DNA of 64,000 nucleotides from Acinetobacter brisouioides (GTDB lineage Bacteria > Pseudomonadota > Gammaproteobacteria > Pseudomonadales > Moraxellaceae), in assembly GCF_004331075.1 (NCBI RefSeq), contig NZ_SJNX01000002.1:124001-188000 (forward strand). Direction: 5' to 3'. Below, piece by piece: positions 1-64,000 of this stretch (position 1 is its first letter; each line of letters starts with the position of its first letter). The notes under the pieces are model-generated. The model made no database searches and had not been told where the DNA came from. It saw only the letters and a program-made list of their open reading frames with translations. The translations under genes and the position numbers were made by a program.

Positions 1-426
1 AATCATTGGCAATACAATTGTTGCCAAACACCACAATAAAAATGGAAAAGACAACAAATCTAAAGTTTCATGCAAATCAGTTTGTGCCACATTTTCAATT
101 TGTGAAGTGCTAACATCCACACCAAGCTGATTGACAAAATATGAAGTCATACCTGTCAGAATAATCAGTACAATGCTTAGGGCCTTTGCCATTTTACGCC
201 AGTTCAACAACTGCAACACAAAGAAATAAAAACTCCCAATTAATACAAATGTCACAAAAATAAATAAATAATTACTTATTCCCTGATATGAGCTGAGTTG
301 GGAAATATTGCGATAAAAACTGAAGTTAGTAAATCCAGCCAACCAACATGCAACCAAACCATTAAACACTGCTAATGACAGGCTGATTTTATTTTTTGAA
401 ATAAACGTCAGCATAATAAAGATCAT
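1..426 (-). CDS. Phosphoethanolamine transferase, N-terminal part (cut by window edge)
   Basis: Only the first 142 codons are in the window; the rest lies beyond base 1. The translation has four hydrophobic segments (about residues 15-38, 52-73, 81-97 and 124-142) and the sequence QLLNW, then SYFVNQLGV, which matches the inner-membrane domain of EptA/PmrC lipid A phosphoethanolamine transferases as I remember them. These enzymes move phosphoethanolamine from phosphatidylethanolamine to lipid A on the periplasmic face and lower polymyxin binding. The catalytic sulfatase-like domain is not visible, so EptA versus a paralogue cannot be told. The start is uncertain: ATG at 426, or ATG at 414, which fits family length better; neither has a clear ribosome site, and the frame stays open upstream for about 12 codons without a start. 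Phased repeats at 462-508 lie just upstream. Confidence 0.8.
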   Translation of the reverse strand, partial: MIFIMLTFISKNKISLSLAVFNGLVACWLAGFTNFSFYRNISQLSSYQGISNYLFIFVTFVLIGSFYFFVLQLLNWRKMAKALSIVLIILTGMTSYFVNQLGVDVSTSQIENVAQTDLHETLDLLSFPFLLWCLATIVLPMI

Positions 427-921
427 TGTCGATAGAAGATCGGCAATTAGACCTTGCGAACCTTAAGAGCTTCTTACAAATACTTACAATTAAAATCAAC
501 AACTTACACTAAAATGTAAAGTTATGTAGTTTTAAATCTTAATTCAAAGCGTATTTATTACAGAGAAAAACGTTATTTTATAATGTTTTAGAATGAACCT
601 TGTTCAAAAAACATATTTCATTTTTATTACAATAAATAGTTTATTTTTTAGGCATTTGAAATTAAAAACACAATAAAATCATGTCATGAAGCATTTAAAT
701 GCTCTTTTGTATTTCATCCACAATACAAACTAAAATTAAAAAAACATCATATCCAAGATATTATTCGGTGAACCTATACATTACCGAACATATCAAAAAA
801 TTTAAAATTAAATACAGAGCGAATTAAAAATATTCAATGTTCTAACTCTCAAAATATCTTTCAATTCAGTGCTATCAAGAACAAGTTTCACCAAGGTCGG
901 CTAACTAAATTGAGAGTGAGC
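427..921. other. AT-rich intergenic region upstream of the eptA-like gene
   Basis: No convincing gene in about 495 bases. It holds the phased CTTAAG/CTTACA repeats (462-508, listed separately) and, near 771-797, a TTCGGT/ACCGAA inverted repeat with a 13-base spacer of unknown role. The rest is AT-rich sequence with frequent stops in all frames. It must contain the promoter of the eptA-like gene and the 3' end region of the acyltransferase gene. Confidence 0.6.
462..508 (-). promoter_or_regulatory. Phased CTTAAG/CTTACA direct repeats, PmrA-box-like
   Basis: On the plus strand CTTAAG starts at 462 and CTTACA starts at 473, 483 and 503, so the units fall on one face of the helix (offsets 11, 10 and 20). 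OmpR-family regulators bind direct half-sites of this kind, and PmrA recognises CTTAA-type half-sites with a period of about 11 bases upstream of pmrC/eptA genes. The repeats are 36 bases upstream of the first candidate start codon. Binding by PmrA is inference. Confidence 0.4.
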
Positions 922-1539
922 TTATTTACGGAAACGAATGAACTTCGCAGGATTACCTGCAACCACCTGTTTGCTTGCAACATGTTTCGTGACCATGCTG
1001 TTCATCCCAACAATGACATGATCCTCGATTTGTACACCGTCTTTCACACCCACATGCGCACCAAGCCAAACATCACGTCCAACCTGAATACCTTGAGAAC
1101 GTACAGGCTGCTGATAAATCGGTTCTGCCAAATCCATACCATGATCGAAAGCATACAAATGGCAATACGCTGCGAGGCGTGCTTGATCGCCTAAGGTAAT
1201 TCCTGCCCGTCCACCATCCAAAATACAATGATGGTTGATCGCAACTTCATTACCAATCGTAAGCGGTCCATGTAACGTACTATCTGCTGCAATAAAGGTA
1301 TTATCACCAATCGTAATTTTTCGCCCACGCTCAGCAAAAATATGCGCTAAAGGTGAAATAAAACAGTTTTGACCAATTTCAACAGTTTCCATTTCCATGA
1401 GATAGGCTTGGTACTCTTGTTGCCATTGCTCCGCCCATAACCGATGCTTTGGTTTTAAAGTCCAATATAACCAAGGCATATAATTTAGGCGCTGTTTATG
1501 CTGTTCACGATATTTCAATAATGGATCATCAACCTGCAT
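922..1539 (-). CDS. Left-handed beta-helix (hexapeptide) acyltransferase
   Basis: About 205 residues with repeated hexapeptide units (for example IGDNTFI, IGNEVAI, ITLGDQA, IQVGRDVWLG, IEDHVIVG) ending in VVAGNPAKFIR, the usual C-terminal signature of the NodL/LacA/maltose-acetyltransferase type trimeric enzymes. These transfer acetyl or other acyl groups from acyl-CoA to a sugar or antibiotic hydroxyl; the acceptor cannot be predicted. The catalytic-type histidine region YAFDHGMD is present. I chose the ATG at 1539 because GAGG lies nine bases before it; an ATG five codons further upstream is also possible. The gene overlaps the end of yigZ by 11 bases and is probably translated from the same message. 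The N-terminal 50 residues (tryptophan-rich, WLYWTLKPKHRLWAEQW) are not part of the helix. Confidence 0.82.
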   Translation of the reverse strand: MQVDDPLLKYREQHKQRLNYMPWLYWTLKPKHRLWAEQWQQEYQAYLMEMETVEIGQNCFISPLAHIFAERGRKITIGDNTFIAADSTLHGPLTIGNEVAINHHCILDGGRAGITLGDQARLAAYCHLYAFDHGMDLAEPIYQQPVRSQGIQVGRDVWLGAHVGVKDGVQIEDHVIVGMNSMVTKHVASKQVVAGNPAKFIRFRK

Positions 1540-2134
1540 CTGGCAATTCCTCATCTAAGATGTGTAGTTGTTCGCGCCCACGGGTAACATCCTGAATTTT
1601 TTTAGCAAGGGCTTCGATTTGATGAATCTGCAACTTAGCCAAAACTGTAACACCTTCGGCTGTATAGTCTTCTTGAAACTCAATGCCTTGCTGTTGCATT
1701 TCGTATTGAAAGATTGCCCATTCATTAAATAAGCACGAGAAAGAAACCTGCTTCTTTTCAATTAACTCAATTTTTTCAGCCAGTAATAAACATTGACCTG
1801 CGCAACCACCATAAGCACGAACTAAACCACCTATGCCTAATTTAATACCACCATACCAACGATTGACCAACACCAGAACATTCGTCAACTCATTGCCTTC
1901 GATGGTCGCTAAAATAGGACGCCCAGCCGTACCTGATGGTTCACCATCATCATTAAAGCGGACTTGATGACCGATTTTCCATGCCCAACATTGGTGGGTG
2001 GTGCTGGTGTCTTTATATAACGCCAAGAAATCTTTGACATCCTGTTCAGTTTCGACAGGAGTCGCAAATGCCTGAAAACGGCTTTTTTTGATCTCTTCTT
2101 CAAAACTCACCGATGTTGCAATGGTAAAAGGCAT
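1529..2134 (-). CDS. yigZ: YigZ/IMPACT family protein
   Basis: 201 residues with the family signature DDGEPSGTAG (residues 62-71) and NRWYGGIKLG (91-100), followed by a DUF1949-type ferredoxin-fold C-terminal domain. The family is related to the eukaryotic Gcn2 regulator IMPACT; in bacteria it is a conserved cytoplasmic protein of uncertain role, possibly in translation or nucleic-acid binding. Length matches the family. It reads away from the dienelactone hydrolase gene and shares an AT-rich 300-base region with it. The downstream acyltransferase overlaps its stop codon, so the two form a small operon. Confidence 0.92.
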   Translation of the reverse strand: MPFTIATSVSFEEEIKKSRFQAFATPVETEQDVKDFLALYKDTSTTHQCWAWKIGHQVRFNDDGEPSGTAGRPILATIEGNELTNVLVLVNRWYGGIKLGIGGLVRAYGGCAGQCLLLAEKIELIEKKQVSFSCLFNEWAIFQYEMQQQGIEFQEDYTAEGVTVLAKLQIHQIEALAKKIQDVTRGREQLHILDEELPDAG

Positions 2135-2443
2135 AACCCTGAATCAATCTAAAAATCTGGAGGCATATCATAAAAGGTCTGAGCACATAATCAAAAGAGC
2201 TTTTATGATTTTGCATGAGAAAATCACCTCAAATTAGGGAATATTGACAGCCTCGCCCATCACACCAATTTAGTACCCATTTATATCTTGGTCAGATCTT
2301 GTATATGGCCTTAAATTGTAAAAATATGAATTTCTTTCATAACTTGTATTTTTAAAAAAATTTGTCATAAAAAACTATAACTTTAAAGTTAAATTAAACA
2401 AATGGTGCAATAATCCAATGATTTGTATAACAGGATCCAAACT
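2135..2443. other. Divergent intergenic region yigZ / dienelactone hydrolase
   Basis: About 309 bases with no gene. A 14-base palindrome, TAACTTTAAAGTTA, lies at 2378-2391, about 50 bases before the hydrolase start; it could be an operator but nothing else supports this. Both flanking genes must take their promoters from here. Confidence 0.5.
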
Positions 2444-3163
2444 GTGAGTATATATACTCAAGCCATTGAATATCAGTATCAAAATCAACAACTAAAAGGT
2501 TATCTGGTTTACCCAACACCGTATATTCAGCCTTCGGCAGGATTACTGATGGCACCCAACTGGATGGGAATCAAGCCCAGCGATATCGACATCGCAAACG
2601 AAGTCGCAGCACAAGGCTATTGTGTATTTTTACTGGATTTATATGGTAAAAATCGCCGCCCTAAAGATGCCACTCAGGCAGGTGAATGGGTATCACACAT
2701 TAAAAATACCGAACATGAAGTAGGTTTATTAGCAGCAGCACATCAAGCACTATTGCAACAAACTTACTGTAAGCTTGACCCACAGCATATAGCAGCCTTT
2801 GGTTTTTGTTTAGGCGGGCATAATGTACTGGAATACGCGCGTAGTGGTGCGGAAATTCAAGCTGCGATTTCGTTCCATGGCTCACTTGACTCATCAGGCT
2901 TATATCGCATGCAGCAGTTTAAAGGTTCTGTTTTAGTTCTAGACGGCGCTTGCGATCCGCTCGTTCCACGTGAACAGTTGCAAGAATTTAGTGAAGAAAT
3001 GAAAGAAACTGAGTTAGATTGGCAATTGATCAGTTATGGCCAAACTTATCATTCTTTTACAGAAAAAACTGCCAATGAAGCAGGCATCAAACAATATAAC
3101 GAAAAATCATCAAAACGTGCCTTCCAAAGCATGTATGAACTTTTAGAAGATGTTTTCCAATAA
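2444..3163 (+). CDS. Dienelactone hydrolase family protein
   Basis: An alpha/beta hydrolase of 239 residues. The nucleophile elbow is GFCLGG with Cys122, and Asp171 (VLDGACDPLVP) and His203 (TYHSF) complete the Cys-Asp-His triad typical of carboxymethylenebutenolidase-like enzymes. Real substrates of most such homologues are unknown; it sits in no aromatic-degradation cluster here, so a general esterase role is as likely. I start it at a GTG with AGGA eight bases upstream; a TTG seven codons earlier is possible but lacks a ribosome site. The GST gene follows 22 bases downstream, suggesting co-transcription. Confidence 0.85.
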   Translation: MSIYTQAIEYQYQNQQLKGYLVYPTPYIQPSAGLLMAPNWMGIKPSDIDIANEVAAQGYCVFLLDLYGKNRRPKDATQAGEWVSHIKNTEHEVGLLAAAHQALLQQTYCKLDPQHIAAFGFCLGGHNVLEYARSGAEIQAAISFHGSLDSSGLYRMQQFKGSVLVLDGACDPLVPREQLQEFSEEMKETELDWQLISYGQTYHSFTEKTANEAGIKQYNEKSSKRAFQSMYELLEDVFQ

Positions 3164-3185
3164 CCCAAAACAGGATATTCATTTC

Positions 3186-3806
3186 ATGTATACCTTATGG
3201 ATTGGCAATAAAAATTACTCATCTTGGTCACTGCGTGCATGGCTCAGCCTGCGTGCACTTGACATTCCTTTCCAAGAACAGCTTAGCCCATTAAATTTGG
3301 GCAGTAGCAGCTACCAAAAATTCAAGGCATTTTCCCCATCTGGTAAAGTGCCTTGTTTAATTGATGGCGAGCAAGTGGTCTGGGATTCATTGGCAATTAT
3401 TGAATATGTTGCTGAACAATATCCAAAACTCTTGCCGCAAGATAAAGTAGCGCGCGCATGGGCACGCTGTGCAATGGCAGAAATGCACTCGGGTTTTATG
3501 GAATTGCGTTCACGCTGTCCAATGAACTGTGCATTAACAGGGATTGAGATTGAACATACACCTGCACTCGATCACGACATTCAGCGTCTGGATGAACTAT
3601 TGCAACAAGGTTTGACCCAATTTGGCGGTATATGGTTGGCAGGTAAAGACTTTGGTGCTGTCGATGCATTTTTTGCCCCCGTTGCGCTACGTGCAAAAAG
3701 CTACAGTCTCAAATTTTCTGAAACTACTCAGCAATGGATGCAGCGTATTTTGCAACACTCTGCTGTACAAGAGTGGTCTCAGCAAGGCAAACAAGAAGAT
3801 TTTTAA
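3186..3806 (+). CDS. Glutathione S-transferase family protein
   Basis: 206 residues starting MYTLWIGNKN. The N-terminal thioredoxin-like half has the YSSWSLRAWL active-site region (a serine type rather than tyrosine type), the cis-proline in KVPCLID (around residue 56) and the glutathione-contact segment DSLAIIEYVAEQYP. The C-terminal helical domain follows. Likely role is detoxification by glutathione conjugation or thiol-disulfide chemistry in the cytoplasm; the substrate is unknown. The start is the ATG at 3186 with AGGA ten bases upstream; an upstream ATG inside the previous gene is unlikely. A strong hairpin terminator follows and also serves tsaD from the other strand. Confidence 0.88.
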   Translation: MYTLWIGNKNYSSWSLRAWLSLRALDIPFQEQLSPLNLGSSSYQKFKAFSPSGKVPCLIDGEQVVWDSLAIIEYVAEQYPKLLPQDKVARAWARCAMAEMHSGFMELRSRCPMNCALTGIEIEHTPALDHDIQRLDELLQQGLTQFGGIWLAGKDFGAVDAFFAPVALRAKSYSLKFSETTQQWMQRILQHSAVQEWSQQGKQEDF

Positions 3807-3812
3807 TGCATA

Positions 3813-3838
3813 AAAAAGCCTGTTTCTACAGGCTTTTT
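3813..3838. terminator. Bidirectional terminator between GST gene and tsaD
   Basis: Stem AAGCCTG / CAGGCTT with loop TTTCTA, flanked by A-runs on the left and T-runs on the right, so it can end transcription from both converging genes. Confidence 0.85.
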
Positions 3839-3851
3839 CTTACTCACAGAT

Positions 3852-4865
3852 TTATGCTTCTGGTGCGGTTAACTCAGTCATTGGCCAGCGTGGTGTTGTA
3901 GTCACAGATAAACCATCACATGCACCTGACTTCAAACGCTGGTATCCAGCAAATGCAATCATTGCACCATTGTCTGTACAGAGTGCAGGCTCAGCATAGT
4001 AGACCTGTGCTTTAATTTTGGCGAGTTTTTGTTCCAGACTTTCACGTAACCGCAGATTGGCACTCACCCCACCAGCAATGACTAAGCGCTTTAAACCTGT
4101 CTGCTTTAAAGCTTTGACTGATTTTTTCACTAAAGTATCGACAATCGCTTCTTGGAATGACGCTGCAATATCCGCATCGCGGTTCTCATCACCCAGTTTT
4201 TTCATTTGTACTGACACCGCAGTTTTTAAACCACTAAATGAAAAATCCAGACCTTGATGCAACATCGGACGTGGGAATTCAAAGGCTTCGTGGCTACCAC
4301 TCAATGCCAACTTGGCAATATTTGGCCCACCTGGATAAGGTAAGCCCATCATTTTCGCCACTTTATCGAAGGCTTCACCTGCCGCATCATCAATCGACTC
4401 GCCTAGTAATTCATACTGACCAATGCCATAAGCGGCCATCAACTGCGTATGTCCGCCAGACACCAACAAAGCGACAAATGGAAACTCTGGTGGGTTTTTG
4501 GAAAGTAGCGGTGCCAACATATGTCCTTCCATATGATGCACTCCGATCGCTGGCTTGTTTAATGCAAAAGCTAAAGTACGACCAAACAGTGCGCCTGTCA
4601 TGAGCGCCCCCATCAAACCAGGGCCTCGGGTGTAGGCGATGGCATCAATCTGGCTTTTCTTGATACCGCTTTGCTGTAACAACTCATTGAGTAATGGAAT
4701 TAATTTACGCACATGATCACGCGATGCCAACTCAGGCACCACACCACCATATTCGGCATGTAGCTTAATTTGACTGTATAGTACTTGACCTAAAAGCCCC
4801 TGCTCACTGTCGTAAAGTGCCAGTCCAGTTTCGTCACAAGATGTTTCCAAGCCTAAAACGATCAT
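3852..4865 (-). CDS. tsaD: tRNA threonylcarbamoyladenosine transferase TsaD
   Basis: 337 residues, normal length for TsaD (Kae1/YgjD). The N-terminus [10 protein letters not shown], the metal-binding HMEGH (His111 and His115), and SGGHTQL and [10 protein letters not shown] segments are all present. With TsaB, TsaC and TsaE it transfers the threonylcarbamoyl group from threonylcarbamoyl-AMP to A37 of ANN-decoding tRNAs, an essential step for accurate decoding. It is divergent from rpsU across about 145 bases, the arrangement seen in many gammaproteobacteria, so the two share a promoter region. Confidence 0.97.
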
Positions 4866-5011
4866 TTAAATGCCTATTTTCACTATCCAAATTACAGCCA
4901 TCGCTATTATAGACTTGTGATATGAGATGTAAATGAGTAAAATACTGACCTTCACTTGTGATCGAAGGCAATTCAGCCTAGATCTTATCCATAACTTAAT
5001 GAGGATTCTTC

Positions 5012-5227
5012 ATGCCACAAGTTAAATTGAAAGAAGGCGAACCAGTAGACGTAGCTATCCGTCGTTTCAAGCGTTCATGCGAAAAAGCGGGTGTTTTAGC
5101 TGACGTTCGTAAACGTGAATTTTACGAAAAACCAACTCAAGAACGTAAACGTAAAAAAGCTGCTGCTGTTAAACGCTACCAAAAGAAATTGGCTCGCGAA
5201 TCAGTACGTACTACTCGCCTTTACTAA
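5012..5227 (+). CDS. rpsU: 30S ribosomal protein S21
   Basis: 71 residues, strongly basic, with the typical S21 sequence: [20 protein letters not shown] near the start and a lysine/arginine-rich tail ending TTRLY. S21 helps base pairing of the Shine-Dalgarno sequence on the 30S subunit. A GAGGA ribosome site precedes the start. It is followed 39 bases later by a YqeY gene and not by dnaG and rpoD as in the classical macromolecular-synthesis operon. Confidence 0.98.
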
Positions 5228-5266
5228 GATTAATTTGTGATTGATTGACTCACCTGGACAAAATAA

Positions 5267-5713
5267 ATGACTACTTTAAAAAACCAAATAACTGATGTTT
5301 TGAAAGCCGCAATGCGTGCTAAAGAAATGGACAAGTTAACGGTAATTCGTAGTCTACAGGCAGCAATCAAGCAAATCGAAGTCGATGAGCGCATAGAGCT
5401 TGACGATACTCAGGTTCTTGCGGTCATTGAAAAGCAAATAAAACAACGTAAAGAATCGGTTAAAGCCTTTGAAGGCGCTGGCCGAGAAGATTTAGCTAGT
5501 AAGGAACAAGCCGAAATTGAAGTTTTATCTCAATTTCTACCAGAAGCTATGACTGAGGAAGAGCTTGATTCCATCATTGCACAGACTATTACTGCGCAAG
5601 AAGCTACTAGCATGAAAGATATGGGTAAGGTGATGAACTCTCTACGTCCGCTCATAGCCGGGCGTGCTGATCCTGCACTTGCATCTGCAAAAGTTAAAGC
5701 ACAACTTGCTTAA
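5267..5713 (+). CDS. GatB/YqeY domain-containing protein
   Basis: 148 residues, all of it a YqeY domain: an N-terminal helical part (LKAAMRAKEMDKLTVIRSLQAAIKQIEVDERIEL) and a C-terminal tail-like domain ending MKDMGKVMNSLRPLIAGRADPALASAKVKAQL. The domain resembles the tRNA-binding C-terminus of GatB amidotransferase subunits. The free-standing protein often follows rpsU and has no settled function. Here it very likely shares the rpsU transcript. Confidence 0.93.
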   Translation: MTTLKNQITDVLKAAMRAKEMDKLTVIRSLQAAIKQIEVDERIELDDTQVLAVIEKQIKQRKESVKAFEGAGREDLASKEQAEIEVLSQFLPEAMTEEELDSIIAQTITAQEATSMKDMGKVMNSLRPLIAGRADPALASAKVKAQLA

Positions 5714-6226
5714 GACCTAAAGACCCAAGTAAAAAGACAGATCATCAAATATTCATTGCACAGCATTTAAATTATACTGTGCAATCAAGTTCTTATATAA
5801 AACACAATTCATTTTTTGCATTACTATATGATTAGATGCATAAATGCTCGAAATTTCCTGCCTCAATAATTCCCTATTCTAACTTACAGACATGATTCAA
5901 ATCTATCTAGGTATCCTGTGACATAGATGCTTTCAGATCTTATAAGCTTTAACAACGCATTTTTCTTTGCATATATTGATTTGAAAAATCAGCCTTTTCG
6001 AGATTCATTTCCGCTACATTATGTATTTTCAACAAGCCTTATCTTGCAAAACTCGGCACACTAGATAACCCCAAAACTACAACTACGATTAACTTTTTCA
6101 TAAAATGCTCAATTAAATAATTTTTATTTATATATTTTGATTGTTGATCAATCATTTTGAGTCATAAAAGATTTTTTAATAAATACCGCACAGCAGATCA
6201 AATGTTGATGCTGCGCAGTCATAGGC
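5714..6226. other. Intergenic region with a decayed exported-protein start
   Basis: About 510 bases without an intact gene. An inverted repeat with nine-base arms (ATTGCACAG / CTGTGCAAT, 5755-5785, 13-base loop) follows yqeY and may end its transcript, although no T-run follows. A 20-codon minus-strand reading frame (6039-6101) that resembles the start of the next gene is listed separately. The remainder is AT-rich with no pattern I recognise. Confidence 0.5.
6039..6101 (-). pseudogene. Possible remnant: signal-peptide start resembling the neighbouring exported protein
   Basis: A 20-codon frame encodes MKKLIVVVVLGLSSVPSFAR and then stops. The intact gene at 6227-6610 begins MKKLICVLALGLCSVSSFAS, so 14 of the first 19 residues agree, and the DNA over the last part (16 of 20 bases) also agrees. 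After the stop I see no clear similarity to the rest of the protein. A duplicate that decayed after its first exon-like piece is one reading; chance similarity between two signal peptides, or a short leader peptide, is the other. Confidence 0.3.
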
Positions 6227-6610
6227 TCATTTTAAATTACACTTCACACCCATTTTCTGTAAGCTCTGATAATCTGGTGCTTCATAAACTGCCTGAGTAA
6301 TAAACTCTTGCTTCGTCACTTTACGATCTTCCTCTACCAACAACTCACGATTCTGATCAAGTACCGCATACATATCGTTAATTAGACCTTGGGTAATCTT
6401 GCAAAAATTCTGAGATTGCTGTGCGGTAAATTGAGTTGCTTTGGGATCAATAGAATTTAAAAATGCCTGCATTTCAGCATCATGCTTTTGAGTGGACTGC
6501 TCTAGTTTTTGTTCTAGTTCTTGCTGGCTATGCGCTTTTAAAGCGGATTCCGAAGCAAAGCTCGATACACTACATAAACCTAAAGCCAGCACACAAATTA
6601 GTTTTTTCAT
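6227..6610 (-). CDS. Small exported protein of unknown function
   Basis: 127 residues. The first 19 (MKKLICVLALGLCSVSSFA) are a classic Sec signal peptide with an AxA-like cleavage site before Ser. The mature part is mostly helical and charged (QQELEQKLEQSTQKHDAEMQAFL) and has two cysteines, in NFCKITQ and at the C-terminal VKCNLK, that could form a periplasmic disulfide. I do not recognise a family. The start at the second ATG (6610) is preferred because GAGA lies seven bases upstream. It lies 15 bases downstream of bepA on the same strand, so it may be co-transcribed and act in the periplasm, but the function is unknown. Confidence 0.7.
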   Translation of the reverse strand: MKKLICVLALGLCSVSSFASESALKAHSQQELEQKLEQSTQKHDAEMQAFLNSIDPKATQFTAQQSQNFCKITQGLINDMYAVLDQNRELLVEEDRKVTKQEFITQAVYEAPDYQSLQKMGVKCNLK

Positions 6611-6625
6611 AGAAATTCTCAAAAT

Positions 6626-8083
6626 TTATTCTAAAGTAAATAATCGCTCTGCCTGCATTTGTTTTAAGCGATGCTCAATTGTAGCAGACAAAGATAAATT
6701 ATCTTTGGCTAAACGCTGGGCATGTAGCAATGATTTGATGCCCTCTTCTTCCAAACCTGACCAAAATTCCATCTCGGCGCGGTAGCGTAACACCTGTATT
6801 GTCTGAACAGGCGAAGCTTGATCAATCACCGCCGCACGCTGCATCAAATCCCAGCCCTGCACATCATGCGGGTTATCCTTTAAAATTTTATTGACCAAAT
6901 TAAATACAGCAGCAGGCTGTTTTTTTCGGATCAACACCTCAGCCAACTTATAAGTCAAGGCACGATTTTCAGGCATGATTTTCTGCTGTGACACAATGGT
7001 TTGATAAGCCTGATCAAACTGGTGCTGTGCCAAAAAAATATCGGTTTGCAACAGCACTGCCAATATATTTTTACGTATTTGTATTTGTGCTGTATTAAGG
7101 GCTACTTGAGCTTGGTCAGCATCGCCTTGTTGCAGATAAAATGCGGTGAGTGCCAAAGTAGCGGCCTGATTATGCTGTGCTTGCAAGGTTTTAAGTTGCA
7201 ACTCAGTCACATCATTTGACAACACCGCAGCATACCATTTCATTAACTCATAATCTGGATCGCTAATATTGGATTTTACATTTGGAAATTGCTTTGCTCG
7301 CAATCGCGCTTCACTCATACGTGCAGAGGTGAGTGGATGCGTCATCCAAAACTCAGGCATAAAACTCAATTGCACCGAAGAGCGCTGCATCCGTTCAAAA
7401 AAATCTGCCATCGCATTTGGGTTATAGCCTGCTGCCACCATATATTGCATGCCAATACGATCCGCTTCTCGCTCCTGATCACGACTATAACTCAACTGTT
7501 GACTGGCCAATGCCGCCTGTGTTCCAAGCATCACCGCAGAACCTGCACCACTATTAGACTGTGTAGCAATTGCTGCACCAACCAAAATTCCTGCAAGTGC
7601 CAACAAACCCTGCCCCTTAAACGCTTCTTGCGATCGGCTATAGTGACGCTGCGTGACGTGCGCGACTTCATGTCCCATCACACTCGCAACTTCATCGCGA
7701 TTTTTTGCCAATGCAATTAAACCTGTATTGATTGCAAATACACCACCTGGCACAGCAAAAGCATTGACTTGTTTGTCTTTAATAATCAACAAGCCAATCG
7801 GCGCACCCAAATTGGTTTGACTAACAATATTGCGAAAAATAGCATCTAGCTGATCTTGTAGCCAAGGATTTTGAATGACATCGAGATGCGAATGAATTTC
7901 TCGATAAACTTTTTCCCCTAAAATTTTCTCATTTTGCTGATCAATAATTCCGACACTCATGCCTCCAACACTAGGGACATCGAGCGATTCAGGGTTATAA
8001 TGAGATGCAAAATCCTCAGCATAAACAGGCATTGAAATAGCACATGCCAAACAAATCAGTCGCTGCATCAGGGTTTTAGTCAT
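6626..8083 (-). CDS. bepA: Periplasmic M48 metalloprotease/chaperone BepA-like (YfgC)
   Basis: 485 residues: signal peptide (about 1-22), M48 peptidase domain with the zinc motif HEVAH at 138-142 and the third-ligand segment READRIGMQYM, then a tetratricopeptide-rich C-terminal half (repeats such as QGDADQAQVALNTAQ and QHQFDQAYQTIVSQQ). BepA assists assembly or degrades stalled LptD and other outer-membrane proteins at the BAM complex; the architecture and length fit. The ATG at 8083 is preferred over a GTG two codons earlier because AAGGTG sits properly before it. The small exported-protein gene follows closely. Confidence 0.9.
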   Translation of the reverse strand: MTKTLMQRLICLACAISMPVYAEDFASHYNPESLDVPSVGGMSVGIIDQQNEKILGEKVYREIHSHLDVIQNPWLQDQLDAIFRNIVSQTNLGAPIGLLIIKDKQVNAFAVPGGVFAINTGLIALAKNRDEVASVMGHEVAHVTQRHYSRSQEAFKGQGLLALAGILVGAAIATQSNSGAGSAVMLGTQAALASQQLSYSRDQEREADRIGMQYMVAAGYNPNAMADFFERMQRSSVQLSFMPEFWMTHPLTSARMSEARLRAKQFPNVKSNISDPDYELMKWYAAVLSNDVTELQLKTLQAQHNQAATLALTAFYLQQGDADQAQVALNTAQIQIRKNILAVLLQTDIFLAQHQFDQAYQTIVSQQKIMPENRALTYKLAEVLIRKKQPAAVFNLVNKILKDNPHDVQGWDLMQRAAVIDQASPVQTIQVLRYRAEMEFWSGLEEEGIKSLLHAQRLAKDNLSLSATIEHRLKQMQAERLFTLE

Positions 8084-8098
8084 ATTCACCTTTCAGGC

Positions 8099-9067
8099 TC
8101 AGACAAAGTTTGGATTCACCAAATAACGCGGTGTTCGATCTTCAAGTGCATCTATCAGGTTTCGATAGGCAAGTTCTGCCATTTTTAATCGTGTGGCTGC
8201 GGTAGCTGAACCCAAATGCGGTAAAGTGACCACATTGTCGAGATTAAACAACTCCGACTGTTGTAAAGGTTCTTTGCAATAGACATCTAGGCCCGCTGCA
8301 AAGATTTTTTTAGCTTTTAGAGTTTCAATCAAAGCAGTTTCATCAAGCACTGAACCACGGGAAATATTAACCAATACCGCATGTGACTGCATTAAATCTA
8401 GTTCAGCCTGCCCGATCAATGCTTTTGAATCTGCATTTAAATCTACCGCCACCACCACAAAGTCCGAGCGTTTTAGTAACTCTGCCAGATTACAATATTG
8501 TGCATTAAAAGATTGAGAAACTTCGATTTTTTCACGGCGGTTATGATAAAGAATATTCATGTTAAAACCATAAAAACCACGCCGAGCAATGGCTGCACCA
8601 ATATGTCCTAGCCCTATGATGCCCAAAGTTTTACCAAAGATATCCTGTCCAAATTGTGCTGCGCCAACAGTGCGTTGCCATTGCCCTTGTTTTGTCCAGC
8701 GATCCAGTTCAGGCACACGGCGTGCGGCACTCATGAGCAAAGTAAATGCCAAATCTGCGGTCGTTTCAGTCAGCACATGTGGCGTATGTCCTAGCCAGAT
8801 TTTTTTCTGATTTAAATAATTTACATCGTAATTATCGTAACCGACACTGACACTCGAAATGACTTTCAGACGCTGTGCTGGTGCAAGGTTTGCTTCATTC
8901 AAAATTCGTCCTGCACCAATCATGCCATCAGCATCAACCACATGCTGGCGAATCTGTTCATTGACATCGCCTTGTTTGGGATTAATCTGCACCACAGCAT
9001 AATTTTCTTGGAGTCGAGTGAGAATTTCTGGGGCGATTTGACTAAAAACCAGCACTTTTTTTAGCAT
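8099..9067 (-). CDS. D-2-hydroxyacid dehydrogenase (GhrB/2-ketogluconate reductase type)
   Basis: 322 residues of the D-isomer-specific 2-hydroxyacid dehydrogenase family: substrate domain, then the Rossmann motif GLGHIGAAIARR (about residue 152 onward), the arginine in NISRGSVLDE, the acidic residue in GLDVYCKEPL and the catalytic-type histidine in LPHLGSATAATR. These enzymes reduce glyoxylate, hydroxypyruvate or 2-keto sugar acids with NAD(P)H. The RNRRE segment after strand 2 favours NADPH. Which substrate is used cannot be told from sequence. The ATG has AGGA seven bases upstream. It sits between bepA and an unknown gene with 9-15 base gaps. Confidence 0.88.
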   Translation of the reverse strand: MLKKVLVFSQIAPEILTRLQENYAVVQINPKQGDVNEQIRQHVVDADGMIGAGRILNEANLAPAQRLKVISSVSVGYDNYDVNYLNQKKIWLGHTPHVLTETTADLAFTLLMSAARRVPELDRWTKQGQWQRTVGAAQFGQDIFGKTLGIIGLGHIGAAIARRGFYGFNMNILYHNRREKIEVSQSFNAQYCNLAELLKRSDFVVVAVDLNADSKALIGQAELDLMQSHAVLVNISRGSVLDETALIETLKAKKIFAAGLDVYCKEPLQQSELFNLDNVVTLPHLGSATAATRLKMAELAYRNLIDALEDRTPRYLVNPNFV

Positions 9068-9076
9068 AAAGCAATC

Positions 9077-9769
9077 CTAGAGTCTTAAGTGTTGAATCAA
9101 TTTCCATAATTGTTGTTTTAACAATGGCTGCTGTAACATATCCTGCAAGCTTGCTACAGTTTGGCAAGAAAGCTTAAATGATACAGGCAGCTCCCCCAAA
9201 CAAAAAATGCTTTTTTCGGCTGCCACAACATCCAAAAAACCTTGTAAATAATCTTGTAAACCACTTGGCTCTTGCAAATTAGCCAATGGAAACGGCCACT
9301 GCAAACTTGCATCCTGTAAATGTAATGCCTGCTGAATATTGCGCCATAAAGGTAATGTCTGGGCTGTGAGCTGCTGCTGATCGACGAGCAAAACAAATTG
9401 TTCAGTAAATAAAACCTGTAACTGAAAGGCTTGCTGCTCTATTTCTAGCGGTTCTAGATCTATCTTAGTGACCGCAGCAGCGTGTGCTGTTTCCTGTAAG
9501 TTTAATGGTGTTTCTACAGCTTTTATATTTAAACTAACATGCTGATCATCGGGCTTGATCACCGTTTCTTGTTTTATTTCTTTTTTTAGTACAACCTCAG
9601 GCTCAAGCTCAAGTAATTTCGGTACTGTTAATGTCCGACTCGGTTGTCCGATATCCGCATCACGCCATAATATCGTTGCAGTTGAGATAGAACGCACAGC
9701 AGCATGCCGAGGAATCCACAGATCAATTCCCATCATGGCGAGTTGTTGGCGCTGTTGCTCTATCATCAT
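9077..9769 (-). CDS. Unknown protein, possible DNA polymerase III psi subunit (HolD)
   Basis: 230 residues, glutamine- and leucine-rich, with no membrane segment. The N-terminus EQQRQQLAMMGIDLWIPR resembles the short conserved start of HolD (a leucine-glycine-isoleucine then tryptophan-arginine pattern), which in E. coli binds the clamp-loader gamma subunit and SSB. The middle (about residues 40-110) is low in conservation-like features. The C-terminal half looks globular (LFTEQFVLLVDQQQ..., FCLGELPVSFKLS). The HolD assignment is a weak inference from the first 20 residues; otherwise I do not recognise it. It precedes the hydroxyacid dehydrogenase gene by 9 bases. Confidence 0.45.
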   Translation of the reverse strand: MMIEQQRQQLAMMGIDLWIPRHAAVRSISTATILWRDADIGQPSRTLTVPKLLELEPEVVLKKEIKQETVIKPDDQHVSLNIKAVETPLNLQETAHAAAVTKIDLEPLEIEQQAFQLQVLFTEQFVLLVDQQQLTAQTLPLWRNIQQALHLQDASLQWPFPLANLQEPSGLQDYLQGFLDVVAAEKSIFCLGELPVSFKLSCQTVASLQDMLQQPLLKQQLWKLIQHLRL

Positions 9770-9841
9770 CTCATCATCTTTTCTAAAGTTAGCATAGTGT
9801 AGATTATTTCGCTGTGAAACCGAATGGTATTTGCCGATTTG

Positions 9842-11731
9842 CTACACGATCATGATACTGTTTTTCTTCATGACTTGATCCACGATTTCATCGGTTTCAA
9901 AACCTAAACGCCAATAAAGCAACTGTAGAACATCCAGTTCATCTTGGGTAATCACTCGATCATTCCACAAATATTCCTCAGCAATACTTAAAATACGCAA
10001 GCGATCACGCAGCAGCAACCCTGAAATGTCTTGCAGAATCTCGCCTAGATCAATCGGCTCATCGGATAAATCCTGATAATGCGCCCAATCTTCCGGTTTG
10101 ATCAGTCTTTTGATCAGATTTTCACGTATTTCTAGCTGATTACTGGCGTTAAGTTGCTGTACATGCAAGAGCGCATCCATCAAACGCATCACTTCAGGCA
10201 ATACATCATTAAATGCGGTTGGCATATGGGTCGGGAGCAAGTTGAGTTGATACTTCACTCGCTCAATCAGCAAGGCATCCAGCAAACCAATTTCACCATC
10301 CGCCTGCGCAATTAATGCCAGTTTGGTTAAAAACTGCCGTGATGAACTCAATGGCATACGCTGAATATTTTGACAAGCCAAATAGAAAACCTGTACATGC
10401 TGCCGCCCATCAATACTCAATAAAGCATCAACAATGGCACGACTCACTTCGGCATGTTTAGGAATAAATTCACGATACTGGCGAATCATTAAAATCGCCA
10501 CAAGAACCTCCCTTGAACCTGATGCAGTTTGCAAAGCGCGATCAATTTGTTCAGGACGTGACATTTTTGCACGTATTTCTGGATTTAATGGCTTAATCGC
10601 ATCTTTAAGGGTAAAACTAATTGGCGACAACCGTAGCAAAGGCAACGGTTGAGGTGCAGACCATGTAAATGCAACTTCATGCCCTTCATCACCAAAAGGA
10701 TGAAACAAACTAAATAACGGCTGGGTTTTAAGTTTTTTCAAATTTTCCAGACGTAAATCTTCAAGTAAATTAGGGTTTAACTCGTAAATGCGTCGCTCAA
10801 TGCTCGGATGAATATTCAACCAGCTCTGACTACTCAGTGAGTTGGCAAAACACATATGTGCTATCGATTCCGAATAAGCACTATGAATTTGAGAACCTGC
10901 GTGATGCACATAAATCCGTAATAGCGTCTGAATATTGGCATCATTGGCAATCAATTGTGTTGTATAAACATCATTTTTGAATGTCCGCCCGATTAACGTA
11001 ATAAATTTAATTAAACGAGAAATCAACAACCCTAAGCTACCCATGAGCCAGATGATGCCACCCAAAGCGACTAAAATGGTTTCAAATTTATTTTGACGTT
11101 TTGCATGATACGGTTTAAAACCATACCGCGCCACCTTGCTCCCCAACTGACTAAAAGTCGTTAAGCTACTAAACATGATTTTCAGGCGAGTGTTTTGATA
11201 AGTTTCACCCGTCAAAATCTGGTTAAATGCGTAGCTAAACAGACCATATAACTCAATTTCATCTAGGTTTTGCAATGCTCCCCATGTAATCACAATCACG
11301 GTATCGTCAGGGTGTACTCCTGCCGTAAGTGCATTTACACCGACTTCATCTGGCAATACATATACAGCAGGAACACGCAACCGATATTGTTTGGCAAATT
11401 GCTGGGTAATTTTAATTGCAATCGTTTCTTCAGGTGTGCTTTCCATGGGATTTAAAAAGCGCGCACGTAACTGTTTTGCCAACGAGTGCCCACCTTCACG
11501 AAACACATAAACTTCGTACAGCACCGAACCGAGCATGATTGCCAAAATGACCAGTAGTACAATCGGGCTCAGGTTATACCAAAACACCGACTGTGTCGGG
11601 TCAATATAATGCATGACCAGACCAAAAGATAAATTAAGCACCACCAAGGTCAGTACAATCGCCAACGAACAAATAGTCGTCGACCAAAATAAGCTTTTCT
11701 GATGTCCTGAAGAAAGTGTTTCCATTGCCAA
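9842..11731 (-). CDS. M48-peptidase-like membrane protein with a degenerate active site
   Basis: 629 residues. Two N-terminal membrane helices (about 18-41 and 53-76), then an M48-like domain: PAVYVLPDEVGVNALTAG (121-138) and LDEIELYGLFSYAFNQI (156-172) align with the HtpX/LoiP family, and IHPSIERRIYEL (308-319) matches the conserved HP..ERI..L segment. A second hydrophobic stretch lies near 218-247. Where active members have HExxH this protein has YAFNQ (167-171), and the third ligand glutamate is replaced too (TTQLIANDANI, 257-267). The C-terminal half contains a TerB-like helical segment (LALIAQADGEIGLLDALLIE, 471-490). It should therefore be a non-proteolytic membrane scaffold or regulator. 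Start: TTG with GAGG seven bases upstream, or ATG two codons later. Confidence 0.75.
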   Translation of the reverse strand: MAMETLSSGHQKSLFWSTTICSLAIVLTLVVLNLSFGLVMHYIDPTQSVFWYNLSPIVLLVILAIMLGSVLYEVYVFREGGHSLAKQLRARFLNPMESTPEETIAIKITQQFAKQYRLRVPAVYVLPDEVGVNALTAGVHPDDTVIVITWGALQNLDEIELYGLFSYAFNQILTGETYQNTRLKIMFSSLTTFSQLGSKVARYGFKPYHAKRQNKFETILVALGGIIWLMGSLGLLISRLIKFITLIGRTFKNDVYTTQLIANDANIQTLLRIYVHHAGSQIHSAYSESIAHMCFANSLSSQSWLNIHPSIERRIYELNPNLLEDLRLENLKKLKTQPLFSLFHPFGDEGHEVAFTWSAPQPLPLLRLSPISFTLKDAIKPLNPEIRAKMSRPEQIDRALQTASGSREVLVAILMIRQYREFIPKHAEVSRAIVDALLSIDGRQHVQVFYLACQNIQRMPLSSSRQFLTKLALIAQADGEIGLLDALLIERVKYQLNLLPTHMPTAFNDVLPEVMRLMDALLHVQQLNASNQLEIRENLIKRLIKPEDWAHYQDLSDEPIDLGEILQDISGLLLRDRLRILSIAEEYLWNDRVITQDELDVLQLLYWRLGFETDEIVDQVMKKNSIMIV

Positions 11732-11772
11732 ATAACTGCCTCAATGCATACCTGCCTATTCATCATAAAATA

Positions 11773-11797
11773 AAAAAGCGGGGAAATCCCGCTTTTT
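11773..11797. terminator. Terminator downstream of purF
   Basis: Stem AAAAGCGGG / CCCGCTTTT with loop GAAAT, T-rich on either strand. It follows purF on the minus strand and separates it from the M48-like gene. Confidence 0.8.
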
Positions 11798-11818
11798 CAC
11801 TATGATGAGTTAACAGGA

Positions 11819-13360
11819 TTATTCTTCACGAATCCCTGTTAAATCTACAGAGGCTGCATCAATATTCACATCGATATAACCATCTTTTTTCTTTTTTGCA
11901 AGGTCGCTACGGCTACGTTGCAAATTGTCTAGATATGCTTGATCAATATCGCCAGTGACATAAACACCATCAAATACTGAACAGTCAAACTCGCTAACTT
12001 CTGGCACTTTTGGAATACGAATTGCATCCTTTAAATCTTCCAAGTCTTGGAAAATTAAGCGGTCAGCACCAATAATTTCACGAATTTCTTCAACAGTACG
12101 ATCCGATGCAATCAGTTCAGTCTTGGCTGGCATATCAATACCGTACACGTTTGGATATTTCACCATAGGTGCAGCCGATGCAAAATAGACATTTTTTGCA
12201 CCTGAATCACGTGCCATCTGAATAATTTCATTACAGGTTGTACCACGGACGATTGAGTCATCGACCAACAGAACATTTTTACCTTTAAATTCAAGCTCAA
12301 CTGGGTTGAGTTTTTGGCGTACTGATTTTTTGCGTTGTTGCTGACCTGGCATAATAAAGGTGCGTCCCACGTAACGGTTTTTCATAAACCCTTCGCGGAA
12401 TTTAATGCCCAAGATATTTGCAAGTTCAAGCGCAGAAGTACGGCTGGTATCTGGAATTGGAATGACCACATCAATATCGTGATCTTCGCCCCATTCTTTC
12501 AAAATGCGGTTTGCCAGTTTTTCACCCATTTTAAGGCGAGCTTTATACACAGAAATACCATCAATCGTCGCGTCTGGGCGAGCAAAATACACATACTCAA
12601 AAATACATGGGAAGTATTTTGGATCTGTTGCACATTGCTTAGTGAACAATTCACCATCCGCATTGATATAAACAGCTTCGCCTGGTGCAATATCACGCTC
12701 AACCTTAAAGCCAAGTGCAGTAATCGCAACCGATTCAGAAGCGATGATATATTCAATCTTGCCCGACTCGGTCACACGTGAACCATAAATTAATGGACGA
12801 ATACCATTTGGATCACGGAAGCCCACCAAACCTTGTCCAGTCACCATTGCAACGACACCATACGCACCGCGGCAACGCTGATGTACACGATGTACGGCAT
12901 AGAAAATATCTTCTGGTGTTGGATGTAAAGTTCTGAGTTTTTGCAATTCATGCGCAAACACATTCAGCAATACTTCCGAATCCGAATCCGTATTCATATG
13001 TCGTAGATCAGTTTCGAACAGATCTTGACGAATATCATCCGCATTGGTCAGATTACCATTATGTGCCAAGGTAATCCCGTAAGGCGAGTTTACATAAAAT
13101 GGCTGCGCTTCTGCACTGCTTGATGAACCTGCGGTTGGGTAACGTACATGCCCAATACCATAGTTACCTTGTAAAGCACGCATATGGCGAGTGTGAAATA
13201 CATCACGCACCAAACCGTTGTCTTTACGCAAAAATAAACGCCCATTGTGACAAGTGACAATACCTGCTGCATCTTGTCCACGATGCTGTAACATCGTTAA
13301 AGCATCAAACAACAATTGGTTAACTGGCGCATGCCCAGCAATCCCAACAACTCCACACAT
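11819..13360 (-). CDS. purF: Amidophosphoribosyltransferase
   Basis: 513 residues. After removal of the first methionine, the N-terminal cysteine ([10 protein letters not shown]) is the glutaminase nucleophile. The PRPP-binding loop [13 protein letters not shown] and the [12 protein letters not shown] segment mark the phosphoribosyltransferase domain. It makes phosphoribosylamine from PRPP and glutamine, the first committed step of purine synthesis. It has no propeptide, so it is the E. coli-like type. The gene follows cvpA by 24 bases, the usual cvpA-purF pair, here with pyrD upstream; later purine genes purH and purD are at the other end of the window. Confidence 0.98.
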
Positions 13361-13384
13361 AGCAACCTCGCAGACAAGCTTGGA

Positions 13385-13978
13385 TTAATTAAAAGGGTTT
13401 TTAGTCAAATGTTCTGAGCTGCTCCGTACAGGAGTTCCTTGCTCAGAAGAAGAATCATCTGAAGTTGCAACCTCAGCCTGATCCTGATGATTCATATGTT
13501 TTATGGCATCACTAGCAACATTTTTAGAAAACTCTGTTGCAAGAGGTGCGTATGGCAATAATGCCTGGACAAATAAGGAATGTTTCCATGATTGTGCAGT
13601 ATGCAACCATGGCGCAAGGCTTTGCATCACAATCAGGACAATAAATAAACTCTTGAGTGTACCAAATAGTGCACCTGCAAGACGGTTTAATGGATCAAGT
13701 TTCAGTGTTTTCAAAACACTACTTAATAGAGAAGTTAGCAGCCATGTAACTACAATCACAGCCAATGCCACACAGGCAAACGCAGCAACCTTTTGCACCA
13801 TAACATTATGGCTAAACACAGACATGAACGGTGCAAACGTACTCGCCAAACAGGTTGCCACAATCAGCGCAAAAATCCAGCCCAGCAAACTCGCTAAAGC
13901 ACTTAACAATCCTCGTCGCAATCCGTTAATGCAGCTAAACACCAAGATTGCAAGGACAATAATGTCTATGGTATTCAT
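13385..13978 (-). CDS. cvpA: CvpA family membrane protein
   Basis: 197 residues with four predicted membrane segments (from IDIIVLAILVFSCINGL, LLSALASLLGWIFALIVATCL, VAAFACVALAVIVVTWLL and FGTLKSLFIVLIVMQSL) and a polar, serine-rich C-terminal tail ending HLTKNPFN. CvpA is needed for colicin V production in E. coli and affects envelope tolerance to bile and low-charge stress; its molecular activity is not settled. It begins four bases after pyrD stops and runs into purF, so pyrD-cvpA-purF is one pyrimidine/purine operon. Confidence 0.93.
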   Translation of the reverse strand: MNTIDIIVLAILVFSCINGLRRGLLSALASLLGWIFALIVATCLASTFAPFMSVFSHNVMVQKVAAFACVALAVIVVTWLLTSLLSSVLKTLKLDPLNRLAGALFGTLKSLFIVLIVMQSLAPWLHTAQSWKHSLFVQALLPYAPLATEFSKNVASDAIKHMNHQDQAEVATSDDSSSEQGTPVRSSSEHLTKNPFN

Positions 13979-13982
13979 AAAT

Positions 13983-14987
13983 TTACGTCATAGCACGAAT
14001 ACAATCTTGCACCAAGTCTGGACCTGTATAAATCAGACCACTGTAGATTTGAACTAAACTTGCACCCACCTGTTGCTTAGCATGTGCTTGTTCACCTGTC
14101 AAAATTCCCCCCACACCAATGAGGGGAATCTGATTTTTTAACACAGCAGCAAAAGTTTTTAAACAGGCTGTACTTTTTTCAAACACAGGCGCACCAGACA
14201 AACCACCAGCCTCATCGCCAAATGGTAGATTTTCCACCCCTTCACGCGACAGTGTCGTATTGGTCACAATCAAACCATCGATTTTGTATGCCAAGAGTTG
14301 TTTAGCAATAAATGCAATATCATCTGTGCTTAAATCAGGCGCGACTTTCAAAACTAAAGGCACATAATGCCCATATTGTTCAGCCAGTTCAGCCTGACGA
14401 TTTTTCAAAGTTTTAAGCAAATGCGTCAATGCTTCTCCACTTTGCAAGCTACGCAAATTTTTTGTATTCGGTGAAGAAATATTCACTGTTACATAAGACG
14501 CATAGTTATAAACTTTCTCTAAACAGATTAAATAATCATCAGCTGCTTTTTCGACAGGAGTATCGGCATTTTTACCAATATTGATTCCTAAAACCCCTTT
14601 ATATTGTGCAGCCTTGACATTTTCTACAAGTTTATCCACACCGTCGTTATTAAATCCCATACGGTTAATAATTGCTTTGGCTTGTGGAAGACGAAATAAT
14701 CGGGGTTGTGGATTGCCCACTTGTGGACGTGGCGTGATGGTTCCAATTTCGATAAAACCAAAACCTAGTGCAGCGAGTGCATCAATATAGTCGCCATTTT
14801 TGTCTAGACCTGCCGCCAATCCAACTGGATTTGGAAATTCAATTCCCATACAAGTGACAGGTTTTGCGATAAATTTAGAGTTTACTAGCCCCATTTTATG
14901 CGCAGTTTTCAGCCATGATAATGTAAGTTCATGCGCACGCTCTGGTGCTAACGAAAACAACAAAGGGCGAGCCAGTGAATACATCAT
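13983..14987 (-). CDS. pyrD: Dihydroorotate dehydrogenase (quinone), class 2
   Basis: 334 residues from the ATG at 14987 ([21 protein letters not shown]); this matches the usual length, while an upstream ATG would add 15 unrelated residues. The N-terminal helical extension for membrane and quinone binding marks class 2. FMN and catalytic segments are visible: [33 protein letters not shown], the catalytic serine region [12 protein letters not shown], and [12 protein letters not shown]-like GIGGI. It oxidises dihydroorotate to orotate at the inner membrane. It heads the pyrD-cvpA-purF operon. Confidence 0.96.
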
Positions 14988-15122
14988 AAAATCATCGAGT
15001 GGGTAGTTTGAAAACCGCCTTATTATAGGCATGCATACGCAAAAACACCATGCTTCACAACGCTTTATTTATAATATTCGTAACTAAGGTGTTGTGATTT
15101 TCATCACTAATTCCTGAAAAAT

Positions 15123-15156
15123 CATTGAATTGCTCTACGACAGCGAACAATTCAAT
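15123..15156 (-). terminator. Hairpin terminator downstream of sixA
   Basis: Ten-base arms CATTGAATTG / CAATTCAATG with a 14-base loop; on the minus strand the stem is followed by a short T-run (ATTTTT). It lies between sixA and pyrD and probably separates their transcripts. Confidence 0.6.
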
Positions 15157-15168
15157 GACAATTTTATC

Positions 15169-15624
15169 TTAGGCAAGCGGAATAAAACTCGCCTTTTGCG
15201 TTGATAAGCCTTCTGCGATCACTGCCTGCTCATAAATTCTTGCCTCTGCCAGTGCAAATGGCTGAAATGCCAATTGAGTCAGACGCTCAGCAATATAGGC
15301 CACCACATTCATGTGACACACCACAACAATTGACTCATAAGGGAGCTTTGACAACCAGTCGACTGCCAAATCTGGATCATCATCAGGTTTAATGTGGTCA
15401 CATAACATGACAGGTACATTGGAAAAATAATACTGAATATGTGCCAGAGTTTCCTGTGCCCGCAACAATGGGCTTACCACAAATAAATCTGGCTGAACTT
15501 TATGGCGCAAAAATTCTGCGGTTTGCTCAGCTTGCAAATGCCCACGTTTGGTTAGTGGACGTTTAATATCGTTACCATGAATAGGCGGAGCAGCTTCACC
15601 ATGACGAACCAAAGTTAATTGCAT
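15169..15624 (-). CDS. sixA: Phosphohistidine phosphatase SixA
   Basis: 151 residues of the histidine phosphatase superfamily. The RHGE motif (residues 7-10, LVRHGEAAP) carries the catalytic histidine, the second arginine is in SPLLRAQET, and VVVCHMNVV holds the second histidine. SixA removes phosphate from phosphohistidine, in E. coli from the nitrogen PTS protein NPr or the ArcB domain. AGGA precedes the start by six bases. It follows gpsA by 59 bases; the gpsA-sixA pairing is common in this group. Confidence 0.92.
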   Translation of the reverse strand: MQLTLVRHGEAAPPIHGNDIKRPLTKRGHLQAEQTAEFLRHKVQPDLFVVSPLLRAQETLAHIQYYFSNVPVMLCDHIKPDDDPDLAVDWLSKLPYESIVVVCHMNVVAYIAERLTQLAFQPFALAEARIYEQAVIAEGLSTQKASFIPLA

Positions 15625-15683
15625 AAAATTTCCTGATAAAGTGCAATTAGAATTGTTTATAACTCAACAATATGAAGATTGCT

Positions 15684-16757
15684 TTACACGTGCTGGTGTG
15701 GCAGAACAAATTCAACATCACTACGATGTCCATTTTTCATCAGCGACAAAGCAATCGATAATGGTGGTGCCTGTTCAAAAATCACATCATACAAGGCATT
15801 GGTAATCGGCATATAGACATCCAGTTCTTTGGCTCGAGTACGCACCTGCACAATGGTGTTAATCCCTTCGGCAGTTTGCCCAAGTTCTTCTGTCGCTTGT
15901 TGCAAGGTTTTACCTTGACCCAATGCAAAACCCACCTGATAGTTACGGCTGAGTGGGCTATTACAAGTGGCAAATAAATCCCCTACACCTGACAAACCCA
16001 AGAATGTTAAAGGGTTTGCGCCTAATTTTACGGCAAAACGACTCATTTCTGCCAATGCGCGAGTTAAAATCATACTACGAGTATTTTCACCGATTCCATG
16101 AGCAGCAGCCATTCCCATTGCAACTGCATAAATATTTTTTAATGCACCGCCCAACTCTACGCCATGCACATCATCACTGGCAAAGACGCGAAATAATGCA
16201 CTATGCAAAGCTTGCTGCACTGCATAACGCACTTGTTCTGAATGGCTGGCAATCACAGTACCTGCAGGCATTCCCGCCATAATTTCTTTCGCCAAGTTTG
16301 GACCCGATAATACGCCATAAGGTACTTCAGGCAACTCTTCACGGATAATTTCACTCATAAAACTAAAGGTATTCGCCTCAATCCCTTTGGTCAATGAAAT
16401 GATCGCCTGAGCGCTAATAAATGGCTTAATTTGCTGAATCACACTTCGGAAAGAATGACTTGGAATCGTCACCAAAATCAAATCACGATCACGTGCTGCA
16501 TGTTCTAAATCTGCCGTAATTTGTAAACTATGTTCAAGTTCAAAATCAGGTAAATAGCGTTTATTGATATGCGTCTGGTTAATTTCCTGAGCGATATTGG
16601 CATCACGAATCCAAAGCATGGTATCACAGCCATTGCGAGCTGCAAGATTTGCCATTGCTGTTCCAAAACTACCACCACCCAGCACAGTAACGCGTAAAGC
16701 TGTTTTCTTATCCACGGGTACAGCTTCCACCAAATCGGTAAATTTCACTTCAGACAT
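15684..16757 (-). CDS. gpsA: Glycerol-3-phosphate dehydrogenase [NAD(P)+]
   Basis: 357 residues. The Rossmann motif is VLGGGSFGTAMAN (25-37); LSGPNLAKEI, the catalytic-lysine region ALKNIYAVAMGMA, and LSGVGDLFATCNSPLSRNYQVG are the family signatures. It reduces dihydroxyacetone phosphate to sn-glycerol-3-phosphate for phospholipid synthesis in the cytoplasm. It has an extra stretch of about 20 residues before the first strand compared with E. coli. It lies 18 bases after the nitroreductase gene and upstream of sixA. Confidence 0.97.
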   Translation of the reverse strand: MSEVKFTDLVEAVPVDKKTALRVTVLGGGSFGTAMANLAARNGCDTMLWIRDANIAQEINQTHINKRYLPDFELEHSLQITADLEHAARDRDLILVTIPSHSFRSVIQQIKPFISAQAIISLTKGIEANTFSFMSEIIREELPEVPYGVLSGPNLAKEIMAGMPAGTVIASHSEQVRYAVQQALHSALFRVFASDDVHGVELGGALKNIYAVAMGMAAAHGIGENTRSMILTRALAEMSRFAVKLGANPLTFLGLSGVGDLFATCNSPLSRNYQVGFALGQGKTLQQATEELGQTAEGINTIVQVRTRAKELDVYMPITNALYDVIFEQAPPLSIALSLMKNGHRSDVEFVLPHQHV

Positions 16758-16775
16758 TGTATTTTCTCTATTTTT

Positions 16776-17357
16776 TTAAGGGGCTGACCAATAACTAACA
16801 TAAGCTGCCAAATCGACTGTAGCACGAGTAGGCAAATTTTTATCGGCAGTGCCAACATAAATAATACCTGAAATTAAATCATGTGCTTGTAAACCAAGTG
16901 CAGCTTTTAACGTCACAGATTCAACCACTGCGCCTGTACGCCACATCGCGGCGAAACCTTGACTTTGCAAAGACAATAGAAAATTCTCAACTGCCGCACC
17001 AGAACTTAAAATTTGTTCATATTCAGGTACTTTAGGATGCTCAACAATCTGAGTCAGTGCCAATACCAGTATCGGCGCACGAAAAGGATGATTTTTGACA
17101 CGCTCAATTTGTACTGGGTCAGTTTCAGGAAAATCCTGCTGCATCGCTTGTGCCAGTAATTCACCAAATGCTGCCCTTTGGTTATTTTCAATCACCACAA
17201 AACGAGTTGGCTTTAAACGATGATGATCAGGTGCAGTCAATGCTGCAGTAAATGCCAAATCAAGCTGCTGTTTATTTGGAGCAGGCTCAACCAGATGCCC
17301 AACAGATTGACGTTGTTGAATGTTATCATGAACCACTTTTACTATTGTATTTGCCAT
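16776..17357 (-). CDS. Nitroreductase family protein (YdjA-like)
   Basis: 193 residues of the small FMN nitroreductase fold: IQQRQSVGHLVEPAPN at the start (the RxS FMN-phosphate contact region), AALTAPDHHRLKPTRFVVI, GAAVENFLLSLQSQGFAAMWRTG and a final GIIYVGTA. The proline-histidine-histidine segment is like YdjA, a group that has a tightly bound dimer site and poorly known substrates. The ATG at 17357 is chosen; a TTG ten codons upstream lacks support. It heads the nitroreductase-gpsA-sixA transcript. Confidence 0.85.
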   Translation of the reverse strand: MANTIVKVVHDNIQQRQSVGHLVEPAPNKQQLDLAFTAALTAPDHHRLKPTRFVVIENNQRAAFGELLAQAMQQDFPETDPVQIERVKNHPFRAPILVLALTQIVEHPKVPEYEQILSSGAAVENFLLSLQSQGFAAMWRTGAVVESVTLKAALGLQAHDLISGIIYVGTADKNLPTRATVDLAAYVSYWSAP

Positions 17358-17564
17358 AAATACTGCAATCTTTTTTAATCTAAACAATGCGATTTAGATT
17401 AACACACTCTAAAAAATGAACTCTAGTTTTGCTGCAAGAAAAAACTAAGTGTTAAAGCTATCTGCAAAATAGCAGCAGAATCTGCATTTTTTATACAGAT
17501 TATCACTATTGTTTCACCCTATTGTTGCTCAATATACCAACATATCAGTTTTTTGAGGTCACGC

Positions 17565-17942
17565 ATGAAACTTTATTTACGTGTTGCCGCTTATATCGGA
17601 TTGAGTACATTCTTCAGTGCATGTAACTCCAATCCACCTGCAACGCTTGCACTGCAAAAAGAAAATAATGAGTTTGAAGTGACTGGCTTAGGAAAGACCG
17701 CGGTGATTGCAAAAAATAATGCCATTATTGCTGCCAAGAAAACCTGCTCTCAACAAACTGCAATTATTCGCAGTGAAAACACCAGTTACCATGGTCTTTT
17801 CAAGAATGTAACCGATGAACAAACAGGGCAAAGTGTGGCTACTGCCGCCGAAATATTAGGTGGTATTTTAGGACATAGCTCAAACCTACAACGTGATGAT
17901 GACTATCAAACCACCTTGACATTCTATTGCCAAGCCAAATAA
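17565..17942 (+). CDS. Small lipoprotein of unknown function
   Basis: 125 residues. The first 20 end in a lipobox-like FSAC with Cys20, so a lipid-anchored envelope protein is likely. The mature part EFEVTGLGKTAVIAKNNAIIAAKKTC resembles short periplasmic domains that take alternating polar alanine-rich helices after a GxGxT turn (as in LPP20/FlgT-like folds), and three further cysteines (TCSQQ, FYCQAK and Cys20) are present. I cannot name a family. GAGG lies six bases before the ATG. It is a single-gene unit ending in a strong terminator, convergent with rhlB. Confidence 0.72.
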   Translation: MKLYLRVAAYIGLSTFFSACNSNPPATLALQKENNEFEVTGLGKTAVIAKNNAIIAAKKTCSQQTAIIRSENTSYHGLFKNVTDEQTGQSVATAAEILGGILGHSSNLQRDDDYQTTLTFYCQAK

Positions 17943-17949
17943 AACATAA

Positions 17950-17979
17950 AAAAAGGATCACATCGGTGATCCTTTTTTT
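17950..17979. terminator. Bidirectional terminator, lipoprotein gene / rhlB
   Basis: Stem AAAAGGATCAC / GTGATCCTTTT with loop ATCG, flanked by A- and T-runs, between convergent genes. Confidence 0.85.
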
Positions 17980-17994
17980 ATAGATTAAGCAAAA

Positions 17995-19146
17995 CTAGCA
18001 ATAACCATCCATACGAGTCAATGGTAATTTTTGCCCAATCGCTTTTTCAATATCCGATAAATAAAATGCATCATCTTCCGACAAGAAACTGATACTCACA
18101 CCTTGAGCACCCGCCCGACCTGTACGCCCAATACGATGCACATAATCGTCAGACTGTTCTGGTAGCGTAAAATTCACAACATGTGATACGCCATCAACAT
18201 GAATCCCACGCCCTGCAACATCCGTCGCAATCATGATGTTATGCTGTCCATTTTTAAATTGGTCGAGCATTTTCAGGCGTTTATCCTGTGCGATTTCACC
18301 TGAAAGCATCACCACTTTATACCCATCTTTTTTCAGATGATCATATAAACGGCGCACCTGATCACGACGATTGGCGAAAATCATGACTTTTTCAATCGGC
18401 TCATGCTGCAAAACTTCCTGCAACAAACGATATTTATCCTGATTTGAAACGACGTAAACACGTTGCTCAACGTCAGCATTGGTTTTCTTTTCTGGTTCAA
18501 TTTCAACGGTTACAGGATCAAATAACCATTGGCGCGCCAAATTCAACACATCATAACTAAATGTTGCAGAGAACATCAAAGTTTGACGCTGCTCTTTGCG
18601 TGGTGAATAGCGCACAATACGTTTGACAGCAGGAATAAAGCCCATATCGAGCAGGCGGTCAGCTTCATCGATCACCAAAAACTCAACCTGATCTAACCAG
18701 ACTTCTTTTTGCTCTGTAAAGTCAATTAAACGTCCTGGTGTTGCCACCAAAATATCGACAAACCCTGCATCAAGCTGTTTCTTTTGTTTATCAAAATCAA
18801 CGCCGCCTAGCAAAGTCACTACATTGAGTGTAGTAAATTTGATTAAATCTTTGGCATCTTGCTCAATTTGCAATGCCAGCTCACGCGTTGGCGCTAGAAT
18901 CAGTGCACGTGGTTCACCACGGTAACGCTGCTCCTGAATTGGATTGTGCAACAAGTCATTAATAATACTGATTAAGAATGCTGCCGTTTTTCCTGTCCCC
19001 GTTTGCGCTCGACCAATCGCATCGTGACCTGCAAGCGTAAACTTTAAAACCTTTTCTTGAATAGGCGTCATGCTGGTAAAGCCCAACGCATCAATCGCCT
19101 GTTTTAACTGAGGATGTAAATTTAAGGTTTCGAAACCAGATGACAT
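17995..19146 (-). CDS. rhlB: ATP-dependent RNA helicase RhlB (DEAD box)
   Basis: 383 residues with the full motif set: Q motif (FTSMTPIQ), motif I AQTGTGKT (47-54), Ia PTRELALQ, Ib TPGRL, motif II DEAD ([13 protein letters not shown]), motif III SAT, and HRIGRTGR near the C-terminus. Length and [15 protein letters not shown] resemble RhlB, the degradosome helicase that unwinds RNA for polynucleotide phosphorylase or RNase E. It lacks the basic tail of RhlE. Convergent with the lipoprotein gene and 100 bases downstream of the cold-shock gene on the same strand. Confidence 0.9.
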
Positions 19147-19194
19147 AAACCTGTTAATCCGTTATACGCGTAAAATAGGTGTTTATTATAAACA

Positions 19195-19225
19195 AAAAAC
19201 GCCCCAAATGTTATGGAGCGTTTTC
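19195..19225 (-). terminator. Imperfect hairpin between the cold-shock gene and rhlB
   Basis: Arms AAAACGCCCC and GGAGCGTTTT pair with one mismatch. On the minus strand the hairpin follows the cold-shock gene and precedes rhlB; T-run on the minus strand. Probably a terminator. Confidence 0.5.
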
Positions 19226-19247
19226 TTCGGCCAAGCCTAAAGAAAAA

Positions 19248-19460
19248 TCAGTCTAATGGCTGAACTTCTTCTGCTTGAAAACCTTTTTGACCTTGTACAA
19301 CGCTGAATTCAACGCGTTGACCGTCACGTAAAGAACGATGACCGTCACCCATGATTGCGCGGAAGTGAACGAATACGTCATCGCCGCTGCTACGTTGAAT
19401 AAAGCCGAAACCTTTAGTGTCGTTGAACCATTTAACTACGCCTTGTTCACGTACTGTCAT
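19248..19460 (-). CDS. Cold-shock protein (CspA family)
   Basis: 70 residues, one cold-shock domain. RNP1 is KGFGFI (16-21) and RNP2 is VFVHF (29-33), the single-stranded RNA binding surface. The N-terminus [20 protein letters not shown] is canonical. GAGGA lies before the start. The upstream 350 bases have no gene and probably hold a long 5' leader, as in cold-inducible csp genes. Which paralogue this is cannot be decided from one copy. Confidence 0.95.
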
Positions 19461-19811
19461 TAGTTAATCCTCTGTGATTAAAAAAAAGGATCACCCGGTG
19501 TTGCAAACAGTAGAGCGACAAGGTTTAAAAATAGTTATTATTTTTAAGCTTGTGATCATTCTGTAAAACTATTAACAAAATCCGGTTATATCCACATTGT
19601 CATAGGTTTCTTAGCAAAAAGCACCCTACATCCAGCCCTGAGATTAGCATGCCTTTACTAGAATTGATACAAAAATTTTTCATAAATATCGTATTTTGTC
19701 ACTTCATTTTTTTTCTTACATTTAGATTGTTTTTTCCAGTGCATTTGGTCTTTTTTAGGCTTAAGCTTTTTGTTACTATTTAGGGCTTTATTGAGTTTAG
19801 AATCCAGTTTT
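19461..19811. other. Divergent region: cold-shock leader and TusA-like promoter
   Basis: About 350 bases with no gene. On the minus strand, directly upstream of the cold-shock start, a GTGAT / ATCAC pair encloses an eight-T run just before the ribosome site (19468-19494), which could mask translation at some temperatures; this is inference. The right half is T-rich on the plus strand and must carry the TusA-like promoter. Confidence 0.45.
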
Positions 19812-20045
19812 ATGACCGATCCTAATGCTACTTTCATTGAAATTGATGCGATAGGAAAACCATGCCCTATGCCATTATTGATGTTGAAACGCGCAATAAA
19901 GTCTGCACCAGCTCAACAAAAATTCTGCTTAAAAGCCTCTGACCCCAATAGTGAAATTGATATTTTACGCTATTGCCAATTACAGAAGCGACAATGCCAG
20001 ATGATCAAGGTTTCAGAACACGAATTACATTACATTATTGAATAA
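19812..20045 (+). CDS. TusA-like sulfurtransferase
   Basis: 77 residues. The CPMP motif (Cys18, DAIGKPCPMPLLMLKRAI) is the persulfide-carrying cysteine site of the TusA/SirA/YedF family, and the final betas (MIKVSEHELHYIIE) fit. TusA relays sulfur from IscS to TusBCD for 2-thiouridine in tRNA wobble positions; other members serve molybdenum cofactor or selenium pathways. Two extra cysteines (KFCLKA, RYCQLQKRQCQ) are unusual for TusA. The start is the internal ATG; an upstream start would add a hydrophobic 14-residue stretch with no ribosome site. Confidence 0.82.
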   Translation: MTDPNATFIEIDAIGKPCPMPLLMLKRAIKSAPAQQKFCLKASDPNSEIDILRYCQLQKRQCQMIKVSEHELHYIIE

Positions 20046-20185
20046 TAATGAATAATTTGTGTAAAAAATGAAAAACACTGGCATAAAAATTTACATTTTT
20101 CTACCCTTTCTACCTTAATTGTGCGCGTAAAGCAGATTAAGATGAACACATTGGTCTTTACTAGATATCCTTATAAGGAGTTTTC

Positions 20186-21055
20186 ATGACTGACAGCAGC
20201 AATCAATTGATGCCCCTGTCATTGTCTGCACCAGGTGTAAACTTGGGTGCATACATCAGTACTGTCAATCAGATTCCTATTTTGACTGCCGAACAAGAAA
20301 AAGAGTTGGCAGAACGCTACTATTATGACCAAGATCTTGATGCAGCAAAAATGCTAGTGATGTCGCATTTGCGTTTTGTAGTCCATATTGCACGTACTTA
20401 TGCAGGCTATGGTTTACCGCAAGGCGACCTGATTCAAGAAGGTAACCTTGGTTTAATGAAAGCTGTAAAACGTTTTGATCCGAATATGGGTGTGCGCTTG
20501 GTGTCTTTTGCAGTGCACTGGATCAAGGCTGAAATTCACGAATATGTGATTCGGAACTGGCGCATTGTGAAAATTGCGACCACCAAAGCGCAACGTAAAT
20601 TATTCTTTAATTTACGTAGCTTAAAAAAATCCAGCAAAAAACTAACCCTTAAAGAAGCTCAAGCAATTGCTGATGACTTAAATGTCACACCAGAGCAAGT
20701 GCTAGAAATGGAAGGTCGTTTAACCGCTTATGACGCGGCTTTTGAAACGCAAAATGATGACGACGACGAAGGTTCAACTCACATTGCGCCTGCTTTGTAT
20801 CTGGAAGATAGTCGTTACGACCCTGCGCGTTTGGTTGAAAATGAAGACTACGAAGAGCAAAGCACATCCGCACTACATGATGCCATGAATCAGCTGGATG
20901 ACCGTTCTCGTAATATTTTACAGCGTCGCTGGCTGGATGATGATAAATCAACTTTACATGAGCTAGCTGCTGAATATAACGTATCCGCAGAACGTATTCG
21001 TCAGCTTGAAAAAAACGCCATGGAAAAAATCAAAGTTGCCATGTCATCAAACTAG
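20186..21055 (+). CDS. rpoH: RNA polymerase heat-shock sigma factor RpoH (sigma-32)
   Basis: 289 residues with region 2 ([37 protein letters not shown]), the RpoH box [13 protein letters not shown] and region 4 with a helix-turn-helix ([27 protein letters not shown]). It directs RNA polymerase to heat-shock promoters. An AAGGAG ribosome site gives efficient translation. The start codon region may fold as an RNA thermometer as in E. coli, but I did not verify a fold. It is followed by a good terminator. The usual ftsYEX neighbours are absent. Confidence 0.98.
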
Positions 21056-21083
21056 CTTTTTTAAAGTAAAAACCTTATTAATC

Positions 21084-21107
21084 AGGCTGATTCATCAGCC
21101 TTTTTTA
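21084..21107 (+). terminator. Terminator downstream of rpoH
   Basis: Stem AGGCTGAT / ATCAGCCT with a two-base loop core, then TTTTTT. Confidence 0.8.
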
Positions 21108-21190
21108 TTGCCTGAGTTTTGGACAAATAATCGTAACCCACCTAAAAATCTATGTTATGGTATAGCGCAAAATCATGACGGAATAGCACA

Positions 21191-21556
21191 ATGTGGCTTG
21201 CAATCTCTGCATTGAATCTTGCGATCGCAGTTCTACTCGGTGCTTTTGGTGCACATGGCTTAAAAGCTCGAGCAACCATTGACCAACTCTCTTGGTGGCA
21301 TACTGCAACGGATTATTTTTTCTATCATGCTCTAGGTTTGCTGGCACTGGCTATTTTGGCAAAAGTGTCGCCGCAGTTTCCGATCAAACTGAGCTTTGTG
21401 TGCATCCAGATAGGGATTATATTCTTCTGTGGTTCGTTATATGTCATGGGTTTAGGTCTGCCACGTATTTTAGGGGCAATTACTCCAATTGGTGGAACCT
21501 TCATGATTATTGGATGGTCAGTCTTGGCATGGAATGCCATGAAATTTGCAAAATGA
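21191..21556 (+). CDS. DUF423 family membrane protein
   Basis: 121 residues with four membrane helices and the family start LNLAIAVLLGAFGAHGLK, then WWHTATDYFFYHALGLLALAI and a final AITPIGGTFMIIGWSVLAWNA. DUF423 (YgdD-like) proteins are small inner-membrane proteins of unknown function. It starts the short operon with thiS (7 bases later) and thiG, which is only a genomic association. Confidence 0.9.
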   Translation: MWLAISALNLAIAVLLGAFGAHGLKARATIDQLSWWHTATDYFFYHALGLLALAILAKVSPQFPIKLSFVCIQIGIIFFCGSLYVMGLGLPRILGAITPIGGTFMIIGWSVLAWNAMKFAK

Positions 21557-21563
21557 GGACAGC

Positions 21564-21761
21564 ATGCAAATCTTTTTAAATGGCGTTGCAACTGAAACGT
21601 CCTGTGAAAATCTACTAGCATTGGTTCAATCTCTCACTTTAGAGAATAAACGCTTTGCAGTTGAACTCAATGAAATGATTGTGCCGAAATCAAAATTAGA
21701 GCAAACCCAAATTCAAGCACAAGACCATATTGAAATTATTCATGCCGTTGGTGGTGGTTAA
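21564..21761 (+). CDS. thiS: Sulfur carrier protein ThiS
   Basis: 65 residues, ubiquitin-like beta-grasp, ending in the obligatory Gly-Gly (HAVGGG). Its C-terminus is adenylated by ThiF and thiocarboxylated to give the thiazole sulfur in thiamine synthesis. The ATG at 21564 has GAGGA five bases upstream; an earlier ATG lacks this. It directly precedes thiG. Confidence 0.95.
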   Translation: MQIFLNGVATETSCENLLALVQSLTLENKRFAVELNEMIVPKSKLEQTQIQAQDHIEIIHAVGGG

Positions 21762-21773
21762 TAGGACATAATT

Positions 21774-22574
21774 ATGCAAGATGCTCAATTTAAGGATTCT
21801 CCTTTAATTATTGGTTCACGTACTTTTCAGTCACGTTTATTGGTTGGCACAGGAAAGTATAAAGATCTTCATGAAACCGATTTGGCAATTCAAGCCAGTG
21901 GTGCAGAAATTGTCACGGTTGCGATTCGTCGTGTGAATATCGGTCAACATCCAGACCAACCGAATTTGCTTTCTGTGATTCCACCTGAGAAATACACGAT
22001 TTTGCCGAATACCGCAGGTTGTTTCGATGCAAATAGTGCAGTCAGAACCTGTATGCTGGCACGTGAACTGCTCGACGGACACAACTTGGTTAAACTTGAA
22101 GTGTTGGGCGATGAGAAAACCTTATACCCAAATATCATGGAAACATTAAAAGCCGCACGCACTTTGATCGATGATGGCTTTGAAATCATGGTTTACACTT
22201 CAGATGACCCAATTGTAGCGCAAGAACTTGAAAGCATGGGCTGTGTCGCGATTATGCCACTAGGCAGTTTGATTGGTTCAGGTTTAGGGATTCTAAACCC
22301 ACATACCATTTCAATTATTAAAGAAAATGCCAAAGTTCCAGTATTGGTCGATGCAGGTGTAGGTACTGCCAGCGATGCAGCGATTGCAATGGAATTGGGC
22401 TGCGATGGCGTGCTCATGAACACTGCGATTGCCAATGCACAACACCCGATTTTAATGGCATCTGCCATGAAAAAAGCAGTTGAAGCAGGTCGTGAAGCGT
22501 TCTTGGCTGGACGCATGCCATGCAAACGCATGGCAAATGCAAGCTCACCCGAAACAGGTTATTTCTTTAAATAA
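21774..22574 (+). CDS. thiG: Thiazole synthase ThiG
   Basis: 266 residues, TIM barrel. The segment [12 protein letters not shown] carries the catalytic lysine, and [44 protein letters not shown] are the phosphate-binding and barrel signatures. It joins deoxyxylulose phosphate, dehydroglycine and ThiS thiocarboxylate into the thiazole. Only thiS and thiG are here; thiF, thiH/thiO and thiC must be elsewhere. No TPP riboswitch fits in the short space upstream of the operon. Confidence 0.97.
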
Positions 22575-22589
22575 CTAAATCGGTGCATG

Positions 22590-22619
22590 AAAAAAGCCAA
22601 GTTCAACTTGGCTTTTTTT
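22590..22619. terminator. Bidirectional terminator, thiG / DUF6231 gene
   Basis: Stem AAAAAGCCAAGTT / AACTTGGCTTTTT with A- and T-runs; convergent genes. Confidence 0.87.
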
Positions 22620-22620
22620 A

Positions 22621-23091
22621 TTACCAACGGAATTTGTCCCAGTTTTCTGGGTTCGCCCAAAACTTAGAGTTGAACCAGTCAGGAACATGCTTGTAAGTCA
22701 AAATATTAAATTGCCATAAGCTAACATTCCCCTGCTGCTGAGCTTTATCAAGCATTTGGGTTAAGCCTAAAGCACGCATCAGTTTGACATCTTGGCTTTG
22801 ACACACAACCACCAAGCGCTTTGCCATGAGGTCACGCAACTTGACCAAAAGCTGTGACTTTTCAGGTTCGCCTAAATTTTGCATTTCTGGTGTATCCAGC
22901 AAAATAAAACCTAAATCGTAGCGGCGAGTAAATGGCAGACTTAAAAAATCAGATACGTTAAAATATTGCCAGTCAATTGAGTGTTGTAAGCCGTGTTGGC
23001 AAAGATCCTGTCCAATACATAATGCAGTTTCAATCGGCTGCTCCTGACATAAATCGTCTAGCATTGAAGTGATGACATTTTGTTCAGCCAT
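22621..23091 (-). CDS. DUF6231-like protein
   Basis: 156 residues, soluble, with a Rossmann-like beta-alpha pattern (IETALCIGQDLCQHG, YDLGFILLDTPEMQNL, AKRLVVVCQSQD) and a C-terminal WANPENWDKFRW. I believe it belongs to DUF6231, found beside DUF2797 in Pseudomonas and Acinetobacter; its function is unknown, and a methyltransferase-like fold without its SAM motif is possible. The ATG at 23091 has AAGGTG six bases upstream. It starts only 36 bases from the divergent DUF2797 gene. Confidence 0.65.
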   Translation of the reverse strand: MAEQNVITSMLDDLCQEQPIETALCIGQDLCQHGLQHSIDWQYFNVSDFLSLPFTRRYDLGFILLDTPEMQNLGEPEKSQLLVKLRDLMAKRLVVVCQSQDVKLMRALGLTQMLDKAQQQGNVSLWQFNILTYKHVPDWFNSKFWANPENWDKFRW

Positions 23092-23127
23092 AAACTGCAC
23101 CTTTATCTGAGTTAGAGAGAAATTGAT

Positions 23128-23997
23128 ATGGAATTACAAGGCATTTGTCACAAAATGCATGCCGACTTAGCCAACCATAGTGTAACCGAACAGAACACTC
23201 AAAAAGCGCATGTTGAATACAGCTTTATTCTAGACCAATCTCAGATCAATTTACCCTTTACTTTAGGCCAAGAGCTTGAAATTGAATGGACTGGGCAAAT
23301 TTTTTGTGTGTCTTGTGGTGCAAAAACTCCAAAATCCTACTCACAAGGTCATTGTTTTAAATGTTTTAAAACTAAAGCATCCTGTGACATGTGCATCATG
23401 AAGCCTGAAACTTGCCATTATCATCTCGGCACTTGTCGTGAAGATGAATTTGCGAAAAATGTCTGTTTTCAGCCGCATATTGTATATTTAGCCAATTCAA
23501 GTGCTTTAAAAGTCGGAATTACCCGTATTAGCCAAATGCCAACGCGCTGGCTCGATCAAGGAGCAACTCAGGCTTTACCGATTATGCAAGTCGGTTCACG
23601 ACGTTTGTCAGGGCAACTTGAAATTATGTTTGGTGAGCAAGTGGCTGATAAAACCGACTGGCGTAAACTACTTAAAGGCGAAGCTGAACCGCTAGATTTA
23701 GTTGAGGTTCGCGAGCAACTGGTTGAAGAGTTTGCACCCAAAATTCAACGCATTCGTGATGAATTTAGCCAAAACTTACAATTTGATGAAGGTATTCAAC
23801 TGCTTGAAAAAGAGCAAATGCGCGAATTTGTTTACCCTGTCGAGCAGTATCCCGAAAAAATCAAATCGCATAATCTCGACAAAACACCCACAATTCGCGG
23901 TGTGTTACAAGGCATCAAAGGTCAATACCTGATTTTAGATACGGGCGTGATTAACATTCGTAAATATACAGGCTACGAAATTATTATTCGAACTTAA
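23128..23997 (+). CDS. DUF2797 zinc-ribbon protein
   Basis: 289 residues. A cysteine cluster, CVSC (60-63), HCFKC (75-79), CDMC (86-89), Cys96 and Cys103, should bind zinc. The second half includes IVYLANSSALKVGITR and LPIMQVGSRRLSGQLE, resembling a GIY-YIG-like beta-hairpin; this resemblance is only suggestive. DUF2797 proteins have no established role. GAGAG precedes the start. It converges on lpxB and ends in a terminator. Confidence 0.8.
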   Translation: MELQGICHKMHADLANHSVTEQNTQKAHVEYSFILDQSQINLPFTLGQELEIEWTGQIFCVSCGAKTPKSYSQGHCFKCFKTKASCDMCIMKPETCHYHLGTCREDEFAKNVCFQPHIVYLANSSALKVGITRISQMPTRWLDQGATQALPIMQVGSRRLSGQLEIMFGEQVADKTDWRKLLKGEAEPLDLVEVREQLVEEFAPKIQRIRDEFSQNLQFDEGIQLLEKEQMREFVYPVEQYPEKIKSHNLDKTPTIRGVLQGIKGQYLILDTGVINIRKYTGYEIIIRT

Positions 23998-24014
23998 CAA
24001 TTAAAATCATAAAA

Positions 24015-24037
24015 ATAGGCAGGATTTTCCTGCCTAT
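24015..24037. terminator. Hairpin between DUF2797 gene and lpxB
   Basis: Stem ATAGGCAGGA / TCCTGCCTAT with loop TTT, preceded by an A-run. The plus-strand T-run is broken, so it fits lpxB (minus strand) best. Confidence 0.6.
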
Positions 24038-24046
24038 GCTTTAACT

Positions 24047-25225
24047 TTAACGCACTGCCAATAACTGCAAAATCGCATGTACAGGATCTTCAGTATCCCC
24101 TGAAATCAGTTGCTTATGCATACTTAAATGCTGCATGGCTTGTATTTGTGCCACTTCAACATTCATCAATTTTTCAATTTCGGCTGCCAGCGTTTCAGGA
24201 GTTGCCTGATCCTGCACCAATTCCTGGATGACTTTTTTTCCTGCAATAATATTGGGCAAAGAAAAATACGGAATCTTAATCATGAATTTCATGATGCGAT
24301 ACGTTAGCCAATGCAGCTTATAAAATGTCACCATTGGGCGGTGCAATAACATCGCTTCAAGTGTGGCGGTTCCCGAAGCCAAGGCCACAATATTACTAGC
24401 CCCCATGACCAAACGCCCAATTTTTGATTCCGTGTGCTGATTGTCGAGAACATGAATCTTGGCGCGGACAGTGTCAGGATAACTTGCCAAAATGTGCTGA
24501 ATTTGTTCCAAACGCTGAGCATTAATCGCAGGAACTAAGTATTCATAATCGGGGTATTTAGCTTGCAAAATCTGTGCTGCACCAAAAATAAGTGGTGCAA
24601 GGCGCTCTACTTCTCCACGGCGACTCCCTGGCAGCAAGGCAATATATTTGGCTTGTTCAGGAAGATTAAGTGCTTGCTGAGCTTGCTGAATTGGGTTACT
24701 GAGTGGTAACTGTTTAGCAAGCGGGTGTCCCACAAAAATTGCAGGAACTTGATACTGTTGATAAAAGACTTTTTCGAATGGAAATAAACACATGACCAAA
24801 TCAATATTTTGCTTAATACCAAATACACGCTTTTGTCGCCATGCCCATACAGAAGGGCTGACATATTGCACAGTTTTAATCGGAAGCTGTTTTTGTTTTA
24901 GGCGCTTAGACAAACGTAAATTAAAATCTGGGGCATCAATTCCAATAAAAATATCCACGGGATTGTTTTGCCAACGTTCAACCAAACCATCACGTACAGC
25001 AAATAATTGTTTTAGTTCTTTTAAGACTTCGACCAAACCCATGACCGCAAGGCTGTCCATCGGATAAAAACTCTGAAAGCCCTCAGCAATCATTTGTGGA
25101 CCCCCAATACCCTCAAATTCGGCATCAACACCCTGCTCTTTGAAACAACGCATTAATTCAGCTCCAAGTGTATCCCCTGAAACCTCACCAACTACAATGC
25201 CGATTCTCAATTTACGTTTTTGCAA
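24047..25225 (-). CDS. lpxB: Lipid-A-disaccharide synthase
   Basis: 392 residues with IGIVVGEVSGDTLGAEL, FIGIDAPDFNLRLSKRLK, PSVWAWRQKRV, LLPGSRRGEVERL and the sugar-nucleotide segment ALASGTATLEAML. It joins UDP-2,3-diacylglucosamine and 2,3-diacylglucosamine-1-phosphate in lipid A synthesis at the inner membrane. The only start with a ribosome site (AAGGA) is a TTG; no ATG fits. It lies next to a remnant of a receptor gene and is not with lpxA/fabZ here. Confidence 0.95.
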   Translation of the reverse strand: MQKRKLRIGIVVGEVSGDTLGAELMRCFKEQGVDAEFEGIGGPQMIAEGFQSFYPMDSLAVMGLVEVLKELKQLFAVRDGLVERWQNNPVDIFIGIDAPDFNLRLSKRLKQKQLPIKTVQYVSPSVWAWRQKRVFGIKQNIDLVMCLFPFEKVFYQQYQVPAIFVGHPLAKQLPLSNPIQQAQQALNLPEQAKYIALLPGSRRGEVERLAPLIFGAAQILQAKYPDYEYLVPAINAQRLEQIQHILASYPDTVRAKIHVLDNQHTESKIGRLVMGASNIVALASGTATLEAMLLHRPMVTFYKLHWLTYRIMKFMIKIPYFSLPNIIAGKKVIQELVQDQATPETLAAEIEKLMNVEVAQIQAMQHLSMHKQLISGDTEDPVHAILQLLAVR

Positions 25226-25335
25226 GAATGCTTTCCTTTTGGGTGTGTCATCGACAATATTATAAAAGATTTCTAGACGTTACTTCATGCTTGGTTTGAA
25301 TATAAAACACTTGTTCTATGGTTATATTCCTCCAG

Positions 25336-25775
25336 ATCACTTTCAATCATAATTTTGGCGCAAACTATACTCAAAATCGACAACAGCAAATCTAGTCCCA
25401 AAATATCGAAACTGACATCAACTCGCATCAGTATAACCTAACACGAACTTTCCATATTTTAACCATGTATACCACTCCACAATTACCAAAACTTAAAGTC
25501 GGAGCAAGCGTGCAGTGGCAAGAAAAATTAGCAATCCGATTACCAACAATGATTATGGCACGATTAAACAAGGTGCTTATGCTCTGCCGAACTTGATAGC
25601 AAGTTATAAGCTAAATGATCATGCCAGCTTCCAGTTCAATGGCAACAATCCAACAAACAAAAAGTACCTGGCAGGCCTATATCAAAGGCAAGGTTACTAC
25701 GTCCCACCTGCCAATTTACGGGTGCAGTCAAGTTTAAATACCGACTCTTTTAGTCTGATTTTACCAGCATTTTAA
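25336..25775 (+). pseudogene. TonB-dependent siderophore receptor, decayed 3' fragment
   Basis: A continuous reading gives beta-barrel-like sequence ending in a phenylalanine (PAF): ITFNHNFGANYTQNRQQQI, a stop (25393), then IETDINSHQYNLTRTFHIL, VGASVQW, a -1 type shift in the A-run 25523-25527, then NDYGTIKQGAYALPNLIASYKL and NNPTNKKYLAGLYQ. This is the C-terminal barrel and plug-less end of a FhuE-like receptor. The N-terminal two-thirds are missing, so it is a 5'-truncated remnant with one stop and one frameshift. There is no ribosome site. It is presumably not expressed as a working protein. Confidence 0.75.
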
Positions 25776-25876
25776 ACCCAATCAAAATGATTGGTTTTTA
25801 ATTATTTTTAATTAAAAAACAATTAATTAAAAAAAAATTTTTGTTTTATACAATCTAATGCTTGACGAAAAATCCA

Positions 25877-25905
25877 TATAAGATGTATTTTAAATACATC
25901 TTATA
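25877..25905 (+). promoter_or_regulatory. NsrR-type operator upstream of hmp
   Basis: A perfect 29-base inverted repeat: arm TATAAGATGTATTT, one central T, then its exact complement. Its core matches the 11-1-11 NsrR pattern AAGATGYATTT. NsrR is an Fe-S repressor that is released by nitric oxide; control of hmp is its best-known role. It ends 20 bases before the hmp start. NsrR itself is not in the window. Confidence 0.78.
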
Positions 25906-25925
25906 AAAACGTCCGAGCATTCGTT

Positions 25926-27206
25926 ATGTTAAGCCAACATCAAATTGAACTAATTAAATCAACTGTTCCTGTTTTACGTGAAAATGGGGTTGCGCTGACC
26001 GATTATTTTTATAACCGCATGCTAACCAACAATCCGCAGTTAAAAGAAACTTTTAACATGGGACATCAACGTAGCGGCGCACAAGCAAAAGCTCTTGCTG
26101 GCGCGGTATTGGCGTATGCTGAAAACATCGAAGATCCAAGCGTCCTTGCACCTGTAGTTGAACTGATCTGTCACAAACATGTCAGTCTAAATATCCAAGC
26201 ACCTGAATATGACATTGTTGGTGAAAACTTACTGCGTTCAATTAGTGAAGTGCTTAGTATTCCAATGGAACATGAACTGATTGAGGCATGGGGTCTGGCA
26301 TACGGACAACTTGCAGATTTGTTTATTGCAACTGAACAGAAAATTTATCAAGAACATCAAGAAACCAAAGGTAGCTGGTTAGGCTGGCGTGATTTTGTTA
26401 TCTCTAAAAAAGTCAAAGAAAGTGATGAAATTACCTCGTTCTATTTAGTTCCAAAAGATGGCGGTGCATTACCTGAATATAAAGCAGGTCAATATGTAAC
26501 TGTGCGTGTACTTGTTCCTGAACTAGGCATTAAACAACCACGTCAATACAGCCTGTCAGACTGCGCTTCAGGCAACTATTTCCGTATTTCGGTGAAGCGT
26601 GAACAAGCAAAAGTTGAAGGACAAGATCCTGGTTATGTTTCTTCAACTTTACACCAGCATTTAAATGTTAATGATGTTGTGGAACTTTCTGCGCCAACAG
26701 GTAACTTCTTCTTGGTTAATCCTGAAAAAACCAATGTATTAATTAGTGCAGGTGTTGGCTTGACACCAATGGTTGCCATGTTGAATCAGTTGTTAACAGA
26801 AAATACTGATCCAAGTGCAAAAATATCATTCTGGCAAAAAATCAAAGCACAGTTTAGTCCGACAGAAGCTAAACCATCTGTTCATTTCATTCATGCAACA
26901 CGTGGTTCACGAGTACATGCCATGAAAAATGCCATTCAAGGATTGGCAGAACAGCATGATAATTTAAACGTCTTTGTTGCTTATGAACATCCTGAACAAC
27001 AAGATGTATTGGGACAAGACTACCATGCGAAAGGTCGCCTAGATTTATCGACACTAGACCGTAAATGGTTACCTGAAAATGCTGATTATTATTTATGTGG
27101 CCCAATGCCATTTATGCAAGTTCAAAATAAAGCATTGTTAGCACTCGGTATTCCACAGGCAAACATCCATAGTGAAGCCTTTGGTACAGGTGGCGTTGCT
27201 CTATAA
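25926..27206 (+). CDS. hmp: Flavohemoglobin nitric oxide dioxygenase
   Basis: 426 residues: globin domain (about 1-140) with Tyr29, Gln53 and proximal His85 at the E. coli Hmp positions, an FAD domain with RQYSLSD, and an NAD domain with GVGLTPMVAM and CGPMPFM. About 20 residues more than E. coli Hmp, mainly a loop SFWQKIKAQFSPTEAKPS near 300. It converts nitric oxide to nitrate with oxygen and NADPH in the cytoplasm. A long NsrR-type palindrome precedes it and a terminator follows, so it is a single-gene NO-response unit. Confidence 0.96.
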   Translation: MLSQHQIELIKSTVPVLRENGVALTDYFYNRMLTNNPQLKETFNMGHQRSGAQAKALAGAVLAYAENIEDPSVLAPVVELICHKHVSLNIQAPEYDIVGENLLRSISEVLSIPMEHELIEAWGLAYGQLADLFIATEQKIYQEHQETKGSWLGWRDFVISKKVKESDEITSFYLVPKDGGALPEYKAGQYVTVRVLVPELGIKQPRQYSLSDCASGNYFRISVKREQAKVEGQDPGYVSSTLHQHLNVNDVVELSAPTGNFFLVNPEKTNVLISAGVGLTPMVAMLNQLLTENTDPSAKISFWQKIKAQFSPTEAKPSVHFIHATRGSRVHAMKNAIQGLAEQHDNLNVFVAYEHPEQQDVLGQDYHAKGRLDLSTLDRKWLPENADYYLCGPMPFMQVQNKALLALGIPQANIHSEAFGTGGVAL

Positions 27207-27657
27207 ATTACCTGCTATCACAAAAACCAAAAGCCATTTCTGTCTAGAGATGGCTTTTTTTATTGCAATTTTTCAAGCTGATTGATTTTGCACTCTTGAG
27301 CACAACACACAATCATATTGAGAATATTTTAATTTACTTGGTCAGATCGTATACCTTTTTGCTCGTATCGCTGGGTTGTAGTTTTCAAAAATATTTAAAA
27401 CTTTCAAAAATTAATAAATTTTTTTTGGCTGAAGTATTTTAATTTATGAAGCTGCAATTGGATTTTCGAGGTAATAAATTTATATTTATGTTTGATTTTT
27501 ATGATTATTTTATAAAAAAACATTTAAACGCACCTAAAAAATCATATTTTTTTGATTCAATATTTATTTATTCTTTTTTTGAATAAGCAAATCATTTTTT
27601 ATGAGTACGTTTTTTCATAAAAACTCCTAATATATGCATAAATTTATATAATGGCAC
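27207..27657. other. hmp terminator and AT-rich intergenic region
   Basis: An imperfect hairpin AAGCCAT...ATGGCTT with a T-run (27230-27262) ends hmp. The remaining 400 bases are very AT-rich with long T-tracts (for example at 27419-27427 and 27577-27583) and no reading frame of note. The permease promoter must be within it. Confidence 0.6.
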
Positions 27658-28542
27658 ATGGTCATGGTTGATGCGGTTCAGTTTATTTTAGCAGGCATGC
27701 TGGTGGGTTTTTGTGTAGGGATCACAGGTGTTGGTGGTGGTTCACTCATGACTCCAATGCTGATCAGTTTATTTAAAATCGAACCACATATCGCAATTGG
27801 TACTGACCTGATCTATGCATCTATTTCCAAGTTTTGTGGTTCAATTGTCCATGCCAAAAAACTTAACGTCGTTTGGCCCATCGTTTCATGGCTGGCTCTC
27901 GGCAGTGTTCCCGCATCATTTGCCACTCATTGGGTACTTGAGCACTATTTAAGCCATTCTTCCGAATATAAAGCGGTATTAACGATGGTCTTGGGCTTTA
28001 TGTTAACCCTAACTGGCATTTCCATTATTTTCCGTTCGAAAATTGAGAAATTCTTTAACCATTTCCGTAAAAAAGAAGTGCAATCTGAAGAATTAATTTT
28101 TACAGGCAAGCGCCGCATTTATGTGGTCTTTATGGGGATTGTACTGGGTGTATTCGTGACATTGTCCTCGGTTGGTGCGGGTGCATTTGGTGTTATGGCA
28201 CTGATTCTGCTTTTCCCAAATCTACCTATGATTCGGATTATCGGCTCCGACGTTGCACATGCAGTATTACTGACTTTCGTTGCAGGGATTGCCCACATGA
28301 GTTCTGGCAACGTGGACTTTCATTTACTCGGCTGGTTACTAATTGGCTCAATTCCTGCAATTATTTTTGGTACGCTCATCAGCTCAAAATTGCCTGAAAA
28401 AATGATTCGTAAAATTTTAGGGATTACCCTATTCCTTCTCGGGATTAACTTTATTTTGCACCCTGTTAAAGAAAAGCCAAAAGCAAAAGCTGAAACCGCC
28501 ATGTTAGTTCAGCCTGTAAGCAGCTCACAACAGCATGTCTAA
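27658..28542 (+). CDS. TauE/SafE family sulfite/organoanion exporter-like permease
   Basis: 294 residues, eight or so membrane helices in two similar halves (GMLVGFCVGITGVGGGSLMTP near the N-terminus and VLGVFVTLSSVGAGAFGVMALI after the middle), the mark of the TauE/SafE family. These proteins move sulfur-containing or other small organic anions across the inner membrane; direction and substrate are not predictable. A charged loop (KKEVQSEELIFTGKRR) separates the halves. The first ATG is assumed; the ribosome site is poor. A hairpin overlapping the stop codon follows. Confidence 0.85.
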   Translation: MVMVDAVQFILAGMLVGFCVGITGVGGGSLMTPMLISLFKIEPHIAIGTDLIYASISKFCGSIVHAKKLNVVWPIVSWLALGSVPASFATHWVLEHYLSHSSEYKAVLTMVLGFMLTLTGISIIFRSKIEKFFNHFRKKEVQSEELIFTGKRRIYVVFMGIVLGVFVTLSSVGAGAFGVMALILLFPNLPMIRIIGSDVAHAVLLTFVAGIAHMSSGNVDFHLLGWLLIGSIPAIIFGTLISSKLPEKMIRKILGITLFLLGINFILHPVKEKPKAKAETAMLVQPVSSSQQHV

Positions 28543-28560
28543 TGCTGTCGAGCATTAGAC
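28537..28560 (+). terminator. Hairpin overlapping the permease stop codon
   Basis: Perfect ten-base stem GTCTAATGCT / AGCATTAGAC with loop GTCG; contains the TAA stop. Only a weak T-run follows, so it may be a 3' end stabiliser instead of a full terminator. Confidence 0.5.
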
Positions 28561-28670
28561 TAATAGACGTTTTTAATCCAAAGATTTAGCGCGACGATCA
28601 TCTTTTGTTTCATAAAGCATGCTATAGTCAGACTCATCCAGATGATCCTATTTTTTAACCAGTGAAGGCA

Positions 28671-29762
28671 ATGAATAGTTTACAGTCCCATTCTATTACC
28701 TCAGCCGATATTGATGATATCAATATCCAAAGCATCCAACCGCTTGTTACTCCAGCACAATTAAAAGAAGAACTTCCTCTTTCTGATAAAGCTTATCAGA
28801 CTGTGCTCAACGGACGTGAAACGATTCGCAAGATTTTGGATGGTGAAGATAAACGCTTATTTGTCGTGATTGGCCCATGCTCAATTCACGACCCTAAAGC
28901 TGCACACGAATATGCTGAACGTCTTAAAGCACTCAGTGAAAAAGTCAAAGACACCCTATATTTGGTCATGCGTGTTTATTTTGAAAAACCGCGTACGACA
29001 ATTGGCTGGAAAGGCCTGATCAATGACCCTGATATGAATGATTCATTCAATATTGAAAAAGGTCTGCGCATTGGTCGTAAACTGTTACTTGAACTCAATG
29101 AAGTCGGTTTACCATGTGCAACTGAAGCTCTTGATCCAAATTCACCACAGTATTTGCATGACCTAATTTCATGGTCAGCGATTGGTGCACGCACCACAGA
29201 AAGCCAAACTCACCGTGAAATGTCATCAGGTTTATCTTCTCCTGTCGGCTTTAAAAATGGTACTGACGGTGGCTTAACTGTAGCAACCAATGCTATGCAA
29301 GCCGTCAAACACGGACACAGCTTTCTCGGTTTAAATGAAAATGGTCAGGTTTCTGTGATTCGTACCAATGGTAACCCATATGCACACGTGGTATTGCGTG
29401 GTGGTAACGGCAAGCCAAACTACGATGCAACCTCTGTTGCAGAAGCAGAGCAGGCTTTGGCAAAAGCAAAAGTCAGCAACAAAATTATGATTGATGCTAG
29501 CCACGCCAACTCTAACAAAGACCCGTACTTACAGCCACTTGTCCTCAAAAATGTCACTGAGCAAATTATCAATGGCAACAAGTCAATTGTGGGTTTGATG
29601 GTGGAAAGCCACCTTAAAGGCGGACGTCAGGATATTCCAGAGAATCTTTGCGAGCTTGAATATGGTAAATCAGTTACCGATGGCTGTATTGATTGGGATA
29701 CAACGGAAAAAACGCTGCTTGAAATGCACGATGCATTAAAAGACGTCTTACCAAACCGTTAA
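28671..29762 (+). CDS. 3-deoxy-7-phosphoheptulonate synthase (DAHP synthase, type I)
   Basis: 363 residues, AroF/G/H family: VVIGPCSIHDPKAAHEYA, MRVYFEKPRTTIGWKGL, ATEALDPNSPQYLHDLISWSAIGARTTESQTHREM and MIDASHANSNKDP carry the catalytic and metal residues. It condenses phosphoenolpyruvate and erythrose-4-phosphate, the first step of aromatic amino acid synthesis. Which amino acid inhibits it cannot be read with confidence. The ATG has GAAGG just before it; a GTG three codons earlier is less likely. A terminator follows. Confidence 0.95.
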   Translation: MNSLQSHSITSADIDDINIQSIQPLVTPAQLKEELPLSDKAYQTVLNGRETIRKILDGEDKRLFVVIGPCSIHDPKAAHEYAERLKALSEKVKDTLYLVMRVYFEKPRTTIGWKGLINDPDMNDSFNIEKGLRIGRKLLLELNEVGLPCATEALDPNSPQYLHDLISWSAIGARTTESQTHREMSSGLSSPVGFKNGTDGGLTVATNAMQAVKHGHSFLGLNENGQVSVIRTNGNPYAHVVLRGGNGKPNYDATSVAEAEQALAKAKVSNKIMIDASHANSNKDPYLQPLVLKNVTEQIINGNKSIVGLMVESHLKGGRQDIPENLCELEYGKSVTDGCIDWDTTEKTLLEMHDALKDVLPNR

Positions 29763-29773
29763 TTGTTTTACAA

Positions 29774-29800
29774 TACGCCATCATGATGATGGCGTTTTTT
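29774..29800 (+). terminator. Terminator downstream of DAHP synthase gene
   Basis: Stem ACGCCATC / GATGGCGT with loop ATGAT, then a six-T run. Confidence 0.8.
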
Positions 29801-29814
29801 ATGAATGATCACGT

Positions 29815-30339
29815 ATGAACAGTTTAGAACAAGCGCTTAGCCAAACCACTAACTTTCAGTATATTCATGAACGCCTACTCAGTTCTGGGCAACCGACCGT
29901 TGAACAACTCAAACTGATTAAAGCGTACGGAATCAATACTGTCATTAATTTGGCTTTAAGCGATGCCAACAATGCACTTGAACATGAAGATAAGATTTGC
30001 CTTGAATTAGGGTTAAACTATATTCATCTACCGATTGACTGGGAACTGCCCGATCCTGAGCAAGCGCTTTTTGTGCTCGATACTTTAAATTTTCTATTGA
30101 AAGAACAAAATATCTGGATTCACTGCTCTAAAAATTATCGTGTTAGTGCCTTAATGTATTTATATCGTCAGTATTATATGAATGTCGATATTGAACAGGC
30201 ACAGCAATGGATGCATCAAATCTGGGAACCAAATGATACTTGGACAGGTTTGATTCACAATGTTGCTTTACAGCTTCAGGGACGCAAAGCAACGCTTGAA
30301 CTTCAACAAGCGCTTATGGGAACAAAAGCATTCTCGTGA
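29815..30339 (+). CDS. Protein tyrosine phosphatase-like protein with CX4R loop
   Basis: 174 residues. The fold is like the DUF442/beta-lactamase-hydrolase-related phosphatase group (LSSGQPTVEQLKLIKAYGINTVINL at the start). The P-loop is HCSKNYR with Cys104 and Arg109, that is CX4R, not the normal CX5R, as in related HCxxNxRVSA family members I remember. An aspartate-containing loop (LPIDWELPDP) lies before it. Phosphatase activity is uncertain. It is convergent with ispF with only 11 bases between. Confidence 0.72.
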   Translation: MNSLEQALSQTTNFQYIHERLLSSGQPTVEQLKLIKAYGINTVINLALSDANNALEHEDKICLELGLNYIHLPIDWELPDPEQALFVLDTLNFLLKEQNIWIHCSKNYRVSALMYLYRQYYMNVDIEQAQQWMHQIWEPNDTWTGLIHNVALQLQGRKATLELQQALMGTKAFS

Positions 30340-30350
30340 ATGCCCCAAGA

Positions 30351-30848
30351 TCAGCTTGCTGCCACTAACAATACGGTGGCAGTCGCCAAAATTCCTTCCT
30401 GACGACCTGTAAAGCCCAATTTTTCAGTTGTTGTGGCTTTAATACTAATTTGCGAAACATCTACATCAAGCACATCTGCCACACTTTGACGCATATCTAG
30501 ATTATATTTCGCCAATTTTGGACGTTCGCACGCAACGGTCATATCTGCATTACCCAACACATAACCACGATCTAAAATCAGTCGATAAACATGATGTAAC
30601 AACTTACGGCTGTCTGCACCCTTAAACTCTGGGTCTGTATCTGGAAAATGCTGCCCAATATCACCCAGCGCCAATGCACCCAGTAAAGCATCACACAATG
30701 CATGCAACACTACATCGCCATCTGAATGTGCTTTTAAACCTTGTGTATGTGGAATCTGAATTCCTGCCAAGGTGACAAACTCACCTTCTTCAAAAGCATG
30801 TACATCCATGCCTTGTCCAATTCGAATTTTTGTAACCACTGTAAACAT
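30351..30848 (-). CDS. ispF: 2-C-methyl-D-erythritol 2,4-cyclodiphosphate synthase
   Basis: 165 residues: RIGQGMDVHAFEEG holds two zinc ligands, LKAHSDGDVVLHALCDALLGAL the third, then DIGQHFPDTDP and KATTTEKLGFTGRQEGI. It makes the cyclic diphosphate of the MEP isoprenoid pathway. The N-terminus (MFTVVTK) is a few residues longer than in E. coli. It is separated from ispD by an opposite-strand gene (30928-31581), so the usual ispDF pair is broken. Confidence 0.96.
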   Translation of the reverse strand: MFTVVTKIRIGQGMDVHAFEEGEFVTLAGIQIPHTQGLKAHSDGDVVLHALCDALLGALALGDIGQHFPDTDPEFKGADSRKLLHHVYRLILDRGYVLGNADMTVACERPKLAKYNLDMRQSVADVLDVDVSQISIKATTTEKLGFTGRQEGILATATVLLVAAS

Positions 30849-30927
30849 CCTTTATCAAGACTTGTGTTTGTTATTGCTGATTCGCTATAGTTAGCGCTAG
30901 CATCATCTCGTCAAAGTATAAGCGATC

Positions 30928-31581
30928 ATGTCGTTGAATTTTTATCTTTATACCAATAAAGCATTTGGCTGTATGGTTTTGCTCAGCGTATTAGCATGCT
31001 CTTCGAGCTATGCCTATCAGCCCTTATGTAGCAATCAATCACATCCAAACTACTGTAAAACACAATATAAAACTCAAGTTGACCAGATCAATAAGCTGTA
31101 CTTTACCTCAAATCTGGTCACCAATGCGCCATTACGCTTATTACAAGATACTCAGCATATGTGGCATTCCCGTTTAAAACAGTGCAAAAGTAAAAACTGT
31201 TTTGAACAGCAATTTAATCTACGCGCTGAAGACTTAAATGCCTATAGCGCCTTAAACCAAAGCCTCACTCAGCATTTTATTAAATACCATCATGGGAAAA
31301 TTGCTCAGCCACAGACCTATTTGCAAATTCATCAACTTGATCAGAATAAAATGAAAATTGAAGGCTGGATGTATCGAAATCCCAATGCCAGCCTCGATAA
31401 GCTCAGTTTTGCTTTTCTCGCGTACTTAAACAATACAGACAAAACCAAAGTCACCAACAATGAAACCACCTGTCAGTATCAATTTAATTACCAGAAAACA
31501 TTATTAGTGGTTACCAGTACCAATCATGTGGCAAAACAGAATTGCCAACGCTTTACTGGTATTTATCGCCTTTATGATTAA
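30928..31581 (+). CDS. Exported cysteine-rich protein, possibly LprI-like
   Basis: 217 residues with a signal peptide (about 1-29; cleavage after SYA). A lipobox-like VLAC is also present at the end of the hydrophobic core, so it could be a lipoprotein. The mature part has a repeating cysteine pattern (PLCSNQSHPNYC, LKQCKSKNCFEQQF, TTCQYQF, QNCQRF) suggesting disulfides, and WHSRLKQCKSKNCFEQQFNLRAEDL resembles the LprI lysozyme-inhibitor-type motif, a resemblance I am not sure of. It is on the strand opposite to its ispF and ispD neighbours. Confidence 0.6.
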   Translation: MSLNFYLYTNKAFGCMVLLSVLACSSSYAYQPLCSNQSHPNYCKTQYKTQVDQINKLYFTSNLVTNAPLRLLQDTQHMWHSRLKQCKSKNCFEQQFNLRAEDLNAYSALNQSLTQHFIKYHHGKIAQPQTYLQIHQLDQNKMKIEGWMYRNPNASLDKLSFAFLAYLNNTDKTKVTNNETTCQYQFNYQKTLLVVTSTNHVAKQNCQRFTGIYRLYD

Positions 31582-31606
31582 TTCCGAGAATAGGAAAAGT
31601 ATTTTT

Positions 31607-32323
31607 CTATTTTTGTTGAGCAGTCAATATGAGCTCAGCTAAGTGCAGATCTTCAGGATAAGTAATTTTAATATTATCAGAACGCCCTTGCACCACAATG
31701 ACGGGCTGCCCAGCAAACTCAAGCGCGCTGGCTTCATCAGTAATACTAATTTCTGCTGCCAATGCCTGCTCTATAGCTGCTTTTAATACAGAAAACCGAG
31801 CAATCTGTGGTGTCTGTGCTTGCCAAAGTGCATCACGACTCACGGTGGTTTCAATCTGCTGCTGATCGGCAACACGCTTTAAGGTATCACGTACAGGGGT
31901 CGCTAAAATAGCACTACAAGCCTGTTGCTGCGCTTGTTCAACCAAATCCTGTAAAGACTCTAGTGTAATACACGGACGCGCTGCATCATGTACCAACACG
32001 TAGTCATCATCGGCTGCAAATGCTTGCAAATACTGTAAAGCATTCAGCACCGAATCAACACGTTCGCGCCCACCTTCACAAAAATGCGCACGTTCAGGAC
32101 AAGCGAGCGGTAACTGTTTGGCAAATTGATCTTGTGGATTGATCGCAAGCACATAACCTGCTAAAGGAAGTTGATTCAACCGTGCCACACTATGTTCCAA
32201 TACGGTCTGATCTAAAATTTTTTGATATTGTTTTAATTCGGTGGGTGAAAATCTGCGGCCTGAGCCCGCAGCGGGAATAATAGCCCAAAGTTTAGTGCAT
32301 GTCTGGGCTGTCTTCATCTTCAT
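31607..32323 (-). CDS. ispD: 2-C-methyl-D-erythritol 4-phosphate cytidylyltransferase
   Basis: 238 residues; WAIIPAAGSGRRFS is the nucleotide-binding start, VLVHDAARPC and DTLKRV are the family signatures, and DEASALE near the C-terminus the metal site. It uses CTP to activate methylerythritol phosphate. The start overlaps the end of ftsB by 32 bases; an ATG two codons later is also possible. It is the last gene of the minus-strand pyrG-kdsA-eno-ftsB-ispD series. Confidence 0.95.
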   Translation of the reverse strand: MKMKTAQTCTKLWAIIPAAGSGRRFSPTELKQYQKILDQTVLEHSVARLNQLPLAGYVLAINPQDQFAKQLPLACPERAHFCEGGRERVDSVLNALQYLQAFAADDDYVLVHDAARPCITLESLQDLVEQAQQQACSAILATPVRDTLKRVADQQQIETTVSRDALWQAQTPQIARFSVLKAAIEQALAAEISITDEASALEFAGQPVIVVQGRSDNIKITYPEDLHLAELILTAQQK

Positions 32324-32690
32324 TGGTACCTAAATCTTTCTGTTTATTTGGGTCAACATACGTCGATTGATACTGTGTGCTAATCGTGCTCATTTGTACA
32401 AAGGTTTCATGTGGTTTAATTAACCCCAAGTCCAAACGCGCATGTTCTTCTATGGCTTCCGCACCATTTTTCAAATCATAAACCTCTGCACCCAAGATAC
32501 GATTACGTTCTTTGAGTTCTTGGTTCACTTCAGTCTGTTGCTGGATTTGTTGCATGAGTTTTTTATGATCATAATAACCATCCTCACCAAACCAGAACAT
32601 ATATTGACACCCTGCGACCAAAACGATCGCAAGGCACAATATGATACGACTTGAAAAAGAGTTAAAGGTCTCTTTCCAAAACATCAACAT
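32292..32690 (-). CDS. ftsB: Cell division protein FtsB
   Basis: 132 residues: short cytoplasmic start, one membrane helix (about 15-33, IILCLAIVLVAGCQYMFWF), the GxY-like FGEDGYYD, then a coiled coil (about 42-75, KKLMQQIQQQTEVNQELKERN) and EEHARLDLGLIKPHETFV, the FtsB signature. With FtsL and FtsQ it activates septal peptidoglycan synthesis by FtsWI. It has a longer acidic C-terminal tail than E. coli FtsB (103 residues). It sits 5 bases after eno, the usual eno-ftsB-ispD order. Confidence 0.93.
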   Translation of the reverse strand: MLMFWKETFNSFSSRIILCLAIVLVAGCQYMFWFGEDGYYDHKKLMQQIQQQTEVNQELKERNRILGAEVYDLKNGAEAIEEHARLDLGLIKPHETFVQMSTISTQYQSTYVDPNKQKDLGTNEDEDSPDMH

Positions 32691-32695
32691 AAAGC

Positions 32696-34003
<1,308 letters not shown>

Positions 34004-34029
34004 TTAATAAGCTAATGCTATTCTTGGCA

Positions 34030-34887
34030 TTAGTGTGTGTCTAATTTTTCAAATCCTTTGACCAACGTATCCAGTTCCTTGAGCTGAGCCAAGAACGGTT
34101 CGAGTTGGGACAAACGCAACGCACATGGGCCGTCACATTTTGCTTCATCTGGATTTGGATGAGCTTCTAAAAATAAACCTGCTAGCCCTGTTGCCATACC
34201 TGCACGTGCAAGTGTGGTAATTTGAGCACGGCGACCACCTGCTGAGTCTGCTCGCCCACCTGGTGTCTGTAATGCGTGAGTCACATCAAAGAACACAGGA
34301 ACATTCATGGCTTTCATGGTATCGAAGCCAAGCATGTCAACCACAAGGTTGTTATAACCAAATGCAGAACCACGTTCACACAAAATCAATTTGTCATTGC
34401 CCGCTTCCAGACATTTATTCAAGATATGACGCATTTCATGTGGCGCTAAAAACTGTGCTTTTTTAATGTTAATAATGGCATTGGTTTTTGCCATTGCTTC
34501 AACAAGGTCAGTTTGACGGCTTAAAAAAGCAGGAAGCTGAATAATGTCCGCAACCTCAGCCACAGCTGCTGCCTGATATGGCTCATGCACATCGGTAATG
34601 ATTGGCACATTAAACTGTTTCTTAATGTCAGCCAGCCATTCGAGGCCTTTTTCTAAACCAGGACCACGAAACGAATACAAACTCGAACGATTGGCTTTAT
34701 CAAAACTGGCTTTAAAGACATATGGAATGTCTAAACGCTTACAAATATCGATATACGTTTCTGCGATCTCAAATGCAAGATCTTTAGACTCTAGTACATT
34801 CATGCCGCCGAATAGTACAAATGGCAAATGATTTGCCATTTGTATATCGCCTAAACGTACAATCTCTTGTGGTTTTAATTGTGACAT
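34030..34887 (-). CDS. kdsA: 3-deoxy-8-phosphooctulonate synthase (KDO-8-P synthase)
   Basis: 285 residues, aldolase-type barrel related to DAHP synthase: [79 protein letters not shown] and [17 protein letters not shown]. It condenses phosphoenolpyruvate with arabinose-5-phosphate to KDO-8-phosphate for the lipopolysaccharide inner core. The gene lies 25 bases after pyrG and 44 before eno. Confidence 0.98.
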
Positions 34888-34912
34888 TTAAACTTTCCAA
34901 AACTGGAGTAAT

Positions 34913-36622
<1,710 letters not shown>

Positions 36623-36780
36623 CTATAAAGCAAAGTCATTCCACAGGTATTCACATAACAAATTACAATCGTCTATTTTACCATCAAATTCGATGCAATA
36701 TGGTGACATATCTGTACATTTGCAATCGAATTTTTATTGCTATAATGTCGTATCTTTGTTTAAGCCAATTTTGTTACGTG

Positions 36781-37257
36781 ATGAATAAGAAATTTATTAT
36801 CTGTGGTGCAATCGCAGCGGGTTTACTCCTTGCGGCATGTTCGTCTAAAAAAGAAGAAGCACATTCAGATGAGCAGCAAGCTCAATCCGAGCAAGCGAAC
36901 AATCCTGCTTCAGAGCAATTCCATTCAATTAATGAAAACAGCAATACGCCTGCTTCAGATGTTGCAACACCTGCACCGCCAGCCAAAAAAGTTGTGAAAA
37001 TTCAGCGTGAAGAAACTGAAAACACATCAACAGAAATTCGTAGCGAAGTGAAAGATGCCGATACAGCAGCACCAGCAACAAATAGTTCAACCAGTTCAAC
37101 AACTGGCGCTACGACAGGTTCAAGCAATAACTACAGCACAAGCAACAGCCAAGTTGTGACTGAGAAAAAACCAGAATCCAGCAAAAAAGCGCGTTTGAGC
37201 GAAGATGATGCTGTTGCCGCTGCAATTGCTGCAGCCAAACCTGCACTCAGTAACTAA
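36781..37257 (+). CDS. Low-complexity lipoprotein of unknown function
   Basis: 158 residues. MNKKFIICGAIAAGLLLAAC gives a perfect lipobox with Cys20; the rest is nearly all Ser, Thr, Ala, Asn, Glu and Lys, without a folded look, ending EDDAVAAAIAAAKPALSN. It is probably an envelope-attached disordered protein. Earlier in-frame starts would add 64 residues out of character, so I start at the ATG. A terminator follows. Function unknown. Confidence 0.75.
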   Translation: MNKKFIICGAIAAGLLLAACSSKKEEAHSDEQQAQSEQANNPASEQFHSINENSNTPASDVATPAPPAKKVVKIQREETENTSTEIRSEVKDADTAAPATNSSTSSTTGATTGSSNNYSTSNSQVVTEKKPESSKKARLSEDDAVAAAIAAAKPALSN

Positions 37258-37271
37258 TTCATCTGAATCAT

Positions 37272-37299
37272 AAAAAACCAGCATTCTTGCTGGTTTTTT
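37272..37299. terminator. Bidirectional terminator, lipoprotein gene / fadH
   Basis: Stem AAAAACCAGCA / TGCTGGTTTTT with a short loop (TTCT), A-run before and T-run after; convergent genes. Confidence 0.85.
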
Positions 37300-37312
37300 A
37301 TTACAGGGGCAT

Positions 37313-39358
<2,046 letters not shown>

Positions 39359-39374
39359 TCATGCTGGCGTTATT

Positions 39375-39432
39375 ATGCAATTTGTTGCATTTAGTTATAG
39401 TCAAGTTTCTTTTTCAATGCAACTTGTTGCAT
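39375..39432. promoter_or_regulatory. Two palindromic operators between fadH and padR
   Basis: ATGCAATTTGTTGCAT at 39375-39390 and ATGCAACTTGTTGCAT at 39417-39432. Each has six-base arms (ATGCAA / TTGCAT) around four bases and their centres are 42 bases apart, about four helical turns. The divergent genes and the PadR-type regulator next door suggest that it binds here and controls both fadH and its own operon. Confidence 0.7.
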
Positions 39433-39470
39433 AATCTATTCAGTCATTTTTTGTTTATCTTGTCACGATT

Positions 39471-40007
39471 ATGTCACTTGCCCATGTTTTATTGACCAGT
39501 TTACTAGAAAAGCCCAGTACAGGTTTTGAATTGGCACGACGCTTTGATCGCTCCATGGGCTACTTTTGGAGTGCCACTCATCAACAGATTTATCGGGAAC
39601 TGGGACACATGCTCAGTAAAGGCTGGATTTCGACCTTAGATGAAGCACATTCTTCCCGAAAAAAGATTTATCAAGTTGAACAACTTGGGCGAATGGAACT
39701 GGCAGAATGGTTAAGCAAGCAAAGCCCACCTGCCCAGCTCCGTGAAGATTTGATGGTGCGTCTACGTGCAGAAGCGCAGCTTGGGGGTAATTTGGTATTA
39801 CCAGAATTGCAACGTCATTTACAGCTACATCAAGATACGTTGCAAACTTACCAAATGATTTATCAAAAAGATTTTGCAGATGAGCAGCCTTTACAACGTA
39901 CCCTATATATTCACAAAATGATTCTAGAATTGGGCATACAACTTGAGCTGGAATGGATTAAATGGTTACAACAACTTATTCCAGTCTTAGAAACATTACA
40001 AGATTAA
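39471..40007 (+). CDS. PadR family transcriptional regulator
   Basis: 178 residues. The N-terminal winged helix (LAHVLLTSLLEKPSTGFELARRFDRSMGYFWSATHQQIYRELGHMLSKGW) is typical PadR, followed by the wing and a C-terminal helical dimer domain (the PadR-like C-terminal family). PadR proteins are usually repressors that let go of DNA on binding a small phenolic or lipid-like molecule. It is divergent from fadH, so the ligand may be a fatty acid derivative; this is inference. It begins an operon with a hydrolase (8-base gap). Confidence 0.9.
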   Translation: MSLAHVLLTSLLEKPSTGFELARRFDRSMGYFWSATHQQIYRELGHMLSKGWISTLDEAHSSRKKIYQVEQLGRMELAEWLSKQSPPAQLREDLMVRLRAEAQLGGNLVLPELQRHLQLHQDTLQTYQMIYQKDFADEQPLQRTLYIHKMILELGIQLELEWIKWLQQLIPVLETLQD

Positions 40008-40015
40008 GGTGAACT

Positions 40016-40945
40016 ATGCCGTTTTATGTCATGCGCGACCAGCAAGCGTTGTTTGTACGCGAGTTTGGGCAAGGGCAACAACCCGTTTTAGTGCTTTCAG
40101 GTTTAGGCATGAAGAGCTGGCAATGGCTACCTTTTTTGTATCCGCAGCGTAAAAACTTTCGGTTTATTATTCCTGACTGGCGTGGCTTTGGGCATTCTCG
40201 GCACTGTGAAATCCCTCAAGGCCTAGATGCGATTTCCAGTCACTGGCAAGATTTAAGTGACTTGATCCAGCACAAGCGCCTTGAAAAATTTATCGTGATT
40301 GCGTATTCGATGGGAGCAACCACAGCCATGCACGGTATGGCATATGGTGGATTGCAACAACATATTCAAGCCTATTTACATATTGATCAAAGCCCTAAAA
40401 TTGCAGTCGATACCACATGGTCATACGGGCTATTTTCTGAGCAACAACAACAATTTAAACAACATTTACAACAATTATCGCAGTTACTGCAAACCTATCA
40501 GCCACATCGTTATATTCATGAACTGTCGAGCCATGAGCGCTTTCATCTGATTGATGTCTGGCATGAGTTACTGGAATTTCAGAACAGTAATGATCTGTTT
40601 CCCCTGCTTTTTAAAGCCGCCCAGCGTCATCATGTGTTGCAGCAAATTATTTTACCGATGCAACGCCTTGACTATTTGGCGTGGTATGCCAATACCTATT
40701 TGCAGCACGATCAGGACTATCGGCATGCTTTACAGCAACTGAGCTGCCCAAGTACATTTTTTATGGGGGTACAGTCAAAACTATACCCAATTGAGGGGCA
40801 GCGTCTGATTGCTGAAAACATGCAGCAAGCTCAATGCGTTGAATTTGCCAACTCTGGACATACCCCTCTGATTTCTGAACCCAAAAAATTTGTACAGGCA
40901 TTAGGGCAGTTTTTACAGCAACATCATTCATCTTCAGGAAAATAA
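40016..40945 (+). CDS. Alpha/beta hydrolase
   Basis: 309 residues. PDWRGFGHSR, the nucleophile Ser98 in AYSMGA, and a C-terminal histidine in NSGHTPLISEP mark a serine hydrolase of the esterase/lipase/haloperoxidase kind. The middle (about 130-240) is an unusual glutamine-rich, helical cap (FSEQQQQFKQHLQQLSQLLQTY). Its substrate is unknown; the operon with a PadR regulator beside fadH suggests a lipid-like acyl ester. The sirtuin gene starts 1 base after its stop. Confidence 0.8.
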   Translation: MPFYVMRDQQALFVREFGQGQQPVLVLSGLGMKSWQWLPFLYPQRKNFRFIIPDWRGFGHSRHCEIPQGLDAISSHWQDLSDLIQHKRLEKFIVIAYSMGATTAMHGMAYGGLQQHIQAYLHIDQSPKIAVDTTWSYGLFSEQQQQFKQHLQQLSQLLQTYQPHRYIHELSSHERFHLIDVWHELLEFQNSNDLFPLLFKAAQRHHVLQQIILPMQRLDYLAWYANTYLQHDQDYRHALQQLSCPSTFFMGVQSKLYPIEGQRLIAENMQQAQCVEFANSGHTPLISEPKKFVQALGQFLQQHHSSSGK

Positions 40946-40946
40946 C

Positions 40947-41663
40947 ATGCAAAAACTGGTGGTGTTTTCAGGCGCAGGCATGAGTGCCGAAAGTGGTATT
41001 CATACCTTTCGCGATCATAACGGTTTATGGGAAAACCATGCGATTGAAGATGTTGCCACACCTGAAGCATGGGCACGACAGCCAGAACTGGTACAGCGCT
41101 TTTATAATGAACGGCGCAAACAAATTTTGGCGGCACAGCCTAACCTCGCGCATCAACTGATTGCACGCCTGCAAGACTATTTTGATGTGACCGTGATTAC
41201 TCAAAATATTGATGATTTGCATGAACGAGCAGGCAACCTCAAGGTGACGCATTTACATGGCAATATTCGGTTTGCCAAAAGCTCTGCACCCAATCACGCT
41301 GCATATCCTGAAAAATATTATCCAATAGAAGGCTGGGAACTTTGCCTAGACCGAGATTTTGCAGAGGATGGTTCACTACTGCGTCCGCATGTGGTGTGGT
41401 TTGGTGAAGCTGTGCCTGAGTATACCGTTGCCCAGCAAATTGTGAGGCAAGCCGATATTTTTATTGTGATTGGTTCAACTTTAGTAGTTTACCCTGTGGC
41501 AGGTCTGGTTCATGAAATTCCAAAACATTGTCAGGCATTTTATATTGACCCTAAAGCCAATCATAATGCTGTTCCAGCACAATATACTTTACTCAATAGC
41601 ACCGCGACTCAAGGCATGATGCAATTATTTACGCAGCTGATTGCTTCTTCATCAGATATTTAA
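40947..41663 (+). CDS. Sir2-family NAD-dependent protein deacylase, class III-like, without zinc cysteines
   Basis: 238 residues. NAD-binding GAGMSAESGIHTFRD (9-23), TQNIDDLHERAG, catalytic His104 (THLHGN), and the acyl-lysine motif Tyr53 and Arg56 (YNERR) of class III sirtuins such as SIRT5 and CobB, which favour succinyl or malonyl groups. The zinc ribbon cysteine pairs between His104 and about residue 150 are absent; only Cys133 lies there. I would name it a CobB-like deacylase with an altered small domain. It is co-transcribed with the hydrolase. Confidence 0.82.
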   Translation: MQKLVVFSGAGMSAESGIHTFRDHNGLWENHAIEDVATPEAWARQPELVQRFYNERRKQILAAQPNLAHQLIARLQDYFDVTVITQNIDDLHERAGNLKVTHLHGNIRFAKSSAPNHAAYPEKYYPIEGWELCLDRDFAEDGSLLRPHVVWFGEAVPEYTVAQQIVRQADIFIVIGSTLVVYPVAGLVHEIPKHCQAFYIDPKANHNAVPAQYTLLNSTATQGMMQLFTQLIASSSDI

Positions 41664-41835
41664 GTGATTTAACAGCCCTACGATCATAAAATTGCTGCGC
41701 ACGAATACAGCGTTCAATACAGTACAACTTGCGAAATAGTCAAAATGGAAATAAAAACGACCTCTCTGCCCTAATCATATTCAGTCACAAAACAACATTC
41801 ATGGCAGTACTGGGATCACTCCTAAGCATCCTAAA

Positions 41836-41861
41836 TAGAAAAAGCCATCCGAAGATGGCTC
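41836..41861 (-). terminator. Terminator downstream of aspA
   Basis: Stem AGCCATC / GATGGCT with loop CGAA; on the minus strand a T-run follows. Confidence 0.7.
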
Positions 41862-41879
41862 ACATTTTTTCAATTCAAT

Positions 41880-43325
41880 TTAACTGACTTGTATAAACTC
41901 TTCATCGGGTACAACCACAATTTCCGAGACTAAGTTTTCAAACTTAAAGATTTCATCTAACTGTTCTTGAGTCAATAAGCCACGTTCAAGCACCACTTCG
42001 GGAATCGTCTTGTTTTCAGCAATGCATTGTTTGCCAATTTCATCGCACAAACTATGCCCCAAAATCGGATCAAGCAAGGTCACAATTCCGACGCTACGCA
42101 TGACCGAATCACGACAAATTTGTTCATTGGCTCGAATACCCTGAATACATTTTTCATCCAGTGTGCGTACTGCTTGGGTTAACAGTGAAATTGATTCCTG
42201 AATAGAATAGGCAATCACAGGTTCCATAGCATTGAGCTGTAACTGCCCTGCTTCTGCGGCAAAGGTAATGGTTAAATCATTCCCAATCACTTTAAAAGCA
42301 ATCTGATTGACTACCTCAGGAATTACGGGGTTAATTTTGGCAGGCATAATCGATGAGCCCGCCTGCATCTCTGGAAGCTGAATTTCAGCAAAGCCAGCGC
42401 GTGGCCCAGAACTCAGTAACCGCAGGTCATTACAAATTTTGCTGAGCTTAACCGCCAAGCGTTTCAGTGTGCTCGACAACAAAATAAAGACACCACAATC
42501 ACTGGTCGCCTCGACATAATCCTCACTGGTTTTGACGCTTAGACCTGTAACCTGTTGCAAATATCGAGTAACCCGTTTGGCATGCCCCGATGCGGTATTA
42601 ATCCCTGTACCAATCGCAGTTGCGCCCAAATTAATTTCCAGCAACAATTCACGCGTGGTCTTAATCAGTCGTACATCTTCTTTTAATAACGTCGCAAATG
42701 CATGAAACTCTTGCCCCAAAGTCATCGGCACTGCGTCTTGCAATTGGGTACGCCCCATTTTCAAGACCGTTTTAAACTCGAGTGCTTTATTTTCCAAAGA
42801 AGCGATCAAGTGCTGCATCTGCTCAAAAAGCGGATCGAGCATACTATAAGTTGCCAAGCGTAGTGCGGTCGGATAAACGTCATTGGTCGACTGCGATTTA
42901 TTGACATGATCATTGGGATTCAAAATATCGTATTGACCTTTACGATACCCCAGCATTTCCAGTGCAATATTGGCAATCACTTCATTCATGTTCATATTGA
43001 TTGAAGTGCCAGCCCCACCCTGATACACATCCAACGGAAACTCTTTATGCCAGTGTTCTGGGTTTTGAATGATCAGGTCACATGCACCTTGTATCGCATG
43101 ACTGATTTGCTCGCTGATTTTTCCCACTTCTAAATTGGCTTGAGCCGAGGCTTTTTTCACCTGTGCCAACGCACATAAAAAATAAGGCTGCTGCCCGATA
43201 TTCAATGATGAAATCTTGAAATTTTCCAGTGCGCGCATGGTATGAATACCATAGTAACAATGAGTAGGTACTTCTTTGATTCCTAATAAATCTTTTTCTA
43301 ATCGATTGGCTTGAACGCGATCCAT
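41880..43325 (-). CDS. aspA: Aspartate ammonia-lyase
   Basis: 481 residues of the fumarase/aspartase superfamily, with the SS-loop GSSIMPAKINPV, GTGINTASG, and the start EKDLLGIKEVPTHCYYGIHTMRALENF. It deaminates aspartate to fumarate reversibly. The KINP signature and length favour aspartase over fumarase C. It is oriented away from putP across about 580 bases, so it links aspartate and proline use only by position. Confidence 0.94.
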   Translation of the reverse strand: MDRVQANRLEKDLLGIKEVPTHCYYGIHTMRALENFKISSLNIGQQPYFLCALAQVKKASAQANLEVGKISEQISHAIQGACDLIIQNPEHWHKEFPLDVYQGGAGTSINMNMNEVIANIALEMLGYRKGQYDILNPNDHVNKSQSTNDVYPTALRLATYSMLDPLFEQMQHLIASLENKALEFKTVLKMGRTQLQDAVPMTLGQEFHAFATLLKEDVRLIKTTRELLLEINLGATAIGTGINTASGHAKRVTRYLQQVTGLSVKTSEDYVEATSDCGVFILLSSTLKRLAVKLSKICNDLRLLSSGPRAGFAEIQLPEMQAGSSIMPAKINPVIPEVVNQIAFKVIGNDLTITFAAEAGQLQLNAMEPVIAYSIQESISLLTQAVRTLDEKCIQGIRANEQICRDSVMRSVGIVTLLDPILGHSLCDEIGKQCIAENKTIPEVVLERGLLTQEQLDEIFKFENLVSEIVVVPDEEFIQVS

Positions 43326-43906
43326 GTTAAACCCTTAAACAAAATAATGCACTTCAACTGTGCAAAATCCAGCTTAATCAAAATTGTTAAATATCGCGTT
43401 AGCCAAACTGCTATTTCTTGGTATTTTTTATCTCAGGAATGTCACTTTTAGCCAATGAATCACAATACAATCTTATTTTCTAATCAGATAAGTCATCAGG
43501 CAAGATCATGGAAAAACCTGATAATTATCAAAATTTAATCAATTTATATTCAATTAGTCATAAAATATTTGGGCTTTATGCTTTTCACTTTGTACCAATA
43601 AGTCAAATTCATCTAAACTACGGCATCTTGCTTTGAACTCGATTACACCGTAATCCGAAGAGTTGATGTTTATGACTGTACACTTGCATCATAGAACACT
43701 CCCCAACTCGCGATATCAATAGCAAATGTAACCGCTTTTTATTCATTTTGATGAATCTTTAGTCTCTACTGTTTCATCATTATTTTTAAATTTCCCTCTA
43801 AAAAGCCTCCGATTACAGTGAATTATTCGGTAATTATTTTGTCATTACAGAATTCATTCACATGTTGGTTCACAACACTAGAACCGTTTTTTAGACAGGA
43901 TGATCT
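43326..43906. other. Divergent region aspA / putP
   Basis: About 580 bases without a clear gene. The last part has the put repeat element (43811-43851). A 42-codon plus-strand frame (43508-43636) preceded by a poor ribosome site has no recognisable similarity and is left out. Both promoters lie here. Confidence 0.6.
43811..43851 (+). promoter_or_regulatory. put repeat element, copy upstream of putP
   Basis: 41 bases of which 36 match the element at 45960-46000; the central 20 (TTATTCGGTAATTATTTTGT at 43823-43842) are identical. It contains ATTAC-N13-GTAAT and GTAAT-N9-ATTAC spaced half-sites. It ends about 55 bases before putP. A binding site for the Lrp-type regulator is the natural guess. 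Confidence 0.65.
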
Positions 43907-45400
43907 ATGAACTACACGAATCCGACCGTTATTACTTTTGTTTTATATATTGTCGCTATGGTTTGTATTGGCTTGTATGCTTACCGTGCGACACGCGACT
44001 TTTCTGACTATATTCTTGGAGGTCGTAGTTTAGGCAGTTTTGTGACTGCCTTATCTGCAGGTGCATCCGATATGAGTGGCTGGCTACTCATGGGATTGCC
44101 TGGCGCAATTTATGCAACAGGTCTATCTGAAGCATGGATTGCCATTGGTTTAACCCTTGGCGCTTGGCTCAACTGGCAGTTTGTCGCAGGCCGCTTACGG
44201 GTACATACTGAAATCCAAAATAATGCATTGACATTACCTGATTATTTCACCAACCGCTTCAATGATACAAAACGTGTACTGCGTATTGTCTCTGCGCTCA
44301 CCATTTTGATCTTTTTCTCTATTTACTGTGCTTCAGGCATGGTGGCTGGTGCGCGTTTATTTGAAACGATTTTTCATATGGACTACAGCACTGCGCTTTG
44401 GGTGAGTGCGCTTGCAACGATTAGCTACGTATGTATTGGTGGTTTCTTGGCGATTAGCTGGACGGACACATTCCAAGCAACGATGATGCTATTTGCATTA
44501 TTTTTGACGCCTGTATTTACCTATCTGGCGATTGGTGATGGTCAAGTACAATTCTCCCATCTCATTGAAACTGCTCGTCCACATGCTTACGACATGTTTT
44601 CCAATTTGTCTAAAATTGCCATTATTTCATCAATGGCATGGGGCTTAGGCTATTTTGGACAACCTCATATTTTAGTCCGCTTCATGGCTGCGGACTCAGT
44701 GAAATCAATCCCTGCTGCGCGCCGTATTGGCATGTCATGGATGATTTTATGCCTTTCTGGGGCAGTCGGTGCTGGCTTCTTTGGAATTGCATTTTTCCAA
44801 GCCCATCCTGATTTGTCAGGCAAAGTGAGTAGCAACTCTGAACTGGTATTTATGCAATTGACCCAAATTCTGTTTAACCCTTGGGTTGCTGGGATTGTCA
44901 TGGCGGGGATTTTATCTGCGGTCATGAGTACGTTGAGTTGTCAGCTTTTGGTCTGTTCAACCACACTCACCGAAGACTTTTATAAAGCATTTATTCGTAA
45001 AAATGCTTCACAAAAAGAACTGGTTTGGGTTGGTCGTTTAATGGTACTTGCCATCGCCGTCTTTGCGATTGTGTTAGCAAGCAACCCTGACAGTAAAGTT
45101 TTAGGCTTAGTTGCTTACGCTTGGGCTGGTTTCGGAGCTGCATTCGGCCCATTAATTATTTTGTCGTTGCTGTGGAAACGCATGACTTTAAGTGGTGCTG
45201 TTGCAGGGATGGTGGTCGGCGCTGTGACTGTAATTCTCTGGAAAAACGTATTTGCCTCAACAGGCTTGTATGAAATTGTTCCAGGCTTTATTTTAGCAAT
45301 GCTCACCATTATTGTGGTCAGTTTAATCAGTAAACCACCGACACGCGACATGCTTGAACGCTTTGAACAAGCTGACGAGATTTATCATCGCGAACATTAA
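43907..45400 (+). CDS. putP: Sodium/proline symporter
   Basis: 497 residues, about 13 membrane helices, SSS family: FSDYILGGRSLGSFVTALSAGASDMSGWLLMGLPGAIYATG is a strong PutP start, and GYFGQPHILVRFMAADS, IVMAGILSAVMSTLSCQLLV follow. It imports proline with sodium across the inner membrane. It has the put repeat upstream and a terminator downstream. Regulator and catabolic gene putA are next. Confidence 0.95.
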   Translation: MNYTNPTVITFVLYIVAMVCIGLYAYRATRDFSDYILGGRSLGSFVTALSAGASDMSGWLLMGLPGAIYATGLSEAWIAIGLTLGAWLNWQFVAGRLRVHTEIQNNALTLPDYFTNRFNDTKRVLRIVSALTILIFFSIYCASGMVAGARLFETIFHMDYSTALWVSALATISYVCIGGFLAISWTDTFQATMMLFALFLTPVFTYLAIGDGQVQFSHLIETARPHAYDMFSNLSKIAIISSMAWGLGYFGQPHILVRFMAADSVKSIPAARRIGMSWMILCLSGAVGAGFFGIAFFQAHPDLSGKVSSNSELVFMQLTQILFNPWVAGIVMAGILSAVMSTLSCQLLVCSTTLTEDFYKAFIRKNASQKELVWVGRLMVLAIAVFAIVLASNPDSKVLGLVAYAWAGFGAAFGPLIILSLLWKRMTLSGAVAGMVVGAVTVILWKNVFASTGLYEIVPGFILAMLTIIVVSLISKPPTRDMLERFEQADEIYHREH

Positions 45401-45420
45401 TTGATTTGTTTCAGTCCATC

Positions 45421-45449
45421 AAAAAGGCATGCTCAATCATGCCTTTTTT
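45421..45449. terminator. Bidirectional terminator, putP / Lrp-type regulator
   Basis: Stem AAAAAGGCATG / CATGCCTTTTT with loop CTCAAT, between convergent genes. Confidence 0.85.
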
Positions 45450-45933
45450 ATTTCTTGCTTTGTAATTTAATTTGTGTGGTTTCCTTCACCACCTGCATGA
45501 CAGGATAACTACGGGTTTCCTTCACACCTGGCAAATGCCAAAGTACCTGCCCCGCTATACGGCGAAATTCGTCCATGTTTTGACTGCGGATTTTCACGAC
45601 AAAATCAAAGCCGCCACTGGTCATGTGACATTCTAGAATTTCAGGATACTGCTGCACCGCATCAATAAAATCTTCCAGCACATGCGGGGTAGTTTTATCC
45701 AATAAAATTTCAACAAACACCAAAAAGCCTGCATGTAATTTCTCAGGGTTGAGATGCGCGTAATAACCCGAAATAAAATTTTCTTTATTGAGTTTCTGTA
45801 CGCGTGCCATCACTGCAGTTGGCGACAGGTTGACGGCTTCTGCCAATTTAATATTGGAAATTCGCCCATCTTTTTGCAACAAATCCAGAATTTTGAGGTC
45901 TGTACGGTCAAGGCTAAAAAAAGCATCAGACAT
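45448..45933 (-). CDS. Lrp/AsnC family regulator, probable PutR
   Basis: 161 residues: an N-terminal helix-turn-helix (LDRTDLKILDLLQKDGRISNIKLAEAVNLSPTAVMARVQKL) and a C-terminal RAM ligand domain (about 65-150). In groups where PutA lacks a DNA-binding domain, an Lrp-type PutR next to putA senses proline and activates the put genes. It is divergent from putA; the shared region carries the put repeat. Confidence 0.88.
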   Translation of the reverse strand: MSDAFFSLDRTDLKILDLLQKDGRISNIKLAEAVNLSPTAVMARVQKLNKENFISGYYAHLNPEKLHAGFLVFVEILLDKTTPHVLEDFIDAVQQYPEILECHMTSGGFDFVVKIRSQNMDEFRRIAGQVLWHLPGVKETRSYPVMQVVKETTQIKLQSKK

Positions 45934-45959
45934 ATGAATTTTTCTCTAAAAATAACCAA

Positions 45960-46000
45960 AATTATAGTGAGTTATTCGGTAATTATTTTGTAATTATAGA
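45960..46000. promoter_or_regulatory. put repeat element, copy between the Lrp-type regulator and putA
   Basis: Second copy of the 41-base element, sharing 36 bases with the putP copy, in the same orientation relative to putA as to putP. It lies 46 bases before putA and 26 bases before the regulator start, so it could serve activation of putA and autoregulation. Confidence 0.65.
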
Positions 46001-46046
46001 TTTAATCCACCCCTAGTTCAATTTTTTTAGCAACAGGACATGCGCC

Positions 46047-49000
46047 ATGATGGAAACTGAAAAGGTCTCTGCAACTCAATCGACCACTGTTACCGATATT
46101 ACTGTTTTCGATGAAAAAAATAATTTCGAAGACAAAATCAATCAAGCATGGCGCCGCCCTGAGCCTGAAGCGGTTCAACAACTTTTACAATTCGCCAAAC
46201 TCCCAAGCGAACTAGACAAGAAAATTTATGAACTAGCATTTCGTTTGTCGAGTGGGTTACGTGAGCGCAAAGCTTCTGCGGGTAAGGCAGGCATTGTGCA
46301 GGGTTTATTGCAAGAGTTTTCATTGTCTTCTCACGAAGGCGTGGCATTGATGTGTCTGGCAGAAGCACTGCTTCGTATTCCAGATACAGCAACCCGTGAT
46401 TTGCTGATTCGTGACAAGATTAATCAGGGCAACTGGAAAGAACATGTGGGGCAAAGCAGCCTGATGTTTGTCAATGCTGCGGCATGGGGTCTGATGTTGA
46501 CTGGCAAAATCATGCAGCCACAAAGTGGAATGAGTTTATCTGGTGTTTTAACAGGTATTTTGGCACGCAGTGGTCGCGGCATTATTCGTAAAGCAGTTGA
46601 TGTGGCGATGCGGATGATGGGCGAACAGTTTGTGACAGGTGAAACCATTGAAGCGGCGCTGAATCATGCCAAAACTTTAGAAGCTAAAGGCTTCCGCTAT
46701 TCATACGACATGCTCGGTGAAGCAGCATTTACTGAGCGTGATGCTGACCGTTACATGCAGGATTATGTCTCTGCAATTCATGCCATTGGTAAAGCAACCG
46801 CAGATAAAGACGTGTACACAGGCGCAGGGATTTCCATCAAACTGTCTGCCATTCACCCACGCTACCAACGTGCGCAACATGATCGCGTTCATACAGAATT
46901 GTATAGCCGCGTTTTAGAATTGGCTCGCTTAGCCAAACAATACAATATCGGCTTAAATATTGATGCTGAAGAAACTGACCGCCTTGAACTGTCTTTAGAA
47001 TTGCTTGAGCGTTTATGCTTTGAACCCGATTTGGCAGATTGGAAAGGTATTGGCTTTGTGATTCAGGCCTACCAGAAACGCTGCTTCTTCGTAGTGGACT
47101 ACATTATTGATTTGGCAAAACGCAGCAAAAAACGCCTGATGATTCGTCTGGTAAAAGGTGCGTATTGGGACAGTGAAATCAAAAAAGCCCAAATTGATGG
47201 TATGAGCGACTACCCTGTCTACACCCGTAAAGTACATACCGATTTGTCTTATATTGCCTGTGCGAAAAAATTACTGGCTGAGCCTGATTTTATTTATCCG
47301 CAATTTGCCAGCCACAACGCGCAAACACTCGCAACCATTTACAACCTTGCCGATCTTGAAAAATATTATGCAGGTCAGTACGAATTCCAATGTCTGCACG
47401 GCATGGGCGAACCACTATATGAAAATGTTGTCGGTTCTAAAGCGGAAGGAAAACTGGGTGTGCCATGTCGTATTTATGCGCCTGTGGGTACGCATGAAAC
47501 CCTGCTCGCATATTTGGTGCGTCGCTTACTGGAAAATGGTGCGAATACCTCATTCGTCAACCGTATTGCGGATCAAAATCTAAAAATTGATGACCTGATT
47601 CAATCTCCAATTGAAGAAATCGAACAAGATGCCAAACAGGATAAAATCGTTGGCTTAAAACACCCGTCTATTCCATTTCCAAAGAATTTGTATAGTTTAG
47701 ACCGCGTCAATTCGAAAGGTTTTGACCTTGCCAATGACAGTTGTCTAGAAGAATTAAATGCAGTTGCCAAACAATTCGCTCAGCATCAATGGCGCAGTCA
47801 AGCACTGGTTGCAGGGCAACTGCTTGAAACTCAGGGCAACAATCAAGCCGTGATTAACCCTGCTAATCACCGAGATGTGGTCGGTCATGTCAATGAAGCA
47901 ACCGTTGCACAAGTTGAACAGGCGTTACAACAAGCTCAAGCACAACATAGTACATGGCAAAACACACCTGTGGTCTTACGCGCGCAAGCGTTAGAACGCG
48001 CTGCCGACCTGATGGAAGAACGCCTGCTTGAACTGTTGGTCTTACTGTGCCGTGAAAGTGGTAAAACCTATGCCAACGCAATTGCAGAGGTGCGTGAAGC
48101 AGTTGATTTCTTGCGCTATTACGCTAAACAAGCACAGCATTTTCCAAATCAAAAAGCCTTGCAAAGTTTGGGAACCATCTTGTGTATTAGCCCATGGAAC
48201 TTCCCATTGGCGATTTTCACAGGTCAAATTGCCGCAGCGTTAGTCACAGGCAACTGCGTGATTGCCAAACCTGCTGAACAAACCCCGTTGGTTGCCTTTC
48301 AAGCGGTGAAAATGTTGCATGAAGCTGGCATTCCTCAAGCGGTTTTACAGTTCATGCCAGGTCAAGGTGAAACCATCGGCGCGAAACTCAGCCAAGATGC
48401 GCGTATCAACGGCATTATGTTCACAGGTTCGACTGAAGTTGCGAAAATCCTGCAAAAAACTGTGGCTCAGCGTTTGACTCAATATGGTCAACCTGTAACT
48501 TTGATTGCTGAAACTGGCGGTCAAAATGCCATGATTGTGGACTCATCGGCATTGACTGAACAGGTGGTGTTCGATGCCGTCAGTTCGGCATTTGATAGCG
48601 CAGGTCAACGTTGTTCAGCACTGCGTATTTTGTGTGTGCAAGAAGACAACGCAAAAACCGTGTTGACCATGCTTAAAGGTGCGATGCAGCAACTTCGCGT
48701 AGGCAATCCATATCTGCTCAAAACCGATATTGGTCCAGTGATTGACAGCGAAGCTCAGCAAAATATTCAGCGTCATATCAGCAAAATGCAAGGCAAAGGC
48801 TACCCTGTGCATCAATTGATGTTTGACCAAACAGCGACTCAAGCCCAACTTAGACAAGGCACATTTGTACCACCAACCCTGATTGAGTTACCGAACCTGA
48901 ATGATTTGGAACGCGAAGTTTTTGGTCCTGTTCTACACGTGGTGACTTATAAATACGGCGAACTCGATGCCTTGATACAGCACATCAATGCCAAAGGATA

Positions 49001-49808
49001 TGGTTTGACTATGGGTTTACATACCCGTATTGATGAGACCATTCAGAAAGTAGTTGATTCTGCACACGTCGGTAACCTGTACATTAACCGCAACATTGTT
49101 GGTGCAGTGGTCGGTGTGCAACCGTTTGGTGGCGAAGGCTTATCAGGTACAGGACCAAAAGCAGGCGGCCCATTGTATTTGTATCGCCTCATGCAAAACC
49201 ATGCGTCAGCAGGCTTAACCACGCCATTTGCCGTAAAAACTACTTTGATTGATCAAAATGCAGTAGCAACTCAAAACTACCTAGCATTTAAAGCATGGGC
49301 TACAAAAAATATCAGTGGCATCAACACCAATGCTGTTCCTAGCTTCGTGGTTGATAAACTCTATGAACTGCAAGGCCCGACAGGCGAAAGCAACCAGTAC
49401 GTGATTTTGCCACGTGAACGCGTGTTGTCACTTGCGAGCACAGAACAGGAGCAAGTTTATCAACTGCTTGCCATTTTCGCAGTGAACTCAAAAGTGCTGT
49501 TAAAACGTGATAATGCCTTCTTTACCAAATATGCACAGTCATTGCCAAAATCAATTTTGGATACCATCAAACTCACCGATGACATTGCCAAAGCTGACTA
49601 CGATGCGGTGTTACATCATGGTTCAAGCCAAGAACTTGAAGCCCTGCAAAAAGTCATAGCAAGCCGTACTGGGGCAATTGTGGGTATTACCCATATGGCG
49701 AGCAACAGCGCTGATATTCCACTAGAACGTCTGGTGATTGAACGTGCGATTAGCATTAACACCGCAGCCGCGGGCGGTAACGCCAGCCTCATGACCATGA
49801 CTGACTAA
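46047..49808 (+). CDS. putA: Bifunctional proline dehydrogenase / P5C dehydrogenase PutA
   Basis: 1253 residues. The proline dehydrogenase barrel (about 80-560) has the AGISIKLSAIHPRY, RLVKGAYWDSEIK and FVSHNAQTL-like FASHNAQTLATI motifs. The aldehyde dehydrogenase part has AETGGQNAMIVDSSAL, catalytic cysteine in SAGQRCSALRI and NRNIVGAVVGVQPFGGEGLSGTGPKAGGP. A C-terminal extension follows. There is no N-terminal ribbon-helix-helix DNA-binding domain: the start (TEKVSATQSTT...) is unstructured, so it is not an autorepressor like E. coli PutA. It oxidises proline to glutamate at the inner membrane. Confidence 0.97.
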   Translation: MMETEKVSATQSTTVTDITVFDEKNNFEDKINQAWRRPEPEAVQQLLQFAKLPSELDKKIYELAFRLSSGLRERKASAGKAGIVQGLLQEFSLSSHEGVALMCLAEALLRIPDTATRDLLIRDKINQGNWKEHVGQSSLMFVNAAAWGLMLTGKIMQPQSGMSLSGVLTGILARSGRGIIRKAVDVAMRMMGEQFVTGETIEAALNHAKTLEAKGFRYSYDMLGEAAFTERDADRYMQDYVSAIHAIGKATADKDVYTGAGISIKLSAIHPRYQRAQHDRVHTELYSRVLELARLAKQYNIGLNIDAEETDRLELSLELLERLCFEPDLADWKGIGFVIQAYQKRCFFVVDYIIDLAKRSKKRLMIRLVKGAYWDSEIKKAQIDGMSDYPVYTRKVHTDLSYIACAKKLLAEPDFIYPQFASHNAQTLATIYNLADLEKYYAGQYEFQCLHGMGEPLYENVVGSKAEGKLGVPCRIYAPVGTHETLLAYLVRRLLENGANTSFVNRIADQNLKIDDLIQSPIEEIEQDAKQDKIVGLKHPSIPFPKNLYSLDRVNSKGFDLANDSCLEELNAVAKQFAQHQWRSQALVAGQLLETQGNNQAVINPANHRDVVGHVNEATVAQVEQALQQAQAQHSTWQNTPVVLRAQALERAADLMEERLLELLVLLCRESGKTYANAIAEVREAVDFLRYYAKQAQHFPNQKALQSLGTILCISPWNFPLAIFTGQIAAALVTGNCVIAKPAEQTPLVAFQAVKMLHEAGIPQAVLQFMPGQGETIGAKLSQDARINGIMFTGSTEVAKILQKTVAQRLTQYGQPVTLIAETGGQNAMIVDSSALTEQVVFDAVSSAFDSAGQRCSALRILCVQEDNAKTVLTMLKGAMQQLRVGNPYLLKTDIGPVIDSEAQQNIQRHISKMQGKGYPVHQLMFDQTATQAQLRQGTFVPPTLIELPNLNDLEREVFGPVLHVVTYKYGELDALIQHINAKGYGLTMGLHTRIDETIQKVVDSAHVGNLYINRNIVGAVVGVQPFGGEGLSGTGPKAGGPLYLYRLMQNHASAGLTTPFAVKTTLIDQNAVATQNYLAFKAWATKNISGINTNAVPSFVVDKLYELQGPTGESNQYVILPRERVLSLASTEQEQVYQLLAIFAVNSKVLLKRDNAFFTKYAQSLPKSILDTIKLTDDIAKADYDAVLHHGSSQELEALQKVIASRTGAIVGITHMASNSADIPLERLVIERAISINTAAAGGNASLMTMTD

Positions 49809-49844
49809 ACTTTTCCTTCCTTATTTCCTGGCTCTCCCTTAGCA

Positions 49845-49881
49845 CCTCTGTAACTGTTTTGTTCGTTACAGAGGTTTTTTT
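49845..49881 (+). terminator. Strong terminator downstream of putA
   Basis: Stem CCTCTGTAAC / GTTACAGAGG with loop TGTTTTGTTC, followed by TTTTTTT. Confidence 0.9.
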
Positions 49882-49967
49882 ATTTCATACAATTGCAGCA
49901 CAAAACTAGGCTAAAGCAACCGAGTTTGTTAAGATGCCGTTTTCGTTTAACGTGTATTTTTTTGTTC

Positions 49968-51053
49968 ATGACCTCTGCATATCAACAACAACTGCAAGCC
50001 AAAGTCGAGCGTATTCGCACCCAGTTTGCCGAATTCCAAACGCCAAATCTCGAAGTGTTCGATTCTCCCGAACAGCATTTTCGTATGCGCGCAGAATTTC
50101 GCATTTGGCATACCGACACGGATTTGTTTTATGCCATGTTTGAACGCAACACCGACAACAAAGAAAAACAAGTGTTACGTGTTGACAACTTCCCGATCGC
50201 AGCACAAAGCATTAATGATTTAATGCCTGTCTTGTTAGATGCACTCAAAGCACAGTCTGAACTGCATCGTCGTTTATTTGAAGTGGACTTCTTGGCAACG
50301 CTCAGTGGTGAAATGCTGGTGACACTGATCTATCACCGCAAACTGGACGAACAGTGGATTGCTGCGGCTAAAGCGCTTGAACAACAACTGAATATTAAAA
50401 TTATTGGTCGTAGCCGTGGGCAAAAACTGGTACTAAGCGATGACTTCGTGGTTGAACAGCTTGAAAGCGATGGGCGTAACTATTTCTACAAGCAAATTGA
50501 AGGTGGCTTTACCCAGCCGAATGCCAAAGTCTGCGAAAAAATGCTGCACTGGGCATGCGATGTAGCAAATGATGCATCGGGACATTTGCTTGAGTTGTAC
50601 TGTGGCAATGGTAACTTTACCCTACCGCTTTCACAAAAATTTGAGCGTGTACTGGCAACCGAACTAGCAAAATCGTCAGTCTATGCTGCCGAATGGAATA
50701 TTGAAAAAAACCAGATTGAAAATATTCAGATTGCCCGTTTAGCGGCTGAAGAGTTTACCCAAGCCTTTCATGGCGAGCGTGAATTCCGTCGTTTACAGGA
50801 AGCACAAATCAACTTAAGCGAATATCAGTTTGATACCGTGTTTGTTGATCCACCACGTGCAGGCATTGATGATGCCACCTTACAGCTTTTACAGCAGTTT
50901 AAACGCATCATTTATATTTCATGTAACCCAGACACTTTACATGACAACTTGAAAACCTTGAGCCAAACTCATCGTATTCAGCGTTTTGCCTTGTTTGACC
51001 AATTCCCATACACCCACCATGTTGAAAGTGGTGTGTTACTGGAAAAGATCTAA
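49968..51053 (+). CDS. trmA: tRNA (uracil-5-)-methyltransferase TrmA
   Basis: 361 residues. SAM motif [25 protein letters not shown] and the nucleophile cysteine in ISCNPDTL are the TrmA signatures; the N-terminal [20 protein letters not shown] is normal. It makes 5-methyluridine at position 54 of tRNA. The start is the ATG at 49968, 84 bases past the putA terminator; earlier in-frame starts would add unlike residues. Confidence 0.95.
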
Positions 51054-51082
51054 ACTTTTAAGATCAAGCCACACAAAAAATT

Positions 51083-51108
51083 AAAGCCGATCAATGATCG
51101 GCTTTTTT
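51083..51108. terminator. Bidirectional terminator, trmA / rutG
   Basis: Stem AAGCCGATCA / TGATCGGCTT with a short loop, A- and T-runs either side. Confidence 0.85.
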
Positions 51109-51119
51109 ACGACAGAACA

Positions 51120-52466
51120 TTATTTAGATACAATCTGCGATTCGCTTAATGCAGGCTCTTGAGTCAATTTGGGTTGCACCGATTTTCGGTTTAAGACCAG
51201 ATTCAATAAAATCGCAGCAAAAGTTGCTGTCCCGATGCCGCCCAGATCAAACTGCCCGATATGCAATGAATAGTTGCCTGTCCCCATAATGATGGTGATT
51301 GCCGCCACCAGCATATTGCCATTTTGAGCAAAATCGACCTGATTGCTCATCCAGATCCGAGCACCTGCAATGGTAATTAGACCAAAGACCACGATTGATG
51401 CCCCACCCAAAATCGCCACGGGAATGGTACTGACCACAGCACCAAATTTTGGTGACAAGCCCAATAACATTGCAAAAACACCTGCAATCACAAACACCAA
51501 AGTAGAATAAATACGCGTCGCTGCCATCACCCCGATATTTTCGGCATACGTGGTCATGCCTGTACCACCAATTGATGCAGACAACATGGTACACAAGCCA
51601 TCGGCAAAAAAGGCACTCCCCATATACGGCGAGATATTTTGCCCTGTCATGGCACTCACGGCTTTGAAATGTCCCAAGTTTTCAGCGATCAGAATAATCG
51701 CCACAGGTGCAATCAACAGCATGGCATTTAAGCTAAATTCAGGGTGATGAAAGGTTGGCAGACCAAACCATGCAGCATTGGCAATCGGCGCAAAATCAAT
51801 TGGTTTACCCAGACCCAAGACATTCGCCAAGATAAAATACAGCGCATATGACAACAACAAGCCAACCAGTAACAGTAAACGGCGCAACATACCTTTGGTA
51901 AAGACCGCAATTCCGCCAATACATAACACAGTAACCAGTGCCATCCATGTATCAAAGCTATTGCCCGATACACCTTTAATGGTCACAGGTGCGAGGTTCA
52001 ACCCGATGATCATCACGATTGAACCCGTCACCACAGGTGGCAGCAAGTTTTCAATCCATGCCGTGCCGATTTTCATCACCAGTAAACCAACCAGCATATA
52101 GACAATGCCGCAAGCAATAATTCCACCGAGTGCCAGTGCAATGTGTGGATTCGCACCGACTCCGTTATAACCTGTCACCGCAGCCACTGCACCAATAAAC
52201 GCAAAACTTGAACCCAAATAACTTGGGACGCGTCCACCCGTGATCAGGAAGAAAATAATCGTGCCGATACCTGTAATCAGCATGGTCAGGCTTGGATCAA
52301 AACCCATCAACAACGGTGCGAGTACCGTCGCACCAAACATAGCGAAAGCATGCTGAACGCCCAACACAAGGGTTTGCCTTGCAGGTAGGTATTCATTAGT
52401 TGCAACAGGGGTTTGCTCTAGATTCCCTTGATAAGGTCGCCATTGATTAAACCAACTTTCTTTCAT
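51120..52466 (-). CDS. rutG: NCS2-family uracil/pyrimidine permease RutG
   Basis: 448 residues with about 12 membrane segments, NCS2 landmarks LGVQHAFAMFGATVLAPLLMGFDPS, IALILIAENLGH-like IAPVAIILIAENLGHFKAVSAMTGQN and GGTGMTTYAENIGVMAATRIYS. It brings uracil or related pyrimidines into the cell. It is the last gene of the rutABCFG block (minus strand). Confidence 0.92.
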   Translation of the reverse strand: MKESWFNQWRPYQGNLEQTPVATNEYLPARQTLVLGVQHAFAMFGATVLAPLLMGFDPSLTMLITGIGTIIFFLITGGRVPSYLGSSFAFIGAVAAVTGYNGVGANPHIALALGGIIACGIVYMLVGLLVMKIGTAWIENLLPPVVTGSIVMIIGLNLAPVTIKGVSGNSFDTWMALVTVLCIGGIAVFTKGMLRRLLLLVGLLLSYALYFILANVLGLGKPIDFAPIANAAWFGLPTFHHPEFSLNAMLLIAPVAIILIAENLGHFKAVSAMTGQNISPYMGSAFFADGLCTMLSASIGGTGMTTYAENIGVMAATRIYSTLVFVIAGVFAMLLGLSPKFGAVVSTIPVAILGGASIVVFGLITIAGARIWMSNQVDFAQNGNMLVAAITIIMGTGNYSLHIGQFDLGGIGTATFAAILLNLVLNRKSVQPKLTQEPALSESQIVSK

Positions 52467-52496
52467 AGTAATACTCCCTTGTTCATCAAGGTGTTG

Positions 52497-53087
52497 TCAT
52501 GATTGATGACGTGTCAAATGATGATAGGCACGATCAAAATAGATCAGCCCCTGCGCACCTTTATGATTGAGTTGTAAATCTTGCACTTCACAAAACAAAA
52601 TGTCATGTGTGCCCATTGCCACGACTTGACTAATTTTACAGTCAAATGCCACCACTGCGTCAGTTAAAACAGGTGAACCTGTACTTAAAGATGTCCATCG
52701 TCCTTGGGCAAAGCGCTCTGGCATTGGAGTTTTGCCACCAAACACATTCGACAGTTGCGTATGCTGCTGTGCCAATGTATTCACACATAGTACTTGGTTT
52801 GACTGGAATACAGGATACACCGATGCATTGCGGTTTAGGCACACCAATAGCGTCGGTGGGCTATCGGTTACGCTACACACGGCTGAAGCAGTAAAACCTG
52901 CCCGCCCTGCTTCGCCATCGGTAGTGACAATATTTACGGCTGCCGCCAGATTACTCATGGCATTACGGAACTGTTGTTGGGCTGTATTTAACGCTGTCGC
53001 TGTTTTAAGAACATGATTTTCTGCTGCTTGTGTCATCATTTTATTCAATGCAGCAGCCGTTTGTGAACTCGGTTGTAAAATACTCAT
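52497..53087 (-). CDS. rutF: Flavin reductase RutF
   Basis: 196 residues of the FMN-binding flavin reductase family: [48 protein letters not shown]. It supplies reduced FMN to RutA. It has a longer N-terminus (about 25 residues) than the E. coli protein. AGGAGC precedes the start. In E. coli, rutD and rutE lie between rutC and rutF; here they do not. Confidence 0.9.
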
Positions 53088-53154
53088 GGTTTGCTCCTTG
53101 CATACATCGCGGTTGCCCCCTTAAACAGGGTCAAATCACTGCCTGAAAAGTTGA

Positions 53155-53535
53155 TTAAAGATGTGCAACTGAAGCAATTTCAACCAAGGCTTCAGCTTTG
53201 ACCAAACCACATTGAATGCAATAACGTGCAGGCTTATCGTTCGGGAAAAATTCGGCATAGATCTGATTAATCGCGGCGTAGTCCGCCCAGTCTTTAATAA
53301 AAATCGAATTAAAGGTCACGTCATCCATGCTACCACCTGCGGTGGTGATCACCTTTTGAATGGTTTCCAGCACATAACGGGTTTGCCCTGCGGCATCACC
53401 CACATGCACCACATCGTTATTGGCATCGAGCGCTAACGTACCCGACACATAGACAATATTGTCGGCTTCGGTTGCAGGGACATACGGTGCAAGCGGTTTA
53501 CCTGTTCCTTCTGGAATAATCACATTTTTTGGCAT
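53155..53535 (-). CDS. rutC: RidA-family protein RutC (aminoacrylate deaminase)
   Basis: 126 residues, YjgF/RidA fold. [24 protein letters not shown] and [16 protein letters not shown], then [24 protein letters not shown] with the conserved cysteine and glutamate near the C-terminus. It hydrolyses aminoacrylate peracid products in uracil breakdown. GGAG precedes the start. Twelve bases separate it from rutB. Confidence 0.94.
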
Positions 53536-53547
53536 GACAAGATCTCC

Positions 53548-54288
53548 TTAAACCGCTTCAGCTTTGGGTTGAGTCACTGGGGCAAAACTTTCTGTAAAAC
53601 TTTGAGTGTCAGATACCCAACCGAAGAAGGTTTTGACATTAAATAAAGTCGCTTCGTGCGCTTCGACTGGCCCTGCCTGATAGCAGGCATCATCGAGCAG
53701 CACACCGAAATATTCCAAGAAGAAACCATCACGCAAAGTTGATTCCACGCAGACGTTGGTGGCAATCCCTGTAAACACTAAATTACGAATGCCTTTAGCG
53801 CGTAAGATGCTGTCGAGTTGCGTATGGAAGAAACCACTATAACGAGGTTTTTCAATCACAATATCCTGCGGTGCAGGTTGCAGCTCATCAATCAGCTCAT
53901 AGTCCCAACCGCCTTTTGCCAATAATTTGCCTTGTAGTTCGGGCTTTTTCTTCATGGTCTTAATGGCATTGGATTTATGAAAATTCGGAGAGCCTTCGCC
54001 ACCTGCTTCGACATAGTCAGCATCCCAGCCATTTTTAAAGAAAATCACCTGAATGCCCGCAGCATGAGCAACATCAATCGCCTTTTGAATTTGTTGTACG
54101 ACTGTCTGCGTTTTCGATACATCAAACCCTGCCAGATCCAGATAGCCACCTAAACTGGTATAAGCATTTTGCATATCCACCACGATGAGCGCAGTTTGTT
54201 TGGCATCAAGCTGAATCGACTCAGGTTCCGCTTTTAAAATCGGTGCAGTGGCTGGGGTAAAACTGGCACGGATCGTTGAATGGTTCAT
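53548..54288 (-). CDS. rutB: Ureidoacrylate amidohydrolase RutB
   Basis: 246 residues, isochorismatase-like cysteine hydrolase: catalytic Asp in [16 protein letters not shown], lysine in [11 protein letters not shown] and cysteine in [15 protein letters not shown]. It cleaves the ureidoacrylate produced by RutA to carbamate and aminoacrylate. Its ATGA overlaps the rutA stop, so the two are translationally coupled. Confidence 0.95.
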
Positions 54289-55403
54289 GCGCTTTTCTCC
54301 ATAGCAAAATCAGTCACTTGGCTTGGGACAATACTGTCTGCCAAAGTACGGCTTTTCATGAGTGGTTGAATTTTTTCTCCAAAATCTTTAACGCCTTGCA
54401 CAAAATCATCAAAAGTCAGCAAAATGCCCTCCGTACCTTTAACTTCAGAAATTTCATCGAGCATGGCAGCGACTTTGGCATACGACCCCACTAGGGTTCC
54501 CATGTTGATATTCACAGGCGAAACACTCGATGCCATGTGGCGAATATTGGTATCACTGCCTGAAATTTTGTCTTTTCCGCCTTGGTCTTGTAGCCACTGT
54601 ATCGCTTGCATATCGGCACCGTCGTTATAGCTTTGCCATTTTGCAAAAGCCTGTTCATCGGTTTCATCCGCAATCACCATAAACAGCACAAAGGTACTGA
54701 CATCGCGCCCAGTTTTATCGGTTTGTGCTTTCAGGCGGTCATTGATTGAGGCATAAGCGGTTGGCGTATTGACGCCCTTACCAAAGACAAAGTTATAGTC
54801 AGCATATTGTGCGGAAAATGCCAAACCATCATCGGACTGCCCTGCACAAATGATTTTTAAATCTTTCGATGGCTGAGGCTTCACCTGACAATCATCCATC
54901 TGAAAAAACTCGCCTTGAAAATCAGATTTCCCAGTCGCCCAGAGCTGTTTTAAAATTTGTACATATTCCGACAAATACTGATAACGCTTGCCAAAATACT
55001 CATCGCCTGGCCACATGCCCATTTGGCTGTATTCAGGACGTTGCCAGCCTGTGACAACATTTAAACCAAAGCGCCCATTGGAAATCGAATCTAGTGTTGC
55101 CGCCATACGCGCCACAATTGCCGGCGGCATGACCAATGTTGCTGCGGTTGCATAAATCTTGATTTTAGATGTGACGGCTGCCAAACCTGACATTAATGTG
55201 AAACTTTCAAGGTTATAGTCCCAAAACTCGGTTTCACCGCCAAAACCCCGTAGTTTGATCATCGATAAGGCAAAATCAAAACCATACTGCTCTGCGCTTT
55301 GTACAATTTCCTTGTTCAGCTCAAAGGTCGGTTTGTACTGTGGTGCATTTTTAGAAATGAGCCAACCATTGTTACCAATTGGACAGAAAACACCTACTTG
55401 CAT
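54285..55403 (-). CDS. rutA: Pyrimidine oxygenase RutA
   Basis: 372 residues of the bacterial luciferase-like flavin monooxygenase family: [82 protein letters not shown]. It opens the uracil ring with FMN and oxygen. The start at 55403 has GAGG seven bases upstream; an earlier ATG seven codons upstream is less likely. It heads rutABCFG; the operator-like 18-mer at 55547-55564 lies in the rutA-rutR gap. Confidence 0.95.
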
Positions 55404-55546
55404 ACTGACACCTCGTTTATTCATAAGTGTAAAAATCAAGACTGTGGTGCACTCACAGAATTTGTATTATCAATTAAGCAATTTAAATGCCAATATTTTT
55501 TATCATTAAATTTCAATATATTGAGTTTATCTTATGGTTTTATTAT

Positions 55547-55564
55547 TTAGACCACTTAGTCCAA
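55547..55564. promoter_or_regulatory. Candidate RutR operator between rutA and rutR
   Basis: TTAGACCACTTAGTCCAA is an imperfect palindrome (arms TTAGACC and GGTCTAA-like) and matches the element before rutD at 15 of 18 positions. It resembles the RutR consensus TTGACCAnnTGGTCAA in its GACCA core. It lies about 143 bases before rutA and 127 before rutR. Confidence 0.6.
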
Positions 55565-55691
55565 CTATCGTCTAATTTGAAACACACACGCACAAGTCTC
55601 GTGCATTTTTTGCGCACCAATCTTTCAGTGATACCTATTTCAGTACAAGGATTTGCTACAATTGCCTGAAAATAGAATCAGGTTAGACCCG

Positions 55692-56339
55692 ATGCACAAT
55701 GAGCCACTTATTTCTGTAAAAAAAAGTAGAAATGCACAACAAAAACAACAACTGATTTTGCAAGCAGCACTGGATGTTTTCTCGACTTATGGTCTACAAG
55801 GTGCAAGCATGGAACAGATTGCCGATGTGGCAGGTATTTCCAAATCAAATCTGTTTTATTATTTTGCAGGGAAAGATGATTTATATGTCGCGGTACTGTC
55901 ACAAGTACTGACTGCATGGTTAATGCCGCTGAATCAAATGGAAAAACAGCAAGACCCTGCGCAGGCACTGGGCAATTATATTGAAGCGAAGTTTCAGCTT
56001 GCGAAAGATTCTCCACAAGCGTCGCGTTTATATGCGCTGGAAATGATGCAAGGCGCGCCGCATATCAGTACGATTTTAAAAAGTTCACTGAAAAAACTGA
56101 TACAGCAAAAAACTGCGGTCATTAATGACTGGATTGAACAAGGTCGTTTAAAGCCTGTATCAGCGCTGCATTTAATTATTCATATTTGGGCAGTGACACA
56201 GCACTATTCGGATTTTGCAGTACAAACTCAAGCCATTTCAGGCAAAACCCTTAAAAATAAAAACTTCTATCAGGAAGCACTGGCAACTTCGAAGCAACTC
56301 TTGATTGAGAGTCTTATTCCTGCGGCGGCTGAAAGTTAA
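55692..56339 (+). CDS. rutR: TetR-family regulator RutR
   Basis: 215 residues. KQQLILQAALDVFSTYGLQGASMEQIADVAGISKSNLFYYFAGKDDLYVAVL is the TetR helix-turn-helix, and the ligand domain has AKDSPQASRLYALEMMQGAP typical of RutR. Uracil or thymine binding releases it from DNA. The ATG at 55692 is used; a TTG thirteen codons before it is not supported. It is divergent from rutA and convergent with rutE. Confidence 0.92.
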   Translation: MHNEPLISVKKSRNAQQKQQLILQAALDVFSTYGLQGASMEQIADVAGISKSNLFYYFAGKDDLYVAVLSQVLTAWLMPLNQMEKQQDPAQALGNYIEAKFQLAKDSPQASRLYALEMMQGAPHISTILKSSLKKLIQQKTAVINDWIEQGRLKPVSALHLIIHIWAVTQHYSDFAVQTQAISGKTLKNKNFYQEALATSKQLLIESLIPAAAES

Positions 56340-56365
56340 GATGACAGGCATCACTTGCCATCTTG
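56339..56365. terminator. Imperfect hairpin between rutR and rutE
   Basis: AAGATGACAGGC pairs with the TTGCCATCTT side with one mismatch; it includes the end of rutR. Only a weak terminator. Confidence 0.35.
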
Positions 56366-56372
56366 GAAAAAT

Positions 56373-56972
56373 TTAAATGATTTGACAGGCATCTTCAAAA
56401 CTTAACCGTGGCAAACGCCCATAAAGCTTTTCTGGGTTGCCATAACCGATATTGATCAGCAGATTGCTTTTCCATGTGGTGCCTGACAAAAAGGTTTCAT
56501 CGACCAGTGTTGGGTTAAAACCCGACATTGGGCCTGTGTCCAAACCCAAACTACGACATGCCAAAATTAAATATGCTGCCTGCATGGAGCTGTTACGAAA
56601 AGCGGTTTCATGTGCGAGTTCAGGGCTAGAAGTAAACCATGATTTGGCATTGCCATGTGGAAATAGCTCAGGTAGTTTTTCATAAAACTCGCTGTCATAC
56701 GCCACCAAAACTGTCACAGGTGCAGTCATGGTTTTTTCTACATTTCCTGAAGATAACGCGGGTTTGAGTTTGGCTTTGGCTTCTGCGCTTTGAATAAACA
56801 CAAAGCGCGCAGGTGAACAGTTGGCTGAAGTGGGCGCCATTTTCAACAAATCATACAACTCCTGAAGCAACTCAGGTGCAATGGTTTTGTCTTGCCATGC
56901 ATTATGCGTCCGCGCTTCGCTAAACAATTTTTCTAAAGCATCATGTTCTAGCTTCAAATTGAGGTTATTCAT
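56373..56972 (-). CDS. rutE: Malonic semialdehyde reductase RutE
   Basis: 199 residues of the nitroreductase family: [80 protein letters not shown], characteristic of RutE/YdfG-type nitroreductases. It reduces malonic semialdehyde to 3-hydroxypropionate. AAGGAAAA precedes the start. It is 11 bases from rutD and transcribed with it. Confidence 0.93.
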
Positions 56973-56983
56973 ACAGATTTTCC

Positions 56984-57760
56984 TTATTCAGAACATAAAT
57001 ATTGCAATACACACGAATTAAACCAATCGGGCTGAGTCACACTACTGGCATGCCCACCTATCGGGTACAGCTCAAAATCTGCATTTGGCAGTAAACGAGA
57101 CAATGCCAGACCTCGCTGCCAAGGCACCAAAAAATCATCCTGATTGGCAATCACCAAAACTGGATGAGAGATCTCACGTGCAGTCTGTTCAGGTTGATAT
57201 TGACGTAATGCTGTCAAACGCTTTTCTACATTTTCTAAAGGTGCAAAATGGGCAATCGCCTGTTGTTCTTGCTGACACAATTGTTGGTTATGCTGTGAAA
57301 TCCATGCAGGTGGATATAAAAATAAGGCTTGCGCCTGCACATAAGCAGCTACGCCTGCTCGCCGCAACAAAGCCAAACGTGTAGCAAAACAACGGTTGGT
57401 ATGTGCATCAAGCTGATCCCACGCATTGACCACGACCAGTTTCTCTACAAGTTGTGGTGCTTGACGCGCCAATTCCAGCCCAATAAAACCACCTAAAGCA
57501 TGCCCAATAAAATGACACTGGCGAATTTTCTCGGCTTGTAAAATTTGCTGCAACTCATTTGCCATCATCGGCAAGCTATATTGCTCAGGTAAGATTTCAC
57601 TCTCAGGTAAAACCCCAACCTGATCATAGGTCAGCACATGGAACTGTTGCTGCAAGTTCGTGATTTGTGCTTGCCAATACTGGGCATGCCCACCCAACCC
57701 CGAACTTAAAACCACCGTTTTGGCTTGAGAGCGTACTGACCGATAAAAATAAACTGTCAT
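56984..57760 (-). CDS. rutD: Aminoacrylate hydrolase RutD
   Basis: 258 residues, alpha/beta hydrolase; the usual nucleophile Ser is an alanine (GHALGG), as in E. coli RutD, where it is thought to hasten spontaneous aminoacrylate hydrolysis. [14 protein letters not shown] and [11 protein letters not shown] are other landmarks. It opens the minus-strand rutDE operon; an operator-like element lies only three bases before the start codon, and no ribosome site is visible. Confidence 0.92.
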
Positions 57761-57763
57761 TTT

Positions 57764-57781
57764 TTAAACCAAATAGTCCAA
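57764..57781 (-). promoter_or_regulatory. Candidate RutR operator before rutD
   Basis: TTAAACCAAATAGTCCAA shares 15 of 18 bases with the rutA-rutR element. It sits at bases -4 to -21 of the rutD start codon. A bound repressor would block initiation or elongation directly. Confidence 0.55.
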
Positions 57782-58218
57782 ATTTATTTATTCAGTAGCA
57801 ATAAAAATGCCAGCTTTAAAATGACGAATTATTGTATTTACTTACAAGCATCTTATTTATAATAAAAAATACTATGCTTACCAGAAAATTTTAAATCTAA
57901 TCAACACAGGCTTTTTTTAAATTTATATCAAATAATAAAATTTATAACGTATGCACCATCAAACAAAATTCAAATTCCAAAGCATAAACACTTCACTTTG
58001 TTATTTCATGGAAAAAATCACGACTATGGGTCGCACACATAAATTTGTAAATAAATATGACAACAATCATAAATTTATTTACTTGTTTTTGATTACAATT
58101 TCATGAAAACCACTGTTGCTTAACACAATCTCCATTTTTCCTATAACTTTCGCCAACTTGTTTTTTTATTTTTTTAAATTATATTCCGAATTATCTTAGG
58201 TTGCGTTACGAAGGCTTT
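57782..58218. other. AT-rich intergenic region upstream of a small gene
   Basis: About 440 bases without a gene. It carries the rutDE promoter on one side and that of the small unknown gene on the other. Long T- and A-tracts only. Confidence 0.5.
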
Positions 58219-58443
58219 ATGAGTTTTTTGCAGAAATTTTTTGGTGCACAAGACAGCACAAATGACCGCAAAAATCATGTGGCATGGGTTGAAAATGATT
58301 GTGCATGTAAATCCAATCAACAGCTACTTCAAACTTTAGCTTTAACTCAGGATGAGGATGTAATTAAAGGTGTCAAGCGCATACTGCTTTCACGTGGTTT
58401 CAGCCGCAAAGAATTAAACCAACTGACTTGTCCAATTCAATAA
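58219..58443 (+). CDS. Small protein of unknown function
   Basis: 74 residues. MSFLQKFFGAQDSTNDRKNHVAWVEND is followed by CAC and a helical part ending SRKELNQLTCPIQ. It has three cysteines in all and a mildly basic C-terminal half. No family recognised. AAGG precedes the ATG; a TTG six codons earlier is possible. A strong terminator follows, so it is a single gene. Confidence 0.55.
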   Translation: MSFLQKFFGAQDSTNDRKNHVAWVENDCACKSNQQLLQTLALTQDEDVIKGVKRILLSRGFSRKELNQLTCPIQ

Positions 58444-58457
58444 TTCTGACTTGCGAA

Positions 58458-58486
58458 ATAGCCACCCACAACGCGGTGGCTATTTT
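58458..58486 (+). terminator. Terminator downstream of the small gene
   Basis: Stem ATAGCCACC / GGTGGCTAT with loop CACAACGC, then T-rich. Confidence 0.75.
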
Positions 58487-58572
58487 ATTTGAGGCAGATG
58501 AGTGTACAAACTCCCCAAGTGTGGTCGATTTCGTTACAATACTGCTTTGTTCAAAACATTTAGGTTATTTGC

Positions 58573-59472
58573 GTGAAGTGGTTACAAATACATATTACTG
58601 TTGATCAGGCACAAGTTGATTTTACTGAAACGCTGTTACTTTCTTTAGGTGCGGTTAGTGTCACGCTAGATGACGCTGAAGACCAAGCGCTGCTTGAACC
58701 ACTTCCGGGCGAAACACCACTTTGGAACAAAGTGATTGTGACAGGCATCTACCAGCAAGATGATAATGAACAAATCGATGTCGATAGCCTCATCAAATTT
58801 GTTCAGGAACAGCTTCCTGAAGCACCTGTACGTTTTGACGAACTTGAAGATCAAGCTTGGGAACGTGCATGGATGGATTACTATGAACCAATCCAAATTG
58901 CTGAAAAATTCTGGATTGTTCCTGAATGGTTAGAAGCACCCGATGCAAATGCAACCAACATCAAGCTTGATCCAGGTCTAGCGTTTGGTACAGGTAATCA
59001 CGCAAGTACCTTTTTATGTTTACAATGGCTCGGCAGCATCGATCTAAAAGATAAAATTGTAGTTGATTATGGTTGTGGTTCAGGCATTTTAGGTGTTGCA
59101 GCCCTTCTGTTGGGTGCAAAAAAAGTTTATGCAACGGACATTGACCCACAAGCCGTACTTGCAACCAAGCAAAATGCTGAGCTTAATGGTGTACTTGACC
59201 GTTTATTTGTTGGTTTACCTGAAGAATTTAACGCTGAGTTCAAGAGCCAACAGGCAGATGTTTTGGTCGCAAATATTTTAGCTGCCCCTCTCATGGCACT
59301 TGCACCAGAATTTGCTAAATTACTTAAAGCTGATGGTGAATTTGCTCTAGCAGGTGTAATTGAAGAACAAGTCGCAGACGTTTCAGAAGTTTATCAAGAG
59401 TTCTTTGATATTTTGAACATCGAAAAACGTGAAGAAAACTGGTGTCGGATTTCAGGTAAACGCCAAAGCTAA
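58573..59472 (+). CDS. prmA: Ribosomal protein L11 methyltransferase
   Basis: 299 residues. SAM domain motif [42 protein letters not shown] and the N-terminal recognition domain ([37 protein letters not shown]). It trimethylates lysines of L11. The start is a GTG. It leads prmA and the DUF3426 gene in the same order as in Pseudomonas. Confidence 0.95.
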
Positions 59473-59491
59473 TCTGTTTTAGGCAATCACT

Positions 59492-60322
59492 ATGTGTGAC
59501 ATACAAACCCAATGCCCAAATTGCAAAACACAATATCTGATTTCCCCAACTCAGCTGTCGATTGCACAGGGTATGGTTTGTTGTGCCAAATGTGATCAGC
59601 ATTTTAATGCCTATGAATTATTAAGCCATCCATCTTATATTGTCCAGTTAGACAGCCAGTTTCAAAATATTACATTACTCACCCATCATCAAATTCATGA
59701 ACGTGGCGGTGCTGAGACCGTACTGGCTATTTTTGACCGTAAACTTGATTCATCAAATACTGATTTACTCAATTACTTAAATAGTCACCAGTTTAGTAAA
59801 GAGCATCAGTTCGATTTAAAAAAACCGGATTCTTTTTTTAATTTTTCCAAAAACACCTCAACTCGATTTTTTAACTTTAGTATTCATGTATTTTTATTTA
59901 TTCTAAATCTGATCGTGTTTGGGTTTGTCGTGAGTCAAATTACCAATAACAATAATGACTTGAAACGTCAGTTCCCTTTACTGGCTATCTTTTCCAATCA
60001 CACTTGTAGTATGGTCAGATGCAGCACTAAAACATTCAGTGCGCTACAAGTTGAAACAACGCATATTTATGAAGACTACCCAGGATTGACTACGATTACA
60101 GGAAAACTGATCAATAATAGTGATCATCCACAAAGTTTACCGAGCATACAGGTCATTACCGCTCAAAAAGTCTTCAGTTTTATCCCTAAGCATTACCTGC
60201 CACTTCAACAACAACATAAACAACACGTAGATGCACAACAAACCCAATATTTTCGTATCGATATTCCATCACGCGATGCTCATCAGCCATTTAAATTACA
60301 ACTCAAAACATCTTCAAACTAG
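59492..60322 (+). CDS. Zinc-ribbon membrane protein with DUF3426
   Basis: 276 residues: an N-terminal MJ0042-type zinc finger (CPNC at 8-11 and CAKC at 31-34), a linker, one membrane helix (about 129-153, VFLFILNLIVFGFVVSQI) and a periplasmic DUF3426 domain. The role is unknown; the gene regularly follows prmA. The dusB gene that often precedes fis is absent. Confidence 0.85.
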   Translation: MCDIQTQCPNCKTQYLISPTQLSIAQGMVCCAKCDQHFNAYELLSHPSYIVQLDSQFQNITLLTHHQIHERGGAETVLAIFDRKLDSSNTDLLNYLNSHQFSKEHQFDLKKPDSFFNFSKNTSTRFFNFSIHVFLFILNLIVFGFVVSQITNNNNDLKRQFPLLAIFSNHTCSMVRCSTKTFSALQVETTHIYEDYPGLTTITGKLINNSDHPQSLPSIQVITAQKVFSFIPKHYLPLQQQHKQHVDAQQTQYFRIDIPSRDAHQPFKLQLKTSSN

Positions 60323-60835
60323 ATCACACAAAAAAATACCTAAACACCAATCATCAATTAAATCTATAGCTTTGTACAAGTTTTCACTATTTCTGATATT
60401 TTTTATTCAGTGAAGAAATTTGTGTTTTTTAATAATCTAAAAAAGCAATTTTACAAATATTTTCAATTAAAAAAAACGATAAAAAATAGCAAATTTTTGC
60501 ATTAATTTTACTCACTTTTTACATGACAGTGGTATGATACGCGCCACGAAAGCTTGACCACACAAACATCTCGTAGAAATTCCCATAATGAAATAAATTG
60601 CCAGATGTGCATTATCCCCATATTGCGCATGTAGCAGTTTTTTTATTTTAAAATTTGGGCTGTAACATTTCTTTAATAAAAGTTACGCTTATTTTTTAAC
60701 CGATACAGACAATGTATGGCAAGCTAGTTACTTATTTTTAATATTCTCTTCACAAGCTGAATTGGGTATTTTTTAACCTTTTATAAACTCAACCACTTCT
60801 ACCCTAGTGGTTATAGATTATTCGGATTAAAACGC
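60323..60835 (+). promoter_or_regulatory. Long fis leader with a GC-rich discriminator promoter
   Basis: About 510 bases without a gene. An extended -10 TGGTATGAT (60530-60538) is followed by ACGCGCCACG, a GC-rich discriminator as in growth-rate-regulated promoters. The predicted leader is about 290 bases. It contains a hairpin-like pair (AGATGTGCA / TGCGCATGT, 60602-60632) followed by a seven-T run (60639-60645), and a GTAAC / GTTAC stem-loop (60662-60686). Confidence 0.45.
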
Positions 60836-61105
60836 ATGAATAGCAAATCTCCTATTTTTACTGCACAATCTGATGTAGCGCTTCGCATCCATGTGGATCG
60901 CGCAGTTCGTCATTATTTTGCACAATTGCAAGGTGAGCAGCCTGCTCAGGTATATGACATGGTGCTAGCAGAAATGGAGAAACCTCTTTTATCTGTGGTT
61001 CTAGAATATACGCGCGGTAACCAGACTCGCGCAGCTGAGATTCTAGGACTTAACCGTGGCACTTTACGTAAAAAGTTAAAAGCTCACGGTTTAATGAGTG
61101 AATAA
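60836..61105 (+). CDS. fis: DNA-binding protein Fis
   Basis: 89 residues, ending in the helix-turn-helix [33 protein letters not shown]. Fis is a growth-phase nucleoid protein and activator of rRNA promoters. The N-terminus is shorter than in E. coli (98 residues) and differs in sequence. It has a long upstream leader and a terminator 6 bases after the stop, so it is monocistronic. Confidence 0.94.
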
Positions 61106-61111
61106 ATGATA

Positions 61112-61142
61112 AAATGCTCACGTCGTCGTGGGCATTTTTTTT
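61112..61142 (+). terminator. Terminator downstream of fis
   Basis: Stem AAATGCTCACG / CGTGGGCATTT with one G-T pair, then a T-run. Confidence 0.8.
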
Positions 61143-61174
61143 GCCTAAATGTTTAATCTGAAGACTTGAAAATC

Positions 61175-62749
61175 ATGACTATTAAGCGCGCTTTAATCTC
61201 AGTTTCTGATAAGACTGGTATTGTTGAATTTGCTCAAGAACTTGCAAATTTGGGTATTGAAATTCTTTCAACTGGCGGTACATACAAGTTGCTCAAAGAC
61301 AGCAACATCGCTGTTGTTGAAGTATCTGAACATACTGGCTTCCCTGAAATGATGGATGGTCGTGTTAAAACCCTACATCCAAAAATTCATGGTGGTATCC
61401 TTGCTCGCCGCGGTTTAGATGAAGCCGTAATGCAAGAACACAACATCGACCCGATTGATCTTGTGATTGTGAACCTTTATCCATTTGCAGCAACTGTTGC
61501 AAAACCAAACTGCTCCCTTGCAGATGCGATTGAAAATATCGACATCGGTGGTCCTACCATGGTTCGCGCTGCGGCAAAAAACCATGCATCTGTAGGCATC
61601 ATCGTCAATGCTTCTGACTATGCAACTGTTGTCGCTGAAATCAAAGCCAATGGTGCATTGTCTTACGAAACCCGTTTCGACTTGGCTGTTAAAGCATTTG
61701 AACATACTGCTCAATACGACGGTATGATCGCATCTTACCTTGGCGCTCGCGTGGGCAAAGCTGAAGGTGAAGCAGATAAATTTGCCCGTACTTTCAATAC
61801 ACAATTGAATAAAGCACAAGATTTACGTTACGGTGAAAACCCGCATCAGTCTGCTGCATTCTATGTTGAAAGCACTGCAACTGAAGCCTCTGTTTCAACT
61901 GCGAAACAGCTTCAAGGTAAAGAGCTATCTTACAACAACATCGCAGATACAGATGCAGCACTTGAATGTGTGAAATCTTTTGCTAAGCCTGCATGTGTAA
62001 TTGTAAAACACGCTAACCCTTGTGGCGTTGCAGTATCTCTAGATGGTATTAAAGTGGCTTATGACTTGGCATATGCAACTGACCCTGAATCTGCATTTGG
62101 TGGCATTATCGCATTTAACCGCGAGTTAGATGCTGAAACTGCAAAAGCAATTGTTGAACGTCAATTCGTTGAAGTGATCATTGCACCAAGCATTGCTGAC
62201 GGCGTACTTGAAGTGACTGGCGCGAAGAAAAATGTTCGCGTATTGGTTTGCGGTGAACTTCCTGCAATTGATGCACGTGCCCCACAACTTGACTACAAAC
62301 GCGTGAATGGCGGTTTGTTGGTTCAAGACCAAGACTTAGGCATGATCAAAGCTTCTGACTTGAAAGTTGTGACTAAAATTGCTCCGACTGAACAAGAAAT
62401 TGATGACTTGATCTTTGCTTGGAAAGTTGCGAAATACGTGAAGTCAAACGCGATTGTTTATGCGAAAAACCGCCAAACAATTGGTGTAGGCGCAGGTCAA
62501 ATGAGCCGCGTTAACTCTGCGCGTATTGCTGCAATTAAAGCAGAACATGCAGGTCTTGTCGTTGAAGGCGCTGTAATGGCATCTGACGCATTCTTCCCAT
62601 TCCGTGATGGTATTGATAATGCTGCAAAAGCAGGGATCAAATGTATCATCCAACCGGGCGGCTCTATGCGCGACGAAGAAGTGATTGCTGCAGCAGATGA
62701 ACACGGTATTGCAATGGTGTTCACAGGTATGCGTCATTTCCGTCACTAA
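61175..62749 (+). CDS. purH: Bifunctional AICAR formyltransferase / IMP cyclohydrolase
   Basis: 524 residues from the ATG at 61175. The N-terminal methylglyoxal-synthase-like cyclohydrolase domain ([33 protein letters not shown]) and the C-terminal transformylase with [28 protein letters not shown] and [24 protein letters not shown]. It makes IMP in the last two steps. Followed by purD after a hairpin-containing gap. Confidence 0.98.
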
Positions 62750-62779
62750 TTGAACAACAATTAAGACATTAATATATCT

Positions 62780-62819
62780 GCACAAAGTCCTCTCTATTTG
62801 ATAGCTGAGGGCTTTGTGC
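62780..62819 (+). other. Large hairpin between purH and purD
   Basis: Thirteen-base arms, GCACAAAGTCCTC and GAGGGCTTTGTGC, with one G-T pair and a 14-base loop. No T-run follows, so it is more likely a transcript-processing or stability element than a terminator. Confidence 0.55.
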
Positions 62820-62845
62820 CCTTTCGATTCATGGAGTATGAACCG

Positions 62846-64000
62846 ATGAATATTCTCGTTTTGGGTAGCGGTGGTCGTGAACATGCTTTGGCATGGAAAA
62901 TCGCGCAAGATGCAAAAGTCAGCAAAGTCTTTGTAGCACCAGGTAACGCAGGTACTGCAACGGAAGAAAAATGTGAAAATGTACAACTGGATATTCTCGA
63001 CAATCCAGCGATCATTGAATTCGCAAAAAATAATGATGTGGCTTTAATTATTGTTGGACCAGAAGCACCGCTTGTGAATGGTGTGGTTGACGCTGGTCGT
63101 GCTGCGGGTCTAAAAATTTGGGGTCCAACTCAATACGCTGCGCAACTTGAAGGCTCAAAAGCTTTTGCCAAGCATTTCTTGAAACGCCATAACATTCCAA
63201 CTGCATTTTATGATGTATTCACAGAAGTGGATGCAGCGAAAGCCTTTGTTGAACAGCATGGTGCACCAATCGTCATTAAAGCTGATGGTCTTGCGGCTGG
63301 TAAAGGCGTAATCGTTGCCATGAGCAAAGAAGAAGCTTTTGCAGCGATTGATGATATGTTGGCAGGCAACAAATTTGGCGATGCGGGTTCACGTGTCGTG
63401 ATTGAGCAGTTCCTTGCAGGCGAAGAAGCCTCGTTCATTTGTATGATCGACGGTCAAAACATTTTGCCAATGGCAACTTCACAAGATCACAAACGTATCT
63501 TTGAAGGCGATCTAGGTCCAAATACGGGTGGTATGGGTGCGTACTCTCCTGCTCCTGTCGTGACTGCTGACGTGTTTGAACGTGTCATGACTCAAATCAT
63601 GCGCCCAACTGTTAATGGTATGGCAGCAGATGGTCATGTCTATACAGGTTTCTTGTATGCAGGCTTAATGATTGATGAACAAGGTCAACCTCGTGTGATC
63701 GAGTTCAACTGCCGCTTTGGTGATCCAGAAACTCAACCTATTATGATGCGTTTACAATCGTCATTGGTTGACTTGGTTGAAGCAGGTCTTGAAGGCAACT
63801 TACCTGCCGAAGCACAGTGGGACGAACGTAAATCGATTGGTATCGTACTTGCGGCTGAAGGTTACCCTGAAAGCGTGCGCAAAGGCGATGTGATTTCTGG
63901 TTTAGGTCAATCTCCTGAAGGGACAAAAGTCTTTCATGCAGGCACAGCAACCAATGCCAAAGGCCAAGTCATCACTTCAGGTGGTCGTGTACTCTGCGTA
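62846..64000 (+). CDS. purD: Phosphoribosylamine-glycine ligase (5' part, cut by window edge)
   Basis: The first 385 codons. MNILVLGSGGREHALAWKI, VGPEAPLVNGVVDAGRAAGL, VIKADGLAAGKGVIV, NTGGMGAYSPAP and EFNCRFGDPETQ are the ATP-grasp landmarks of PurD. It joins phosphoribosylamine and glycine. GGAG precedes the start. The C-terminal part (perhaps 40 residues) lies beyond the window. Confidence 0.97.
   Translation, partial: MNILVLGSGGREHALAWKIAQDAKVSKVFVAPGNAGTATEEKCENVQLDILDNPAIIEFAKNNDVALIIVGPEAPLVNGVVDAGRAAGLKIWGPTQYAAQLEGSKAFAKHFLKRHNIPTAFYDVFTEVDAAKAFVEQHGAPIVIKADGLAAGKGVIVAMSKEEAFAAIDDMLAGNKFGDAGSRVVIEQFLAGEEASFICMIDGQNILPMATSQDHKRIFEGDLGPNTGGMGAYSPAPVVTADVFERVMTQIMRPTVNGMAADGHVYTGFLYAGLMIDEQGQPRVIEFNCRFGDPETQPIMMRLQSSLVDLVEAGLEGNLPAEAQWDERKSIGIVLAAEGYPESVRKGDVISGLGQSPEGTKVFHAGTATNAKGQVITSGGRVLCV

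Follow-up and report, generated by a model that had tools for sequence, protein, structure and literature searches.

Duplication of the PutR-type control region between the divergent lrp and putA genes, in one lineage of Acinetobacter, probably put the sodium/proline symporter gene putP under the regulator of putA. Both copies of the region lie in the window (the whole 64,000-nucleotide stretch of Acinetobacter brisouioides DNA analysed here), where the genes and parts concerned are as follows.

41880-43325, minus strand: aspA, divergent from putP.
43789-43811, plus strand: left part of the putP copy, apparently from the lrp leader (the alignment has gaps in the window and none in G015 or G140).
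43812-43861, plus strand: putP copy of the element, best ungapped 50-mer (43/50 to 45961-46010).
43823-43842, plus strand: 20-mer in the putP copy, identical to the putA-copy 20-mer.
43884-43906, plus strand: putP leader with the ribosome-binding region, directly before the start codon (identical across the five clade species, 23/23).
43907-45400, plus strand: putP, sodium/proline symporter (TIGR02121, 718.5 bits against a cut-off of 515.5).
45448-45933, minus strand: Lrp/AsnC-type regulator gene (lrp), proposed PutR (PF01037, PF13412 and PF13404 over cut-off).
45934-46046: lrp-putA intergenic control region, apparent source of the copy, kept genus-wide.
45961-46010, plus strand: putA copy of the element (matched by the R1 model in 145/175 genomes).
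45972-45991, plus strand: 20-mer in the putA copy, identical to the putP-copy 20-mer.
45993-46021, minus strand: predicted lrp promoter, with -35 TTGAAC (46021-46016), 17 nt and -10 TATAAT (45998-45993).
46047-49808, plus strand: putA, proline dehydrogenase / glutamate-semialdehyde dehydrogenase (profile matches).

A sequence-only reading of this DNA had described a 41-base element before both genes, and the alignment reproduces it. Identities number 36/41 between 43811-43851 (or 43812-43852) and a stretch 2149 bases downstream, with an identical 20-base core, TTATTCGGTAATTATTTTGT, at 43823-43842 and 45972-45991, at similar distances from the start codons (64 bases to putP at 43907, 55 to putA at 46047). 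The second copy adjoins the Lrp-type gene, as had also been said. The best ungapped local alignment covers the two 50-mers (43/50), and the local score of the pair is 32.5, against a mean of 8.6 and a maximum of 12.5 in 30 shuffles. The proposed ATTAC/GTAAT half-sites can be seen in both copies in the window; as the genus-wide alignment does not keep the central GTAAT, they are not what defines the element. The remark that the element is longer than a simple operator holds in that the likeness continues leftward across the lrp leader. Its length does not imply a single long operator, however, since some of what the two copies share is probably the promoter and leader of lrp. Overall, the earlier interpretation of the element is partly supported: a regulatory element common to both genes and tied to the Lrp-type gene has good support, and the duplication in a single lineage had not been foreseen.

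The element is confined to few places in its own genome (2.85 Mb searched, 15 contigs). The 20-mer occurs there in two places at 0 mismatches and in one more at 3, with one match for its reversed control pattern. R1, a sequence-only model of the conserved lrp-putA block, gave two significant matches when 150 of 2535 first-look candidates were scored, the putP copy reaching 23.8 bits (E=1.8e-4); the third match (E=0.16) falls inside an open frame that by eye resembles a restriction-enzyme subunit. The wide spread through unrelated places that would have spoken against a regulatory element was not found, and we rejected a dispersed mobile repeat or movable promoter family, as there are two significant places and not many before unrelated genes. 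A search for further copies, for example before aspA or other amino-acid genes, had been suggested; among the same 150 of 2535 candidates there is no separate one, and the putP copy itself sits in the spacer common to the divergent aspA and putP. An exact 20-mer in a Chloroflexi contig (L035), inspected with 200 bases around it, was taken as a chance match.

Across the genus, the putA copy belongs to a conserved intergenic block. In a first draw of 60 genomes, own included, the Lrp-type gene was found in 52 (E<=1e-50); putA is divergent from it in all 51 fetched loci of relatives, and putP is present in 47 of these. An alignment of 39 of the 40 distinct intergenic sequences (L087, the most divergent, being excluded) gave the consensus TATAGTGAGTTATTCGG-N6-TTCTGTAATnATAAATTA, and the shared element, which the sequence-only reading had tied to the Lrp-type gene, is this lrp-putA intergenic element of the genus. 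The predicted lrp -10 falls within its right half. A consensus scan scored the lrp promoter 10/12 and is weak alone, yielding 3 promoter-like sites against 6.1 expected in shuffles; by eye, the genus majority consensus at that position is TTGAGT-17-TATGAT. Part of the genus-wide conservation may be due to the lrp promoter and not to an operator.

Presence and absence of the element largely follow the Lrp-type gene. Among 175 genomes, R1 matched at E<=0.01 in 145, the Lrp-type gene was found at E<=1e-45 in 146 and putA at E<=1e-100 in 148; element and lrp-type gene occur together in 143, both are missing from 27, the element is alone in 2 and the gene alone in 3 (G109, G127 and G032). The two genomes with the element alone are G138, where the match is weak (E=0.0015) and putA is missing, and G033, where fragments of the lrp-type gene and of putP lie beside putA (L149) and the element is retained but altered. 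G125 and G050 have putA and lack the element; there is no lrp, putP or aspA in the 10 kb around putA, and neither an lrp-type gene nor the element genome-wide. G127, an exception to the divergent layout from outside the 51-locus set, has the lrp-type gene and lacks both putA and the element. These patterns tie the element to the lrp-putA pair, though co-occurrence of element and gene is partly mere adjacency.

Three observations on individual genomes belong here. In G127 (L152), by eye, the lrp-type gene stands between tRNA methyltransferase-like and transcription-repair helicase-like genes. G163 is a draft genome of 80% completeness with two putP-lrp-putA loci of different lineages (L147, L148), perhaps a mixed assembly. 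The Lrp-type gene at G040:C1:62201-62674 has one in-frame TGA within the matched frame.

The putP copy has a much narrower distribution. Comparison of the 140 bases upstream of putP in 48 genomes found the element only in the window and in G055; the other 46 upstream regions scored 6 to 11, where the best shuffles reached 9.5 to 13. One of the 46, L061, exceeded its own maximum (11.0 against 10.0) through an A-rich 16-mer and was taken as chance. G015, whose putP is on another contig, carries the copy too. The 175-genome R1 scan, whose strict filters may miss decayed copies, found two matches at E<=0.01 in 11 genomes. The second match lies just before putP in five (G000, G055, G015, G140 and G117), about 300 bases before putP in G035, at another lrp-putA locus in G163, and away from put genes in G054, G079, G126 and G159. 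Three of these last four are weak (E 0.004 to 0.009) and expected by chance across 175 genomes; the one in G079 (L138:1501-1533; 24.0 bits, E=2.6e-4) is as high as the window putP copy. By R1, the putP copies of the window, G055 and G117 score 19.3-24.6 bits against 47.3-47.6 for their own putA copies. With such low scores and an equal match in G079, the case rests on alignment to the own putA region and not on the model score. In a quick putA tree, made from 56 rows and without bootstrap, the five copy-bearing species group as a single clade (SH-aLRT 100).

By eye, a 3-hydroxyacyl-CoA dehydrogenase-like gene with an enoyl-CoA hydratase-like neighbour begins about 50 bases after the G079 match, in the same direction; the match is either chance or an additional regulator target in that species.

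A diverged form of the element was suspected in the putP regions of other species (for example AACAGTAAGTAATTTTG in L065, L066, L069 and L070) and remained unsupported. A matrix scan over 300 bases placed the best left-half match at that sequence with z of 0.5 to 1.3, and full-length matrix scores outside the clade were all negative, with z up to 3.8 (L065, at a different place). Searched with the model at E<=10, 54 loci gave nothing outside lrp-putA but the clade putP copies, the G035 match and one 9-bit match (L084). Many species (L058-L086) have in common an upstream block of their own, roughly TTACAGAnnGTAATTTT and then TTGAATC, about 90-130 bases before putP by eye; it is not detectably the same element.

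The extent of the likeness points to a copied segment. In G015 the putP and putA copies agree at 65/74 positions without a gap, and in G140 at 68/81, the latter match starting at the lrp start codon and continuing through leader and core. Ungapped agreement reaching into the lrp leader, which has no evident use before putP, argues for copying and against a converged operator. In the window, the left part of the putP copy, AATTTCCCTCTAAAAA, matches AATTTTTCTCTAAAAA, which adjoins the lrp start. The copies also resemble the clade's own putA regions most closely: that of G015 agrees with them at 64-65/74, against at best 59/74 (median 53/74) in 49 other species, and that of G140 at 66-69/81, against at best 56/81, though these comparisons are ungapped, so spacing changes lower the scores of the other species. 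The lrp -10 is intact in the putP copies of G015 and G140 and decayed (TATAAT to TGTAAT) in those of the window, G055 and G117.

We take the copied segment to be a bidirectional control region whose ends lie near the lrp start codon and near the lrp -35. Its right-hand boundary before putP lies somewhere between 43862 and 43883, and the leader at 43884-43906 is probably native to putP; by eye, ACAGGATGACCTGCCTATG-like leaders precede putP in some other species, such as L077. On the left, the window flank that extends beyond the lrp start outscored all 1000 shuffles, but the match needs long gaps and shorter flanks did less well (74 and 8 of 1000 shuffles equally high), so we do not claim remains of lrp codons.

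Once in place, the putP copy looks to have been kept by selection. Between the window and G015 or G140, the putP 50-mer is held at 43/50 (86%) in both comparisons and the last 23 bases before the putP start at 23/23 (100%); the 20-mer is held at 19/20 (95%) in each of the four other clade members. Adjacent spacer has fallen to 46-71% (46% and 53% identical to G015 and G140, respectively, at 43451-43600; 63% and 53% at 43601-43720; 71% and 50% at 43721-43788), from which the 50-mer looks selected, although it is not better conserved than the first 20 putP codons (85%). The aspA-side stretch, 43326-43450, is 76% identical in G140 and 17% in G015, the latter because only a 44-residue aspA piece matched beside the G015 putP. 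The window, G055 and G117 have changes in common in their putP copies that are missing from their putA copies; the likeness is thus not due to recent conversion by the putA copy.

Selection could have acted on something other than an operator. The copy might have been kept mainly as a putP promoter, an RNA polymerase site that gives both genes the same basal promoter, which we consider unlikely. This would suit a segment that probably includes a promoter (for lrp), ends 45 bases before the putP start and is better kept than its surroundings. Against it, a consensus scan for sigma-70-like promoters, which does not cover other promoter types, found none on the plus strand of the element; the opposite-strand lrp -10 has decayed in three of the five species, and the core is still 19/20.

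We prefer to read the segment as the control region of a regulated pathway. The stretch at 45961-46010 would serve the divergent lrp-type gene and putA in common and would hold the binding sites of a regulator, the upstream control site of putA and probably the lrp promoter; the product of the lrp-type gene would be a PutR-like, proline-sensing regulator of the Lrp family. In the ancestor of the five-species clade, the region was duplicated to just upstream of putP, and its copy would have been retained by selection, so that the regulator would govern proline uptake (putP) and breakdown (putA) jointly from separate transcription units. Joint switching-on of the two genes is probably the purpose of the copy. 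The sequences themselves show the homology, the duplication, the clade that carries it, the lack of the copy in most of the other species and a conservation of the copy above that of its surroundings. We infer that the Lrp protein binds, that proline is its effector and that it activates putA and putP, and does not repress them, because known PutR systems do so.

The Lrp-type protein has an N-terminal helix-turn-helix (HTH; PF13412, PF13404) and a C-terminal ligand domain (PF01037); among solved structures it is closest to E. coli Lrp (2gqq, E=1e-43), and it falls under the NCBIfam Lrp cut-off (180 against 233 bits). The ribbon-helix-helix domain is the self-regulating part of PutA proteins. 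It has no Pfam match in this PutA, which matches the trifunctional PutA profile only from position 94 of 1318; from family knowledge, such a protein is not expected to regulate itself. Lack of the domain would be expected, though it is no strict requirement, of a PutA under a PutR-type regulator.

The AsnC ligand domain has seven matches in the own genome, and any of the seven proteins could be the binder. The element might thus be the site of one of the other six, or of a nitrogen or carbon regulator, with the proximity of the lrp-type gene accidental; we give this reading a low probability, somewhat below that of a kept promoter. Besides the number of AsnC-family proteins, it could draw on the equal-scoring G079 match, between fatty-acid or phenylacetate-type genes, and on the E. 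coli Lrp consensus YAGHAWATTWTDCTR (as worded in PMC5554404), which gives the Lrp-type protein no support: the match of 13/15 at putP was reached or passed by 166/2000 shuffles and that of 12/15 at putA by 973/2000, and we dropped it, as both lie within the shuffle range. Against an accidental proximity, the element is absent along with the lrp-type gene in G125 and G050 despite putA and is absent in G127, where the lrp-type gene stands without putA; moreover, a divergent Lrp-type PutR governs putA in other groups (PMC6168545). Convergence or chance likeness of two AT-rich operators, for which the base composition and the common pathway of the two genes might speak, we reject as highly improbable, given ungapped identities of 43/50 to 68/81 that extend into the lrp leader, putP copies nearer to the clade's own putA regions than to those of other species, and a score of 32.5 against a shuffle maximum of 12.5.

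Control of putA by a Lrp-type PutR is known. In Caulobacter, a divergent Lrp-type PutR is a proline-dependent activator of putA, and the paper on it also cites a Lrp-type PutR divergent from putA in Agrobacterium and Brucella (PMC6168545). These Alphaproteobacteria resemble the present case in having a Lrp/AsnC gene adjacent to and divergent from putA; what differs is the additional copy of the control region before putP, here a separate unit, and putP is not named in the main text of the Caulobacter paper (PMC6168545). In Vibrio, a Lrp-family PutR is cited as an activator (PMC3223726), and in Vibrio vulnificus such an activator of proline use covers putA and putP as it would here; there the genes form one operon, putAP, whereas here they are two separate units, each with its own copy of the control region (PMC3223726). 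A literature search, with most subscription journals outside its reach, found no publication on how put genes are regulated in Acinetobacter. Regulatory switching and promoter propagation are known ways for genes to gain control regions. Regulons also expand by gain of transcription-factor sites (PMC5343134). In both, as here, a gene enters a regulon by acquiring a control region; the present case differs in that the copy can be traced to a source about 2 kb away and brings remains of the regulator gene's leader. What is new is that a further gene of the pathway has received a copy of the control region, and that this may have happened more than once.

The possible second instance comes from G035. 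Some 300 bases before its putP is a decayed copy of the lrp-putA region that scores 118, against a maximum of 89 in 200 shuffles; it begins at the lrp start and extends as far as the putA start codon, perhaps beyond. In the putA tree, G035 stands apart from the five-species clade across branches with support of 99, on a long row whose placement is flagged as unsure. The relic is either an independent duplication or the remnant of an older one lost elsewhere, and the first seems simpler. That the region was copied before putP at least twice independently in the genus, in the five-species clade and in G035, has perhaps slightly less than an even chance of being right. If true, copying of a neighbour's whole bidirectional control region would be a recurrent way of bringing a separate transporter gene into a regulon, in place of evolving a new site.

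With relatives that lack the copy, sister species that have it and a relic in a second lineage, the locus offers a traceable case of regulon growth through a copied control region, a neat rather than radical example of bacterial gene-control rewiring. It also predicts specifically where the proline regulator of Acinetobacter would bind.

The aspA-putP spacer also holds a palindrome, GATTACACCGTAATC, at 43641-43655, which is kept as GATTACAnnGTAAT in the five clade species while the surrounding spacer has diverged; some other regulator of aspA or putP may bind there.
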